Assembly: GCF_034092395.1 (NCBI RefSeq)
Contig: NZ_CP139301.1
Coordinates: 1,364,001 to 1,428,000 of the forward strand
Reading direction: 5' to 3'
DNA length: 64,000 bases
From: Prochlorococcus sp. MIT 1307
Lineage (GTDB): Bacteria > Cyanobacteriota > Cyanobacteriia > PCC-6307 > Cyanobiaceae
Below, piece after piece: positions 1-64,000 of this stretch. The notes under the pieces were generated by a model. It ran no database searches. It was not told the DNA's origin and saw only the letters and a list, made by a program, of their open reading frames with translations. Numbering within the stretch: position 1 is the first letter of the stretch; each line of letters begins with the position of its first letter. The translations under genes and the position numbers were made by a program.

Positions 1-1
1 G

Positions 2-136
2 CATGATCTTGTTGGAGAAGTAAAAAGACTGGAATTTGCTTCCCCTTCGATTGTGATGATTGGTCCATATATAGATTTTCAAGTGGCAACATCTGCTCCC
101 CAACCAGCTAATGTCACGATGCCAATAACATTTTGA
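2..136 (+). CDS. cobA: C-terminal end of a gene, probably uroporphyrinogen-III C-methyltransferase (partial)
   Basis: An open frame enters from the left edge and ends at a TGA at 134-136, giving about 44 residues. The segment contains the motif SPSIVMIGPYIDF, which resembles the terminal strand of SUMT/CobA methyltransferases (typically SPA-[LIV]-[LIV]-[LIV]-GEVV). The body of the gene lies outside the window, so the identity is inferred from this short tail only. It converges on pabC with 9 bases between the two stop codons. It could also be another tetrapyrrole methylase-fold protein. Confidence 0.5.
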   Translation, partial: HDLVGEVKRLEFASPSIVMIGPYIDFQVATSAPQPANVTMPITF

Positions 137-145
137 TTGGCTTGA

Positions 146-994
146 TCACAAAAGCTTGATCTCTAATAAAGATAGCCAAAATGCTTTTGGATTAGCATTC
201 ATAGTTAGATATTGATTATTTAATTTTTTAATAGCTCTACAGCTAAGACTATTAATTAGTAGCCATTCATCTTTTGGAAAAGGTTGTGCATTAATTGTCT
301 CTTCTTTGATTATTCCAGCATCTAAACCTTGTTGCCTCATAACTCCCGCTAAACACCCACTTTTTAAGGGTGGTGTTAGCCATTGATTGTTACGCTTGAC
401 TAAAAGATTAGATGTTGTCCCACAAGATATCTCGCCGCTATTACTGAGTAATAAAGCATCGTCATAACCCGCAATATTTGCTTCTGATTTTGCTTGGATT
501 GCTTGACCATAAGCAAATGTTTTGCATCTACTGATTTGACTATTGGCATTACGCATCTCATTACGACTAATAATCGTCGATATGCATTCGAACTGTGGTT
601 CGCCATCATTGATTTCGAGCCAAAAACGATGACTTGACGCTTCGTTTTTATCTGTAGATATTTTGATATTTCGAGAATAATTGTCCCCTCTAGTCCAATT
701 AAGTCGTAGTACACCATTTCTGTTGTTCAACGATAGTCGTTGTATTGCCTCATCAATCAGAGGTCTCAACCACTCTTCTGAAGGAGGTGATGCCATCCTT
801 AATATTGATGCACTACGCTTCCAGCGATTGAGGTGATTGGTAAGCAATTGAACTTTGCCTTTGTAAATTAAAAGGGTTTCAAAAATTCCATCTCCGAGGG
901 TTAAGCCTCGGTCACAGATTGGAATGGCCAGTTCGCTTGCATTGCCCCATACACCGTTGATCCAGGCGATGTTGTTATTTAGGTTATGGTTCAT
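146..994 (-). CDS. pabC: Aminodeoxychorismate lyase-like class IV aminotransferase
   Basis: PLP-dependent class IV aminotransferase, expected to convert 4-amino-4-deoxychorismate to p-aminobenzoate and pyruvate for folate synthesis. The N-terminal motif CDRGLTLGDGIFET is typical of the family. A lysine in the RCKTFAYGQ segment (around residue 157) is the likely Schiff-base residue, and the SGEISCGTTSNL segment binds the cofactor phosphate. The frame is open further up, to 1027, but the ATG at 994 overlaps the TGA of pabB as ATGA. I take that as the start, giving 282 residues. It is the last gene of the pyrG-queE-queC-pabB-pabC minus-strand cluster, and its pairing with pabB supports the pABA role over branched-chain or D-amino acid transaminase activity. 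Confidence 0.82.
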   Translation of the reverse strand: MNHNLNNNIAWINGVWGNASELAIPICDRGLTLGDGIFETLLIYKGKVQLLTNHLNRWKRSASILRMASPPSEEWLRPLIDEAIQRLSLNNRNGVLRLNWTRGDNYSRNIKISTDKNEASSHRFWLEINDGEPQFECISTIISRNEMRNANSQISRCKTFAYGQAIQAKSEANIAGYDDALLLSNSGEISCGTTSNLLVKRNNQWLTPPLKSGCLAGVMRQQGLDAGIIKEETINAQPFPKDEWLLINSLSCRAIKKLNNQYLTMNANPKAFWLSLLEIKLL

Positions 995-2319
995 TGTAAT
1001 GCCTCTAATAGGGGCATTAATTTCCATTTAAGCTCCTGAGATTCGTCAATTGGGTCAGAATCAGCAACAATTCCACAGCCAGCATTAGCTCGTAGTGTTT
1101 TGTTTTTCATCATTATGGAGCGAATAAGAATATTGCTATCGAAAGTGCCGTCCCAGTCGATATGCAATATTGAACCGCAATATGGACCTCTCGCTGTTGG
1201 TTCAAGCTCATGTAGACGTTGGCAGGCTCGTAGTTTAGGTGCACCACTAATAGAGCCTCCTGGCCAAGCAGCTTCTATTAAATCTATCCAAGTTTTATTC
1301 GGCTCTAAGTCCCCGTGGATTACTGAAGTAAGATGATGAACTTGCGAGTAACTTTCTAATCCTACTAATTGGGGAACACATATTGATCCTGGTTTGCACA
1401 CTCTTCCTAGATCGTTTCGTAGCAGGTCGACGATCATTACATTCTCTGCTCTGTCCTTAGGACTGCATACAAGCTCCATGGCCATAGCCGCATCTTTATT
1501 GCGTTCAGAATGCCGTGGTCTAGTGCCTTTGATTGGCCTTGTTTCGACTTTACCTGTTGGCTCTACTTTCAGAAAACGTTCTGGTGAAGAGGAGATGATA
1601 GCTTCATTTCTTGCTGCTCCTGCACCTATTACAACACCTCCAAAGGGTGATGGAGACTTTTTTCGGAGCCGTTGAAAAAGATCAATAGCATTTATTTTTT
1701 TTGTTAATGAGGTAGTGCAGCAGGCTGTAAGATTTGCCTGAAAAATGTCTCCACGAGCTATTAAGTCTTTTATAAGATTGACATTGCGGGAATATTCATC
1801 TTCTTTTGTAAGCCATATCCATGCATCAATGGGAATTCCATATAACTCCTTTATTTGTGATTCTTTAGCATCTTCTTGATGCATGGAAACTTGTTCTAAC
1901 CAGGTTGCAAACTTTTGGTACCGATCTTTGTTGTGGCCTTCGAGCCAGAGTTGTTGTTTGTGAACATCAAATCTCAATATAGGATCATGAGATGCAATCC
2001 ATAAAGTTGCCATTTCATCAGATTTCCATGGATTGCATGGCTCTATCCATGCACCTGCTTCGTAGCCAAGCCAACCAGTCCAGTGACCTGGTGTTAAGTT
2101 TCTGAGCACTTCAAAAGGATTGACTGCTTTTTTGTCTCCAGGTATTCCATGACAGGTGGCCTGTGCAATTGGATTTGCGGCTAGCGTTATCCATCTACCC
2201 ATTTGACTTCCGTCACCATCTAGCCATATAAAGCCAGCTTCTCCCCATTGGTTGATTAATTTCTGAGCTAATAGCTCAGGTGGTTGCCAACGATATTGTT
2301 GTCGCTTTGGAATTATCAC
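991..2319 (-). CDS. pabB: Aminodeoxychorismate synthase component I (chorismate-binding enzyme)
   Basis: A 442-residue member of the anthranilate/p-aminobenzoate synthase component I family. It aminates chorismate with ammonia supplied by a glutaminase partner, which is not in this window. The chorismate-binding domain is visible in the C-terminal half: the PIKGTRPR motif, the [11 protein letters not shown] segment, [10 protein letters not shown] and the final [12 protein letters not shown] region. The start is GTG at 2319, overlapping the queC stop as GTGA; the end overlaps the pabC ATG. Direct coupling to pabC favours PabB over TrpE, although the family cannot be split with certainty by eye. 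Confidence 0.85.
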
Positions 2320-2996
2320 AATTGGCTATTGCTACATAGGTCTATACGTCCTGCTTTTTTTAATGCTTCATCTCGAATACGACAGCTATCACATTGACCA
2401 CAGGCTTGTTTTTGTCCTTTATAACAGCTCCATGTTCTCTCGATTGGTATTTTCAATCTCAAAGCTTCTTCCACAATTTGTATTTTTTCCCAATGGATAA
2501 GTGGAGCCCATAGTTCTGTTCCATGGCCTTCGCGAGCAGCTTTACTGGAGAGATTGGCAAGTTTTTGGTATGCTAAAAGATAATCAGCACGACAATCAGG
2601 ATAACCTGAGTAATCCATAGCATTGATTCCTAGTATGAGTTGATTAGCTCCACGGGCTTCTGCAAAGCTCAGTCCAATAGCTATAAAAACAGTATTTCTG
2701 CCAGGGACATAGGTGTTTGGTATTACTCCTTTCATTACTCCTTTAATGGGTATTGATTGCTTTACATCTGTTAGAGAAGAGCCGCCCCAAGCTGCCAAGT
2801 TGATATCGATGGTTTGATGCTCATGCAGTTCCAAGTAATTAGCTATATAAGCTGCAGCTTCTAATTCACGATGATGCCTTTGTCCATAATTGAACGATAG
2901 ACCTATGACGTTTTGGCCTGCTTCTTTGGCTATTGCAGCAGCTGTTGCAGAATCTAAACCTCCTGAAAGAAGGGCAATAGATGTATTGTTTCTCAT
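2316..2996 (-). CDS. queC: 7-cyano-7-deazaguanine synthase
   Basis: QueC converts 7-carboxy-7-deazaguanine to preQ0 using ATP and ammonia, a step toward queuosine in tRNA. The protein is 226 residues, the usual length. It shows the N-type ATP pyrophosphatase P-loop [11 protein letters not shown] near the N terminus and a C-terminal zinc site with four cysteines ([15 protein letters not shown]). It lies 18 bases after queE, the preceding pathway enzyme, and overlaps pabB by four bases. No preQ1-type riboswitch is possible directly upstream because the genes are nearly abutting. Confidence 0.93.
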
Positions 2997-3014
2997 CTGT
3001 CTAAATACGTTGAT

Positions 3015-3649
3015 TTAGCGTATTTTGAGCCATTTGTGGGTTTGCATGCTAAGTCTCCATTGAGGATTGCTTTTGACGTATTCAAAAGCCAAGGTTAAGC
3101 CTTGCTCATTATTCCATCCTGGTTGAAGAAATAATAAAGGTCCTTTCATTTTTTTGGTTTGTTTGGCGATATGTTCGGCAAAGACTAAATCCTCTTTGTC
3201 ATGTATGACTACTTTTAACTCTTGACATGCTTTTATCAGTGCTATCCGGGGAGGAGCATGTCGTTTTGGAGATAGTGTTATCCAGTTAGGGCTACCGCTT
3301 AGTGGATCCACTCCACTAGTTTCTAAATGAATGGGTAAAGCCATTTGGTTTTTGGTGGCTGTGGCTTTTCTGATTGAATCGCAAAGGGGTTCTAGATTGT
3401 GATGCAATGGTTCTCCTCCAGTAATCACTACAAAAGACGCTCCTTCTGATCTTGCCTTTATTGTCTCTTCTGATAGTTGGATGATGCTTTCTTCTTGAGA
3501 AACATGCTTTGACCACGAGTTTTTAGTATCACACCAGGAACATTGCACGTTGCAACTTGCAAGCCTAATAAAAAAGGCACTTCGACCAGAGTGTGCTCCT
3601 TCTCCTTGCAAGGAATGGAATCGCTCCACAACCGGTAGTGTGGATGACA

Positions 3650-3650
<1 letters not shown>
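3015..3650 (-). CDS. queE: 7-carboxy-7-deazaguanine synthase (radical SAM)
   Basis: QueE is a radical S-adenosylmethionine enzyme that contracts 6-carboxytetrahydropterin to 7-carboxy-7-deazaguanine. The protein is 211 residues. The three cluster-binding cysteines appear as CNVQCSWC near residue 33, after the family's FHSLQGEGAHSGR segment, and FVVITGGEPL is the SAM-contact GGE motif. Its ATG shares one base with the pyrG stop (TAATG), suggesting translational coupling, and queC follows 18 bases later. The upstream partners QueD and GTP cyclohydrolase are not in this window. Confidence 0.93.
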
Positions 3651-5317
<1,667 letters not shown>

Positions 5318-5583
5318 TTACTTCTAAGTGACTCTTTAAAGTACCTCCTAGATCTATTAGACCAAAAAAATTAAAAGGTTTCTTTGTGACTGGTCAATTT
5401 TCTCCATAATTCCCAAGTGCCATTTATTCCTAGAGATGTAATACTTTGTTTGGTTTCCATTTTAAAGATCAGGTCTGATTGCAGTATTGATTGAGTTATG
5501 TATGTGAGTTATCTCTTTTTATCTGCTTTCTTAAGTGTTTTTACTCCTTTCTTGAGTGGATGGATTATTTAGTTTTTGCATTT
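5318..5583. other. Intergenic region between aspS and pyrG
   Basis: This 266-base gap holds the likely pyrG promoter but no motif I can place with confidence. Two very short frames are present: 5371-5460 on the minus strand (29 codons) and 5498-5572 on the plus strand (24 codons, strongly hydrophobic). No RNA gene fold is evident. Confidence 0.4.
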
Positions 5584-7401
5584 TTATTCGGGATCTATCC
5601 AAGTGCTAGCAACATGAAGTTCTTTGAGTTGATTGTCTTTTGCCGCTCCTGGAGCTTCTGTCATTAAGCAACGAGCTTGTTGAGTTTTTGGGAATGCGAT
5701 TGTGTCTCGAATTGATTCTTCACCAGCAAGTAACATGACAATTCTGTCTAGGCCAAACGCTAGTCCACCATGGGGGGGAGCACCCATGGTGAGAGCTTCC
5801 ATCAAAAAGCCGAACTGTTTTTTTGCTTCATTTTCAGGTAGTCCGATTGTCTTTAAGACTTGATTTTGTAGTTCTGGGTCATGGATTCTCAGTGACCCTC
5901 CACCAATTTCCAGGCCATTTAAAACGAGGTCATAAGCTTGTGCACGAGCTTTAGGGAGTTTTTCTTTCCATTCGTGCTTCTGACCTAAATCTTTTTGATG
6001 TGGCGCACAAAAGGGGTGATGTAATGCTTCAAGGCGTTTTTCTTCAGTATTAAATTCAAACATAGGGAAATCAATTACCCAAAGAAAATTCGGATATTGC
6101 TTATTCTTTTCTTGATTAATCAGCTTGAGTTCATTTGCGATAAATTGTCTGACTCGATCAAGGGCTTTGTTGACTATTTCAGTTTTTCCAGCACCAAATA
6201 AAATAAGATCTCCTTCTTCAGCACCAGTCTTTTTGAGAAGAGCTTGTTTTTGCTCAGCGCTGATATTGTCCTTTATTGCTCCAATAGTATCAATTGCACC
6301 TTCTTGCCGTACTTTTATAAAAGCAAGGCCACCTGCACCGGCTTTTTGGGCTTCACTGAAAACATCTCCCCCTGGTTTAATACGTACGTTACTAAGACTA
6401 TTGTTTCCATTTTTAACAGTGATGCATTTCACTGAGCCTCCTGCAGCGACCGCTCCAGAGAAAACTTTGAATCCGATTTCTCTAACAATTTCATTAACCT
6501 CAATTAATTCCATTCCATAGCGAGTATCTGGCCTATCTGTTCCATAACGTGCCATTGATTCATGCCATGTCAGTCTTGGAAAAGGGAGGCTTAGATTGAT
6601 TCCTTTGACTTCTTTCCATATTGCTGCGATTAGCTTTTCATTAAGGTTAAGAATTTCTTCTTGACTCATAAAGCTCATTTCGAGGTCTAATTGGGTGAAT
6701 TCAGGTTGCCTGTCTGAACGGAGGTCCTCATCACGAAAACAACGCGCTACTTGGTAATACCTTTCTATCCCTCCAACCATTAACAATTGCTTGAATAGTT
6801 GCGGTGATTGAGGGAGAGCAAACCACTCTCCACCACAGACTCTTGAGGGAACAAGATAATCACGGGCGCCTTCAGGTGTAGAGCGTGTAAGAACAGGAGT
6901 TTCTATTTCGATAAAGCCTTCGTTTTCTAGAAAGTGGCGCGCGGTTTTGATCGTGAGGTGGCGTAAGCGGAGGTTTTGATTCATGCGTTCACGACGAAGA
7001 TCTAAATAGCGATGGCGAAGTCTCAGTTCTTCTCTGACAGGTTCTTCATCGTGAATAGAGACAGTGAATGGCAAGTTGCCTTTGACCTGATTCAAGACAT
7101 TGAGTTCATTTGCTAGAACTTCAATTTTGCCGGTATTCAGTTTTTCATTAATTGCTTCTTTAGGTCGTGATCTGACTTTTCCTTTTATTTGGAGCACCGT
7201 TTCGTTTCTAAGGTTTTCAGCTACAGCAAATAACTTGTCACCTTGGTCAGGATCTACTGTGATCTGCACTGTCCCACTCCAGTCTCTGAGATCAATGAAA
7301 ATCACTCCGCCATGATCTCGACAGCGATCTACCCATCCGCATAGTTGAACATTCGAGTTAATGTGCTTGGTGCGCAGTTCACCACAACCATTGCTGCGCA
7401 T
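5584..7401 (-). CDS. aspS: Aspartyl-tRNA synthetase
   Basis: Class II synthetase that charges tRNA-Asp (possibly also tRNA-Asn, as in many bacteria). The OB-fold anticodon domain starts at [10 protein letters not shown] with the [11 protein letters not shown] motif. Class II motif 2 is seen in [18 protein letters not shown], the bacterial GAD insertion sits in the middle, and motif 3 is GLAFGLDR near the C terminus. The frame is open up to 7488, overlapping the end of gcvT, but the extra 29 residues are unlike the family N terminus. The ATG at 7401 gives 605 residues, the family's usual size, and leaves a 79-base gap after gcvT. Confidence 0.95.
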
Positions 7402-7480
7402 GGGGAAAGACTTCTGTAGGCAAAATGAGTTTCCCATAGGGTGGGGGTAGGGGATATTTTTAAGAGATTTACTAATGCTT

Positions 7481-8593
7481 TTATCCACACCGATAAAAGG
7501 GTTTTTTTACAATTTTTGCTGGATATTGCTGTTTACGAACTTCTATTAATAGTTTGCTACCTATTTTGGAATGTTCTATTGGTACATAGGCTAGAGCAAT
7601 AGCCTTATTTAATGTTGGAGACCATGTTCCGCTAGTGATTTTTCCTATAGAAATCCCGTCATCAAAAACTTGATAACCTTTCCGAGCAATTGCTCTACCT
7701 TCTAATTCTAAGGCAACTAGTCGTTGTCGCACCCCGTCTTTTGCTTGTTGTTCAAGAACATCTCTTCCGATAAATTTTGTAGGCATTTCAAGATGCACTA
7801 TCCAACCTAATCCAGCTTCAAAAGGTGTTGTTTTGGTATCCATATCATTTCCATAAAGATGCATTCCTGCTTCGAGACGTAATGTGTCACGTGCCCCTAA
7901 TCCGCATGGTTGAATGCCCTTATTAATTAGGTCTTTCCAGAATATTTGACCTGCATCAGCAGACATAAGAAGCTCAAAGCCGTCTTCTCCCGTATAACCT
8001 GTACGAGCAAGAAAAATCGAACAATACTTAGATTTACTAATTCCTTCAAATTGAATTTTTGTGTGACCAAAGCGAGGGAGATTACTTAGAGATTGATTTA
8101 AATATTCTTCAAGAATCTTTTGTGATTTTGGCCCTTGTAATGCTATTAGGACTCCATCTTTCTTTTCATCAGATATTTGAATATTGGCTGGTTGTAGATA
8201 TTTCTCCAGCCAAGCTATATCAGCATCACTGGAGGCTGCATTAATGACTATTAACAGTGATCCTTGATTATTATTGTTACCTAGGTCATAAATAATCAAG
8301 TCATCAATAATGCCTCCCTTTTCGTTTAGTAGCACTGTGTAACATGCTTCTCCTGGGCCAATTCGATTTAAGTCTGATGGTACAAGTGATTGGAGAGCGT
8401 CTTTAGGGTTTTGCCCTTCTAGGCGCAGAATCCCCATATGTGAAATGTCGAATAAACCAGCTTCATTCCTTACTGCTTCATGTTCTTTAATTAGTCCAGA
8501 AAATTGAATGGGCATTTCCCACCCTGCAAAGGGCATGATTCGACATCCCTCCTTTAGGGATTGTTCGTAGAGAGGAGTACGTTTTAATTCCAT
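7481..8593 (-). CDS. gcvT: Aminomethyltransferase, T-protein of the glycine cleavage system
   Basis: GcvT transfers the methylene group from aminomethyl-lipoyl H-protein to tetrahydrofolate. The 370-residue protein starts with the family N terminus (LKRTPLYEQ...[11 protein letters not shown]) and contains GLFDISHMG, the folate-binding [13 protein letters not shown] and [18 protein letters not shown] segments. It is intact and of normal length. In this genome it is separate from gcvH-gcvP (30495-33905). No glycine riboswitch architecture is evident in the 127 bases upstream. aspS follows on the same strand. Confidence 0.95.
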
Positions 8594-8720
8594 CGTTTAT
8601 GTGATTGATTGGTCGATGCTTGTTGGTGGTTCGCAGAAGCGGAAGGAAAGTGAGAGATTTTTAGTTGAAATGGCTGAATTCAAGAACCGTAACTAAGGTG
8701 GGTTACTTCGCGGATTATGT

Positions 8721-8957
8721 ATGTCCACGAAAGAATGCTGTAGAACCTGTCACCACTGTCTTTCCTTCCCAGGATCTACTGGAAGTTGGTGTCGACTGAG
8801 GAAAATTAAAGTTCATCCTGACATTGCTCCTTTTGCTGTTTGTCATCACTGGACAAAGAGAGCACCTTCATTGCCAAAATTTGATGAAAAATTTAGTGAG
8901 GTTTGTACTGATAGGCAACTTGAGTTTGGGCGTGCATTGGTTTCTATTGATAATTAA
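8721..8957 (+). CDS. Small cysteine-rich protein of unknown function
   Basis: A 78-residue ORF on the strand opposite its neighbours, divergent from gcvT and convergent with speB. Six cysteines lie in the first 41 residues (C6, C7, C10, C13, C24, C41) with paired histidines at 11-12 and 42-43. The pattern CxxC, then WC, then FAVCHHW suggests a bound metal such as zinc or an Fe-S cluster. The C-terminal half has no cysteine. I do not recognise a named family. The dense, ordered Cys/His spacing argues that it is a real gene. Confidence 0.7.
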   Translation: MSTKECCRTCHHCLSFPGSTGSWCRLRKIKVHPDIAPFAVCHHWTKRAPSLPKFDEKFSEVCTDRQLEFGRALVSIDN

Positions 8958-8981
8958 AAGAGTTTTCATTTTTAAGCTCGT

Positions 8982-9881
8982 TTAGGTGCAAGTACTCAGA
9001 AGCATTACTAAGCTTCTGGTTGCTTTTGCTGCAAGGATGCTACTGATTCCAGAATGATCCAGTTGAGGAGATAATTCCACTATGTCAGCGGCTACGAGAT
9101 TATGTTTTTTTAGAACGTCGATTATTGCAGCAAAATCTTGCCAAAAAAAACCTCCAGGCTCGGGAGTGCCAGTTCCAGGCATGATGCTGGGGTCGAACCA
9201 ATCTAAATCAACAGTTAGATAAATTGCTTTGCCTAGGTGCGGCATTAATGCTTTTTCTAGATAAGTTGCTGGTTGACCATGTATATGTGGTATGAGTTGG
9301 TTTTGGTCTTTCAGCTCTTGAAATTCCTCGCGGGTACCACTTCGAATTGCTAATTGGAATATTTGTTTACTGGGAAGAACTTCGAGACAGCGACGCATTG
9401 AACAAGCATGACTATGGGTGCTACCTAACCATTCTTTTCGTAGGTCAGCATGTGCATCAAGTTGCAATAGGATTAGGTCAGGGTTTTCCTGAGCAGTTGC
9501 ATTGACAGCTCCAACACTTATGGAATGTTCACCTCCGAGTATTAATGGTCGTATTCCTAGAGCTAATAGATATTGAGTCGCTTTATTGACTTCATTGACA
9601 ACTGCTTCAGGGGCTCCATATGGAATTTTTAATGAGCCAAAATCGGCGAATGCCAGTGATTCAAGATCAAGATCTAATTGAGGACAATAAGTTTCAAGGC
9701 TGCTGCTTACTTCTCTAATTGAAGATGGGCCAAAACGAGCACCTGGTCGGAATGATGTAGTGCCATCATATGGAACCCCAAAGATGCCAACTTTGCATCC
9801 TTTGGATATGCGATTGGCACCCATAAAAATGGCTCCTTCAGTGTTGAAGGATGCGTTGCAGTGCACTTCTTGATAAGTCAT
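8982..9881 (-). CDS. speB: Agmatinase / arginase-family ureohydrolase
   Basis: A 299-residue ureohydrolase expected to split agmatine into putrescine and urea. The di-manganese ligands are visible in [16 protein letters not shown] and the [10 protein letters not shown] segment, followed by [10 protein letters not shown]. Its ATG overlaps the speE stop as ATGA, so it is translationally coupled to spermidine synthase, which supports a polyamine role. Arginase or guanidinobutyrase activity cannot be excluded from sequence alone. Confidence 0.88.
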
Positions 9882-10741
9882 TTGTGTAATTCTCTCTCAA
9901 TAAAGGCAGGTATCGCTTCAAAGGCTCCTTGTTGCCACCGTGGGCTCCAAATTTCACATTGATTGGATACTTGTTGGACTCTTTGTGAAAATGGACTTTT
10001 ATAACGGGGACTATCTGTACTGGCAAAGGTCCAACTCCACCACCCGCTTGGATACATAGGAACTGATCCATAAAGGGGGTCAGCAAATTCAAAGATTCGA
10101 CGAATTAATTGCACAGTTTCTATATGGATTTGACGAAATGCCTCTGGAGATTCGCTTTGAGTTGCAAAAACCCCACCAGGACGAAGTATTCGTTTGCAAT
10201 TTTTGAAAAAGGCTTGATTAAACAAACCCTTCGCAGGTCCTGTTGGGTCTGATCCATCCACAATTACAACGTCATAGGAGGCATCTGCTGCGTTTGCAAC
10301 CCAAGTAATGCCGTCGTTGATGTTGATTTGGAGACGTGGATCACTCCACGCATCACCACCAAGGCTTGGTAGATACTTTTGACTTAATTCCACTACACGC
10401 TTATCAATTTCTACCATTGCCAAGTGCTCTATTCCTTTATGGCGAAGACACTCTCTTGCCGTTCCCCCATCGCCTCCACCAATTATCAAAATATGATTGA
10501 GATGTTTCGCACTACATAGTGCTGGATGAACTAGGCATTCGTGATAATGCCTTTCTTGATGCTCTGCAGTCATCCAACGCCCATCTAGCAAGAGTCCTTT
10601 TCCATAACGCTTGCTTTCTATTAATGTGATCCTTTGATGTCGGCTGTTTTCATCAATTAAGACTTTTCCGTTAAGTCCATATCGAACTCCTTCGTGATAT
10701 TCATCAATCCAGTCGTTAAAGGTTGTTGGTAGTGATGCCAT
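9878..10741 (-). CDS. speE: Spermidine synthase (polyamine aminopropyltransferase)
   Basis: A 287-residue enzyme that transfers the aminopropyl group of decarboxylated S-adenosylmethionine to putrescine. Family marks are the N-terminal [12 protein letters not shown] segment, the [11 protein letters not shown] putrescine-side motif, the methyltransferase-fold glycine loop [13 protein letters not shown], and [12 protein letters not shown]. It is the first gene of the speE-speB pair; 217 bases separate it from mazG upstream. Confidence 0.93.
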
Positions 10742-10958
10742 GTAAAGGAGAATACTTATTTATCTATTTAGCTCAAATTTGTTTAAGTTGGAAAGTCGCT
10801 TGAGTGAATCGTCAAAGGATGATCAAAGTAGTGTGGCTTGAATAGCTATATCGAGATATTATGAGGATCTGTAGAAACTTGGCTTGGTAGGTTTTAAGTT
10901 TAAGTGACTCGATTAAATAAATAATTTGTTTGATACAAGCGTAAGCCTTTATTGTCTT

Positions 10959-11774
10959 TTATGATTGACTAATGCTTTCTTTTGAGATTTTCCAAATCTC
11001 TCTCAGCTCTTTTAATGAGTATTTTGAGATTTCCTTTGCCAGAGTTGATTCAATGAATGAAAATCGTTCTAAAAAACGTTTATTGCTTCTTGCAAGAGCC
11101 TCTTCTGGGTTGATTTTATTATGATTAGAGATGGTTATAAGTGTGAATAATAGATCGCCTAACTTTTCTTCTGCATGAGTAACTTTTTTTGTCTCCAGAG
11201 TTTCTTTTAGGTCTATTAACTGTTTATTAACTTTCTCCCAAATGCATTCGAAGTTGTTAGATTCGAACCCGAGCTTAGTTATTGTTTGAGAAATTTGCAT
11301 CGACCCACTAATTGCTGATTGGGAACGAATTCTCTTTTTTAAATCATCACTTATGCTTTGTTTAGGTGTGTCTAATTTTTTTTCTTTTATTTTTATTGAT
11401 TCCCAAATTTTTCTAACCTCTTCTATGTTATTTGCTTTTTGATTGCCAAAAACATGAGGATGACGACGGATTAATTTTTGGCTGATACTCTTTGCAATAT
11501 CTTCTAAACAGAATCGTTGACCTTCTTCTGCAATTTGGGCATGTAAAACAACTTGCAATAGTAAATCTCCTAGCTCTTCCTTTAAATTTTCTTCGTTTTT
11601 ATGGCGTATTGCATCTGCAACTTCATATGCTTCTTCGAGTAAGTATGGGATTAAAGATAAATGCGTTTGCTCTATGTCCCATGGACACCCTTCTTTTGGT
11701 GAACGTAGTTTGGCTACAATATCTTTTAGCTCAATAATGGCATTTGCTGATTGAATAGGCTTTTCGAAATTCAT
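10959..11774 (-). CDS. mazG: Nucleoside triphosphate pyrophosphohydrolase MazG
   Basis: A 271-residue all-alpha NTP pyrophosphatase with two tandem MazG domains. The first contains GCPWDIEQTHLSL and the metal-binding LLEEAYEVADAI...NLKEELGDLLLQVVLHA helices. The second, more divergent copy keeps EEKLGDLLFTL. The family hydrolyses NTPs to NMP and pyrophosphate, and in E. coli modulates the nucleotide pool during starvation. It follows the DUF2227 gene (11814-12293) on the same strand by 39 bases. Confidence 0.92.
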   Translation of the reverse strand: MNFEKPIQSANAIIELKDIVAKLRSPKEGCPWDIEQTHLSLIPYLLEEAYEVADAIRHKNEENLKEELGDLLLQVVLHAQIAEEGQRFCLEDIAKSISQKLIRRHPHVFGNQKANNIEEVRKIWESIKIKEKKLDTPKQSISDDLKKRIRSQSAISGSMQISQTITKLGFESNNFECIWEKVNKQLIDLKETLETKKVTHAEEKLGDLLFTLITISNHNKINPEEALARSNKRFLERFSFIESTLAKEISKYSLKELREIWKISKESISQS

Positions 11775-11813
11775 AATTGAAGCTTTAAAAGGCTTTTCTT
11801 AGGATTCATAACT

Positions 11814-12293
11814 TTATTTCCACCATCTCTTTGGTAATGGATCACCATCTTTCATTAGGTGAAGCCAAGCACTAGCTTCTAGTCCAACTAAAACCATAAG
11901 ACTCTGTTTAGGGTTGTGTTTGATTAATTCGCTGAGCCAACGGATTGTTTGTTTAGTGTCAGTAAATCCTAAAGAGTGCAGTAACAAAAGGATGACAGTC
12001 GTGATAGCAAGTAAATAAGCCACTCTCAAGAATGTTCCAATAACAGGGCTATGGGAAAGTATTGAACGATGTGAAATGGCCTTTCTATATGGCCACCACA
12101 ATCCTTGAAGGATGCCCCAACGCTTTAGTGGGATTGATTTTGTATCAAGATCGGGCGAAAGCCAAAGGCCTCCAATGAAAAAGGCTGTTCCACTAATTAG
12201 TCCGCTTTCTAGGTCGATTACCAGGGCAATCGTGAGAGCAAACGGTGCTGCCCACCACCTTGTGGATGTGTCGTGTTCCTTACCGGAGGCCAT
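11814..12293 (-). CDS. Putative metal-binding membrane protein, DUF2227 family
   Basis: A 159-residue integral membrane protein with about three hydrophobic segments (near 17-45, 85-108 and 130-145). It starts MASGKEHD and contains SPDLDTKS and SHRSILSHSP, the acidic and histidine clusters characteristic of the DUF2227 cyanobacterial family, which resembles YdjM-type metal-dependent membrane hydrolases. The enzymatic role is unknown. It precedes mazG on the same strand and is divergent from tRNA-Val. Confidence 0.75.
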   Translation of the reverse strand: MASGKEHDTSTRWWAAPFALTIALVIDLESGLISGTAFFIGGLWLSPDLDTKSIPLKRWGILQGLWWPYRKAISHRSILSHSPVIGTFLRVAYLLAITTVILLLLHSLGFTDTKQTIRWLSELIKHNPKQSLMVLVGLEASAWLHLMKDGDPLPKRWWK

Positions 12294-12348
12294 TGCTTTT
12301 TAATTAGATGCTGCTGAGAGGAACTCGGTGGGGCAGAATTGTGGTAAT

Positions 12349-12420
<72 letters not shown>

Positions 12421-12443
12421 TTCCTTTTGATAAGCACATTGCC

Positions 12444-12809
12444 ATGAAAAAGGGCATAAGTCTGATTATTACTTCCTCAGCTGCTGCAGAGTTAGGTCGT
12501 CAGGCTTCTTTTGCAGGGCAACCTGGTGCTATGCATCTTGATTTGTTAGAAGATACCTGTGATGAAGGTTGGCTTCATATACGGTTGCAACCTGGTCAAA
12601 ACAATGGAATACCAGTAGCTCGTACTGATGGGGTAACGCTATATGCTCCTGTTGAGCAATTAGATCTATTAAAAGGTTTAAGGCTGAATTATTACGGTGA
12701 TTTAAGTGGTGGAGGTTTTTTAATTAGTCCTCCTGAAGGGTCTGAATGTTGTGCATGTGGAGCAGGGTTTAGATTGTTAGCAGGCAGGAAAGGAAAGAAA
12801 AATAATTAA
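12444..12809 (+). CDS. A-type iron-sulfur cluster assembly/carrier-like protein (HesB/IscA family)
   Basis: A 121-residue protein with the HesB/IscA-like fold. It has C39 after a central beta strand and a C-terminal CCACGAGF motif (C102, C103, C105) corresponding to the CxC of A-type carriers. These cysteines normally hold a [2Fe-2S] or [4Fe-4S] cluster or iron. The first-cysteine region (LLEDTCDEGW) departs from the usual SGCSG, so it is a divergent member rather than a plain SufA/IscA. It begins 23 bases after tRNA-Val and may be read through from it. Confidence 0.75.
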   Translation: MKKGISLIITSSAAAELGRQASFAGQPGAMHLDLLEDTCDEGWLHIRLQPGQNNGIPVARTDGVTLYAPVEQLDLLKGLRLNYYGDLSGGGFLISPPEGSECCACGAGFRLLAGRKGKKNN

Positions 12810-12970
12810 CACCTGTCATTAAAGGATTTTATACAATAAGAAAAACATAAAAGATTTAAAAACTCATATGTCAATTACAGACTGGCTTTAACACGTTCAT
12901 TATATTGCCATTAAAGCTCGTAAGTTGAGGTTGAATTATCGCTTGTCCCAATATTGTTTTATGTGAAATG

Positions 12971-13222
12971 TTAGTCCTCAGGAAAGAGCAAAGCAGCTAG
13001 TTCATCTGAGTCCACGTCGTAAACACGCGCAAGACTGGTTTCAATAGCGCTCGTGACTTCACCAGGAAGAAAACGCATAGCATTGAGGGCATCATCAGCA
13101 ATCTCATCTGTTAAAAGCGTTTCTCCGCCTTCTAACTTTTCATCATTAATGATTGCCATCACCCAGCTTTGATAGGCATACACCAGATCGGAAAATTCGA
13201 GTTCGGGGTCGTTTAGATCCAT
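12971..13222 (-). CDS. Conserved-looking acidic protein of unknown function
   Basis: An 83-residue strongly acidic protein with Asp/Glu throughout, predicted mostly helical, and ending DSDELAALLFPED. No cysteine pair, signal peptide or membrane segment is seen. It is divergent from the 13278 gene with a 55-base gap, so the two may share a promoter region. I recognise no family. Sensible amino acid composition and placement between unrelated coding regions support a real gene. Confidence 0.65.
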   Translation of the reverse strand: MDLNDPELEFSDLVYAYQSWVMAIINDEKLEGGETLLTDEIADDALNAMRFLPGEVTSAIETSLARVYDVDSDELAALLFPED

Positions 13223-13277
13223 GATTATGGGTAATGCCAGTTTTAAGGCAATTCCACTCTGACTTTAAGTCGTGAAG

Positions 13278-13742
13278 ATGTCTGTTATGGAAAAATCACA
13301 GCAAGCTGATATTCAGGCCAAATTATTTGATTTTGCCCTGGATGAATTGGTTCTACAACAAAGAGATAGTTTCAAACCTCTTTGGACTTTGGATAGTTGG
13401 GTGAAATTTCTGATTTGGATGACGCTGAATGTTGGTTTATCTGGAGAAAGAGGGAGTATTGAGCAGTTTGTGGAAGCGTTGGGATCTCCTTTGACGGCTC
13501 GTATGCGAAGGATTTTTTTCGAGAGAGTTGCTTATAATTTTTCCTTGAAGGTAATGGCTGACCCTTCTGAATCGAGGGTATTGGTTATGCCTATTAATTC
13601 TTGTTCCATCACTCTCGAGCAGGCTGAGCAGCTTCTAGACCAGTTGGGGTTGATTGAAAGAGTCGAGCTTGATCAAACTTGTTGGGAAGAGTTGGATGCT
13701 GTGATTGCTATACCTTGGAAATCAATTGAGACAGATGATTGA
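13278..13742 (+). CDS. Conserved-looking protein of unknown function
   Basis: A 154-residue soluble protein from the ATG at 13278; a GTG two codons upstream (13272) is an alternative. It is rich in hydrophobic helices, with an aromatic stretch LWTLDSWVKFLIWMTLNVG near residue 40. The middle contains a basic segment (TARMRRIFFERVAYNF) and the C terminus is acidic. No catalytic motif is apparent. It sits 62 bases upstream of valS on the same strand and may be cotranscribed with it. Confidence 0.65.
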   Translation: MSVMEKSQQADIQAKLFDFALDELVLQQRDSFKPLWTLDSWVKFLIWMTLNVGLSGERGSIEQFVEALGSPLTARMRRIFFERVAYNFSLKVMADPSESRVLVMPINSCSITLEQAEQLLDQLGLIERVELDQTCWEELDAVIAIPWKSIETDD

Positions 13743-13804
13743 TTTGGAAATTTTTTTTAAACAGTGTTTTGCGAGCATGGTTTTGAATATTCTTCAATTT
13801 TGTT

Positions 13805-16603
13805 TTGACTGAGTTGGACGGATCGGCCGCTTCGCGTAAGGCATCCGATGCCTTGCCTAAGACATATGACTCTGCGGGGACAGAGCGTCGTTGGCAGAGG
13901 GTATGGGAAGAAACAGATGCCTTTCATCCAGATGCAAATAGTCCTGGACAGCCTTTTTCGGTGATGATTCCGCCACCAAATGTGACAGGCAGTCTCCATA
14001 TGGGGCATGCATTTAATACTGCCCTAATTGACACAATTGTCAGATTTCAGAGGTTGCAAGGGAAGAACGTTCTTTGCTTACCAGGTACCGATCATGCCTC
14101 AATTGCGGTGCAAACTATCCTTGAAAAACAACTAAAAGCTGAGGGTATTAGCCCAGAGCAGTTAGGACGAGAAGCCTTTTTAGAGCGTGCTTGGTCTTGG
14201 AAAGCTGAAAGTGGCGGTCGAATAGTTGATCAGTTACGACGTTTGGGTTTTTCGGTTGATTGGCGAAGACAACGTTTCACTCTTGATCAAGGGCTTAGTC
14301 AAGCAGTTTCAAAAGCTTTTGTTCTTTTACATCAGCAGGGTTTGATTTATAGAGGTGAATATCTTGTCAATTGGTGTCCAGCTTCTGGGTCGGCTGTAAG
14401 TGACTTAGAAGTTGAGATGAAAGAGGTTGATGGACATCTTTGGTATTTTCGCTATCCACTTACGAGTGGTTCAGTGAGTAATGGAACTACTTTTCTTGAA
14501 GTGGCTACTACTCGTCCTGAAACCATGCTGGGTGACGTAGCTGTTGCAGTGAATCCTTTAGATGAACGTTATAGCCATCTCATTGGTCTGTCCGTTACTT
14601 TGCCGCTGGTTGGACGTGAAGTACCTATTGTGGCAGATGAACATGTTGATAAAGCTTTTGGTACGGGTTGTGTCAAGGTCACTCCAGCACATGATCCAAA
14701 TGATTTTGCGGTAGGGCAACGTCACAAATTACCTCTCATTACCGTCATGAATAAGGACGGCACTATGAATAAGAACGCTGGACGTTTTGAAGGTTTAGAT
14801 CGTTTTGTGGCTCGTAAGGCTGTAGTTGCTGCTTTAGAGGATGAAGGCTTTTTAGTGAAAGTAGAGGAACATTCTCATAGTGTGCCGTATTCAGAGAGAG
14901 GTAAGGTTCCCGTTGAGCCATTGCTTTCGACTCAATGGTTTGTTCGCATGGAGCCGTTAGCCTCTAGATGTCGAGGATATTTAGTTAAAGGAGAACCTCG
15001 ATTTGTTCCTGAGCGCTGGGAGAAAGTTTATAGCGATTGGCTTACTGATATTCGTGATTGGTGTATAAGTAGACAGTTGTGGTGGGGGCACCGTATTCCA
15101 GCTTGGTTTGTTGTCAGCGAGACAGATGGGAAGATAACGGATAAGACTCCATATGTAGTTGCCTCATCTGAAGATGAGGCATTTGTGCAAGCTCATGATT
15201 TATATGGGGAGACTGTTGACCTTTGTCAGGATGAGGATGTTTTAGATACTTGGTTTTCAAGTGGACTTTGGCCTTTTTCTACATTGGGTTGGCCTGATGA
15301 AAATAGTGAGGATTTGGACTGTTGGTATCCCACGAGCACGTTGGTCACAGGGTTTGACATTATTTTCTTTTGGGTGGCGAGAATGACCATGATGGCTGCT
15401 GTTTTTACTGGGCGCATGCCATTTGAGGATGTCTATATCCATGGGTTAGTTAGAGATGAAAAAAACCGAAAGATGAGCAAAAGCGCAGGTAATGGTATTG
15501 ACCCGTTGTTGTTGATTGACCGTTATGGCACAGATGCGCTTCGCTTCGCTTTAGTTCGAGAAGTTGCTGGTGCTGGCCAAGATATACGTTTGGATTATGA
15601 CCGGAAGAAAAAGACTTCGGTAACTGTTGAGGCAGCTAGGAATTTTGCTAATAAATTGTGGAATGCCACGAGATTTGCATTGATAAATCTTGGTAGTGAA
15701 CCAACTGAAAAGTTGGGTGAATTAGACCCCAAAACTTTGCAGTTGGCTGATCGTTGGATTTTGTCTCGATTAACTCGAGTCAAAGCTGAGAGTGCAAAGC
15801 GTTATAAGTCATATGGTCTTGGTGAAGCGGCAAAGGTTTTGTATGAATTTGCGTGGAATGATTTTTGTGATTGGTATTTAGAATTGATTAAGCGTCGACT
15901 TAATCCAGTAGAAGTTGATCAAGAAATCGCATTAGTGGATCAGATAACAGCTCGAAAAGTTTTATTCAAGGTTTTGAGTGAGTATTTAGTATTGCTGCAT
16001 CCATTGATGCCACATTTGACTGAGGAGCTTTGGCATGCCCTCACTGGTGCACCTGAGGCAAAATTGCTGGCTTTACAACCTTGGCCTGAACTTGATGAGT
16101 GCTATTTGGATGATGAACTTGAGACATCTTTTTGCGATTTATTTGCCTCTATTCGCTTGGTGCGAAATCTTAGAGCTGTAGCAGGGTTGAAGCCTTCTCA
16201 AGAAGTGCCGGTTCGTTTTATTACTTCTAAGAAAGAGCTAGCCGTAACGCTTCAAAAGGCCACAATGGATATTAAGGTTCTTACCCGTGCAAACAGGTTG
16301 GAAGTTCTATCACCACAAGAAGCAAATTTACAATCATCTGTAAAAGCTCTTGCAGGAGTTAGTGGAGAATTGGAGGTTCTTTTGCCTATAGAGGGCTTGG
16401 TAGATCTTGATGACTTACGAGCTCGTTTGCATAAGGATCTTGCTAAGGCTGATAAAGAAATTATGGATTTATCTAGTCGTTTAGCTAATCCTAATTTTTC
16501 TGCAAAAGCACCAGGTAATGTTGTATCTGAATGTAGAGCCAAGTTGTCTGAAGTCCAAGTGCAGGCTTCTTTGGCTCGTAGACGTTTGTCTGATTTAGAT
16601 TGA
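13805..16603 (+). CDS. valS: Valyl-tRNA synthetase
   Basis: A class I synthetase of 932 residues. The nucleotide-binding HIGH motif appears as GSLHMGHAF, the KMSKS loop as [13 protein letters not shown], and the editing domain contains [17 protein letters not shown]. An [17 protein letters not shown] segment and a C-terminal coiled coil from about residue 870 are typical of ValRS. The start is a TTG at 13805. No ATG or GTG occurs in frame before the conserved [15 protein letters not shown] segment, so TTG is the best choice. A tRNA-Val gene lies 1.4 kb upstream. Confidence 0.96.
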
Positions 16604-16619
16604 ATGAGTTATTTACATA

Positions 16620-17243
16620 ATGTTTGATTCAAGTTTTTGGTTGGAGCAATTTCTTCCTTTTTTGCAAACTCCAATAGGAGGAGCAATATTTATTCCTCTA
16701 TATGCAGTTTGGGTAACGTTTTTGTTGCCAGGAGTGTGGGCTTCAATGCTTGCAGGTGCTCTTTATGGGATTTGGGTGGGAAGTTTCTTAGTGTTTTTAG
16801 GAGCGTGTATCGGAGCAGAAGTTGCTTTTCTTCTTGGCCGCACTTTGTTACGTGACTGGGCTCAGCGTCGTCTTGCTAAACGACCAAAATTGCAAGCAGT
16901 TCAAAAAGCTGTCAGTCGGGATGGATTGAAACTGGTTTTGCTTACTCGGTTGTCTCCTGCCTTCCCGTTCAGTTTGTTGAACTTTGTCTATGGTTTAAGC
17001 GATGTTAGTTTCCGTGATTACACAATTGGCTTGATAGGTATTTTGCCTGGAACTATATTGTTTTGTGGCCTTGGTTCAATAGCTGGAGATATTGCTCGAT
17101 TTAATCAGGTTCTTTCAGGTAGTCAAGACTTTTATTCTTCTGTTCTACGTTTAGTAGGTTTACTTGCCACATTATCTGTTGTTTGGTTGGTTTCTCGTGC
17201 GGCTAGACGCGCTCTTCAGGATTCCTCAGAATTGATATCTTGA
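16620..17243 (+). CDS. TVP38/TMEM64 (DedA/SNARE-associated) family membrane protein
   Basis: A 207-residue membrane protein with several hydrophobic segments (around 15-60, 65-85, 135-165, 178-195). The central signature is FLGACIGAEVAFLLGR followed by RLSPAFPFSLLNFVYGLSDVSFRDY, diagnostic of the VTT/TVP38 domain. Family members include lipid scramblase-like and undecaprenyl-phosphate-related transporters; the substrate here is unknown. It starts 16 bases after valS, and its last 28 bases overlap the convergent small gene at 17216-17398. Confidence 0.88.
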   Translation: MFDSSFWLEQFLPFLQTPIGGAIFIPLYAVWVTFLLPGVWASMLAGALYGIWVGSFLVFLGACIGAEVAFLLGRTLLRDWAQRRLAKRPKLQAVQKAVSRDGLKLVLLTRLSPAFPFSLLNFVYGLSDVSFRDYTIGLIGILPGTILFCGLGSIAGDIARFNQVLSGSQDFYSSVLRLVGLLATLSVVWLVSRAARRALQDSSELIS

Positions 17244-17398
17244 TCTGGATTTGTAAGATTCCAATCTCTGATTGCTGCAAAAATTATGAACCATCCGAGC
17301 CTTATGCGAGCCAGGACGCCTTTTTGAGTTTCTAACTCTGCATATTTAGCTCTCCCGCAAGGAGTTTTAATCCAAGAATAAATTTTAGGGGGAGTCAT
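17216..17398 (-). CDS. Small basic protein of unknown function downstream of ligA
   Basis: A 60-residue ORF that begins 12 bases after the ligA stop on the same strand. It has a basic N-terminal half (KIYSWIKTPCGRAKYAELETQKG), a short hydrophobic patch LGWFIIFAAI and an acidic tail. The close coupling to ligA and non-random composition support expression. Its end overlaps the TVP38 gene. No function is recognisable. Confidence 0.6.
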   Translation of the reverse strand: MTPPKIYSWIKTPCGRAKYAELETQKGVLARIRLGWFIIFAAIRDWNLTNPDQDINSEES

Positions 17399-17410
17399 TA
17401 ATTCAAATAA

Positions 17411-19546
<2,136 letters not shown>

Positions 19547-19559
19547 TTACTGCTGAGCT

Positions 19560-19976
19560 TCAAACTTTAACGATGCGATCTATACGCCAGTTCTCCTCAA
19601 TTTTTCTGAAAGTAAAATCTAAGGGCAATTCATTTTGTTTGTCTTCGGATTTGAGCTTTAACGTCAAAATGATTTGTTTATCTTCTATTCGAGGTCGACC
19701 TGATTTTAAATTTCTGTATTTGTTCAGCTGTAAGCCGGCTAGAAACTTTAAGAAATCCTGTCTGCTGACATGTTGACGATAATTTTTTGAAGTTAGGAGG
19801 TAAGCCGCATCAATTCGGCCTTCAGCTATTTGGTTGAAGAATTTTTTCACCAGTGGGTTGATGCCTCTTGCGCTGATAACAAGCTTTAAAGCATTTACTG
19901 TCCAAAAGACTAGGAGTCCGGCAGCTCCAACCAGTAGTGATTTGGTTCCGATCTCCTTTAGTAGTGCCCCATCCAT
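19560..19976 (-). CDS. Membrane-anchored protein of unknown function (possible NTF2-like/DUF4864-type fold)
   Basis: A 138-residue protein with one N-terminal hydrophobic helix (about 12-36) and a soluble domain. The soluble part has the pattern of short NTF2-like proteins: helices (NPLVKKFFNQIAEGRIDAAY, LLTSKNYRQHVSRQDFLKFLAG), then strands (ILTLKLKSED, ELPLDFTFRKIEENWRIDRI). The final EENWRIDRI resembles the closing strand of DUF4864/DUF4019-type domains; this is a fold-level guess. It lies 37 bases upstream of ligA on the same strand. Confidence 0.65.
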   Translation of the reverse strand: MDGALLKEIGTKSLLVGAAGLLVFWTVNALKLVISARGINPLVKKFFNQIAEGRIDAAYLLTSKNYRQHVSRQDFLKFLAGLQLNKYRNLKSGRPRIEDKQIILTLKLKSEDKQNELPLDFTFRKIEENWRIDRIVKV

Positions 19977-20098
19977 TTGATTAATCCAACTGATTAGTGA
20001 GTCTGACTTATTAACTGAAGAAACGAGAGACTTTCAGAGATAGTAATTGTTCGCCAGACTTAAATTGTTTTAGGCAGGGCATTGCCCAGCTTGTATTA

Positions 20099-20647
20099 AT
20101 GCCATTGGTGCCACTTTTACCATTGTTTCATTATTTCAATCGAGAACACTTTGAAGAGGCGTTAACTCTTGGATCGAAACCAATGGTGTCTGTGCGATGG
20201 AGTGATGGGCGCTTGCGAAAAACAGCTGGCTTCTATCGTCGAACACAAAAAATAAGTGATAGGTATAGATCTGAGATTGTTCTGTCTCGCCCTCTTTTGG
20301 AAAACCTGCCTCAATCTGCTACTGAAAGTACTCTTTGCCATGAAATGATCCATGCATGGATTGATTTGGTTTTAGGTGTTTCAGAAAGCCATGGTCCCAA
20401 CTTTCATGCGCGTATGGATGCAATTAATTCCACTCAAAAAAGGTTTCATGTGAGTGTCCGCCACAAATTTCCTGTTCCGGTTGATGTGCCTAAGTGGTGG
20501 GCTGTGTGCCCCAGTTGTAGCAACCGCTTTCCGTACAAGCGCCTTTTGCGTGGTGCGGCTTGTAAGCAATGTTGTAATACTTACCATGGCGGCAATTGGC
20601 ATCCGAGTTGCTTACTTAGCTATGAACCTGCTTCTAATGAGGGTTAA
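20099..20647 (+). CDS. SprT-like zinc metalloprotease
   Basis: A 182-residue SprT-family protein. The zinc-protease motif HEMIHAW (H81, E82, H85) is followed by the family's GPNFHARMDAIN segment, which carries the third ligand. A C-terminal zinc ribbon has four cysteines (C137, C140, C155, C158). Eukaryotic relatives (SPRTN) cleave DNA-protein crosslinks; the bacterial role is less settled. It is followed at once by a 31-codon ORF (20648) and then by a basic protein (20752) on the same strand, which may form one transcript. Confidence 0.87.
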   Translation: MPLVPLLPLFHYFNREHFEEALTLGSKPMVSVRWSDGRLRKTAGFYRRTQKISDRYRSEIVLSRPLLENLPQSATESTLCHEMIHAWIDLVLGVSESHGPNFHARMDAINSTQKRFHVSVRHKFPVPVDVPKWWAVCPSCSNRFPYKRLLRGAACKQCCNTYHGGNWHPSCLLSYEPASNEG

Positions 20648-20743
20648 ATGGATATATTTTTTTTTGTGCTAGAGATAAGCGGGCTTTCGATTGCTTTTAT
20701 TGGGTGCCAACGAGAGCATTGGTTGCAAAGTAGGCGTCGCTAG
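20648..20743 (+). CDS. Possible 31-residue small protein abutting the SprT-like gene
   Basis: An ATG immediately follows the TAA of the SprT-like gene with no gap and opens a 31-codon frame ending at a TAG. The product would have a hydrophobic N-terminal two thirds (IFFFVLEISGLSIAFIGC) and a basic end (HWLQSRRR), the shape of a tiny membrane protein with a cytoplasmic positive tail. Coding status is unproven: the ORF is short and contains a run of T bases. It ends 8 bases before the next gene. Confidence 0.3.
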   Translation: MDIFFFVLEISGLSIAFIGCQREHWLQSRRR

Positions 20744-20751
20744 TTTTTTCA

Positions 20752-21261
20752 ATGGATTCAAGCCGGCCAAGTTACAAGCGTCAGAGCTTTAGACAGCCTT
20801 TAGATCGTCGTGTGGACAAATGGATTGAGACGGGGCGCCAGTTTGTTGATGGAGTAGCTGGTAATAGACCTGGTATACGTCGGCGCAATTCAATAGGATT
20901 TACAGGTGCGAATTTAGAGAAGGTTGGACGATGGGTTGGTGAGAAGGTTGACTGGTTTCTTGAAGATGAGGATAGTTGGTTAGAGCCTTGGCAAACAGAG
21001 TCTCAGATGACCTCTTCCAGTGGTAAGAAACCTTTAGATGCAATTTCTCGGAGAGTTCCAAAGGCTAGCTCTCTTTCTTTTAAAGAATCTCAGGACAACT
21101 TCGATAAAGATTCTTGGCCAGAACCATCTTCTTTTCGTCTAGAAAGATGGCAACGTGGTCGAGTTAATGATAATAATGATTCTCAAAAGGTTGTGGAGAA
21201 GAGGCGCGAATCAGGAAGGTCAGAAAGGCGTCCTTTGCCTAGGTCAAGTCGAAGACGATAA
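20752..21261 (+). CDS. Arginine-rich, probably disordered protein of unknown function
   Basis: A 169-residue hydrophilic protein. The N-terminal 75 residues look partly structured: basic RRVDKW, GRQFVDGVAG, RRNSIGFTG, then WVGEKVDWFLEDEDSWLEPW. The rest is low-complexity, rich in Ser, Asp and Arg, and ends in a strongly basic tail (RRPLPRSSRRR). This could indicate nucleic acid or ribosome binding, but that is only inference from charge. It is read in the same direction as the SprT-like gene. Confidence 0.65.
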   Translation: MDSSRPSYKRQSFRQPLDRRVDKWIETGRQFVDGVAGNRPGIRRRNSIGFTGANLEKVGRWVGEKVDWFLEDEDSWLEPWQTESQMTSSSGKKPLDAISRRVPKASSLSFKESQDNFDKDSWPEPSSFRLERWQRGRVNDNNDSQKVVEKRRESGRSERRPLPRSSRRR

Positions 21262-21270
21262 TTTTTTGCT

Positions 21271-21429
21271 CTATGCAACTCTTTTATGATTCTCTATATC
21301 AGGACGCCACAAACCTTCAATGATTTTTAGTTTGTGAATATTGGTGGTCTTTTGATTAGACTTATAAAATTCATAACTTTCTTTGTAGTTATTAAGCGAT
21401 AAATAAATATCAGGAGTTAATTCGTTCAT
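21271..21429 (-). CDS. Small protein of unknown function, second of a tandem pair
   Basis: A 52-residue frame from ATG at 21429; the frame is open up to 21468 but that would overlap the preceding small gene by 35 bases. With the chosen start it lies 4 bases after the stop of 21434-21592, a typical coupled arrangement. The product is Tyr/Asn/Lys-rich (YLSLNNYKESYEFYKSN) and ends with KIIEGLWRPDIENHKRVA. It converges on the arginine-rich gene with a 9-base gap. No family is recognised. Confidence 0.55.
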   Translation of the reverse strand: MNELTPDIYLSLNNYKESYEFYKSNQKTTNIHKLKIIEGLWRPDIENHKRVA

Positions 21430-21433
21430 AAGT

Positions 21434-21592
21434 TTAAGAGGCAATTGATTCATAGTCTTCAGTGACAAATCCTTGTATTAATTCAAAAGCAATATGTTCT
21501 GAAGAAGCTTCACTTGCCTTCCAATATCTAATTAATAGCTGAAGTTCTTTAACCCTTGCTTCAGCAGCTTGGATCTTTTGTGTAGTAGTCAT
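21434..21592 (-). CDS. Small helical protein of unknown function, first of a tandem pair
   Basis: A 52-residue ORF beginning MTTTQKIQAAEARVKELQLL and ending with the acidic segment FVTEDYESIAS. The first half reads as an amphipathic helix with heptad-like spacing (AAEARVKELQLLIRYW). It is followed after 4 bases by another 52-residue frame, so the two probably form a small operon. Composition is protein-like and the frame has no rare start. Function unknown. Confidence 0.6.
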   Translation of the reverse strand: MTTTQKIQAAEARVKELQLLIRYWKASEASSEHIAFELIQGFVTEDYESIAS

Positions 21593-21818
21593 TAGAGCAA
21601 GAAGCTTTTAAGGTAGTGTTTGCTTGTCCTTGATTGGACTTGGCTCCCTTGTGTGAACTTTGTAGCTTGATTGCAAATTGGGAGGCGTGGAGTCAGATTT
21701 AGATTAGTGAGGGTTAACCAGTTGAAGCATGACGCTATGTCAGTAATTCATTAAACCTATAATCCGGCAACCATGAAAGTTGGCAAGTTGTCAAGCATAA
21801 TTCTATTTAATATAGACA

Positions 21819-22415
21819 TTATTTTTGGTTGATTTCTAGTTCTTTGCGAGGGGTGGGCCCAAGCCATCTTTCTAGTTGAGGACTAAAAACTTCTCGAATA
21901 ACAGTTAGCTCTCGCTCCTGTCGAAAGAATCGATAATGCCTACTCCAGAAAGGACCTTTTTGTTGAAACTCTGATTCCAGCCAGTCAGCTTTTACTAACG
22001 CCAATCCATCCACTTCACGAAAAAGCTCTGATCGTCCTTGAGTAAGACTTTTCCATATTGGTAGCTCTTTGTTTTTAAGGTGTAATTCGGCTTCTTTGTG
22101 GTTCCACCAGCTTTCTGCCCAGGCAAGAGTTTGAGAATTGCATGTAAGCCATACCTGTCGCCTTAGTAATGGAGGAGCTAGCTCTTTTGTTTCTATTGGA
22201 GCACCTTTGTTTGGTGAAGATTCGTATGCCATTGCAATCAACTTTATTTGGACTTCATGCCCAGTTAGAAGATGCAGATGACGAGTTGGACTCCCATCGC
22301 CTAGCAGCATGAGTTGCCATGGGCCTGGTAGTTTTTGTGGACCTTGACCATAAAGGACAGCATTGGTAGGGGCTTCCCAAACTGGTTTAGGTGAAATAAG
22401 TAGTGAATTATTCAG
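21819..22415 (-). CDS. Chorismate lyase-like protein (chorismate to 4-hydroxybenzoate), probable CTG start
   Basis: A UbiC-like chorismate-pyruvate lyase, expected in cyanobacteria to supply 4-hydroxybenzoate for plastoquinone. The core motif LLGDGSPTRHLHLLTG resembles the W-LLxDxSxT segment of UbiC, and the C-terminal FFRQERELTVIREVFSP matches the second half of the fold. The first ATG (22310) falls after the conserved tryptophan (GPWQLM), so it would cut the first strand. The frame stays open upstream to a CTG at 22415, preceded by AGGAGG with a 6-base spacer. There is no in-frame ATG, GTG or TTG before the TGA further up. From the CTG the protein has 198 residues. It follows mnmG by 35 bases. 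Confidence 0.75.
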   Translation of the reverse strand: MNNSLLISPKPVWEAPTNAVLYGQGPQKLPGPWQLMLLGDGSPTRHLHLLTGHEVQIKLIAMAYESSPNKGAPIETKELAPPLLRRQVWLTCNSQTLAWAESWWNHKEAELHLKNKELPIWKSLTQGRSELFREVDGLALVKADWLESEFQQKGPFWSRHYRFFRQERELTVIREVFSPQLERWLGPTPRKELEINQK

Positions 22416-22438
22416 GAGTCACCTCCTAAAATGAGGAG
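22411..22438 (-). promoter_or_regulatory. Hairpins sequestering the Shine-Dalgarno and start of the chorismate lyase gene
   Basis: On the minus strand the sequence reads CTCCT, six bases, AGGAG, GTGA, CTCCT. The AGGAGG at 22427-22422 is the ribosome binding site. It can pair downstream with CTCCT (22418-22414) around a GTGA loop, which is a GNRA-type tetraloop; with flanking U-A and U-G pairs the stem reaches about 8 pairs and buries the CTG start. Alternatively it can pair with the upstream CTCCT (22438-22434). Two mutually exclusive partners for one SD are suggestive of translational control, but this is a reading of base pairing only. Confidence 0.5.
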
Positions 22439-22450
22439 TAGGTATCAATG

Positions 22451-24430
22451 TCATTGTCTTTGGTTGTTATCTAATTCGTATTTTTTGTTAGCTTCAGGAT
22501 GATGGTTGAGCTTTAGCCAAACGAGGAGTGCAGTTAAATCAGCTTTACTGACCCCTGGCAATTCAGCTGCTTGGCCAAGGTTTTTGGGGCTACATTCGGC
22601 TAATTTTTCTCGGGCTTCTTGAGAAATTGTTGTTATTTTTTGAAAATTTATATTATCTGGAAATATCCTTTTTGTTTGTCTTTTAAATTGTTCAATTTGT
22701 GCAGTTTGACGTTTTAAGTACCCACTATATTTGATGTCAATTTCTGCACCTTCTTTAACCGCTATAGGAAGTGTTTTGTCCGATAAGCCGTGTCTTGCTA
22801 AGTCAGTTATATGGAAACCTGGTCGACGCAATAGATCTGCCAATTGAATTGATCCTTTGATTGGCGCACCAGTTTCTTCTGTAATTAATTTTGCTTTTGG
22901 ATCACTTTCTTTAAGTCTGTATGTTTCTAGACGCTGCTTTTCATCTTCTAGGGCTTTTTGCTTGGATTGATATAATAGCCATCGCCTGTGGTCAATCAGT
23001 CCGAGTTTGTAGCCGAGTGGAGTCAGACGTCTATCTGCATTGTCTCCTCTTAGTACAAGTCGGTATTCACTTCTACTTGTTAATACGCGATAGGGCTCAC
23101 GAAGATCTTTACTAACTAAATCATCAATCATTGTCCCTATATAACTGTCTTCACGCCCAAAGTGTATTGCTTCTTGACTATTAATCAGTCTAGCTGCATT
23201 TACTCCTGCTACTAATCCTTGAGCTGCTGCTTCTTCGTAACCAGTAGTTCCATTTAGCTGGCCTGCAGAAAATAGCCCTCCTATCTTTTTTGTTTCTAAC
23301 GATGGGAGCAATTGTGTTGCAATCAGATAGTCATATTCAACTGAGTATGCAGGGCGTAACATTACACAATTTTCAAGGCCAGGAAGTGTTCTAAGTAGTT
23401 CCAGCTGAATACTTTCTGGTAGGCCAGTCGAGAACCCTTGAACGTAAATCTCCGGAGTGTTCGCCCCCTCTGGTTCCAGAAAGATTTGGTGAGATTCTTT
23501 GTCTGCAAAACGTACTATTTTGTCCTCAATTGAAGGACAGTATCGAGGACCTTTACTATTGATAAAACCTCCATAAATAGGTGTTAGGTGTAGGTTCTCT
23601 TTTATTAGCTGGTGTGTTTTTTTTGTAGTCCGAGTTATATGACAGCTCATTTGTTCTCCACTAAACCAAGCCTTGGGATCAAATGAGAAGAAACGGTCTG
23701 CGGCAGTGCTTGGTTGTTCCTCTAAAGAATTTAGTTGAATGCTTCTTCGGTCAACTCTTGCAGGGGTTCCAGTTTTCAGTCGATTTGTTTGGAAACCTAA
23801 TTTTTGCAGTGCTTCTGTCAGACCCTCTGCTGCTTGTTCTCCAGCGCGCCCTGCAGCCATTGATTGGTTGCCTACCCATATTTTCCCACCTAGAAAAGTT
23901 CCTGTTGTCAGAATTACTGCTTTAGCTTTGTAGATGCTTCCAAAGTAAGTTTTTATTCCTTTAATTTGTCCAATTCTTTCTTTTATAAGAGAGCTATTAT
24001 TTTTAGAATTTTTATCCATCTCTTCTTCTACTTCAAGTCCAGTTACCATCGCTTCGCGAATAGCTAAGTTTGGAGTCTCGTGTAAAATTTGAAGCATTTT
24101 TTGTGTATATAAGCGTTTATCTGTTTGAGCTCTCAGAGCCCAAACTGCTGGCCCTCGGCTTGCATTAAGAATCCGTTTTTGTATGGCTGTTGTATCTGCT
24201 AATTTTCCAATAATCCCTCCGAGGGCGTCTACTTCATGGACGAGTTGGCTTTTAGCTGGTCCTCCAACAGCAGGGTTGCAGGGTTGCCACGCGATGCGGT
24301 CGATATTGAGAGTAAATAGAGCGGTTGATAGTCCTAAGCGAGCAGTGGTTAGAGCAGCCTCACAGCCTGCATGACCTCCGCCAACGACAATTACGTCAAA
24401 GGTTTCGTTGGTGTTGCTCAATTTGTCCAT
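22451..24430 (-). CDS. mnmG: tRNA uridine-5-carboxymethylaminomethyl modification enzyme
   Basis: MnmG/GidA works with MnmE to modify U34 of certain tRNAs. The 659-residue protein has the N-terminal FAD-binding loop [21 protein letters not shown], the family segment [43 protein letters not shown], and the C-terminal helical GidA-associated domain ([17 protein letters not shown]). It is intact. dnaB lies 27 bases upstream on the same strand and the chorismate lyase gene 35 bases downstream. Confidence 0.96.
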
Positions 24431-24457
24431 TTAGTCATCATGAGCTGTCTTTTGGTG

Positions 24458-25873
24458 CTATGCAGCAAGATTTCTAAATCGTGTGAATTGAGGCTCAAAT
24501 AGTAGTTTTACTGTTCCAACTGGACCGTTTCGATGTTTGGTCACAATTAGTTCTGTGATACCTCTATCAGGAGTCTCAGGGTTGTAGTACTCATCGCGGT
24601 AAATCATTAGAACAAGATCAGCATCTTGTTCTATTGAGCCAGACTCTCTCAAATCACTAAGCATTGGACGTTTATTAGTGCGTGACTCGACACCTCGACT
24701 GAGTTGGGATAAAGCTACAACTGGAACTTTCATTTCTCTTGCCATTCCTTTGAGACCTCTTGTGATTCTTGAAAGCTCTTGTACTCGATTATCAGGGGTT
24801 GAGCCTTCCATTAACTGCAAATAGTCGATCACTACAAGTCCAAGTTCTTTTCCTTGTTCAGCAATTAATCTTCGGCAAAGAGAGCGCATTTCCAACACAC
24901 TTAAATTTGGTTTGTCATCGATGTATATCGGCAGTTGACCAAGAGTATTAATACCTTGTCCTAGCAGTGGCCATTCTTCTTGTTGCAAGCGACCAGTTCT
25001 CAGTCGCCCACTTTCAATACCTACTTCCATTGAGAGAAGTCGATAGGTGAGTTGCTCTTTGCTCATTTCAAGGCTGAATATGCAGACCGGCAGTCCATGA
25101 AGCTGAGCCACATTTTTTGCAAGATTGAGCACTATTGACGTTTTCCCCATGGCCGGTCTTCCTGCAACAATGATCAAGTCACTGCGTTGGAGACCTTGGG
25201 TCATGGCATCAAGGTCATAGAAATTGACTGGGATTCCTGCTACAGAAGTTCCTAGAGAACGACTTTCAATTTCGTTGAATGTGCTTGTAAGAATTTCTGC
25301 TGTTGGCGTGAGCCCTTTCGAAGGTTTTTCTTGACTGATGGAGAAGATTTTTTGCTCTGCTTGATCTAGAACTTCTTCCATTGGTAGCCCTTGATCAAAA
25401 CCTAGTTTGATAACTTCGTTGCCTGAGCGGATGAGCTGACGACGAAGAAATTTATCCGTGACAAGCCTTGCGACTTGTTCAATGGAAGCAGTGGTGGCGA
25501 CTCTTTCTACTAGTTCAACTAAACGAGTGCTACCTCCGACTTTTTCAAGAGATCCAGTATCTGCTAACCAAGCGCTCATCGCGGTCAAATCTGTAGGCTT
25601 ACCTTGGCTATGGAGCATCAAGGCAGTGCGAAAAATTTCCCGATGGGCATTGAGATAAAAAGCTTCTGGCTGTAGTAAGTCTGCGACTCTACTTATGGCA
25701 TCTGGATCTAAAAGGATCCCTCCTAAAATAGCTTCTTCTGCTTCGAGGTTCTGTGGTGGTATTGAATCAGGTGGAGTTTCGAAATATGGTTCTTTTGAGG
25801 TAGGAGATTGTTTGTAATTTTTTGATGCCTGTTTGGAAGCATCTCCATTATTAGGTAGTGGGACGCTCACCAT
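24458..25873 (-). CDS. dnaB: Replicative DNA helicase
   Basis: A 471-residue hexameric helicase. The N-terminal DnaB domain begins at PPQNLEAEEAILGGIL (about residue 39), after a polar extension. The RecA-like domain has the Walker A motif GRPAMGKTS (238-246), Walker B LVVIDYLQLM and the downstream SQLSRGVESR and RESGSIEQDADLV segments. Intein insertion is common at this locus in some cyanobacteria, but the Walker A region here is uninterrupted. It follows rplI by 64 bases on the same strand. Confidence 0.97.
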   Translation of the reverse strand: MVSVPLPNNGDASKQASKNYKQSPTSKEPYFETPPDSIPPQNLEAEEAILGGILLDPDAISRVADLLQPEAFYLNAHREIFRTALMLHSQGKPTDLTAMSAWLADTGSLEKVGGSTRLVELVERVATTASIEQVARLVTDKFLRRQLIRSGNEVIKLGFDQGLPMEEVLDQAEQKIFSISQEKPSKGLTPTAEILTSTFNEIESRSLGTSVAGIPVNFYDLDAMTQGLQRSDLIIVAGRPAMGKTSIVLNLAKNVAQLHGLPVCIFSLEMSKEQLTYRLLSMEVGIESGRLRTGRLQQEEWPLLGQGINTLGQLPIYIDDKPNLSVLEMRSLCRRLIAEQGKELGLVVIDYLQLMEGSTPDNRVQELSRITRGLKGMAREMKVPVVALSQLSRGVESRTNKRPMLSDLRESGSIEQDADLVLMIYRDEYYNPETPDRGITELIVTKHRNGPVGTVKLLFEPQFTRFRNLAA

Positions 25874-25937
25874 GTATACGAACCATTGAGAAGGGTGGGG
25901 ACTTACTTTGGATTTCTTAGGTCAACCCTGCAAGTGA

Positions 25938-26396
25938 TTAGTAGCTTGAAACTTCAAGGTTGATTTCAGCTGTAACTTCACTATGCAGCTTTACTTGAAC
26001 CTTGTATTTTCCAGTGCTGTGAATTTCTGGGACGGTAATTTCCCGACGGTCTATTTCTTTTTTGGTTGCTTCAAGAATGACCTCTGCAACATCTCCATTA
26101 GTCACAGTGCCAAATAGAACTCCGTCTTCGCCTACTTGTTTTTTCACCGTGAAGCGGCCAATTGTGACCAATGCAGTTTGGAAGTCAAGTGCTTCTTGTT
26201 TGAGAGCAGCCTCTTGTTCAGCTTTTTTAGCTCGACGATGCTGCACTTGTTTCATCACTGCTGGAGTAACCGGTAACGCTTTCCCAAAGGGCAGTAGAAA
26301 ATTCCTCGCATAACCCGGAGCAACTTCAACGAGATCTCCATCTTTGCCGAGGCTAAGGACGTCCTCGTTGAGAACAACTTGTACTCGCTTAGCCAT
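25938..26396 (-). CDS. rplI: Large subunit ribosomal protein L9
   Basis: A 152-residue protein with the two-domain L9 shape. The N-terminal rRNA-binding domain includes [36 protein letters not shown], then a long charged connecting helix ([21 protein letters not shown]) and the C-terminal domain ([14 protein letters not shown]). Length is normal. The rplI-dnaB order on one strand is a common bacterial arrangement. Confidence 0.97.
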
Positions 26397-26431
26397 GATA
26401 TTGAAATTTAGAGATCAGCCGATTTACAACA

Positions 26432-27367
26432 TTAATACGCGGCGGGCAGTCTGATGTTGCTCGCTAAGCCTAAGGCGCGCAAAAAACGAATATGTTGCCA
26501 AGTTAGGTCAATCTGTCCTCGTTGAAGTCCTTGAAGTGCTGAGTTTGGAAAAGCATGGTGATTGTTATGCCATCCTTCGCCAAAGGTGAGTGCAGCAACC
26601 CAGGCATTATTTCGAGAGCAATCTCCACTGTCATAAACAACATTTCCCCAACAGTGAGTGGCTGAATTAACTAACCAAGTCACGTGATAAACCAAAACCA
26701 AACGTAAAAATATTCCCCATAACACCATGCTCCAGCCATTTACTCCGCTTTCTTTTCCAATCCAAAAAAGTATTGCTCCTAAAGGAATTTGAAGTAGTAG
26801 GAAGTTTTTGTTGAGCCAACGGTAGTAGGGATCTTTGTACAAGTCTCCACTTAGACGGGGTACTGCATTCATTGCAGGGATAGGTTCGAACATCCATCCC
26901 ATGTGACTCCACCAGAAGCCTTTGTGGCTGTTGTGGTGATCTGGATCCATATCTGAAAAAGTGTGATGATGCCTATGAAGTCCTACCCAATCAATTGGCC
27001 CATGTTGGCAACTTAAAGCTCCACAGGTTGCGAAGAAACGCTCCAGCCATTTAGGAACTACAAAAGCACGATGTGATAAAAGACGGTGATAACCAAGTGT
27101 TACTCCAAGGCATGCTGTAATCCAATAGAGAATCAAGGCTGAGCAGACTGCCTGCCAGCTCCAGAATTGTGGAAGTAGTGCAATTATTGTTAAAAGGTGG
27201 ATGGTAAGCATGAACCCGACTGTTCCCCAGCGCCTTTGTTCTTTCTTTTCATATTGGCGATTGGAGACAGGTGGGGTATGAAGCTTTTGGGCAACTTGAA
27301 ATGCCTTTTCTGAATCAATTGGCTTACTTAGAGGCGCAGGAGCTCCCATCATGCGATATGCCATCAT
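26432..27367 (-). CDS. Acyl-lipid delta-9-type fatty acid desaturase (copy 1)
   Basis: A membrane di-iron desaturase of 311 residues. Three histidine boxes are present: HRLLSH (94-99), HRHHH (131-135) and HNNHH (267-271), with hydrophobic segments between them. This is the DesC-type pattern introducing the first double bond into glycerolipid acyl chains in the thylakoid or plasma membrane. A paralogue lies at 28150-29091. The intervening HTH-like gene (27446) is transcribed divergently, 78 bases away. Regiospecificity cannot be deduced with certainty. Confidence 0.9.
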   Translation of the reverse strand: MMAYRMMGAPAPLSKPIDSEKAFQVAQKLHTPPVSNRQYEKKEQRRWGTVGFMLTIHLLTIIALLPQFWSWQAVCSALILYWITACLGVTLGYHRLLSHRAFVVPKWLERFFATCGALSCQHGPIDWVGLHRHHHTFSDMDPDHHNSHKGFWWSHMGWMFEPIPAMNAVPRLSGDLYKDPYYRWLNKNFLLLQIPLGAILFWIGKESGVNGWSMVLWGIFLRLVLVYHVTWLVNSATHCWGNVVYDSGDCSRNNAWVAALTFGEGWHNNHHAFPNSALQGLQRGQIDLTWQHIRFLRALGLASNIRLPAAY

Positions 27368-27445
27368 TGATAAGCTAAATATCCGCCTACATTACCTGAT
27401 AAGAATTGATATTACTTCTCTTTCTTTGATCTTAAATCTGATTTT

Positions 27446-28165
27446 GTGACTCCTGGCTTTCGTGAACAGTTGTTTGATGGGCGTCGTGCTATGGCGCATC
27501 TCATTCACGTTTGGCATGAGCGAAATGGTTGGTCACATAAGGTCTTACCCGCCCTAGCAGAATCACTAGATATTGGGCGGGTTCACAACTCGCAAATTTC
27601 TAATTTGCGCAATGCAAAACTTGCTTCCCCTGGCCCTGAAGTTTTTCTCGCTCTTGCCCAAGCTAATGCTGTCCTCCACGAAGGAATAGAAACAATTAGT
27701 GATCGCCTTGGAGAAATTCACCCTGAATTATTAACCGTGCTTATGGAGTCTGCGATTCCATTAACAGGAGATGATGGTCAACCTCTCAGTGCAGGGAAGT
27801 TGTTTGAAATCTTTCTTGGGTTAGCGCCTTTACCATCATGTTTCGATTGGTTTATTGAAGAAAGTGAGTCTGCTTTGCTAAGTGCTGCTTTGGCTGAATA
27901 TTTGTGTTGTGGTAAATCTTGGAGGCTTTGTCGAGATGAGGTTATGTCTGCTTATCCAATTGTTAAAGCTCAGCGTCGCGAACGTTTTGCCCAGGTAATG
28001 GCTGGACTTAGGGATTACAGCGCTGAGCAATTAGATGGAGAACTAATTGATTTGCACACCACTCATTTGACACTGGTTGGAAAGGAATTCACTGGAAGTA
28101 CAAAAGAGTTTCTTGACGATTTACGCTTAAAAGTCTTGGAAATGAAAAATCAAGAAACCCCTTGA
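27446..28165 (+). CDS. HTH-like protein of unknown function between two desaturase genes
   Basis: A 239-residue soluble protein from a GTG start. Residues near 30-75 (AESLDIGRVHNSQISNLRN, then AKLASPGPEVFLALAQAN) have the spacing of a Cro/C1-type helix-turn-helix, with SQISNLRN as a candidate recognition helix. The rest is helical, with no enzyme motif that I recognise. It is divergent from desaturase copy 1 and its last 16 bases overlap the convergent copy 2. DNA binding and any regulation of the desaturases are inferences from motif and position. Confidence 0.75.
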   Translation: MTPGFREQLFDGRRAMAHLIHVWHERNGWSHKVLPALAESLDIGRVHNSQISNLRNAKLASPGPEVFLALAQANAVLHEGIETISDRLGEIHPELLTVLMESAIPLTGDDGQPLSAGKLFEIFLGLAPLPSCFDWFIEESESALLSAALAEYLCCGKSWRLCRDEVMSAYPIVKAQRRERFAQVMAGLRDYSAEQLDGELIDLHTTHLTLVGKEFTGSTKEFLDDLRLKVLEMKNQETP

Positions 28166-29091
28166 GAATATTTTGCTTGACGAATCTTTCTAGCAAGACC
28201 CAAACGTTTTAAGAGCTTGATATGTTGCCAAGTTATATCAAATTCAAACCATCTCAGACCATGGCGAGCACTTTGGGGGAATGCATGATGGTTGTTGTGC
28301 CAGCCTTCTCCAAAAGTTAGTAGAGCAACCCACCAGCAATTTCTAGAGAGGTCTGGGGAGTTGAAATTTCGATAGCCAAATGTATGTGTAGCGGAATTGA
28401 CTAACCAAGTGACGTGATATACGACCACTAAGCGTAGCGGAATTGCCCAAAGCACCAGGCCTATGCCTCCTCCATGTACTTGGTTCAATTCGCCATACCA
28501 ATACAACAATAGAAAGATTGGTATTTGTAAAAGAAGAAACCAGTGATCTAGCCATCGGAAGAAAGGATCAGCTAATAGATCACCAGCAAGTTTGTGGCTA
28601 TGTCGTAATGCAGGGATTTCATGAAGCATCCATTCGCTGTGGCTCCACCAAAAGCCTCTCCCTGCATCGTGATGGTCATTTGGTTGGTCAGAAAATTGAT
28701 GGTGGTGTCGATGTAGAGCAACCCATTCAATAGGTCCGCTCTGGCATGCAAGTGTTCCCATAATTACCAGAACTCTCTCTAGCCAACGAGGAGCTACAAA
28801 GCTGCGATGAGAAACCAGCCTGTGAAGTCCGAGTGTTACTCCTAATACGGTTATCCAGTAGAGGATTGCAAAAGCTGTGAACCCTTGCCAACTCCAGAAA
28901 CGCGGTAGAAGTGCAAAGGCAGCAGCTATATGCATAAAGAGCATGAAGCTTGTTGTGCCGCTTCGAAATGGCCTTTGACTGGGGGGCAGCGGCTCTCTAC
29001 GTGAAATTATTCCTGCTCTTAGGCGGAGCTCACGGGAGGATTTATTAGATGGTGGGACAGTTGAAACCAAGATTACCTCCGTTTTATACAA
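28150..29091 (-). CDS. Acyl-lipid delta-9-type fatty acid desaturase (copy 2)
   Basis: A 313-residue paralogue of the 26432-27367 desaturase. It shares long stretches such as WSWQ, YHVTWLVNSATH and LTFGEGWHNNHHAFP, and the three histidine boxes HRLVSH, HRHHH and HNNHH. The first 40 residues are polar and differ from copy 1, so the exact start is less sure. The two copies presumably differ in substrate or expression. It is divergent from the PLP enzyme gene at 29197. Confidence 0.9.
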   Translation of the reverse strand: MYKTEVILVSTVPPSNKSSRELRLRAGIISRREPLPPSQRPFRSGTTSFMLFMHIAAAFALLPRFWSWQGFTAFAILYWITVLGVTLGLHRLVSHRSFVAPRWLERVLVIMGTLACQSGPIEWVALHRHHHQFSDQPNDHHDAGRGFWWSHSEWMLHEIPALRHSHKLAGDLLADPFFRWLDHWFLLLQIPIFLLLYWYGELNQVHGGGIGLVLWAIPLRLVVVYHVTWLVNSATHTFGYRNFNSPDLSRNCWWVALLTFGEGWHNNHHAFPQSARHGLRWFEFDITWQHIKLLKRLGLARKIRQAKYSQGVS

Positions 29092-29196
29092 ATGCCGCTT
29101 CTTAGAGGATGTGAACAGAAGCGAATGGAATAGTGGGCGAAGTGAGAACTAAGAATAAGAATCTAAAGGAACTGTAAACCTCGTACTTCATTAGCT

Positions 29197-30498
29197 GTGT
29201 CTAGACCTCCTTCAGCTGAAATAAATGAGGAACTGGTTAAAGCATGGGCCAAGAAACTTGTTTTTTCTGTTGCTAAACAACAAGAGCCCTTGCGGCAAAA
29301 GCGAACAGAAGCAGTTATGCCTTGCCTTGAAAAGGTTTTGGATGCTTTCACCCAAGAGCGAGTTGGAACCCAGCATTTTGTGTCTACAACTGGATATGGT
29401 CATGGTGATTTGGGCCGGGAAGTAATAGATAAAGTTTTTGCAAGAGTTCTTGGAGCTGAGAGGGCTGCTGCCAGGCTTCAATTTGTCAGTGGGACCCATG
29501 CAATAGCTGCTGCATTGTTTGGGGTTTTGCGTCCCGGAGATCAATTACTTTCTGTTACAGGTAGTCCATATGACACTCTTGGGGAAGTCTTAGGTGTCCG
29601 TGGTTCAGGTCAAGGTTCCCTTGTTGATTTTGGTGTCTTATATGAAGAGTTGCCTTTGGATAAAAATGGAGAAATAGATTTTATTTCTTTAAAAAATGCT
29701 TTAGGAATTAAAAGGAGGATGGTTTTTATTCAAAGAAGTTGTGGTTATTCTTGGAGGCCTTCTTTGTCGATAGACTCTATTCAAAAACTCTGTGCATATA
29801 TTCATCATAAACAACCTAATTGCATTTGTTTTATAGATAATTGTTATGGAGAGTTGGTTGAAGATAAAGAGCCTTGTCAGGTTGGGGCTGATTTAATTGC
29901 GGGTTCTTTGATTAAAAATTTAGGAGGAACAATAGTTCCAACAGGGGGTTATGTCGCGGGTCGAACTGATTTAGTTGAAATGGCTTGTTACCGGCTCACC
30001 TCTCCAGGTATTGGTATTCATGGTGGCATAAGTTTTGATTTAAATAGGGTTCTGCTTCAAGGTTTATTTCTTGCTCCACAAATGGTTGCAGAAGCATTGA
30101 TTGGTGCAGATCTTGTCCTAGGAGTTTTTCAAGCACTTGGTTTTGAGGTCCAACCAGCATTGCCTGATTGCCGCAATGATGTGATTCAAGCAGTTCGGTT
30201 AGGTGATCCAAAGGCCTTGCAAGTTGTTTGCAAGGCCTTTCAGGTTTCGTCACCTGTTGGTTCTTATTTAGATCCAGTACCTTCTTCAACCCCAGGCTAT
30301 GCAGATGATTTGATTATGGCTGGAGGTACTTTTATTGATGGAAGCACTAGTGAGTTTTCTGCAGATGCTCCTCTAAGACCTCCATATAACCTCTATGTTC
30401 AGGGAGGAACACATCATTCACATATAAAAATTGCACTAATTAGAGCTCTTTGTGAGCTTGTTAAGGCAGGATTCTTGGATTTGCCCCAGACTAGGTGA
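29197..30498 (+). CDS. PLP-dependent enzyme of the methionine gamma-lyase / 'aluminium resistance' family
   Basis: A 433-residue fold-type I PLP enzyme. It starts at a GTG. Cofactor motifs include FVSGTHAIAAALFGVLRPGD, FIDNCYGELVE (the Asp that contacts the pyridine nitrogen) and the Schiff-base lysine K240 in GSLIKNLGG. The family is related to cystathionine lyases and was named after a weak aluminium-tolerance phenotype; its natural substrate is not established. Its TGA overlaps the next gene's GTG, coupling it to gcvH. Confidence 0.85.
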   Translation: MSRPPSAEINEELVKAWAKKLVFSVAKQQEPLRQKRTEAVMPCLEKVLDAFTQERVGTQHFVSTTGYGHGDLGREVIDKVFARVLGAERAAARLQFVSGTHAIAAALFGVLRPGDQLLSVTGSPYDTLGEVLGVRGSGQGSLVDFGVLYEELPLDKNGEIDFISLKNALGIKRRMVFIQRSCGYSWRPSLSIDSIQKLCAYIHHKQPNCICFIDNCYGELVEDKEPCQVGADLIAGSLIKNLGGTIVPTGGYVAGRTDLVEMACYRLTSPGIGIHGGISFDLNRVLLQGLFLAPQMVAEALIGADLVLGVFQALGFEVQPALPDCRNDVIQAVRLGDPKALQVVCKAFQVSSPVGSYLDPVPSSTPGYADDLIMAGGTFIDGSTSEFSADAPLRPPYNLYVQGGTHHSHIKIALIRALCELVKAGFLDLPQTR

Positions 30499-30908
30499 GG
30501 TTTTCTTGGTCCAATTTGATTGCCTTCAATTTCCCAGATCATTTTCGATTTGCTGACAATCACGAATACGCCGCTTTAGATGGCGAGTTTGTTCGTGTGG
30601 GCATTAGCGCTTTTGCTGTAGATCAGTTAGGCGACATAGTTTTTGTGGACCTTCCTGATATCGGCACTTCTTTAACTATGGGAGAAACTTTCGGCTCCGT
30701 TGAGTCAGTCAAAGCAGTTGAGGACATGTACGCCCCAATTAGTGGAGAAGTGCTGAAAAGGAATGAAGTTGTTCTTTCTAGTCCAGAAGACCTTCAAAAT
30801 GATCCTCATGGTGAAGGGTGGCTTTTGTTAGTAAGGCCATCTGAACCTTCTCAATTGGAGGATTTAATGGATGCTGACTCGTATAAGAGCAAACTCGCAG
30901 CTAACTAA
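30495..30908 (+). CDS. gcvH: Glycine cleavage system H protein
   Basis: The lipoyl carrier of the glycine cleavage complex, 137 residues from GTG at 30495. The lipoylation lysine lies in ESVKAVEDMYAPISG, and the C-terminal GEGWLLLVRPSEPSQLEDLMDADSY is standard. The GTG overlaps the upstream TGA by four bases. A TTG at 30516 would give a 130-residue protein closer to the usual length, so the first seven residues are uncertain. gcvP follows 72 bases later. Confidence 0.94.
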   Translation: MRFSWSNLIAFNFPDHFRFADNHEYAALDGEFVRVGISAFAVDQLGDIVFVDLPDIGTSLTMGETFGSVESVKAVEDMYAPISGEVLKRNEVVLSSPEDLQNDPHGEGWLLLVRPSEPSQLEDLMDADSYKSKLAAN

Positions 30909-30980
30909 AATTATTTGATCATTTTTTTTGTAAGGCATTTCTTCTAAAGCCTTTTTAATCTTGCAAGGGTCTTAGGATTT

Positions 30981-33905
30981 ATGCCCGTGCTTGATAAAAA
31001 GCCTGTGGCGGCGAGAATTAATGTCCTTTCTAGTTTTCTTGAAAGACATATTGGCCTCAACTCAAAGGATCAAAATCAATGTTTGAATGTATTAGGTCAT
31101 GCTGACCTGGCTCAATTTATTTCGGAAATTGTTCCTGCCGATATTCTTGACTCCTCACCACCGAAGGGATCTTTCCCTGAAGGGTGTTCAGAATTGCAAG
31201 CACTCGATGAACTTAGGTTAATTGCCGTCCAAAATTGTGTTCGACGCTCCTTGATAGGACTGGGGTATCACGGCACAGCAACACCAGCGGCCATTCATCG
31301 TTATGTTCTTGAGAATCCTGGATGGTATACCGCATATACCCCATATCAGGCAGAAATTTCGCAGGGCAGACTGGAGGCTTTATTTAACTTTCAGACGCTC
31401 ATTAGTGAGCTAACAGGCTTACCCATTTCTAATGCTTCATTGTTGGATGAGGCTACAGCGGCTGCAGAGGCTATGAGTCTTGCCTTTGCAATAAATAAAA
31501 GCTCTGATCGATCAAGATTTTTGGTTGATTCAGATGTTTTGCCACAAACTCTTGCTGTTTTGCGTACTAGAGCTGAACCTCTTGGAATTTGTTTAGAGGT
31601 TTCAGAACCAAGATTGTTTGAATTAAATGATGAAGTCTTTGGGATTCTTTTGCAATTGCCTGGTCGCAGTGGAAAGCTTTGGGACCCTTCCGATGTTATT
31701 GCCAAATCCCATAATGTTGATGCTTTGGTGACAGTAGCCATTGATCCTCTGGCGCAGGTTTTATTGGCTCCAGTAGGAGATCTGGGAGTTGATATAGCCG
31801 TTGGTAGTGTTCAAAGGTTTGGAGTCCCAATGGCTTTTGGGGGTCCTCATGCAGCTTTTTTTGCAACTAAAGAGATTTTTAAACGTCAGATTCCAGGGCG
31901 TTTAGTGGGTCAATCTGTTGATGCAGATGGTGAGCCAGCGTTGAGGTTGGCTTTACAAACACGGGAGCAACATATTCGAAGGGATAAGGCAACTAGCAAT
32001 ATTTGTACTGCACAGGTTTTGTTGGCTGTTATCGCATCGTTTTATGCGGTGCATCATGGTCCATCTGGCTTGAGGTCTATAGCTCTGAAAGTTCTTAGGT
32101 TTCGTGCTCAGCTCGAAAATTGTTTGATTCAGCTTGGCTATTCCCTTGTAAAGATGGTTCGCTTTGATACCGTTGAAGTTTTTGCTGACAATGCTTTAGA
32201 AGTTCACAAATTAGCGGAGGAGGAGGGTGTAAATCTCAGAGTTCTTCCTTTAGGCGCTTCTGTCAATGATGCGAAAGGCTTTGGGATTACTTTTGATGAA
32301 CTAACTGATCAAAAAGAATTAGATACACTTCATAAAATATTGGCTAATGCTATTGGGAAACCTATCGAGTCAGTAGAAATAACTAATTTCAACCTGGAGT
32401 CTTTGCTTCCTGAAATTCCTTTACGCACTAAGAATTGGTTAACTCAGCCTGCTTTTAACCTTCACCATAGTGAAACAGAATTTTTGCGATATATCCAGCG
32501 TTTAGTAGCACAAGATTTTTCATTGATTCATGGAATGATCCCTTTGGGAAGTTGCACCATGAAGTTAAATGCTGCAGCTGAACTTGCTCCTATTAGTTGG
32601 AGAGAATTTTCTGCTCTACATCCTTTTGCTCCAATAGATCAATCAAAAGGCTATCAAAAATTAGTTTTAGACTTAGAGTCATGGTTAGCCTTATTGACTG
32701 GATTTGCGGGTGTTTCTTTGCAGCCAAATGCAGGTTCTCAAGGTGAATTTGCCGGACTATTAGTGATACGTGCTTGGCATAAATCGCGTGGAGACTTTCA
32801 TAGAAATGTTTGTTTAATCCCTACTAGTGCTCATGGCACTAATCCAGCTAGTGCAGTCATGGCTGGATTTAAAGTAGTGCCTATTACCTGTGATGAATAC
32901 GGCAATATTGATCTGGAAGATTTAGCTAAAAAGGCAGAAGCTCATTCCTCACAATTAGCCGCTTTAATGGTTACCTATCCTTCAACGCATGGAGTTTTTG
33001 AACCACGTATCAGAGATATATGTGATGTTGTTCATTTGCATGGTGGACAGGTTTATTTGGATGGCGCAAATTTGAATGCTCAAGTTGGTCTTTGTAAGCC
33101 TGGATCGTATGGAGCAGATGTTTGTCATCTCAACCTTCATAAAACTTTTTGTATTCCTCATGGTGGTGGAGGACCTGGTGTTGGGCCTATCGCTGTTGCT
33201 GCTCATTTAATTTCATATCTTCCAGGGCATCCGTTAGCAAATTGTGGTGGGAATCAGGGCATTGGCGCTATTTCTGCGGCCCCATTTGGGAGTGCAGGAA
33301 TCTTGCCAATTAGCTGGATGTATTTGCGCATGATGGGTGCAGAAGGCTTGCGACAAGCAAGTTCAATTGCAATGCTGTCTGCAAATTACATTGCTCATCG
33401 ACTAAATCCGTTTTATCCAGTTCTGTTTAAGGGCCTTAAAGGATTAGTTGCCCATGAATGTATTTTGGATTTACGCCCACTTAAAAAGATTGCTGGAATT
33501 GAGGTTGATGATATTGCTAAGCGGTTGATGGATTATGGCTTTCATGCCCCAACTGTTAGTTGGCCTGTGGCTGGAACTTTGATGGTGGAACCAACTGAGA
33601 GTGAAAGTCTTGAAGAATTGGACCGTTTTTGTGAGGCCATGATTTCCATACGAGCAGAAATCAAGGCAATTGAATTAGGTGATTTTGATGCTTTGGATAA
33701 TCCATTGAAACGTGCGCCTCATACATTGGGAGCTGTTACAGCAGAGGAATGGGATCGCCCATATTCTCGTGCTAAAGCGGCTTTCCCATTGATAGAGCAG
33801 CGTAAAAATAAGTTCTGGCCGGCTGTTGCTCGGATTGATAACGCATATGGAGATCGCAATTTGGTTTGTAGTTGTAATACTTTTGAGGAGTTCAACGAAC
33901 TATAA
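30981..33905 (+). CDS. gcvP: Glycine dehydrogenase (decarboxylating), P protein
   Basis: A 974-residue homodimer-type P protein that decarboxylates glycine and loads aminomethyl onto GcvH. The N-terminal half has FLERHIGLN and the [29 protein letters not shown] signature. The C-terminal half has the PLP lysine in [21 protein letters not shown] and [15 protein letters not shown]. Both halves are present in one chain, unlike the split form of some bacteria. In cyanobacteria it handles photorespiratory glycine. It ends before a weak AAAACC/GGTTTT dyad near 33956-33975. Confidence 0.97.
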
Positions 33906-34044
33906 ATTCATAGACCCTCTGGCCGAAGAGACCAAAAAGAGGTAAATTTTCATCGAAAACCGAATTTTTGGTTTTATTACGCTGCCTAGAGATGTTTTCT
34001 GACTAATCTTTGCCGCAGCGGTACTCATTGCTGGAGGGGACAGC

Positions 34045-34305
34045 ATGATTCGCAACACTTCGTCTGATAAACCTTCATCTATCCATGAGAAGGAGGAGTT
34101 GATTCTGCCTTCTTTTTCGGAAGGTCTTGAGGTTGCAATGAATAGTGGGAAGTCATTTCAGATTGAAGGAACAAATGTGGTTCGTGTTCCATTTGGAATA
34201 CGCCATCCACAAAAAAAGAGGCCTGAAAGGCCTCAAAGATGGGCAACCTTAGTACTACCTTTTCAGCCACTGGGCTCTCCAACTCCGCCCCCACAGGCTG
34301 CTTAA
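34045..34305 (+). CDS. Small proline-rich ORF of unknown function, overlapping an antisense terminator
   Basis: An 86-codon frame with a plausible acidic N-terminal half (SIHEKEELILPSFSEGLEVAMN) and a basic, proline-rich end (RHPQKKRPERPQRW, PLGSPTPPPQAA). The KKRPERP segment is encoded by the inverted repeat at 34211-34234, which is the probable terminator of the minus-strand sqd genes. The composition of the basic part may therefore be dictated by the terminator. The first half looks like genuine protein. Function unknown. Confidence 0.5.
   Translation: MIRNTSSDKPSSIHEKEELILPSFSEGLEVAMNSGKSFQIEGTNVVRVPFGIRHPQKKRPERPQRWATLVLPFQPLGSPTPPPQAA
34211..34234 (-). terminator. Rho-independent terminator of the sqdB-sqdX transcription unit
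   Basis: On the minus strand, a perfect 7-bp stem GAGGCCT/AGGCCTC closes a 3-base TTC loop and runs straight into seven T residues, the classic intrinsic terminator. It lies about 80 bases after the sqdX stop (34313). It is the clearest terminator in the window. Confidence 0.88.
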
Positions 34306-34312
34306 TATTGCT

Positions 34313-35461
34313 TTATGCAGCGATTTTTATTGATTGGTTTTCAAGAATTTGATGGTAATAATCTCTTAATTGATTAGTAGCACTAGCCCAACCCCATCGT
34401 TCAGCCTCTTCTCTTGCTGCTTTTCGCATTGATATATGTTCAAGATCATTTTTTAGCAATCTTTGAGTGGCATTTATTAAACTCTGTGATCCTTGATTGT
34501 TTCCATCGGGGTTGAAGAGACACCCGTTTTTTCCATCGGAAATAATATCTGGTATACCTCCTCTATTTGCTCCTATTACAGGACACCCTGCTGCCATGGC
34601 TTCTAAGAGAACCAAACCTAGGGTTTCGGTGCTAGAGGGAAATAAAAATGCATCTCCTGAAGCATAAGCACTAGCTAATTCTTCTCCGGCCAGATATCCA
34701 ACGAAAGTAGTTGGAGTGTTTTCAAAGGCTTTCTCTAGTTGTTGTCGGTAAGGTCCATCGCCAACAAGAGCAAGTCGTGTATGAGGTAATGCTTCTAATA
34801 CAGGCTTAATTCTCTCTATTTGCTTTTCCGCTGAAAGTCTCCCAACATATATCAATAGCGCCCCTTCATCAGTAAAATTACCTAAGAGACGTCGACGCAT
34901 TTCATCGTTACGTAATTCTGGGCGGAATACTTCTGTGTCAACTCCGCGTTGCCATAAAGCAGTATGTTGAATACCTTTCTCGCTAAGTTCTTTAACCATT
35001 GCTGTAGAAGTGCATAGATTGAGAACAGCTTGATTATGTGCAGCTTTTAAGAGTTCCCACAACAATGGTTCGAGCATACCCATTCCATAGTGCTCGAGAT
35101 ATTTCGGGAGATGTGTGTGGTAGCTAGCAATAAGAGGGATGTTATTTGTTTTCGCTAGCCATATTCCTCCTAATCCGAGGACCGCAGGATTTACGACATG
35201 AACTAAATCTGGTTGAAAACTTTCTAAAGCTTCTGATACTGCTGGTCCTGGGAGTCCAAGCTTTAATTCTGGATAAAGGGGTAATGGCATCGCTGGAACA
35301 CCTACAACCTTGGCCCCCATGTAGTTGCTAGGGCATCCCTCAGGACAAAAAACGACTACCTCATCTCCCGCAGCAATGAGATGTTTAACTGTTTTTGTGA
35401 GACGCGTAACTATTCCATCTACCTTAGGAAGGAAAGTCTCGGTAAAAAAAGCGATCTTCAC
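34313..35461 (-). CDS. sqdX: Sulfoquinovosyltransferase (sulfolipid synthase)
   Basis: A 382-residue GT-B glycosyltransferase of family GT4, expected to transfer sulfoquinovose from UDP-sulfoquinovose to diacylglycerol to make the thylakoid lipid SQDG. The N terminus has the acceptor-side loop FTETFLPKVDGIVTR. The C-terminal domain has YVGRLSAEKQIERI and the nucleotide-sugar EX7E region in FLFPSSTETLGLVLLEAMAAG. It follows sqdB by 29 bases on the same strand, which supports the specific call over a generic mannosyltransferase. Confidence 0.93.
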   Translation of the reverse strand: MKIAFFTETFLPKVDGIVTRLTKTVKHLIAAGDEVVVFCPEGCPSNYMGAKVVGVPAMPLPLYPELKLGLPGPAVSEALESFQPDLVHVVNPAVLGLGGIWLAKTNNIPLIASYHTHLPKYLEHYGMGMLEPLLWELLKAAHNQAVLNLCTSTAMVKELSEKGIQHTALWQRGVDTEVFRPELRNDEMRRRLLGNFTDEGALLIYVGRLSAEKQIERIKPVLEALPHTRLALVGDGPYRQQLEKAFENTPTTFVGYLAGEELASAYASGDAFLFPSSTETLGLVLLEAMAAGCPVIGANRGGIPDIISDGKNGCLFNPDGNNQGSQSLINATQRLLKNDLEHISMRKAAREEAERWGWASATNQLRDYYHQILENQSIKIAA

Positions 35462-35490
35462 TTGCGTAATGGTGGAGAGAGCAGGTCCAT

Positions 35491-36687
35491 TTATGACGGC
35501 TTTTTAATTGCTTTGGCTTGAGTGGATGTCCAAGCTGATACGCATGGAATCCGATTGCGATCGCAGCGGTCTGACCAGCGTCGCGCTACATCTACTACTT
35601 CAGTCAGCAAGCCATCATCAAGGGTAGTTGGATTTAGTCCAAGTTCAATAAAGCAGCGATTATCAACTATTAAGTCATTCTCTACAGCTTCATTCCTTGG
35701 ATTTGGTAAGTGGTTCAGTTTCGCACCTGTAAGGGCCGCTACTTTCTTGGCAAGCTCACCAACTTGGTGACTTTCAGTCATTTGATTAAAGATTTTGACC
35801 CGTTCCCCTTTATCTGGGGGATTTTCAAGGGCCAATTGGACACATTTCACTGAATCTCGGATGTGAATGAAAGCACGTGTTTGCCCACCTGTTCCATGCA
35901 CTGTGAGTGGATACCCTATTGCTGCCTGCATTAAAAAGCGGTTTAGAACGGTCCCATAATCGCCGTCATAGTCAAAGCGGTTTGTCAGTCTTGGATCTCT
36001 ATTAGTGGCATCAGTATTCGTGCCCCAAACTATTCCTTGATGAAGATCAGTTATTCGTACATTGTCGTTTTTGTTGTAATAAAGAAAAAGTAATTGGTCT
36101 AGCGTTTTGGTCATGTGATAGACACTCCCAGGACTGGCTGGATGCAGTATTTCTTCTTCGAAACGAGTTCCATCTGGCTGAGGAACTTCTACTTTTAAAT
36201 AACCTTCAGGAATTGTGGCTCCTCGGTGAGATCCATATCCATAAACCCCCATAGTGCCAAGGTGCACAATGTGGATATCTAGGCCGCTTTCTACAATTGC
36301 TGTTAAAAGGTTGTGTGTCCCGTTGACATTGTTATCCACTGTGTAGCGCTTAGTTGCGCTGCTTTTCATTGAGTAGGGAGCTGCTCTTTGTTCTGCAAAG
36401 TGCACGACGGCATTTGGCTGTTCGTGTTTGAGAAGCTTTAACAGCCGTTCGTATTCTTTTGAGATGTCTAGGTTCTCAAACTTCATAGGTTGACCACCTA
36501 TTTCTTCCCAAGCTTTAAGGCGGTCTCCCATGCTCGAAATGGGAGTTAGAGACTCCACTTCCAGATCAATATCTATTTTTCGCCGACTTAAATTGTCCAC
36601 GATTAAAACATCGTGGCCTTGGTCGGCCAAGTTCACTGCACAAGGCCAGCCGCAGAAGCCGTCGCCACCAAGAACTAGAACTTTCAA
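35491..36687 (-). CDS. sqdB: UDP-sulfoquinovose synthase
   Basis: A 398-residue short-chain dehydrogenase-fold enzyme that forms UDP-sulfoquinovose from UDP-glucose and sulfite. It has the NAD-binding loop VLGGDGFCGWPCAVNLA at the N terminus, a GTMGVYGYG segment and the YHMTK catalytic pair, together with the SqdB-typical FAEQRAAPYSMKS. It precedes sqdX, and the two share the terminator at 34211-34234. psb34 lies 58 bases upstream on the same strand. Confidence 0.96.
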   Translation of the reverse strand: MKVLVLGGDGFCGWPCAVNLADQGHDVLIVDNLSRRKIDIDLEVESLTPISSMGDRLKAWEEIGGQPMKFENLDISKEYERLLKLLKHEQPNAVVHFAEQRAAPYSMKSSATKRYTVDNNVNGTHNLLTAIVESGLDIHIVHLGTMGVYGYGSHRGATIPEGYLKVEVPQPDGTRFEEEILHPASPGSVYHMTKTLDQLLFLYYNKNDNVRITDLHQGIVWGTNTDATNRDPRLTNRFDYDGDYGTVLNRFLMQAAIGYPLTVHGTGGQTRAFIHIRDSVKCVQLALENPPDKGERVKIFNQMTESHQVGELAKKVAALTGAKLNHLPNPRNEAVENDLIVDNRCFIELGLNPTTLDDGLLTEVVDVARRWSDRCDRNRIPCVSAWTSTQAKAIKKPS

Positions 36688-36745
36688 CCCACACTCCTGG
36701 AGAAAAGAGCTACTCGCTCAATTTAGTCAAGCTACTACAGGCTTT

Positions 36746-36913
36746 TCAGCTAATGAAAACCACATAGCCAACTATTGCCATTATAAGCATTACTAGGCTA
36801 AAAATTATTAGCTGAAAGTTATTCCTATTACTAGACTCTTGGCTAATTACTTCAATTTTGGGTTCTTTTGCAAAGGCATTAAGCCGTCCGCCTGATTCTT
36901 CTGTAACGGACAT
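36746..36913 (-). CDS. psb34: Psb34 / Ssl1498-type one-helix light-harvesting-like protein
   Basis: A 55-residue protein. The N-terminal segment SGGRLNAFAKEPKIEV matches the E-GGRLNNFAxEPKxY motif of the Ssl1498/Psb34 family, followed by one transmembrane helix (about 34-54) ending FIS. In other cyanobacteria Psb34 binds a CP47-containing photosystem II assembly intermediate at the site also used by Hlip proteins. The gene lies between thiG (58 bases upstream) and sqdB (58 bases downstream) on the same strand. The identity rests on the N-terminal motif and architecture. Confidence 0.83.
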   Translation of the reverse strand: MSVTEESGGRLNAFAKEPKIEVISQESSNRNNFQLIIFSLVMLIMAIVGYVVFIS

Positions 36914-36971
36914 TGGATTTCAATCGCTCGGCCGAGAATATTTAATTAATTACTTTAGAGGAAACATTCCG

Positions 36972-37790
36972 TTACTTTCCGTTACTGCTTTTAGTAACCA
37001 GCCCTGAGTTTGGGGAACTGGCGAATGCGGTTGATTTTTGAGGGATGCGGCCAGCAAGGAAGGCTTCTCTTCCAGCTTGAACAGCTTTTGCCATTGCTTT
37101 TGCCATTGCTGGCGGATCATTAGCCATGGCAATTGCACTGTTCACTAGCACTGCGGCAGCCCCCATTTCTAGAGCTTGGGCGGCCTCGCTAGGGACTCCA
37201 ATGCCAGCGTCAATAATTACTGGGATTTTTGAATTTTCGATAATCAATCCAATATTGGCTTCATTTCTTATGCCTTGTGCGGAGCCAATTGGAGAGCCCA
37301 AGGGCATTACAGTTGCGCAGCCAATTTCTTCAAGTCTTTTTGCTAGAAGTGGATCAGCATTGATATATGGCAAAACTGTGAAACCTTCTTTAATGAGTTG
37401 TTCTGCAGCTTGAAGGGTGTCAAATGGATCAGGTAGCAAATGACGTTGGTCAGGGATCACTTCAAGTTTGATGAAATTGTTGTCTTCTTGACCAGACAGT
37501 TTTGCTAGTTCTCGCCCAAGTCGTGCAACACGAATCGCTTCTTCTGCATTTGTGCAACCAGCAGTATTAGGCAGCATCCAATATTTGGACCAGGCAATTG
37601 CTTGTATAAGCCCTTCATGACCTGGGGCCAGAGCTTGTACTCTTCTGACAGCTACTGTCACCATTTGGCTTTCTGAGAGAAGTAAGCTTTTTTTCATTAC
37701 TTCCACGCTTGAATACTTCCCTGTTCCAGTGAAAAGCCTGCTACTGAAATCTTTCTTGCCGATTGTTAGCAGATCCTTGCTTTTTTTCAT
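36972..37790 (-). CDS. thiG: Thiazole synthase
   Basis: ThiG builds the thiazole phosphate ring of thiamine from 1-deoxyxylulose-5-phosphate, a glycine-derived imine and the thiocarboxylate on ThiS. The 272-residue TIM barrel has FTGTGKYSS near the N terminus, the Schiff-base region LPNTAGC and KLEVIPDQRHLLPDPFDTL, and the C-terminal phosphate-binding VIIDAGIGVPSEAAQALEMG. No ThiS/ThiO fusion is present. No TPP riboswitch is seen in the 104 bases upstream. Confidence 0.96.
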   Translation of the reverse strand: MKKSKDLLTIGKKDFSSRLFTGTGKYSSVEVMKKSLLLSESQMVTVAVRRVQALAPGHEGLIQAIAWSKYWMLPNTAGCTNAEEAIRVARLGRELAKLSGQEDNNFIKLEVIPDQRHLLPDPFDTLQAAEQLIKEGFTVLPYINADPLLAKRLEEIGCATVMPLGSPIGSAQGIRNEANIGLIIENSKIPVIIDAGIGVPSEAAQALEMGAAAVLVNSAIAMANDPPAMAKAMAKAVQAGREAFLAGRIPQKSTAFASSPNSGLVTKSSNGK

Positions 37791-37894
37791 CGAAACTCGT
37801 TGAGCTGTATGAGAGGGTTTTGAATTGCCTTGTGAGACATCCTGATTCCATGATTGGACTTAGCTTGTCACCAAGGATCAGTCTGGTGGAATGA

Positions 37895-38458
37895 ATGCCT
37901 TTTTTTCAATTGTTGGTGGCCAATGCTTCGGTGTTGGAGCAATCTATGCCTAGTGCGATTAAGGATGAGCCTCTGATACAGGAAATGCAAGTTGCGCCTG
38001 AACCAAAAATTGAAGTTATACCTTTTGTGATTGAAGGCTCTGTAGAGAGTTTTGACTCGATTGAGAGGGCAAAAGAAATAGCAAAGACACTTGCTCGAAA
38101 ATGGTGTGGTACTTATAGCTCATTTAATGATGGCTCGAAACTTGATTTGACATTGTTCTTTTCTCAAGTAAAGCCGATTGGCCAAATAGTTGTTCTTCAT
38201 GGTGAGGTCCTCATTGATGGGGTGACAACCAGTATTAGTGGCAATATAAATGCAAGATCTAATCAGATAGAGTTGATACTAATTTCGAATCAATTAATTG
38301 CAGGCATTGAACCAGGTGGAACTTTTTTAGGTTTAGATGGCATTAAAAGTTTGGCATGGAAGCCATCAAGATTAAATGATTCAGGCGGACGCTTAGATTT
38401 TAAAAATACTTGCAGTAAGGTAAATTCAAAAGCCCAATCCGTTTTCACTTTTTCCTGA
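37895..38458 (+). CDS. Conserved-looking protein of unknown function
   Basis: A 187-residue protein from ATG at 37895; an ATG at 37946 (MPSAIKDEP) is an alternative. The core looks like a beta-rich domain: VIPFVIEGSVESFDSIERAK, LARKWCGTYSSFNDGSKLDL, then IVVLHGEVLIDGVTTSISGNIN. No signal peptide is convincing. It ends by overlapping the convergent ycf37 gene by 33 bases. I recognise no named family; divergent orientation from thiG gives no functional hint. Confidence 0.65.
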   Translation: MPFFQLLVANASVLEQSMPSAIKDEPLIQEMQVAPEPKIEVIPFVIEGSVESFDSIERAKEIAKTLARKWCGTYSSFNDGSKLDLTLFFSQVKPIGQIVVLHGEVLIDGVTTSISGNINARSNQIELILISNQLIAGIEPGGTFLGLDGIKSLAWKPSRLNDSGGRLDFKNTCSKVNSKAQSVFTFS

Positions 38459-38983
38459 ACTGTTTGCAATATTCCTTTCCAATTGCTTAAGACGTTTAGA
38501 AGCAGTTTTGTTTTTAGGGTCCATAATTAATACCTCTTTATATAACTTTGAGGCTTCATCTTCTTGCATTAAGCGTTGCTTTGCAAAAGCTAAATTATTT
38601 AAAGCTACCGGGTAATTAGCCTTGGCTTTAATTGCTACTTTATAGTGAGGAATTGCAGATTCAAAATCTTCTTGGGCTGCTAATGCAAAACCTAGTGCAT
38701 TTTCAATAACAGCTTTTGCTTCGCTAGGTTCATCCTCAAGTCTCTTTAAGGCTTTTTTAAGGGTAGAAGTTGCTTGTGGATATAATCTTTTTCTTAGTTG
38801 AACAGAAGCAAGTTCATATAGCTCTGCAGCATCTTTCGAGGAACTTGCACCACCTTTTTCCAGTTTAATCAGGTTAACTTCATCGCGACGAACTCTAAGA
38901 AGTTGTCGCCCTACTAAGATGGCAATAATAACAAGTAAGCCAGTTAGGCCGATGAGATATGTTTGTGGAAGAATGGTGTCCAT
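38426..38983 (-). CDS. ycf37: Ycf37-like TPR protein (photosystem I assembly/stability)
   Basis: A 185-residue protein with an N-terminal transmembrane helix (about 8-26), then VGRQLLRVRRDE and three tetratricopeptide-like repeats (around 53-85, 88-120, 122-155) such as AIPHYKVAIKAKANYPVALNNLAFAK. This architecture matches Ycf37, a membrane-anchored TPR protein needed for photosystem I accumulation. The call is from architecture plus recalled similarity, so another membrane TPR protein is possible. Confidence 0.72.
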   Translation of the reverse strand: MDTILPQTYLIGLTGLLVIIAILVGRQLLRVRRDEVNLIKLEKGGASSSKDAAELYELASVQLRKRLYPQATSTLKKALKRLEDEPSEAKAVIENALGFALAAQEDFESAIPHYKVAIKAKANYPVALNNLAFAKQRLMQEDEASKLYKEVLIMDPKNKTASKRLKQLERNIANSSGKSENGLGF

Positions 38984-39116
38984 AAGTTAATACTTTCGCA
39001 GTTCGGCTCAAACAATGGGCTAATTTTTGACTTCAAAATAGATGGACATCATCACGAGTGACTTTCTTAAAAGCTTTATATTCCCCCTAAATAGCAAGAT
39101 AAAAGCTAGTTATGGG

Positions 39117-39464
39117 TCAATTTTTAGCTGAAGTGACTACTTCAGAAAAGCTTTGAGGGTCAAGTAAAGCTAGTTGAGACAACATTTTTCTATTCAGACG
39201 TATGTCTGCTTTTTTGAGTCCGCCGATTAGCCGGCTATAACTCATGCCATTAATTCTTGCAGCTGCATTAATTCGAGCAATCCATAGACGTCTGAAATCA
39301 CGTTTGCGACGCCTTCTGTCACGGTATGCATTGCATAGTGCCTTCATGACACGTTGGTTGGCAGTGCGAAAAAGGGTTCCATTACTGCCTTTAAAGCCCT
39401 TAGCCAGGCGAAGTATTTTGTTGCGACGTTTACGGGCTACATTGCCTCTTTTGACACGTGCCAT
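39117..39464 (-). CDS. rplT: Large subunit ribosomal protein L20
   Basis: A 115-residue basic protein. The signature [20 protein letters not shown] and the central [23 protein letters not shown] are diagnostic of L20. It follows rpmI by 66 bases on the same strand, the standard order. infC, often upstream in other bacteria, is absent here. Confidence 0.98.
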
Positions 39465-39530
39465 GAGAAAAATCGATGTGGAGAAAGTTAGGTCGGCGGA
39501 TAGGCTTGAGAATTGTGTTGCCAGTCCTTT

Positions 39531-39728
39531 TTAGGAGTAAGGGAGCATCAGACTTACGTTTTCAGCATCCCTATCATCTACAACTGCTTTTGTTGCAAGA
39601 TGTCTTTTGAGTTTGGGACTTTTGTGGTCTAGCAAATGATTGCGGAAAGCCCGACGCCGCATGAACTTGCCAGTGCCTGTTGCTTTGAACCGCTTTGCAG
39701 CAGCTTTGCGGGTCTTTAGCTTTGGCAT
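39531..39728 (-). CDS. rpmI: Large subunit ribosomal protein L35
   Basis: A 65-residue basic protein starting [20 protein letters not shown], the L35 N terminus. The frame is open to 39794, but those 22 extra residues are not part of the family. It continues [21 protein letters not shown]. Followed by rplT. Confidence 0.96.
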
Positions 39729-39846
39729 ATCTGTCTGAAGGCAAGCACAATCAACAACATTACTTCTTTGACCCGCCTCACACCAAATAGACATTATATG
39801 TTGCGCAAGTATTGGTCAGCTTTGACTATCTCAATTTATTAGTCGA

Positions 39847-41397
39847 ATGACTTCTTCAAAGTTATTTCTACGTGCTTTTTGCTTAAGTATTCCAGCAATT
39901 CTCTCTGGGTGTAGCCACTATTCTGTAGATCCATCAAGAAAAGTTGATTTATCTGAACAGGCAGCTAGTGGAGATTATTCGAAAACTATTGGTCAGAACT
40001 CTTCTCTCTTAGTTGGTTTAAAGCCTTATTTGGGAAGAGGGACTTCTGATTTAAGACCGGCTGAATCACTACGTCTAAAAAGTACTGGCAAACTTTTGAT
40101 ATTGAAGGATGCAAGTGGATTGGTTCACAAATCTCATGAGATCACAATTTCTTGGCGAAAGGTCCCTTTATCGACGCCTAAAATGCTTAGAAGGCAAGTC
40201 ATTGGACCTTTTGCAAGCTTTGAGTCTGCTGAGCGAGTAGCTCTTCAGTTAGAGAATGCAGGTATTTCAACGCAAATAGCACACCCTCAGGAATGGGAGC
40301 TTTGGGCTGCTTATCAAGCAACAGTGCCAAAGGCAATTAACGCTTTGCCCTGGAAGCAGACCCTTACTTCAGAAGTTCAACCTGTATTAAAGGGAGCCAG
40401 TGGGCATCGTTTAGTTGGTCCTATCAAGATAGAAGCTCCAGATGGAGTGCAATTCAATGATGGGGTTTATATGGGCCCCTTTTGGCTGCAAAAAGATGCA
40501 TATGGAAGCTGGACATTCGTAGAGCATGTCCCACTTGAAAGATATTTACTTGGAGTTGTTCCACATGAGATTGGTCCTGCGGCTCCATCAGCAGCGCTTG
40601 CGGCACAAGCGGTATTGGCGAGGACTTGGGCCTTGGCTAATCGCCATCGCTTTGCTGTTGATGGATATCATCTTTGTAGTGATACTCAGTGTCAGGTTTA
40701 CAAGGACCCTCGGCAAGCGAGTAAAAGGGTTAGAAATGCCATTACTAATACAGCTGGTAAATATTTGAGTTGGAGAAATAAGCCAATTCATTCTGTATAT
40801 CACGCTAGTAATGGAGGTGTTATGGCTTCTGCTAATGAGGCCTGGTCAATGTCCTCTGTTCCATATTTGAAAGCCCGATTAGATGGCTCCAAAGAATGGG
40901 TGAATAGTTTTCCTTTACCTCTAAAAAAGAAAGCTGCTATTCATTTGCTTAAGACTAAGGCCAATGGAGCATATGGGCGCCAACACTCTCGATTTAGGTG
41001 GACACGTAATTTCGATGCTGAAAAGTTAAAAAATGCATTGATTTCTTTTAAAGTTGCAAATAAATTTCCTGGTCAGGTAAAGGTTTTGGACCGTGGCATT
41101 AGTGGCAGAGTGCTGGCTTTAGAGATTTTGGCTAAAGACAAATCCTTCAAAACTGTCTTGAAATTAGATGAAATTAGGAGAGTTCTTCCTGATTTACCAA
41201 GCACATTATTTGTTGTGAATGAATTAAAAGACGGTTCCTGGCAGTTTTTTGGTGGAGGTTTTGGCCATGGTGTAGGTATGTCCCAGTCGGGTGCTATTGA
41301 TTTGGCAATGCGAGGATGGAAGACTTCGCAAATTCTTCAACACTATTACCCAGGTACAACTTATGGAACTTTGCAGGACTTACCCAAAGCCCCTTAG
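39847..41397 (+). CDS. SpoIID/LytB-domain lipoprotein with a SPOR-like segment
   Basis: A 516-residue predicted lipoprotein: signal peptide with lipobox LSGC (C22). Residues about 114-152 (RRQVIGPFASFESAERVALQ, then LENAGISTQIA) read like a SPOR peptidoglycan-binding repeat. The C-terminal half is a SpoIID/LytB domain: YLLGVVPHEIGPAAPSAALAAQAVLARTWAL, CQVYKD, VYHASNGGV and GGGFGHGVGMSQSGAIDLA. SpoIID of Bacillus is a lytic transglycosylase active on denuded glycan; non-sporulating cyanobacteria also carry this family, where its role is unclear. A GT2 gene follows 24 bases later. Confidence 0.85.
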   Translation: MTSSKLFLRAFCLSIPAILSGCSHYSVDPSRKVDLSEQAASGDYSKTIGQNSSLLVGLKPYLGRGTSDLRPAESLRLKSTGKLLILKDASGLVHKSHEITISWRKVPLSTPKMLRRQVIGPFASFESAERVALQLENAGISTQIAHPQEWELWAAYQATVPKAINALPWKQTLTSEVQPVLKGASGHRLVGPIKIEAPDGVQFNDGVYMGPFWLQKDAYGSWTFVEHVPLERYLLGVVPHEIGPAAPSAALAAQAVLARTWALANRHRFAVDGYHLCSDTQCQVYKDPRQASKRVRNAITNTAGKYLSWRNKPIHSVYHASNGGVMASANEAWSMSSVPYLKARLDGSKEWVNSFPLPLKKKAAIHLLKTKANGAYGRQHSRFRWTRNFDAEKLKNALISFKVANKFPGQVKVLDRGISGRVLALEILAKDKSFKTVLKLDEIRRVLPDLPSTLFVVNELKDGSWQFFGGGFGHGVGMSQSGAIDLAMRGWKTSQILQHYYPGTTYGTLQDLPKAP

Positions 41398-41421
41398 AGT
41401 TTCTGCACTGCGAGAATATTC

Positions 41422-42753
41422 ATGGCTGCGGTTGCTGTGACTGGACAGTACCGACGTGGCAAGACAGCCTTGTTCTTGATTGCTTGTTGTTGTGCTGGTG
41501 CAGCACCACATTGGATGGAATCTGAAAGTAGTCTTTGGCCTGTTTTGATTTTGGTGTTTTTGTTAGGCAGTCATGGTTTGAGGACTGTTTTTTTGCGAGA
41601 TCGTGAACAGTCGTTGGTCAAGTCGAATTCCAGCTCATTTCAATTAATAGATGAAAAAAGTTTGCCGAATGTTGATGTTTTGATTGCGGCCAGAGATGAA
41701 GAAGCAGTAATTGAAAGATTGGTTGCGCATATTGCCTCGCTTTCTTATCCCAAAGAAAAAATTTCTACTTGGATTATTGATGATGGGAGTCAGGATCGAA
41801 CTCCCTTAATTTTGGAAAAGTTATGTTTGCAGCATAAGAATCTTCATGTTATTAGGCGGTCAAGTTCTGCAGGTGGCGGTAAATCAGGAGCTCTTAATAA
41901 GGCTTTAACCAAGGTGCATGGTGATTGGTTATTGATTCTTGATGCAGATGCTCAATTGCAGCAGGATTCACTTCATCGTCTTGTTTCTTATGCAAGAGCT
42001 GGTGGGTGGTCAGCTGTTCAATTGAGAAAAGCAGTGATAAATGCCTCTGAAAATCATTTAACAAGTTTTCAGGCTATGGAAATGGCTATGGATGCAGTTA
42101 TTCAGCAAGGACGTTTAGCAGGAAGGGGAGTAGTTGAGTTACGAGGGAATGGCCAGCTTCTCTTTCGCCCAGTGATTGATCAATGTGGAGGTTTTAATGA
42201 AGACACAGTTACTGATGATCTGGATCTTAGTTTTCGCTTGCTTATTTCTGGAGCATTGGTGGGTATTCTTTGGGATCCACCAGTTCAAGAAGAGGGTGTT
42301 GGAACAATTCCAGGTCTTTGGAGACAGAGACAACGTTGGGCTGAAGGAGGCTTGCAGCGATTTCTTGATTATTGGCCTTTGTTGATGTCTAATCGGCTGA
42401 CTTTTCTCCAGCGTTGGGATTTGATGTGTTTCTTTCTTCTTCAATACTCCCTTCCAATTGTTTCTTTATTTGATTTAATTACATCTGTAGTTACTAGAAC
42501 GATGCCTGTTTATTGGCCTCTTTCAATCGCTGCCTTCAGTATTTCTGGATTAGCATATTGGCGTGGTTGTCGAACTATTAGTGAAGGGCCTGAATTACCT
42601 TCTCCTGATCCTTTCAGATTATTGATGGCAATCATTTATTTGGGGCATTGGTTTGTAGTAATTCCTTGGGTTACTGTTCGAATGGCTGTTTTCCCTAAGA
42701 AGCTTGTATGGGCTAAGACAAATCATCATGGACAACAAACGGTCCAAGTATGA
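41422..42753 (+). CDS. Membrane-bound family 2 glycosyltransferase
   Basis: A 443-residue processive-type GT2 enzyme. The catalytic domain has VDVLIAARDEEAVIERL (around 84-100), IIDDGSQDRT, the metal-binding DADAQL (174-179), TDDLDLSFRL and the QRQRW motif (around 298). One hydrophobic helix lies near 38-52 and several follow the catalytic domain (about 325-435), typical of cellulose/hyaluronan synthase-like enzymes. The polysaccharide product is unknown. It lies 24 bases after the SpoIID-like gene, and the pair may act on the envelope. Confidence 0.87.
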   Translation: MAAVAVTGQYRRGKTALFLIACCCAGAAPHWMESESSLWPVLILVFLLGSHGLRTVFLRDREQSLVKSNSSSFQLIDEKSLPNVDVLIAARDEEAVIERLVAHIASLSYPKEKISTWIIDDGSQDRTPLILEKLCLQHKNLHVIRRSSSAGGGKSGALNKALTKVHGDWLLILDADAQLQQDSLHRLVSYARAGGWSAVQLRKAVINASENHLTSFQAMEMAMDAVIQQGRLAGRGVVELRGNGQLLFRPVIDQCGGFNEDTVTDDLDLSFRLLISGALVGILWDPPVQEEGVGTIPGLWRQRQRWAEGGLQRFLDYWPLLMSNRLTFLQRWDLMCFFLLQYSLPIVSLFDLITSVVTRTMPVYWPLSIAAFSISGLAYWRGCRTISEGPELPSPDPFRLLMAIIYLGHWFVVIPWVTVRMAVFPKKLVWAKTNHHGQQTVQV

Positions 42754-42766
42754 GGTTGGGAAATTT

Positions 42767-44509
42767 TTAGATTTCTATATCTAACACTTTGCCATTAAAG
42801 AAATCAGCTAGATTTTTTGCTTTGTTGTCAATTTCATTGTCTACCTCAGCTTGCTTATTGCTGGTATTTGAATCTGTATTTTCTTTGCTTTGAGGCAATG
42901 AGTTTCGAGTTATTTGGTTTGTTGTGGATTGACTCTTTAAATGAAAGCTTGAAGAATTTGTTTGATTAGATAATTCTGCTTTGATTGGTAATGATTCATT
43001 ATCAGGCAAGCTTTCTAGCATCAGCTCTCTAGGACTTCCAAGAGTTGTTTGTATGGCTTGCTCAAGAAGACTGAGTCGACTTTGAACCATTCCCATCCAG
43101 TTTGTTGATACTTGGATAAAGGCTTTTTTGTTAGTTAAGCGAACAAGTTTTGCTTGTTGCGATAGCAGCATTCTTGTAGAAGGAAGCTCGAGACTGCCAA
43201 GAATTTGTTGCCACAGCTCAGTCAAATTTTCCTTTGGTTCATTTTCAGTATTTATTGGAACATTGCTTGAATTGTTGATTCTGACTTTTTGATCGGATGG
43301 CTTAGTTATTGGGGCGATTGGCTGTTGGTTTTCTTGCGCAGATTTTTGTTTAATAAGGCTGATATCCTTTATTTTTCCTTTGTTCTCAAGTTGAATTTTG
43401 CTTTGGGTTTGTTCACTTCTTGACAGTAGACCAAGCAACAAGACTTCTAGCCACAGTCGAGGTTGCATACTGTGGCGTAGTTGAGTTTCTGTTCCTTTGA
43501 GCTTTGCTTGCCATTCTAAAAGCTTTTCAAGCGTCAATTGATTCGCAAGCTCTCCTAGTTCTTTGTGTAACTCCTGAGACACACTTGCCAGGTTAGGACG
43601 ATCCGGGGCTGCATTTAGAAGGACGAGATCTCTAAGTATTGAGGCCAAACCTTGAAGAATTGGTAAGGGATCTCTTCCATGATCCAGAAGATGTCGGCAA
43701 GTGATTAAAAGCTTTATTGGGTCTTCTTGCGCTAAGGCATTGGCAAGTGTTAGCAACTCTTGCTCAGGAACGGCACCTATTAAATCCCAAACTGAATTGA
43801 TTTGGATTGGCTGTGGTAGCAGACTGAGCTGGTCCAGCAGACTTTCAGCATCTCTTAGGCCTCCTTGAGCTCTTTGAGCAATTAAATCAAGTGCTTTTGG
43901 CTCAATTGAAATTGCTTCTTTAGAAGCAATCATTGCGAGATGTTTGGTTAGTGCTTTGAGTGGAATTCTTCTAAAATCAAAGCATTGGCAACGACTAAGA
44001 ATAGTTGGCAGTACTCGCTGTGGATCTGTTGTGGCAAGTACAAATACAACTTTTGGGGGTGGCTCTTCAAGTGTTTTGAGTAGTGCATTGAAGGCAGCGG
44101 TGGAGAGCATATGACATTCGTCTATTACATAGACTTTCCATCGAGCTTGGACAGGGGAGAAACGAGACCTTTCAATTAGTTCACGGATATTGTCAACACC
44201 TGTGTTGGAAGCAGCGTCAATTTCTATTACGTCCAGTGATGTGCCTAAGGAAATAGCGTTGCAAACCTCGCAACTACCGCATGGTTCAGTGGTTGGTTGT
44301 GTACTTGAGAGGCAATTTAAAGAGCGGGCCAGAATTCTTGCACTTGAGGTTTTCCCTGTTCCTCTAGGCCCACTAAATAGATAAGCAGGAGCTATTCGAT
44401 TTGAAATAAGTGCTTGTTTCAGAGTTGTTGCAATAGCCTCTTGACCTACAAGCTCGTCGAAGCGTTCCGGTCTGTATTTGTGATGCAGCGGCTGGTAGGT
44501 CTCGCTCAT
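42767..44509 (-). CDS. dnaX: DNA polymerase III subunit gamma/tau
   Basis: The clamp-loader ATPase of replication, 580 residues from ATG at 44509 (MSETYQPLHHKYRPERFDEL). The seven extra codons of the open frame upstream are unlikely. Walker A GPRGTGKT (47-54), the zinc module (C66, C77, C80, C83), VIDECHMLS and TTDPQRVLPTILSRCQCFDF are intact. The C-terminal region is hydrophilic and Gln/Asn/Ser-rich, ending DFFNGKVLDIEI. It follows the LRAT-like gene by 27 bases and converges on the GT2 gene. Confidence 0.96.
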   Translation of the reverse strand: MSETYQPLHHKYRPERFDELVGQEAIATTLKQALISNRIAPAYLFSGPRGTGKTSSARILARSLNCLSSTQPTTEPCGSCEVCNAISLGTSLDVIEIDAASNTGVDNIRELIERSRFSPVQARWKVYVIDECHMLSTAAFNALLKTLEEPPPKVVFVLATTDPQRVLPTILSRCQCFDFRRIPLKALTKHLAMIASKEAISIEPKALDLIAQRAQGGLRDAESLLDQLSLLPQPIQINSVWDLIGAVPEQELLTLANALAQEDPIKLLITCRHLLDHGRDPLPILQGLASILRDLVLLNAAPDRPNLASVSQELHKELGELANQLTLEKLLEWQAKLKGTETQLRHSMQPRLWLEVLLLGLLSRSEQTQSKIQLENKGKIKDISLIKQKSAQENQQPIAPITKPSDQKVRINNSSNVPINTENEPKENLTELWQQILGSLELPSTRMLLSQQAKLVRLTNKKAFIQVSTNWMGMVQSRLSLLEQAIQTTLGSPRELMLESLPDNESLPIKAELSNQTNSSSFHLKSQSTTNQITRNSLPQSKENTDSNTSNKQAEVDNEIDNKAKNLADFFNGKVLDIEI

Positions 44510-44536
44510 TCGCTGCTTGCGACATATCAAGAATAC

Positions 44537-45214
44537 TCATTTTTTAGACTTTGCTTTCTTAAGGAGCCTAGTAATTTCAACTTCAACACTTTCTATAGTA
44601 TTTAATTGATCACCAAGATTTTGTCCTTGCACGATCAAAGCTTGTGTTTTTTGGTTTTGATATGGACTTGTATTTGATTGTTGATTAGTATTGATCAAAC
44701 CCTCTAATTCTTGTAAAGTCGATTCAAGCTTATTAATGAGAATTAATCGTAATCTTTTAAGGATTTTTGTTATTTTCTGAGCTTTTTGTTGCGTAGACTT
44801 GTCAGTTAGGTCTTGCTTTAAAAGGAGATTTAAAGTAGTCCAAAAGGCTGCAGGTATTATCGTTCCTATTGCCATTGCGCCAAGACTGCTTTTTTTGAGG
44901 AAGTCTTCTGTTTGGTTGCTGTGATGCTTGCCTGTTTTGCACCAGTTTGCAAAATGCTCACAATTATTGAAAAGTAAGTTGTATCTTTGTTCCCCAATTC
45001 GACTAATTGCTCGTCGTAAAGTTAAATCATTTGAGGAAGCATTATCATGAATGATTACCTTAATATTTTGACCTGCACTGAAATCTTGAATTGAGCTTCT
45101 AAGAATTTCATGCCCCTCTTGATAATGAGCCACTGTCCCATCGCCTAGATCAATCCCGTGATGCTTAAAAAGACCATGATGCCTTGGTACTTCAAGATGA
45201 TCGGCGACACTCAC
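44537..45214 (-). CDS. LRAT/NC-domain (NlpC/P60 superfamily) membrane protein
   Basis: A 225-residue protein from GTG at 45214, 4 bases after the clpX stop; the frame is open to 45292 but would overlap clpX by 74 bases. The lecithin:retinol acyltransferase-like domain shows HHGIDLGDGTVAHY (catalytic His around 19) and NNCEHFANWC with nucleophile C85. One hydrophobic segment follows (about 109-130, SLGAMAIGTIIPAAFWTTLN) and then a long charged helical tail. Family members are acyltransferases or phospholipases, or thiol hydrolases; the substrate here is unknown. It sits between clpX and dnaX. Confidence 0.8.
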   Translation of the reverse strand: MSVADHLEVPRHHGLFKHHGIDLGDGTVAHYQEGHEILRSSIQDFSAGQNIKVIIHDNASSNDLTLRRAISRIGEQRYNLLFNNCEHFANWCKTGKHHSNQTEDFLKKSSLGAMAIGTIIPAAFWTTLNLLLKQDLTDKSTQQKAQKITKILKRLRLILINKLESTLQELEGLINTNQQSNTSPYQNQKTQALIVQGQNLGDQLNTIESVEVEITRLLKKAKSKK

Positions 45215-45218
45215 GTAT

Positions 45219-46583
45219 TTATGCAGGCTCTTGTTCTGAGCGTTCCTCTTTAGAAGGTAGTGATAAAACTTTTCCACCGGTATGTTCATCAACCATTGCT
45301 CTAGTGATGGTGAAATTTTTCACATTCTTTTTAGATGGCAGGTCATACATGAGTTCAAGCATTAATTCCTCAATTATTCCTCTTAATGCTCTTGCACCGG
45401 TTTTACGCCTATGAGCTTCCTGAGCAATAGCTTCAACAGCATTATTGTCAAATTCCAGTTCAACATTGTCCATGCTGAGAAGGGTTTTGAATTGTTTTAC
45501 AAGTGCATCACGAGGCTCGGTAAGAATTGATTCCAAAGCTTCTGCATCTAGAGGGTCTAAGACAGCAGTTACGGGAATTCGGCCGATAAATTCTGGGATC
45601 AGGCCATAGCGCACGAGATCGTCTGGTTCGAGATGATGGAGCACCTCTTGGGCTTTTAAATCTCTATTTATAACGTTTCTTCCATGTTTATCGCTTTGCG
45701 TGAACCCTATTGAATTACGACCCAATCGTTTTTGAATTACATCTTCAAGGCCTACAAACGCACCTCCACAAATGAAAAGTATCTGACTTGTATCGATTTG
45801 TATGCAATCGTGATAAGGGTGTTTGCGCCCTCCCTGTGGAGGAACATTTGCTACTGTGCCTTCAAGCATTTTCAGCAACGCTTGCTGAACGCCTTCTCCA
45901 GATACGTCTCTAGTTATAGAAGGATTTTCACTTTTTCTGGCTATTTTATCTATTTCGTCTAGGTAAATAATTCCTCTTTGAGCTAAATCGACATCCATAT
46001 CTGCTTTTTGTAGAAGTCGAAGCAGGATATTTTCTACGTCTTCGCCTACGTAACCTGCTTCTGTAAGTGTTGTTGCATCCGCTACTGCGAATGGAACATC
46101 AAGGAGTTCTGCGAGTGTTTGTGCAAGAAGGGTTTTGCCGCAACCAGTTGGGCCAATTAATAAAATGTTCGATTTGTGCAACTTGGTGGCTGTCTTATCA
46201 GTTTCACCTTGGCCATCTCCTTGCCATGCCAGCCTTTTGTAGTGATTGTAAACAGCGACTGAGAGGATTTTTTTTGCAGCTTCTTGTCCCACTACTTGGT
46301 CATCTAAGAAAGTTTTGATTGCTAATGGTTTTGGTATAGAGGCCAGTGTGGGTGCAGGTTTTCCACTATGACGAGTTGCTGGTGAACTTTTGCGATTAGC
46401 TTCATTGCTTTGTCTCGAGCTTCCATTGGTTTGGCTATCTAAAAGCTCCTCATCCAAAATTTCATTGCATAGGTCTATGCATTCATCACAAATGTAAACT
46501 CCAGGCCCTGCTATAAGCTTTCGCACTTGCTCTTGCGACTTGCCACAAAATGAGCATTTCAGATGGGCGTCGAACTTTGCCAT
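45219..46583 (-). CDS. clpX: ATP-dependent Clp protease ATP-binding subunit
   Basis: A 454-residue AAA+ unfoldase that feeds substrates to ClpP. The N-terminal zinc-binding domain has four cysteines (C10, C13, C32, C35) and the [18 protein letters not shown] segment. Walker A GPTGCGKT is at 144-151, followed by the pore loop region ([14 protein letters not shown]) and Walker [11 protein letters not shown]. The IGF loop that contacts ClpP is seen as NSIGFTQ. Its gene follows clpP on the same strand, 117 bases away. Confidence 0.97.
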
Positions 46584-46700
46584 CGGCGGGCTGAATAGTT
46601 CAGATAGTAGTTACAGGATTGACGGAATGGTGAGTCAGCCTGAGCTCATAGGATCGTTCGGGATAAGTGCTTCGTCAGCCTTCCTTAACGATTCAAGTGT

Positions 46701-47354
46701 TTAGAGACTGGTGACCACTTTGTCAATTAGGCCATATTCAACCGCTTCTTGCGGCGAAAGGAAGAGGTCTCTGTCAGTATCCTCAGCAATCTTGTTGAGA
46801 GGTTGTCCAGTGTGTTGGGCTATGAGTTCATTAAGTGTGTCTTTTAAGAAGAGAATTTCTTTAGCTTGAATTTCAATTTCTACTGCTTGTCCTTGTGCAC
46901 CACCGAGTGGTTGATGAATCATAATTCGTGCATTAGGCAGGGCTAGACGCTTACTTTTTGCTCCGCCAGAAAGGAGAAAAGCACCCATACTTGCGGCGAG
47001 TCCATAGCAGATAGTTACTACATCTGGGTTTACTTGCTGCATAGTGTCGTAGATCGCTAGTCCTGCAGTCACTGAGCCCCCAGGCGAGTTGATATAGATC
47101 TGTATATCTTTTTCGGGATCCTCGGCTTCTAAGAAAAGCATTTGCGCTACCAGTGCATCTGCTACTTGATCATTTACTTCAGTGCCGAGAAAAATAATTC
47201 TTTCTCGGAGTAATCGTGAGTAAATATCAAATGATCGGTCTCCTCGCCCTGATTGCTCAATAACTGTGGGGAGAATTCCTGGGCCTGAGGAAGGGCGGTA
47301 CCCATGCCATTGATTATGAATGGGATGAGTTTGGATATTGTTGATCACGCGCAA
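46701..47354 (-). CDS. clpP: ATP-dependent Clp protease proteolytic subunit
   Basis: A 217-residue serine protease subunit. Catalytic serine S122 lies in [11 protein letters not shown], histidine H147 in [12 protein letters not shown], and the Asp near [11 protein letters not shown]. The frame begins at TTG 47354; a GTG at 47348 is an equally possible start. The first 25 or so residues are variable, and the conserved part begins at [20 protein letters not shown]. It forms a tig-clpP-clpX unit. Confidence 0.96.
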
Positions 47355-47395
47355 GAGGAGATACGGTTAATTGGAATCAATCTATTTGGTATAGC

Positions 47396-48775
47396 TCAAG
47401 GCTTGGTATTTTTTGTAGTTGCTTTTTTAGATTTCACCTTGCCTTCTTCATTGTTCGACTTGGGATCAGTTTCTGTAATTTTGCTGTTTTCTTCTAGCCA
47501 CTCTACAAGTTTTTCTTCTAATAAGTCTTCCTGAATAGCAGTTCGGAGCCTTTTGGGGTCAAGATTTTTTTCTGTTGAAATCTCTTGTTTAAATTCTTGA
47601 AACTTGCTTTCGACATCTTTGTCTTCCACTTCGACTTTTTCTTCTTCTGCAAGAGCTTGTAGTGCCAGTTTGCGACGAAGGTTTTCTTTTGCTTCCTCCT
47701 GAGAAGATTCCATCAGTGATTTAACAAGATCAGGCGTAAATATTGACTTAACATCCATACCCTGCTGGGCAAACTTGTGAGCCGTTTGCTCAATTATATT
47801 TCTTACTTCTTGATCAATTAAGGTTTTAGGAAGTTCAACTTCTAATTGTTTAACTAGTGACTTGATTAAGGCTTCTTTGCGATTGTTCTGATGGCGACGC
47901 TTTGCATCTTCTTTGAGTCTATTTTCTAATTCTTCCCTTAGTTCGATCATAGTTGATTTGTCACTTGCTTGCTTTGCAAATTCATCATCTAATTTTGGGA
48001 GTTCTCGTGTTTTTAAGTCTTTAAGAGTCACGGCGAAATTTGCTTTTTTCCCTCGAGCACTTTCTTCTTGATAGTCTTCTGGAAATTGGCATTTTAAGAC
48101 TTTTTGATCATTAATTTTCATCTTGATTATCCCTTCTACAAAGCCTGGAATCATTTGACCTTCTTCTAATTCGATATCCATGGAATCTGCACTTCCACCT
48201 TTTATCTCACTACCATCCTCGTATTGACCTTTGAAACTAACAACCGCTACATCCCCTTTACTTGCTGCACGGTCTTCTACAGGTACTAGGGTTGCTAATT
48301 GTTTTTGTGATTGTTTGATTAACTCGTCCACTTGTTTAGGGTCAAATGTGATTGCCTCAGCTTCTGCCTCTAAACCTTTTGTTGCTTTTAATTTTGGAGT
48401 TGGAGGTATATCTGTTTCTAAAGTGACATTAAGGATTTCAGAAGGATTAAAACTTTCAAATACAGCTTCAAATCCACCATTTAACTCTGGTTCACAAAGA
48501 GCCTCGATCGATTCTTTTGTTAAGGCTTCTCTCCAAACTGTTTCTAATAGTGCTTCTAATGCAGTGGCTTTGATTCGCGCAACGCCTATTTGCTGAAGAA
48601 TTACCGCTCTTGGCACTTTCCCTTGACGGAATCCTGGAAGTTTGATTGATCGACTCAGTCGAGATAATGCTTCTTCGTAACTGGCTTTACAGCGTTCAGC
48701 TGGTATCTCTAATTCCACCGCAATGCGGCTACCAGGTAAGGCATTGGTTTTGATTTGCAATGCAGCAGCACTCAT
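47396..48775 (-). CDS. tig: Trigger factor (ribosome-associated chaperone)
   Basis: A 459-residue ribosome-bound peptidyl-prolyl isomerase/chaperone. The ribosome-binding motif GFRQGKVPR is in the N-terminal domain; the central FKBP-like domain includes VAVVSFKGQYEDGSEIKGG and IPGFVEGI; a helical C-terminal domain follows. The C terminus is lysine-rich and polar (KVKSKKATTKNTKP). The start at 48775 (MSAAALQIKTN) is preferred over the open codons up to 48802. Divergent from asd. Confidence 0.95.
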   Translation of the reverse strand: MSAAALQIKTNALPGSRIAVELEIPAERCKASYEEALSRLSRSIKLPGFRQGKVPRAVILQQIGVARIKATALEALLETVWREALTKESIEALCEPELNGGFEAVFESFNPSEILNVTLETDIPPTPKLKATKGLEAEAEAITFDPKQVDELIKQSQKQLATLVPVEDRAASKGDVAVVSFKGQYEDGSEIKGGSADSMDIELEEGQMIPGFVEGIIKMKINDQKVLKCQFPEDYQEESARGKKANFAVTLKDLKTRELPKLDDEFAKQASDKSTMIELREELENRLKEDAKRRHQNNRKEALIKSLVKQLEVELPKTLIDQEVRNIIEQTAHKFAQQGMDVKSIFTPDLVKSLMESSQEEAKENLRRKLALQALAEEEKVEVEDKDVESKFQEFKQEISTEKNLDPKRLRTAIQEDLLEEKLVEWLEENSKITETDPKSNNEEGKVKSKKATTKNTKP

Positions 48776-48857
48776 TGGGATAGGAGATTGTGACCAGTAC
48801 AAATCACATTAATTAAGCGCGGGACAATCCCTTGACGCGTATTGTGGCATCAACGCT

Positions 48858-48885
48858 TTGACTGCTGAAGGGTGAGCCTTATATT
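48858..48885 (+). promoter_or_regulatory. Candidate sigma-70-type promoter of asd
   Basis: TTGACT (48858-48863) and TATATT (48880-48885) with a 16-base spacer, about 64 bases upstream of the asd start. They lie in the 173-base divergent gap with tig. This is pattern matching only; no transcription start is known. Confidence 0.4.
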
Positions 48886-48948
48886 GCATAAGGTCATGAC
48901 GTTTGAGTCGCTCAATCTTCTGTTAAAGGTCTATACCTCATTAATTCG

Positions 48949-49980
48949 TTGTTTTTCAAACCACTGCCTCAGAACAAACCACTAATTGTTGCTGTCCTTG
49001 GTTCAAGCGGGGCAGTAGGCCAAGAGTTGATTGGACTTTTAGAGGAGCGTTCTTTTCCTGTTAGTCAGTTGCGCTTATTAGCATCTAAGCGTTCAGCAGG
49101 AAGTGTGCAGATTTGGAAAGGTACCAAAGTTAAGGTGCAAGAGGTTAGTGAAGTGACTTTTCAAGGTGTTGATCTTGTTTTAGCTTCTGCTGGGGGATCA
49201 GTGTCACGTGATTGGCGACACGCTATTAATGCTGCTGGTGCAGTGATGATTGATAATTCCAGTGCTTTTCGTATGGATTCAGATGTGCCATTAGTAGTTC
49301 CAGAGGTGAATCCTGAGACTGTTTTTAATCATCATGGGGTGATAGCGAACCCTAATTGCACGACAATTTTGTTAGCTTTAATTCTTGCTCCATTAGCAAA
49401 ACGCATTCCAATACGAAGAGTAATTGTTTCTACATATCAGTCAGTTAGTGGTGCAGGGGCAAAAGCCATGGAAGAGCTGAAAAATCTGAGCCTAAAAGTT
49501 TTGAATGGTGAGAACCCTGATAGTGAGGTATTGCCTTATTCACTTGCTTTTAATCTATTTCTTCACAATTCACCACTTCAAGAAAATAGCTATTGCGAAG
49601 AAGAAATGAAAATGGTCAATGAAACAAAAAAGATTTTGGGATTACCAGAGTTGCAGTTCACTGCAACGTGTGTACGTGTTCCAGTCCTAAGGGCACATTC
49701 TGAGTCAGTAAATGTTGAGTTTGTTGAGCCTTTTCCTCTTAAAGAAGCTCAAGACATTTTAAATTCTGCTGCAGGAGTGACTTTAATTGAAGACTTTCAA
49801 AAGAATCGTTTCCCTATGCCCATAGATGTTACTGGCCAAGATGATGTTGCAGTGGGTCGAATTCGTCAAGATATCAGTAACAAGAATTGCTTAGAGCTCT
49901 GGTTATGTGGTGATCAGATTCGAAAAGGTGCGGCTCTTAATGCAATACAAATTGCAGAATTATTAGTAAATAAGTCATGA
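48949..49980 (+). CDS. asd: Aspartate-semialdehyde dehydrogenase
   Basis: A 343-residue enzyme reducing aspartyl phosphate to the semialdehyde, the branch to lysine, threonine and methionine. The NADP loop [18 protein letters not shown], the active-site cysteine in NPNCTT and the [14 protein letters not shown] segment are present. The start is TTG at 48949, since no ATG or GTG precedes the conserved N terminus. Its TGA overlaps the dapA ATG (ATGA). Confidence 0.96.
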
Positions 49981-50885
49981 GTTCTATTGCTGAATTATCT
50001 TCTGTTCCTTTTGGTCGCTTGTTAACAGCGATGGTTACACCTTTTGCTGAAGATGGACGAGTAGATTTGTCCTTGGCAGCACGTCTTGCTGGTCATCTAG
50101 TCGATCAAGGTTCTGATGGGATTGTGGTTTGTGGCACCACTGGTGAATCACCCACACTTAGTTGGAAGGAGCAACATCAGTTACTTGAAACAGTTCGTGA
50201 GGCAGTTGGCCCAGATATTTTTGTCTTGGCGGGTACTGGCAGCAACAGTACTGCTGAAGCTGTAGAAGCTACGCGAGCAGCGGCTGCGTCTGGAGCTCAT
50301 GGTGCCTTAGTAGTGGTTCCTTATTACAACAAACCACCTCAAGAAGGATTGGAGTCTCATTTTCGGGCAATTGCCGCTGCTGCGCCTGACTTACCACTTA
50401 TGCTTTACAACATTCCTGGTAGGACAGGCTGTGTGCTTGAGCCCAAAACTGTTGCAAGTTTGATGGATTGTCAGAATGTAGTCAGTTTTAAGGCAGCGAG
50501 TGGAACAACTGAGGAGGTTACGCAATTAAGGATGGAGTGTGGTCCAAAATTAGCTATTTATAGTGGTGATGATGGTTTGCTTCTTCCAATGTTGTCTGTA
50601 GGGGCTGTTGGAGTAGTTAGTGTGGCCAGTCATCTGGTAGGACTTCGTCTCAAGGCGATGATTAATGCCTATCTCGAGGGTCAGGTTTCTATTGCTCTTC
50701 AATATCATGAGGAGTTGCAACCTCTTTTTAAAGCTCTATTCGCCACTACGAATCCAATTCCTGTCAAAGCTGCATTAGAGCTTGATGGTTGGCCTGTTGG
50801 AGCTCCTAGGAGTCCTTTACTTCGCTTAAATAACCAAATGAAAGATGAACTGTCCAAAATTCTTTCTGCGTTGCCTAAGCATTAA
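49977..50885 (+). CDS. dapA: 4-hydroxy-tetrahydrodipicolinate synthase
   Basis: DapA condenses pyruvate with aspartate semialdehyde toward lysine and diaminopimelate. The 302-residue TIM barrel has [24 protein letters not shown] with the catalytic tyrosine, YNIPGRTG, and the Schiff-base lysine in VVSFKAASG (around residue 168). It is directly coupled to asd. The next gene, rnj, follows on the same strand after 82 bases. Confidence 0.97.
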
Positions 50886-50967
50886 TGTCAGGGCTTCTCT
50901 AAAAGCTTGCTTTGCGTTCTGCGCTATCGCAATACCTCTCACCAGGTAGTTTTTTCATACTCTTTCC

Positions 50968-52980
50968 ATGACGTCCAGTACCATCAATTTGAATAGTTCG
51001 AATTCCAGATCTTCTGGTAGCTCCAAAACGAAGGAGCCTTGCTTACGCGTAATTCCTCTTGGCGGTCTCCATGAGATTGGCAAAAACACTTGTGTCTTTG
51101 AGTATGGCGATGACCTCATGCTTGTGGATGCAGGACTCGCATTCCCCGACGATGGAATGCATGGTGTCAATGTCGTAATGCCTGATACGACTTACCTGAG
51201 GGAAAACCAGAAACGTATTCGTGCCTTAATCGTTACACATGGTCATGAGGATCACATTGGTGGTATTTCACACCACTTGAAGCATTTCAAGATCCCAATT
51301 ATTTATGGTCCTCCCTTAGCTATGTCGATGCTGCAGGGAAAGATGGAAGATGCAGGTGTCAATAACTGCACAACTATTCAGACAATTACTCCTCGAGAGG
51401 TTGTCAAAGTTGGTCAGCATTTTTCGGTTGAATATATTCGCAACACCCATTCAATTTCTGATAGTTTTTCGCTGGCTATCACTACTCCTGTTGGGGTGGT
51501 GATCTTTACTGGAGATTTCAAGTTTGACCATACGCCTCCAGATGGAGAGCATTTCGACATTCAGCGATTAGCTCATTACGGAGAGAAGGGTGTTCTGTGT
51601 CTTTTTTCAGATTCGACGAATGCGGAAGTGCCTGGCTTTACGCCGTCTGAACGTTCTGTATTCCCTAACCTTGATCGCCACATAGCGACCTCAGAGGGTC
51701 GAGTGATCGTTACAACCTTTGCTAGTTCTACTCATAGGGTTGCAATGATCATTGAGCTGGCCATGAAAAATGGCAGGAAAGTAGGGCTAATGGGTCGTTC
51801 CATGCTCAATGTGGTTGCAAAGGCTCGAGAGTTGGGCTACTTGAGATGCCCTGATGATTTATTTGTACCGATTAAACAAATTCGTGATTTACCTGATCGT
51901 GAAACCTTGTTGTTAATGACCGGTAGTCAGGGTGAACCAATGGCAGCGTTAAGCCGCATATCTCGAGGAGAGCATCAACATGTTCAAGTAAAGAGTACTG
52001 ACACAATTATTTTTTCTGCTAGCCCGATTCCTGGCAATACCATTTCAGTGGTCAATACCATTGACAGTTTGATGAAGCTGGGAGCCAAGGTTGTTTATGG
52101 CAAGTCACAGGGTATTCATGTTTCTGGTCATGGCTGTCAAGAAGACCATAAGTTGATGCTTGCATTGACCAGGCCAAAGTTCTTTGTGCCTGTCCATGGT
52201 GAGCACAGGATGCTTATTTGCCATAGTAAAAGTGCTCAATCTATGGGCATTTCATCGGACAATATTTTGATTCTTGAGAATGGGGATGTTGTTCAACTCA
52301 CTCCAGATTCAATCTCTAAAGGTGAATCAGTGACTGCTGGGATAGAACTACTTGACGCTTCAAGGGAAGGCATCGTTGATAACCGAGTATTGAAAGAACG
52401 TCAGCAATTAGCTGAAGATGGTGTTATCACAGTTTTAGCCGCAGTAAGTACTGATGGTGTAATGGTTGCTCCGCCCAGAGTGAATTTGCGTGGTGTTGTC
52501 ACTAGTGTTGACGCGAAAAAGATGTCTCTTTGGACTGAGAGGGAGATCACCTGGGTTTTAGAGAATCGTTGGAAGCAACTTGCTCGTCAGACGGGTGGAA
52601 GTTCAATAGAGGTTGATTGGATGGGTTTGCAGCGTGAGGTTGAAGCTGGTTTAGCTCGACGTATGCGGCGTGAGCTGCAAGTAGAGCCATTGATACTTTG
52701 CTTAGTTCAACCTGCTCCTGGGGGAACACCTGTTTATAAAGGCAGGACAGATCTTGAAACTGATTCAAAACCGATTACTAGGCGGGTTGATGGACCTCGT
52801 TCTGGGCGTGATAGTGCATCGGCTGCAACTCCCGTTAAGGTTTCTAAAGCTGCAGCACAATCTGCCCCTGGAGTTGAGCCACCCTCTAAATCAGTTGTAG
52901 TTAAGAGTCAACAAGTTGAATCTCAAACTGAGATGCCAACCGGTCGTACACGACGGAGGCGCTCAGCGGTTGCTTCTTGA
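50968..52980 (+). CDS. rnj: Ribonuclease J
   Basis: A 670-residue metallo-beta-lactamase/beta-CASP ribonuclease, with both endonuclease and 5'-3' exonuclease activity in the family. Metal ligands are in HGHEDHIGG (91-99), the FTGDFKFDHTP segment and SGHGCQEDHK, with the FVPVHGEHRML motif. The N-terminal 25 residues are Ser/Asn-rich, and the C terminus from about 600 is a disordered basic tail (TGRTRRRRSAVAS). It lies after dapA, an order also found elsewhere in cyanobacteria. Confidence 0.95.
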   Translation: MTSSTINLNSSNSRSSGSSKTKEPCLRVIPLGGLHEIGKNTCVFEYGDDLMLVDAGLAFPDDGMHGVNVVMPDTTYLRENQKRIRALIVTHGHEDHIGGISHHLKHFKIPIIYGPPLAMSMLQGKMEDAGVNNCTTIQTITPREVVKVGQHFSVEYIRNTHSISDSFSLAITTPVGVVIFTGDFKFDHTPPDGEHFDIQRLAHYGEKGVLCLFSDSTNAEVPGFTPSERSVFPNLDRHIATSEGRVIVTTFASSTHRVAMIIELAMKNGRKVGLMGRSMLNVVAKARELGYLRCPDDLFVPIKQIRDLPDRETLLLMTGSQGEPMAALSRISRGEHQHVQVKSTDTIIFSASPIPGNTISVVNTIDSLMKLGAKVVYGKSQGIHVSGHGCQEDHKLMLALTRPKFFVPVHGEHRMLICHSKSAQSMGISSDNILILENGDVVQLTPDSISKGESVTAGIELLDASREGIVDNRVLKERQQLAEDGVITVLAAVSTDGVMVAPPRVNLRGVVTSVDAKKMSLWTEREITWVLENRWKQLARQTGGSSIEVDWMGLQREVEAGLARRMRRELQVEPLILCLVQPAPGGTPVYKGRTDLETDSKPITRRVDGPRSGRDSASAATPVKVSKAAAQSAPGVEPPSKSVVVKSQQVESQTEMPTGRTRRRRSAVAS

Positions 52981-53017
52981 AAAATTTCAAAATGAATGAT
53001 GGTTCTCTTTGAACTGT

Positions 53018-54013
53018 TTACTGGGTTTGCGTGAGTTCAATTGATTCGCGCTTCCAATTTATTTTCCATCCTTGGCTGAGATGCGAACATCCTGGAGTTT
53101 TGTTGGTGCCAATTTTGTAGCTAAGTTCTTCAAGTTGAGCTGCGGATAGCACAGGAGCTTCTTTTTGTTTTAGCCATCGCGCTAATAAAGTTGCTCTTGC
53201 GGTTAATGAAAGTGTAGAAAAAGCTTGCCTATACAGACCCTGAGGATGTTCGATTGCTTGAAGTAAAAGAGTGGCGATGGCATCTTGATCTTCTTTGTAA
53301 TGACATAGCCTTTCTGCAAGTGATGCCATTCTCATGCTGCACCCAGGGTGGAGTTCTTCCAAGATGGGAAAGATTTTTTTACGAACTTTATTACGGCTCA
53401 GTGTAATATTTTTATTAGATGGATCAATCCATATAGGTAGTTTCATCTCTTTGCAGATTAAGGCTGTATCATCTCTACTGAAATCAAGTAATGGACGGAC
53501 TAAATATATACCTTTCTCAAGATTTCTTGATTCTGGAAGAGTGCTAAGTCCAGCTAAATCGCACCCTCTAGCCAGATTAAGTAATAAAGTCTCGGCTCGA
53601 TCACTACCTGTGTGACCCGTCAGAATATGAGTGCAAGTGTGGAACTTATCTTTTGCAATTTTAGCTAACTGTTCATATCTCCACTTTCTTGCATAAGCTT
53701 CGCTTTTGGTTAGTTCTTTTGTTGTTTGATGAGAGAAGAAATTCAGGTTTTTTTCTTCACACCAGCTTTTGAGTTCTTTTGCGATATCTCCAGACTTTTG
53801 ATGCCAGCCGTGATCACCATGCCATACGTATAACTTCCACTTGTGCAATCTTTGGAGATCAACTATTAGTTGTAGTAGCGCCATTGAATCTTGACCTCCA
53901 GAAACTGCTATCAGCAGAGATGATCCGTCGGGAATAAGATTTTTTTTAGTAATTAATTTTTTGTGCAGTCGAAGGTGCCATGGTGTCCACGGTTTTGAGT
54001 TGCTCGTGGACAT
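53018..54013 (-). CDS. tilS: tRNA(Ile)-lysidine synthase
   Basis: TilS adds lysine to C34 of the CAU-anticodon tRNA-Ile so that it reads AUA. The ATP pyrophosphatase P-loop is AVSGGQDSMALL, and the family segments WHGDHGWHQKSGD and GHTGSDRAETLLLNLARG follow. From ATG at 54013 it has 331 residues, placing the P-loop where the family has it; the frame is open to 54046. Divergent from ycf23. Confidence 0.93.
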   Translation of the reverse strand: MSTSNSKPWTPWHLRLHKKLITKKNLIPDGSSLLIAVSGGQDSMALLQLIVDLQRLHKWKLYVWHGDHGWHQKSGDIAKELKSWCEEKNLNFFSHQTTKELTKSEAYARKWRYEQLAKIAKDKFHTCTHILTGHTGSDRAETLLLNLARGCDLAGLSTLPESRNLEKGIYLVRPLLDFSRDDTALICKEMKLPIWIDPSNKNITLSRNKVRKKIFPILEELHPGCSMRMASLAERLCHYKEDQDAIATLLLQAIEHPQGLYRQAFSTLSLTARATLLARWLKQKEAPVLSAAQLEELSYKIGTNKTPGCSHLSQGWKINWKRESIELTQTQ

Positions 54014-54103
54014 GGACATTGTTGTTTGGTTAACCAACTCAATCAATTTTGTTAGAAGATGGTGGGTGTGGATGGGACAATCAGTTTGTTCGATGGTCTT
54101 TTA

Positions 54104-54892
54104 ATGGCTCGTCTTCACCATTTACCTCCTGCATTGCAGCAAAGTCTTGAGCAACGTTCTCTCCTTAAGGTTATTGCTGGCCTAAGCAATTTTGACCCTG
54201 TTTCCGTGGAAATGGTTGCCAGGGCCGCTGGTGGTGGTGGTGCTGATTTGCTTGATGTTGCCTGTGAACCTGATTTGGTGCATTTAGCAATCCATGCCTC
54301 TGGATTGCCAGTTTGTGTTAGTGCAGTGGAACCTGACTTATTCCCTAAAGCCATAGAAGCTGGTGCAGCGATGATCGAGATAGGGAATTTTGATTCTTTT
54401 TATTCACGAGGGCGTTTCTTTTCCGCACAAGAGGTCTTTCAGTTAACTATTCAAACTAGAAAGTTGTTGCCCAATGTTGTTTTATCTGTAACTGTTCCGC
54501 ATGTTTTACCTTTACACGAGCAAGCACAATTAGCCTTGGACTTGAGTAATGCAGGTGCTGATTTAATTCAGACTGAAGGTGGAACTAGTTCGCGGCCTTT
54601 AAGTGCAGGCAATTTAGGAATGATTGAGAAAGCCGCTCCAACATTGGCAGCTACTCAAACTATTTTTGATAGTCTTAAACAAGCAGGTAATGACATTCCT
54701 TTGCTTTGTGCTTCAGGCCTTTCAGCAGTGACTGTGCCAATGGCATTAGCTGTTGGCGCATCTGGCGTAGGAATAGGATCTGCTGTCAATAGGCTGAGTA
54801 ATGAGTTAGAAATGATCGCAGTAGTTAAAAGATTAAGAGAAGCAACTTCTTCATTTTCTTCTTCCCTCGCCGTGAGCCAAAAGTGTTCTTGA
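54104..54892 (+). CDS. ycf23: Ycf23 / DUF561 TIM-barrel protein
   Basis: A 262-residue protein from ATG at 54104 (MARLHHLPPALQQSLEQRSLL); an earlier start at 54059 is possible. The KVIAGLSNFDP segment near the N terminus, the ADLLDVACEPDLV strand and the phosphate-binding-like ends ADLIQTEGGT and LCASGLSAVTVPMALAVGASGVGIGSAVN are typical of Ycf23/DUF561. These proteins occur in cyanobacteria and some plastid genomes; their reaction is not established. The glycine-rich barrel ends suggest a phosphorylated ligand, which is inference. Confidence 0.85.
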   Translation: MARLHHLPPALQQSLEQRSLLKVIAGLSNFDPVSVEMVARAAGGGGADLLDVACEPDLVHLAIHASGLPVCVSAVEPDLFPKAIEAGAAMIEIGNFDSFYSRGRFFSAQEVFQLTIQTRKLLPNVVLSVTVPHVLPLHEQAQLALDLSNAGADLIQTEGGTSSRPLSAGNLGMIEKAAPTLAATQTIFDSLKQAGNDIPLLCASGLSAVTVPMALAVGASGVGIGSAVNRLSNELEMIAVVKRLREATSSFSSSLAVSQKCS

Positions 54893-55111
54893 TAATTATC
54901 TAGAGGCTTGAAATTTGTATAAAAAGCAGTTCTAACTTGACTTAACAATATCTTTTTCCTTTAGTTATTGCTTTGTCGAATATTTCACTTGAATGGAAGT
55001 CAATGCAAAGTAGCGACGTTTTAGCTATTGGATTTTAAAATCAATATTCAATAAACATCACATGCAATATTCCTACAACTGCAATGGCTATTTTTTAGTG
55101 AAATTAATGTG

Positions 55112-57154
55112 ATGGCTAAACATCGACTAACTGCTCCTTACAGTCCCAAAGGTGATCAGCCACAGGCCATCGCTCGTTTAGTAGAGGGAGTCAATGCAGG
55201 AAAGCCTTATCAAACTTTGTTGGGTGCAACTGGTACGGGAAAAACCTTTACAATTGCAAATGTAATTGCCCAAACAGGTAGGCCTGCACTTGTGTTGGCA
55301 CACAATAAAACTCTTGCTGCTCAGCTTTGTAATGAACTAAGAGAGTTTTTTCCTGACAATGCTGTCGAATACTTTATTTCTTATTATGATTATTATCAGC
55401 CAGAAGCATATGTTCCTGTAAGCGATACTTACATAGCCAAGACAGCATCAATTAATGAAGAGATTGATATGCTTAGACATTCCGCAACTCGATCACTATT
55501 TGAAAGGAAAGATGTAATTGTTGTGGCATCTATTAGTTGCATATATGGCTTGGGTATTCCTAGTGAATATTTAAAAGCTTCGGTTGGATTCCAAGTTGGC
55601 GATGTTATTGATTTACGCCAAGTTTTGAGGGAATTAGTGAATAATCAATATATGCGAAATGACTTTGATATAAATCGAGGCCGCTTTCGTGTGAAAGGAG
55701 ATGTATTAGAAATTGGGCCTGCTTATGATGACAGATTGGTCCGTATAGAGCTATTTGGTGATGAAATCGAAGCGATTCGTTTTGTTGATCCAACTACTGG
55801 TGAAATACTACAAAGTTTAGAGAACATTAATATTTACCCTGCGAAACATTTTGTAACCCCTAAAGATCGTCTTTCTAGTGCAATCAAGGCTATTCAAAAT
55901 GAGTTAAAAGAAAGATTAGATAGTTTAAATGAACAAGGAAAATTATTAGAGGCTCAAAGATTAGAGCAAAGAACCACTTATGATTTGGAGATGCTAAAAG
56001 AAGTCGGATATTGTAATGGGGTTGAAAATTATGCTAGACATTTATCAGGGCGCCCAGAAGGATCCCCTCCTGAATGTCTAATAGACTACTTTCCAAAAGA
56101 TTGGCTCCTGGTTGTTGATGAAAGTCATGTAACTTGTTCTCAATTAAGAGCAATGTACAATGGTGATCAGTCAAGAAAAAAGGTTCTAATAGAGCATGGG
56201 TTTCGTTTACCAAGTGCAGCCGATAATCGACCCTTAAAGAGTGAGGAGTTTTGGAAGAAGGCTAGACAAACTGTTTTTATCAGTGCAACTCCAGGTGATT
56301 GGGAATTGAATAAGAGTGATGGAGAGGTTGCGGAACAAGTTATCAGGCCAACTGGAGTACTCGATCCTTTGGTAGAGGTGCGCCCTACTGAAGGTCAGGT
56401 TGATGACTTGTTGGGTGAAATAAGAATCAGAGTCAAGAAAAAACAGAGAATTTTAATCACAACTCTGACAAAAAGAATGGCAGAGGATTTAACAGATTAT
56501 CTTTCAGAAAATAGTGTTCGCGTTCGATATCTTCACTCAGAAATTCATTCTCTTGAACGTATCGAGATTATTCAGGACCTTAGATTGGGTGAATATGATG
56601 TTTTGGTTGGAGTTAATCTTCTACGTGAAGGATTAGATCTGCCTGAAGTTTCATTGGTGGTCATACTTGATGCTGATAAAGAAGGTTTTCTTAGAGCTGA
56701 AAGATCTTTGATTCAAACAATTGGAAGAGCTGCGAGGCATGTTGAAGGTATGGCACTTTTATATGCAGATAACCTTACTGAGTCGATGACGAAAGCAATT
56801 ACTGAGACAGAGAGGCGTAGAAATATTCAAAAATCTTATAATGAGAAATATGGGATAGTACCTAGACCTGCTGGCAGAAAGGCTAGTAATTCCATTCTTT
56901 CATTCCTTGAGCTCTCTAGACGATTGCAAGCCGAAGGCAATAATAGTGATTTAATTCAAATTGCATCAAAAGCAACGGATGATATTCATAAAGAAGATCT
57001 TGGAATGGCCTTAGAAGCATTGCCAGAGATCATTAATAAACTAGAAGAAAAAATGGGTATGGCTGCAAAACAGTTGAATTTTGAAGATGCTGCGAAGTTA
57101 CGCGACAAGATTAAGCACTTAAGACAAAAGTTGATTGGGCATTTCAGTGACTAG
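55112..57154 (+). CDS. uvrB: Excinuclease ABC subunit B
   Basis: The damage-verification helicase of nucleotide excision repair, 680 residues from ATG at 55112 (a GTG at 55109 is the alternative). Walker A GATGTGKT is at 38-45, the beta-hairpin [10 protein letters not shown] near residue 93, VVDESHVT and the helicase QTIGRAARH motif follow, and a UVR coiled-coil domain closes the C terminus ([16 protein letters not shown]). Its 219-base upstream region contains a GATTTTAAAATC palindrome. I see no LexA box. Confidence 0.97.
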
Positions 57155-57164
57155 TTATTACCAT

Positions 57165-58922
57165 TTACTCACCTAGTTTAAAACAATCATGGACTGCTTT
57201 GAGTGCAACTAATCCATCTTTTTTTGCTACAACACAACTGGTGCGGATTTCGCTAGTTGCAATCATTGCAATGTTGATTTTTGCCTGAGCTAATGCTCTA
57301 AACATACGAGCTGCTGTCCCAGGTGTGGCAGGCATACCTGCACCAACTGCGCTCACTCGTGTGATTTCGGGCCCGTCTTCTACCTGAGCACCTGGCCACT
57401 TTGCTAACAACGGGGCAAGTGCCTTTCCTGCATTTTGACGATCGTTTTTTTTGAGAGTGAAACTTATATCTCGTGAGCCATCTTTTTGCTGCCTTTCAGA
57501 TTGCACTATTGCATCTAAGCTAATTCCTGCATCTGCTAGTGCTGTGCACAATGCAGCCGCTGTTCCTGGTTTGTCAGGAACGCCTCTGACGCTTACTTGG
57601 GCTTGATCTGGATCGAGAGCAATCCCTCTGACTTCAGGCTCTCCAATTCCATTTGCTCCTGGATTTACTTGGATTTGATGTTCATCTAGTTCAAAGGCAT
57701 CTCCCACTGCGCGCATTCCTTTTGGGCCTAGTGATTTATCAATGACACAACTTACTTTGACTTCGCTCGTTGCGATTAGCCTAAGGTTGATTCCTTTTCT
57801 GGAAAGGGTATCAAACAGTGTTGCTGCAATCCCCGGCCGTCCCATGATGCCAGCCCCACTAATGCTTAGTTTGGACATTCCGCTTTGAGCTAAGAGTTCT
57901 CCCCCCATCTGTGAGAGGACACTCATACAAATCGTTCGGGCTTTAGGTAATTCTTCTTCGTTAACTGTAAATGTGATGTCATTACTATTGCCTTCATGCG
58001 TTGCTTGGATGATTAGATCCACATTGACACCTGCATTAGACAACTTCTCAAATAAATCTGCTGCTACGCCTGGTTGATCTGGGACATGAGATAGTCCTAG
58101 TACTGCTTGTCCTTCTACAAGCTCCACCCCATCGACTGGGCGTCCCAGCTCTAGTCCATCTCGACCTAACGAACGCTTGCTTTCACTAGTTAATGTTGTT
58201 CCTGGATCATTGGTCCAGCTTGAACGCACCTTCAGCTTGACTCCGTAGTTTCTAGCTAGCTCTACTGCTCTTGGGTGTAGTACTGCTGCGCCTAAACTAG
58301 CTAGTTCAAGCATTTCGTCACAGCTCAAACTGGGCATTAATTTCGCATCTGCCACCTTGCGTGGATCAGTGGTTAGTACCCCTGGGACATCAGTGTAAAT
58401 TTCACATGCATCGGCACTTAATGCAGTTGCAAGAGCTACTGCAGAAGTATCTGATCCTCCTCTGCCAAGAGTAGTGATTTCTGCTGTGCCGCCACTACTT
58501 AGACTGGTTCCTTGGAATCCAGCAACCACAACAACATATCCTTCTTCTAGCCTGTTTTTTATACGCTCAGTCTTTACTTCTAGTATTCGTGCACGCCCAT
58601 GAGAAGATTCTGTGACTATTCCAACTTGGCTGCCTGTCATAGAAATTGCCTGCACACCCAGTTCATGAAGTGCGATTGAAAGTAAAGCTATTGATACTTG
58701 TTCTCCTGTTGCCAGCAGCATGTCCATTTCTCTTTGAGGTGGATTGCTACTAATTGCTTCTGCGAGGCAAGTTAACTCATCTGTTGTATGGCCCATTGCA
58801 GAAACTACAATCACCAGCTCATGCCCCAATTCCCTGCTGCTAGCAACTCTTTTTGCTACTGCTTGGATTCTTTTGACACTCCCTACAGAAGTACCACCAA
58901 ACTTTTGGACCAACAAGGCCAT
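57165..58922 (-). CDS. lysC: Aspartokinase with four ACT domains
   Basis: A 585-residue aspartate kinase, the entry step to lysine, threonine and methionine. The kinase domain has VQKFGGTSVGSVKRI and TTLGRGGSDTSAVALA. The C-terminal half carries two repeated ACT pairs (from about 265 and 425), each with DQPGVAADLF or DKPGTAAALC and MPATPGTAARMF-type segments. Four ACT units rather than two is the cyanobacterial layout, presumably for allosteric control. It converges on uvrB with a 10-base gap. Confidence 0.95.
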   Translation of the reverse strand: MALLVQKFGGTSVGSVKRIQAVAKRVASSRELGHELVIVVSAMGHTTDELTCLAEAISSNPPQREMDMLLATGEQVSIALLSIALHELGVQAISMTGSQVGIVTESSHGRARILEVKTERIKNRLEEGYVVVVAGFQGTSLSSGGTAEITTLGRGGSDTSAVALATALSADACEIYTDVPGVLTTDPRKVADAKLMPSLSCDEMLELASLGAAVLHPRAVELARNYGVKLKVRSSWTNDPGTTLTSESKRSLGRDGLELGRPVDGVELVEGQAVLGLSHVPDQPGVAADLFEKLSNAGVNVDLIIQATHEGNSNDITFTVNEEELPKARTICMSVLSQMGGELLAQSGMSKLSISGAGIMGRPGIAATLFDTLSRKGINLRLIATSEVKVSCVIDKSLGPKGMRAVGDAFELDEHQIQVNPGANGIGEPEVRGIALDPDQAQVSVRGVPDKPGTAAALCTALADAGISLDAIVQSERQQKDGSRDISFTLKKNDRQNAGKALAPLLAKWPGAQVEDGPEITRVSAVGAGMPATPGTAARMFRALAQAKINIAMIATSEIRTSCVVAKKDGLVALKAVHDCFKLGE

Positions 58923-58962
58923 CCAATTATCCTAGGAAGGGTGTAATCCTTTTAGTTTGCAT

Positions 58963-59982
58963 TTACTTAAAGCAATTGTCGCTAAGTAGACCCTCTTTGA
59001 AAGCATCTGCAGGCAAAATACCTTTTTTTAAAGCAGCTTCTATATCTAACAAACAACCAAGTAATTCGAGAAAGCGATTGGGTAGCTTGCCTTGGAGTTG
59101 TTTGCGCATTACATAAATACGTTTGGGATTTGCAATACCTGCTGCTTTAGCAATTACACCAACATCTTTTTCCCCTTGTTTTTCCAGAAGACTTACCCAA
59201 AGCCATCCTCTTACTTGGCTTGTGAGTGTTGCCAGAATGCGAAGTGCTGGCTCGCCTTTATCAAGTAATGCATTCAACCGCTCAAGTGCTTCTCCAATAT
59301 TGTCTGCTAGTAAAGAATCTCCTATTTGCAGCGCATTAGTTGCCATACCTTCAATTAAAGCTTGAACAATATCTGCGGTTATATAAGCCTTTTGTTGGTG
59401 TGTATTGGTTTTGTTCTTTCTTGTGTCCGCGAGTATTGAAAGCTTTTTGAGTTCTGAAGTCAGCTTTCCACTGTCATTTCCTATTGCTTCTACAAGGAGA
59501 GCAGTGGCCTCGGTTGTAAGTGTAATGTCCAATTCTTTAGCTGTACGCTCTACTAGTTTTGTTTTACCTGCGCCATCCCAAATTGCTGGCAGGACAAAGC
59601 TTTTTTCAAAAGCTTGGTTTTTTTTGATGAGAGCTTGGAGTGCTTTTGTAGCTTTTAATCGGCCGTCAGGCTTATTTGTGTTGCTAAGAATTAAGTGGGT
59701 TTTGCTAGGAACTAGTTCAAGAATTTCTTCAAAGCTTTTTGCAAGATCGCTAGAACAACCATTACAAAAAGGGCTGCGTTTGACCAAGATCACCCTACCT
59801 CCATTGCCAAATGGAGGAGTTCGCACCTCTTCTAGAGCTTGACTTGCTTGCAAGTTGTCTGATCCATCTAGACGACTAAGGTTGACGCTTGTCCATACAG
59901 GATCAATAATTTTTTGAATTAGGGCTTCTACTGCACGATCGCTGGCAGCTGAATCATCTCCCCAAACTAGGTGTATTGGCAT
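58963..59982 (-). CDS. holA: DNA polymerase III subunit delta
   Basis: A 339-residue clamp-loader subunit. It starts MPIHLVWGDDSAASDRAVEAL, typical of the delta N terminus, with FGNGGRVILVKRSPF and later FVLPAIWDGAGKTKLVERT. The C-terminal domain has LLDKGEPALRILATLTSQVRGWLWV and the helical QLQGKLPNRFLELLGCLLDIEAALKKG collar region. Sequence conservation of this family is low, but the order of segments is right. Divergent from the cbiC gene. Confidence 0.85.
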   Translation of the reverse strand: MPIHLVWGDDSAASDRAVEALIQKIIDPVWTSVNLSRLDGSDNLQASQALEEVRTPPFGNGGRVILVKRSPFCNGCSSDLAKSFEEILELVPSKTHLILSNTNKPDGRLKATKALQALIKKNQAFEKSFVLPAIWDGAGKTKLVERTAKELDITLTTEATALLVEAIGNDSGKLTSELKKLSILADTRKNKTNTHQQKAYITADIVQALIEGMATNALQIGDSLLADNIGEALERLNALLDKGEPALRILATLTSQVRGWLWVSLLEKQGEKDVGVIAKAAGIANPKRIYVMRKQLQGKLPNRFLELLGCLLDIEAALKKGILPADAFKEGLLSDNCFK

Positions 59983-60032
59983 AGTTCAAGTTAGATCATT
60001 GGTTTGTTTCATAGATCATGTTTTAAATATGT

Positions 60033-60680
60033 TTGAGACTGACGACAGTGCAAGTGAAAACAATTGATCATCCAATTTTTCTGGAGAGTATTGCTTTTAT
60101 ACAGTCGCAACTAGGTTGGACTGGATTAGACCCTTTGCAACAGCAAGTTCTTGAAAGGTTGATTCATAGCAGCGGAGATTTTGACTTGAAGTCTTTGATT
60201 AGCTTTAGTCCTGGCGCGTGTCAAAAAGGAGTGTTTGCATTGCAGTCGGGTGCAAACATTTTTACAGATACTGCAATGGCATTAGCGGCCGTTTTACCTA
60301 TGGCTGTACGAACTTCTAATGCAAAAGTTCGTACAGTGCTTGATTGGGTTCCTGAAAAGACTGTTGAAGGGACCACGCGAACTGCACTTGGCATGAAGCG
60401 AGCTTGGCAAGAACTTTCAATTGACTGCACTTCACCTCCACCTATTGTTTTAATAGGTAGTGCTCCTAAGGCTTTGGAGACTTTATTAGATTTGGTCTCG
60501 CAAGGCTCAATCGCTCCTAGTTTGATTATTGGTATGCCAGTTGGTTTTATTGGCGTAGCTGAGAGTAAAAGGCGCTTGTCGCTTAGTGGCTTACCCAATA
60601 TTGCGTTAGGTGGTACTAGGGGTGGAGCGGGACTGGCCGCAGCAGCAATGAATGCTTTATTGCGAGCCTCTATGTCCTAG
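60033..60680 (+). CDS. cbiC: Precorrin-8X (cobalt-precorrin-8) methylmutase
   Basis: A 215-residue enzyme of cobalamin synthesis that moves the C-11 methyl group to C-12 to give (cobalto)hydrogenobyrinate. Family segments are DHPIFLESIAFI, ERLIHSSGDFDL, a GANIFTDTAMALAAV region, VLIGSAPKALETLLDLV and PVGFIGVAESKRRL. The start is TTG at 60033, with a GTG at 60048 as alternative. It lies divergent from holA and converges on mutS. Confidence 0.92.
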   Translation: MRLTTVQVKTIDHPIFLESIAFIQSQLGWTGLDPLQQQVLERLIHSSGDFDLKSLISFSPGACQKGVFALQSGANIFTDTAMALAAVLPMAVRTSNAKVRTVLDWVPEKTVEGTTRTALGMKRAWQELSIDCTSPPPIVLIGSAPKALETLLDLVSQGSIAPSLIIGMPVGFIGVAESKRRLSLSGLPNIALGGTRGGAGLAAAAMNALLRASMS

Positions 60681-60737
60681 TTTGCAAGAGATAATTAGGC
60701 TGTTTCGTTGATAGCCTGTTTTTGTAGCTCAATATCT

Positions 60738-63509
60738 TTACTCATGAATGATTTCTTTTTTCTGTAGCTGATTTAATAGGTAATGTGCTCTTTGTATCAC
60801 ATCTTTAGGGACTCCAGCTAGACGAGCAGCTTCTATTCCATAACTTCGATTGGCACCACCTGGTGCTACTTGGTGAAGAAAGTGCAATTCTTTTCCGCTT
60901 TCTTCTACTAAGACTTGGAAGTTTTCTACATTATTTAAGGAGTCTGATAAATTATTTAACTCGTGATAGTGAGTTGCAAATATTGTCCTACTTTGTATTT
61001 TTTTTGCTAGAAATTCACTGACAGACCATGCGATTGAAAGCCCATCAAAGGTTGCAGTCCCTCTTCCTATTTCATCAAGAAGTACTAGTGATCGATTCGT
61101 CGCATGATTCAATATGTATGCAGTTTCTGCCATTTCAACCATGAAAGTTGACTGTCCTGCCGCAAGATCATCAACTGCCCCAACACGAGTAAAGATTTTA
61201 TCTGTAATACTTAGAGAGGCTTTTTTTGCGGGAACCCAACTTCCAATTTGTGCTATTAATTGAACCAAACCAATTTGCCTAAGGTAACAACTTTTCCCGC
61301 TAGCATTAGGCCCAGTAAGGATGATGAGATCAGTGCCAGAGCCTAGCTTTACATTATTTGGTTTGAAAGATTCTTCAACTAGTATTTGCTCAACTACTGG
61401 ATGTCTGCAGCCTTCAATATTAATTATTCGAGAATTATTTTTCGAGTTTTCATCAATAATTGTTGGTTTGCAATAATAATTAGTTGCTGCTATTTCTGCT
61501 AGTCCAGTTAACGCATCTAGCCCAGCTATGGATCTCGCGGAATCGCGAATAGAATTTGCTTTATTGCCTATAATCTCTCTTAAATTGCAAAAGATATCAT
61601 ATTCTCTTCGAGCTGCTCTTGCTCTGGATTGAAATATTTTTCCTTCTCTTGCTTTGATCTCAGGAGTGATAAATCTTTCCTCATTGGAGAGAGTTTGCCT
61701 TCTTATCCAATGTTCTGGAACTTGTTTAGCCTTAGATTTTTTGACTGCGAGGAAGTAACCAAACGTACGGTGATATTGCAAACGAAGATTTATATTTTGA
61801 CTTAATTTTTTTTCTAATTCCTCTTGGCTTTTTAGCCATGTATTATGATCATCAAGCTGATTTCTTAGCCCATCAAGCAATTGGTCAACACCATCATGAA
61901 TAAGTCCACCTTCACTTAAACTTAAAGGTGGATTATCTATAAGTTGATTATGAATTAGCTCTGCTAATTGCATTAACTCTTTATTCTCTTGAGTAAGAGT
62001 AGTGAGCCAAGATGGACCTTTTGCTGAAATGCTTTTAAGTTGCTCGGCCAGATGAGGAAGCCGATCTAAACCATCAGCTATTGCTACAAGATCTCTGGCA
62101 CCTGCTTGTCCTGCACCAGCTCGACCTGCTAATCGTTCTAGGTCGCCCATTGAGCGTAGTAATTTGCGTATGGACTTTCGAAGCCCACGAGAGGCAACCA
62201 GTTCACTAATTATCTCTTGACGGGCGCGAATGTCTGAAGCCTTAATGAGGGGTTTGTCTAACCATCTACGTAGACACCGCCCTCCCATAGCGGTGAGAGT
62301 TTTATCAATCGCCCATAGAAGGGAGCCATGAAATTGGCCATCTCGTTGAGTACTTGTTATTTCTAGATTTCTTCGAGTTTGTGCATCAATAACTAAAGAA
62401 TCTTCTTGAAAAGTTATTTTGGGGAGATCTAGTGGGATTTTTGCTGAGCTTCCAAAGCATTCGCTTGCATCATTGATGGGATTAGTGTTATTTAAGTAAC
62501 TTAGTAACCCTCCAGCTGCTCTTAGAGCTAATGGCCAGTTTTGAAGGCCAGAGCCATTTATAGTTGTTAGTTCGAAATGAGCTTTAAGAGTGAGTTCAGC
62601 TTCGGGGCGACTGAAAGGTGTTTTTTGGGTTTGCGTGAGATGAAGTCGATCTGGGCACCAATCATTGGGTGTTTCTACCTCATTTTTCGAGCATAGAACT
62701 TCTGAAGCTTCGAGTTTGTTTAGTTCTTGATATAGCGATGAGCTTCCCTCTCTTTCCATTACAAGAAATTCCCCAGTACTCACATCTGCTGTTGCAAGTC
62801 CCCAACACAATGATTGTTTTTGGCTTTTGCTTTCTATGACAACAGCAGCTAGCCAATTGTTACGACGAGCTTGGAGCATTCCTTCCTCAATAACTGTTCC
62901 AGGAGTAAGGACTCTTGTAATTCCTCTCTTAATAAGGTTGCCTTTGCTTGGTGTGTTTTCTAGTTGGTCACAAATGGCCACACTTAGACCTTTGCGTATT
63001 AATTCTGCGCAATAGCGTTCAGCAGCGTGATGGGGAACTCCCGCCATTGGGACGCGCCCAATAGTTTTTCCTCCTTCTTTTCCTGTTAGTGTTAAATCTA
63101 AAATTTGTGAAAGTTTGATTGCGTCTTCAAAAAAACATTCAAAAAAGTCTCCCAGCCTATAGAGCAATACCCTTTCTGGATTGGCCGTTTTAAGTTCGAC
63201 ATAGTGTTTAAGTACTGGTGTTAGAAGCTCTATATCAACCAGGTTGTGATGGGACCACGTTGGCAGATCAGAATTGGATGAAGAATTGTCGTTTGAGCTA
63301 GATAAAAATTCCTTGCCTGACTTGAAATTTGTTGACTTGGCTTTTCTTGGGCGTAGTTGAGCATCCTTAGTGAGCTCCTCATCAGAAAAATCGTCGCTTG
63401 ACTTCAGATTGTTGGATGGAGAATATTTTGAATCGATACTGACTGCTTTGGCATCTCCAAATAAACTGCCTTGCAGGGGCTCTACGTCGGCTGCCATCGA
63501 AGTCCCCAT
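60738..63509 (-). CDS. mutS: DNA mismatch repair protein MutS
   Basis: A mismatch recognition ATPase of 923 residues from ATG at 63509; an ATG at 63497 is another option. The frame is open to 63632, but that would leave only 22 bases to the divergent psbZ gene. A polar N-terminal stretch of about 90 residues precedes the mismatch-binding domain, where [14 protein letters not shown] carries the Phe-x-Glu motif (F-E). The ATPase domain shows [34 protein letters not shown] and [16 protein letters not shown]. Confidence 0.95.
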
Positions 63510-63654
63510 TCCCCAAACAGACGCATAGTAAATGCATTGATTCTTTTTGGATGTGAAGCCTCGCGACAACCGAGCCTGGCTTTTCCTGAAATCTGATGTC
63601 TTCGTGTGAGAATATTTATCTGCATAGAGCACTTTTTCCGCCGCTCCGATTTCA

Positions 63655-63873
63655 ATGCTGGTTATTAACGCCTTTACAACGAACGCTGTTCTATTTGCTT
63701 CTTTGCTTTTGGTAATCGGTGTACCAGTTCTTTACATGACCCAGGCCGATCCTTCTGATCGTCGCAATGGGAACATTAAAAGAATTGAGATCCTTGGTGG
63801 AGTTTGGTTCCACTTAGTACTGATTCAGGCAATTGTTGGTGAATATGTAACTCACCAGACATTTGGTCTTTGA
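63655..63873 (+). CDS. psbZ: Photosystem II protein PsbZ (Ycf9)-like
   Basis: A 72-residue protein with two hydrophobic helices (about 5-29 and 45-64). The first helix ends in the PsbZ-like [20 protein letters not shown] turn, and the second follows [14 protein letters not shown]. PsbZ sits at the edge of photosystem II near CP43. The C terminus ([10 protein letters not shown]) differs from the NFFVV ending usual in the family, and the protein is about ten residues longer than the standard 62. The position beside mutS fits picocyanobacterial gene order as I recall it. Confidence 0.75.
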
Positions 63874-63947
63874 ACTTAGTGGGTTCTAAAAATTAGTTGC
63901 TTTAGCCTGTCTACAGCCATCTAATTTTTTCAGGCTTAAATTCTGTT

Positions 63948-63983
63948 GATTTAAATCGGTCTACCCTCGAGACCCTACGGTAG
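63948..63983 (+). repeat. Short dyads downstream of psbZ
   Basis: GATTTAAATC (63948-63957) is a perfect 10-base palindrome and is followed by CTACC (63961-63965) and GGTAG (63979-63983) as inverted arms. No T-run follows, so this is not a good intrinsic terminator. It may belong to the control region of the next gene, outside the window. Confidence 0.3.
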
Positions 63984-64000
63984 TAATAATTCAAGAAATA

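Follow-up and report, generated by a model that had tools for sequence, protein, structure and literature searches.

A probable CUG start codon for chorismate lyase, conserved across most marine Prochlorococcus and Synechococcus

By reading the minus strand of the window, a 64,000-nucleotide stretch of Prochlorococcus sp. MIT 1307 DNA, and by comparing the region across marine picocyanobacteria, we found that the chorismate lyase gene probably starts at the CTG at 22415. This would be a weak, lineage-conserved CUG start, preceded by a strong Shine-Dalgarno (SD) sequence and followed by an A at +4, that was born as a CUGA overlap and holds the output of the enzyme low, a reading to which we give a probability of about 0.7. 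With the same confidence, and as part of the same joint explanation, the CTG start would be ancestral to marine Prochlorococcus and Synechococcus. The features on which the analysis bears are as follows.

21819 to 22415, minus strand: chorismate lyase, 198 aa from the CTG plus the stop (NF037993, PF01947 and AF2 model)
22413 to 22415, minus strand: CTG at which chorismate lyase is proposed to start, with an expected initiator Met (sole NTG before the ATG at 22310 with an SD; CTG in 125 of 165 marine loci)
22412 to 22412, minus strand: A at +4, giving CTGA (A after CTG in 121 of 125 CTG loci)
22422 to 22427, minus strand: AGGAGG Shine-Dalgarno, together with the TGA reading AGGAGGTGA (6 nt 5' of the CTG)
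22419 to 22421, minus strand: in-frame TGA two codons 5' of the CTG, which bounds the possible protein starts (sequence reading)
22308 to 22310, minus strand: internal ATG (Met36), first canonical start and an unlikely start (the conserved N-terminus lies 5' of it)
22411 to 22430, minus strand: predicted 8-pair hairpin over the SD and the CTG, unconserved (folding and alignment)
22434 to 22438, minus strand: CTCCT upstream of the SD, in the window only (alignment of seven genus members)
22451 to 24430, minus strand: mnmG (GidA), upstream neighbour (PF01134, E 2.6e-160)

The minus-strand frame of chorismate lyase reads TGA (22421-22419), CTC, CTG (22415-22413) and AAT AAT TCA, and the first in-frame ATG, GTG or TTG after the TGA is the ATG at 22310-22308, as the initial annotation had stated for the stretch between these two codons. 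Its placing of the CTG six bases after an AGGAGG was also borne out, the AGGAGG at 22427-22422 being separated from CTG 22415 by 6 nt. According to a protein search, the gene is present in a single copy in the genome, where the CTG is its sole SD-linked NTG candidate start. Scans for promoters and terminators around the chorismate lyase start found none on the minus strand.

Translated from the CTG, the protein covers the whole cyanobacterial chorismate lyase model NF037993 (263.3 bits for a cut-off of 175, model positions 1-176 of 176), with position 1 of the model aligning to residue 12. When translated from ATG 22310, it enters the model only at position 25, and positions 1-24 are lost. In an alignment of 19 sequences, S8, P9, W13, G31 and W33 are invariant, all of them encoded 5' of Met36, and an AF2 model computed with a 19-sequence alignment (pLDDT 84.2) places a strand at residues 10-16, again before Met36. 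W13 agrees with the earlier statement that a conserved tryptophan is encoded before ATG 22310, and the N-terminus of the family lies 5' of this ATG. Since the start of NF037993, the invariant residues and the predicted strand all precede Met36, chorismate lyase must begin 5' of it.

To place this CTG in its genomic background, we surveyed 464 kb (about 23% of the genome) for SD-linked CTG codons upstream of the first canonical start. A coding-score threshold of 40 retained 220 genes and excluded chorismate lyase, and the survey was therefore carried out at lower thresholds. Such a CTG was found in only one of 350 gene-like ORFs, namely chorismate lyase, and at a laxer threshold in two of 389 ORFs, the second case having its CTG immediately 5' of an ATG. 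Because only 64 of the 350 gene-like ORFs have SD-linked canonical starts, the full AGGAGG found here is unusual. A relaxed initiator tRNA was ruled out by the ordinary GGG/CCC initiator-type anticodon stem, which 17 of the 20 searched genomes have, among them that of the window, where it lies within a tRNA-Met. As a near-cognate (AUU) control case, infC was also ruled out: among 20 loci examined, an in-frame ATG lies 19 codons before the motif in 11/11 same-family loci, and two of the 20, from other families, lack the motif. The ordinary initiator stem and the upstream ATG of infC together mean that no general CUG licence is seen in the genome of the window. CUG is described as a very poor bacterial start (in passages of PMC11497404 and PMC4633059): its complexes are less stable than those formed on AUG, GUG and UUG (PMC11497404), and in mycobacteria CTG showed no enrichment even when an SD was present (PMC4633059). 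In the open-licence literature we found no CUG start in chorismate lyase and no lineage-conserved cyanobacterial CUG start, subscription papers being mostly outside the scope of this search.

Protein searches gathered 241 relative loci, many of them from single-cell or metagenome assemblies. After removing three loci without the anchor motif (L092, L095 and L180) and 39 duplicates, 199 distinct loci were kept, 165 from marine Prochlorococcus and Synechococcus and 34 of Cyanobium type, used as outgroup. Starts were assigned by rule first, with 20 rows ambiguous and six without a start. The ambiguous rows were set by hand from their neighbours, to GTG at -9 (LLI-type), to CTG (four HL rows) or to ATG (Cyanobium-type), and six more rows were switched by hand from TTG or ATG to GTG. 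The names HL-type and LLI-type are labels made in this analysis and rest on genome size and branching. The tree is a quick LG+G4 protein tree computed without the start region.

With these partly manual assignments, the 165 marine loci comprise 125 with CTG, 31 with GTG, four with ATG, four with TTG and one with none. A count that is free of assignments points the same way: 93 of the 165 marine loci lack any ATG, GTG or TTG from the upstream in-frame stop up to the SP motif, and none of the 34 loci of the Cyanobium-type outgroup does so. CTG was assigned in three outgroup loci, probably wrongly because an ATG lies upstream. An SD-linked CTG is found in 93 loci, at a spacing of 6 in 74 of them, and the in-frame stop lies at most three codons from the start in 30 of the 165 marine loci. 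HL-type loci (g18) have CTG in 30/30 with no SD found, and one large LLI-type clade has GTG without an SD. On the tree, single marine lineages carry ATG, TTG or GTG and the remaining marine branches carry CTG, with 13 changes between CTG and other starts over 192 assigned rows. A sequencing error at the CTG was ruled out by the occurrence of the same codon in many independent assemblies. This lineage-wide comparison strongly supports the CTG start that the initial annotation had proposed. However, roughly one marine locus in four was not assigned CTG, which is therefore not essential.

A few loci show particular arrangements. In the HL-type loci (L183-L212), the bases just 5' of the CTG (GCA) are nearly invariant. 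CTA occupies the CTG site in L049 and L142; L142 has a GTG three codons after the CTA, and in L049 no NTG precedes the SP motif. In a same-family relative, contig C48 of G015 has a pair of neighbouring frames that resemble chorismate lyase, as well as a third, partial match.

We counted the changes at the start site along the tree and found 12 at the first base, none at the second, one at the third and 10 at +4. By comparison, 13 fourfold sites in this gene underwent between 34 and 61 changes each (median 44), all of them more than the first start base or +4. Given that any change of the first base would yield a legal and usually stronger start, this slow change suggests that the C is kept by selection. 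The HL clade shows no change at the CTG, but 1 of 22 fourfold sites is also unchanged there, so this clade alone proves little. For the N-terminal codons, pN/pS is 0.45 and 0.28 in the genus of the window and 0.12 and 0.19 in HL, counted with segment pairs less than 35% identical left out, and judged by these values the codons are under protein-level constraint in both groups. Constraint on the codons between the start and the SP motif is weak in some clades (pN/pS of 0.74 in the LLI-type GTG clade, 0.63 in g5 and 0.80 in g58). The A at +4 is found in 121 of the 125 CTG loci, and 51 of these 121 have no long overlapping frame. It could be explained by pairing with U33 of the initiator tRNA, by reduced structure or by an out-of-frame stop, three roles of an A4 named in a passage of PMC9841429, or by descent from the overlap.

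In the window, the mnmG stop (22453-22451) lies 35 nt 5' of the CTG. The upstream gene is mnmG in the genus of the window and in most other Prochlorococcus, where outside the window it was called from its C-terminal sequence. In 70 of the 125 CTG loci a long upstream frame has its stop within the CTGA, the arrangement found in NTGA termination-reinitiation, and the window has no such overlap. In Synechococcus and in MIT 0701-like loci, the upstream frame ends with GGAF and the stop, or similarly, and shares its TGA with the CTGA; one of these frames gave a weak match to T2SSC, below the cut-off. The mnmG frame runs through the SD to a stop at the CTGA in some lineages and stops earlier in others, the window included. 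Tails of mnmG type such as GGVC or GGSF followed by the stop indicate that the length of the C-terminus drifts between lineages. In L020, L023, L025, L041, L063, L072, L113 and L176, a frame of mnmG type crosses the SD and stops at or beside the TGA of the CTGA. Also, a mini-ORF of 10-11 codons that begins with ATG (22419-22454 on the minus strand of the window, and in L003, L004, L005 and L012) ends at a stop beside the SD, and in the window this ATG and the mnmG stop share bases (ATGA).

Under the reading that we favour, translation of chorismate lyase would start at CTG 22415, with the strong SD guiding the ribosome so that the initiator tRNA is set on the CUG despite the mismatch at its first position, and a fourth base pair may form between the A at +4 and U33 of this tRNA. 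The combination of a weak codon and a strong SD would give a low and steady output of an enzyme whose sole task would be to supply a minor flow into 4-hydroxybenzoate and plastoquinone. Control of chorismate flux is a plausible possibility. The CTG would have arisen in the marine ancestor, where CUGA formed a stop/start overlap, and would have outlasted this overlap. Where the CTGA still overlaps an upstream stop, in Synechococcus and, within Prochlorococcus, in MIT 0701-like and several further lineages, ribosomes finishing upstream could re-initiate, and in the lineage of the window the CUG and the SD would have been kept without the overlap.

A start at ATG 22310, with the upstream codons untranslated, is scarcely credible. 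This ATG is the first canonical start, and the PF01947 match begins only at residue 37 of the CTG-started protein, a boundary that does not decide on the start; but such an enzyme would lack the five invariant residues S8, P9, W13, G31 and W33, positions 1-24 of NF037993 and the confidently predicted strand at residues 10-16, and the codons upstream of the ATG have a low pN/pS. Very improbable too is the proposal of the initial annotation that a hairpin burying the SD and the CTG acts as a thermometer or switch for chorismate lyase. The two alternative SD pairings on which it relied do exist in the window. With the downstream CTCCT, TTTAGGAG (22430-22423), a GTGA loop (22422-22419) and CTCCTGAA (22418-22411) form a hairpin of 8 pairs, the predicted MFE structure of the window (-10.3 kcal/mol), and with the upstream CTCCT (22438-22434) the SD can pair across a 6-base loop. 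However, the energy of the hairpin is within chance (-10.3 compared to -9.1 +/- 2.4 in shuffles keeping the SD and the start). Across seven genus members, 67.9% of the cells of the 8-pair stem are paired, with no compensatory (double) change among them, and the upstream CTCCT, sought in the same seven, is found in the window alone. The SD is not buried beyond shuffles over 99 SD loci (mean accessibility 0.20 compared to 0.23, mean z -0.21), its accessibility in the window, as a prediction only, is flat at 0.16 at 4, 15, 20, 24, 30 and 37 C, and Rfam gave no match. Neither of the two marks of an RNA thermometer, a conserved and compensated stem over the SD and its opening with temperature, was thus found, and the hairpin was rejected as a conserved control element on the conservation, shuffle, temperature and Rfam results. 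The refuting case named by the initial annotation, relatives that have an ATG at this position and no hairpin, gave a split outcome, since the relatives keep the CTG but lack the hairpin. Somewhat less remote, though still improbable, is that ribosomes arrive via an 11-codon leader running in the same frame from ATG 22454 to TGA 22419 and re-initiate at the CTG 3 nt past its stop: five of seven genus members have an ATG 10-11 codons 5' of the stop, at closely similar alignment positions, but the leader is missing in L002 and L006, its peptide is not conserved and its stop is TAA in L005.

A larger share of doubt goes to the possibility, which we nevertheless hold at below even odds, that the gene does start at the CTG but that this codon is a non-regulatory relic of a CTGA stop/start overlap, persisting by inertia and by the constraint of the overlap. 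Where the TGA of the CTGA ends an upstream frame of at least 40 codons (73 loci), CTG is found in 70 loci and the start base changed twice, compared to 11-29 changes at 18 fourfold sites. Among the 92 loci without a long overlapping frame, CTG is found in 55. CTG being better kept with the overlap than without it, the overlap accounts for part of the constraint, but not for all of it: in these 92 loci the first base still changed 11 times, fewer than any of the 13 fourfold sites (17-31), which speaks against a mere relic. Several independent replacements of the CTG and the identity of the +4 A with the last base of a former stop fit a relic, whereas the HL loci retain CTG in 30/30, and in the overlap a final TTC mutated to TTT, which would keep Phe and turn the start into TTG, is rare (one TTG in 73). 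Selection could also have done more than our favoured reading supposes, and have kept the CUG across most marine picocyanobacteria as a built-in plastoquinone brake made of three matched parts: a strong SD at fixed spacing, the CUG and the A at +4, which might restore, one base out of register, a run of three codon-anticodon pairs. We regard this stronger version as doubtful.

Prochlorococcus and Synechococcus are the commonest phototrophs of the ocean, and chorismate lyase is the entry step to plastoquinone. A plastoquinone-entry gene relying on CUG in most of their lineages would show CUG as a stable, working start, and natural contrasts are at hand in relatives with CTG, GTG, ATG or TTG, with or without an SD and with or without an overlap. 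If the brake were real, it would amount to a natural, lineage-wide start-codon rule outside AUG, GUG and UUG. Gene callers often consider just ATG, GTG and TTG (as stated in a passage of PMC5601948), and annotation limited to these codons will shorten or misplace chorismate lyase.

The arrangement of the gene can be compared with several known systems. It resembles the NTGA (-4 nt) termination-reinitiation pairs, a motif described in a passage of PMC12548453 as the most common spacing, in that the CTGA and the upstream stop have two bases in common in 70/125 CTG loci; unlike them, N is C here and the gene of the window has no long overlapping upstream frame. The AF2 model resembles AF1396 (2nwi, E 3.4e-8) and E. 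coli chorismate lyase (1fw9/1g1b, E about 4e-6), which points to a fold common to the protein of the window, E. coli UbiC and AF1396, whereas the former is of the PF01947/NF037993 type. Two E. coli genes offer the closest parallels for the start codon. The AUU start of infC is a conserved near-cognate start that serves autoregulation by IF3. Chorismate lyase shares the conserved near-cognate start, but no feedback is expected for it, and cyanobacterial infC has an upstream in-frame ATG. The AUU start of pcnB makes this gene translationally limited, as shown by experiments. Like pcnB, chorismate lyase would be a housekeeping gene whose output is probably kept low by a near-cognate start, with CUG in place of AUU and comparative in place of experimental evidence; two marks of such a limiter that can be read from sequence, the impossibility of a canonical start and the conservation of the codon, were both found, with CTG as the only possible start in 93/165 marine loci and CTG as the assigned start in 125/165.
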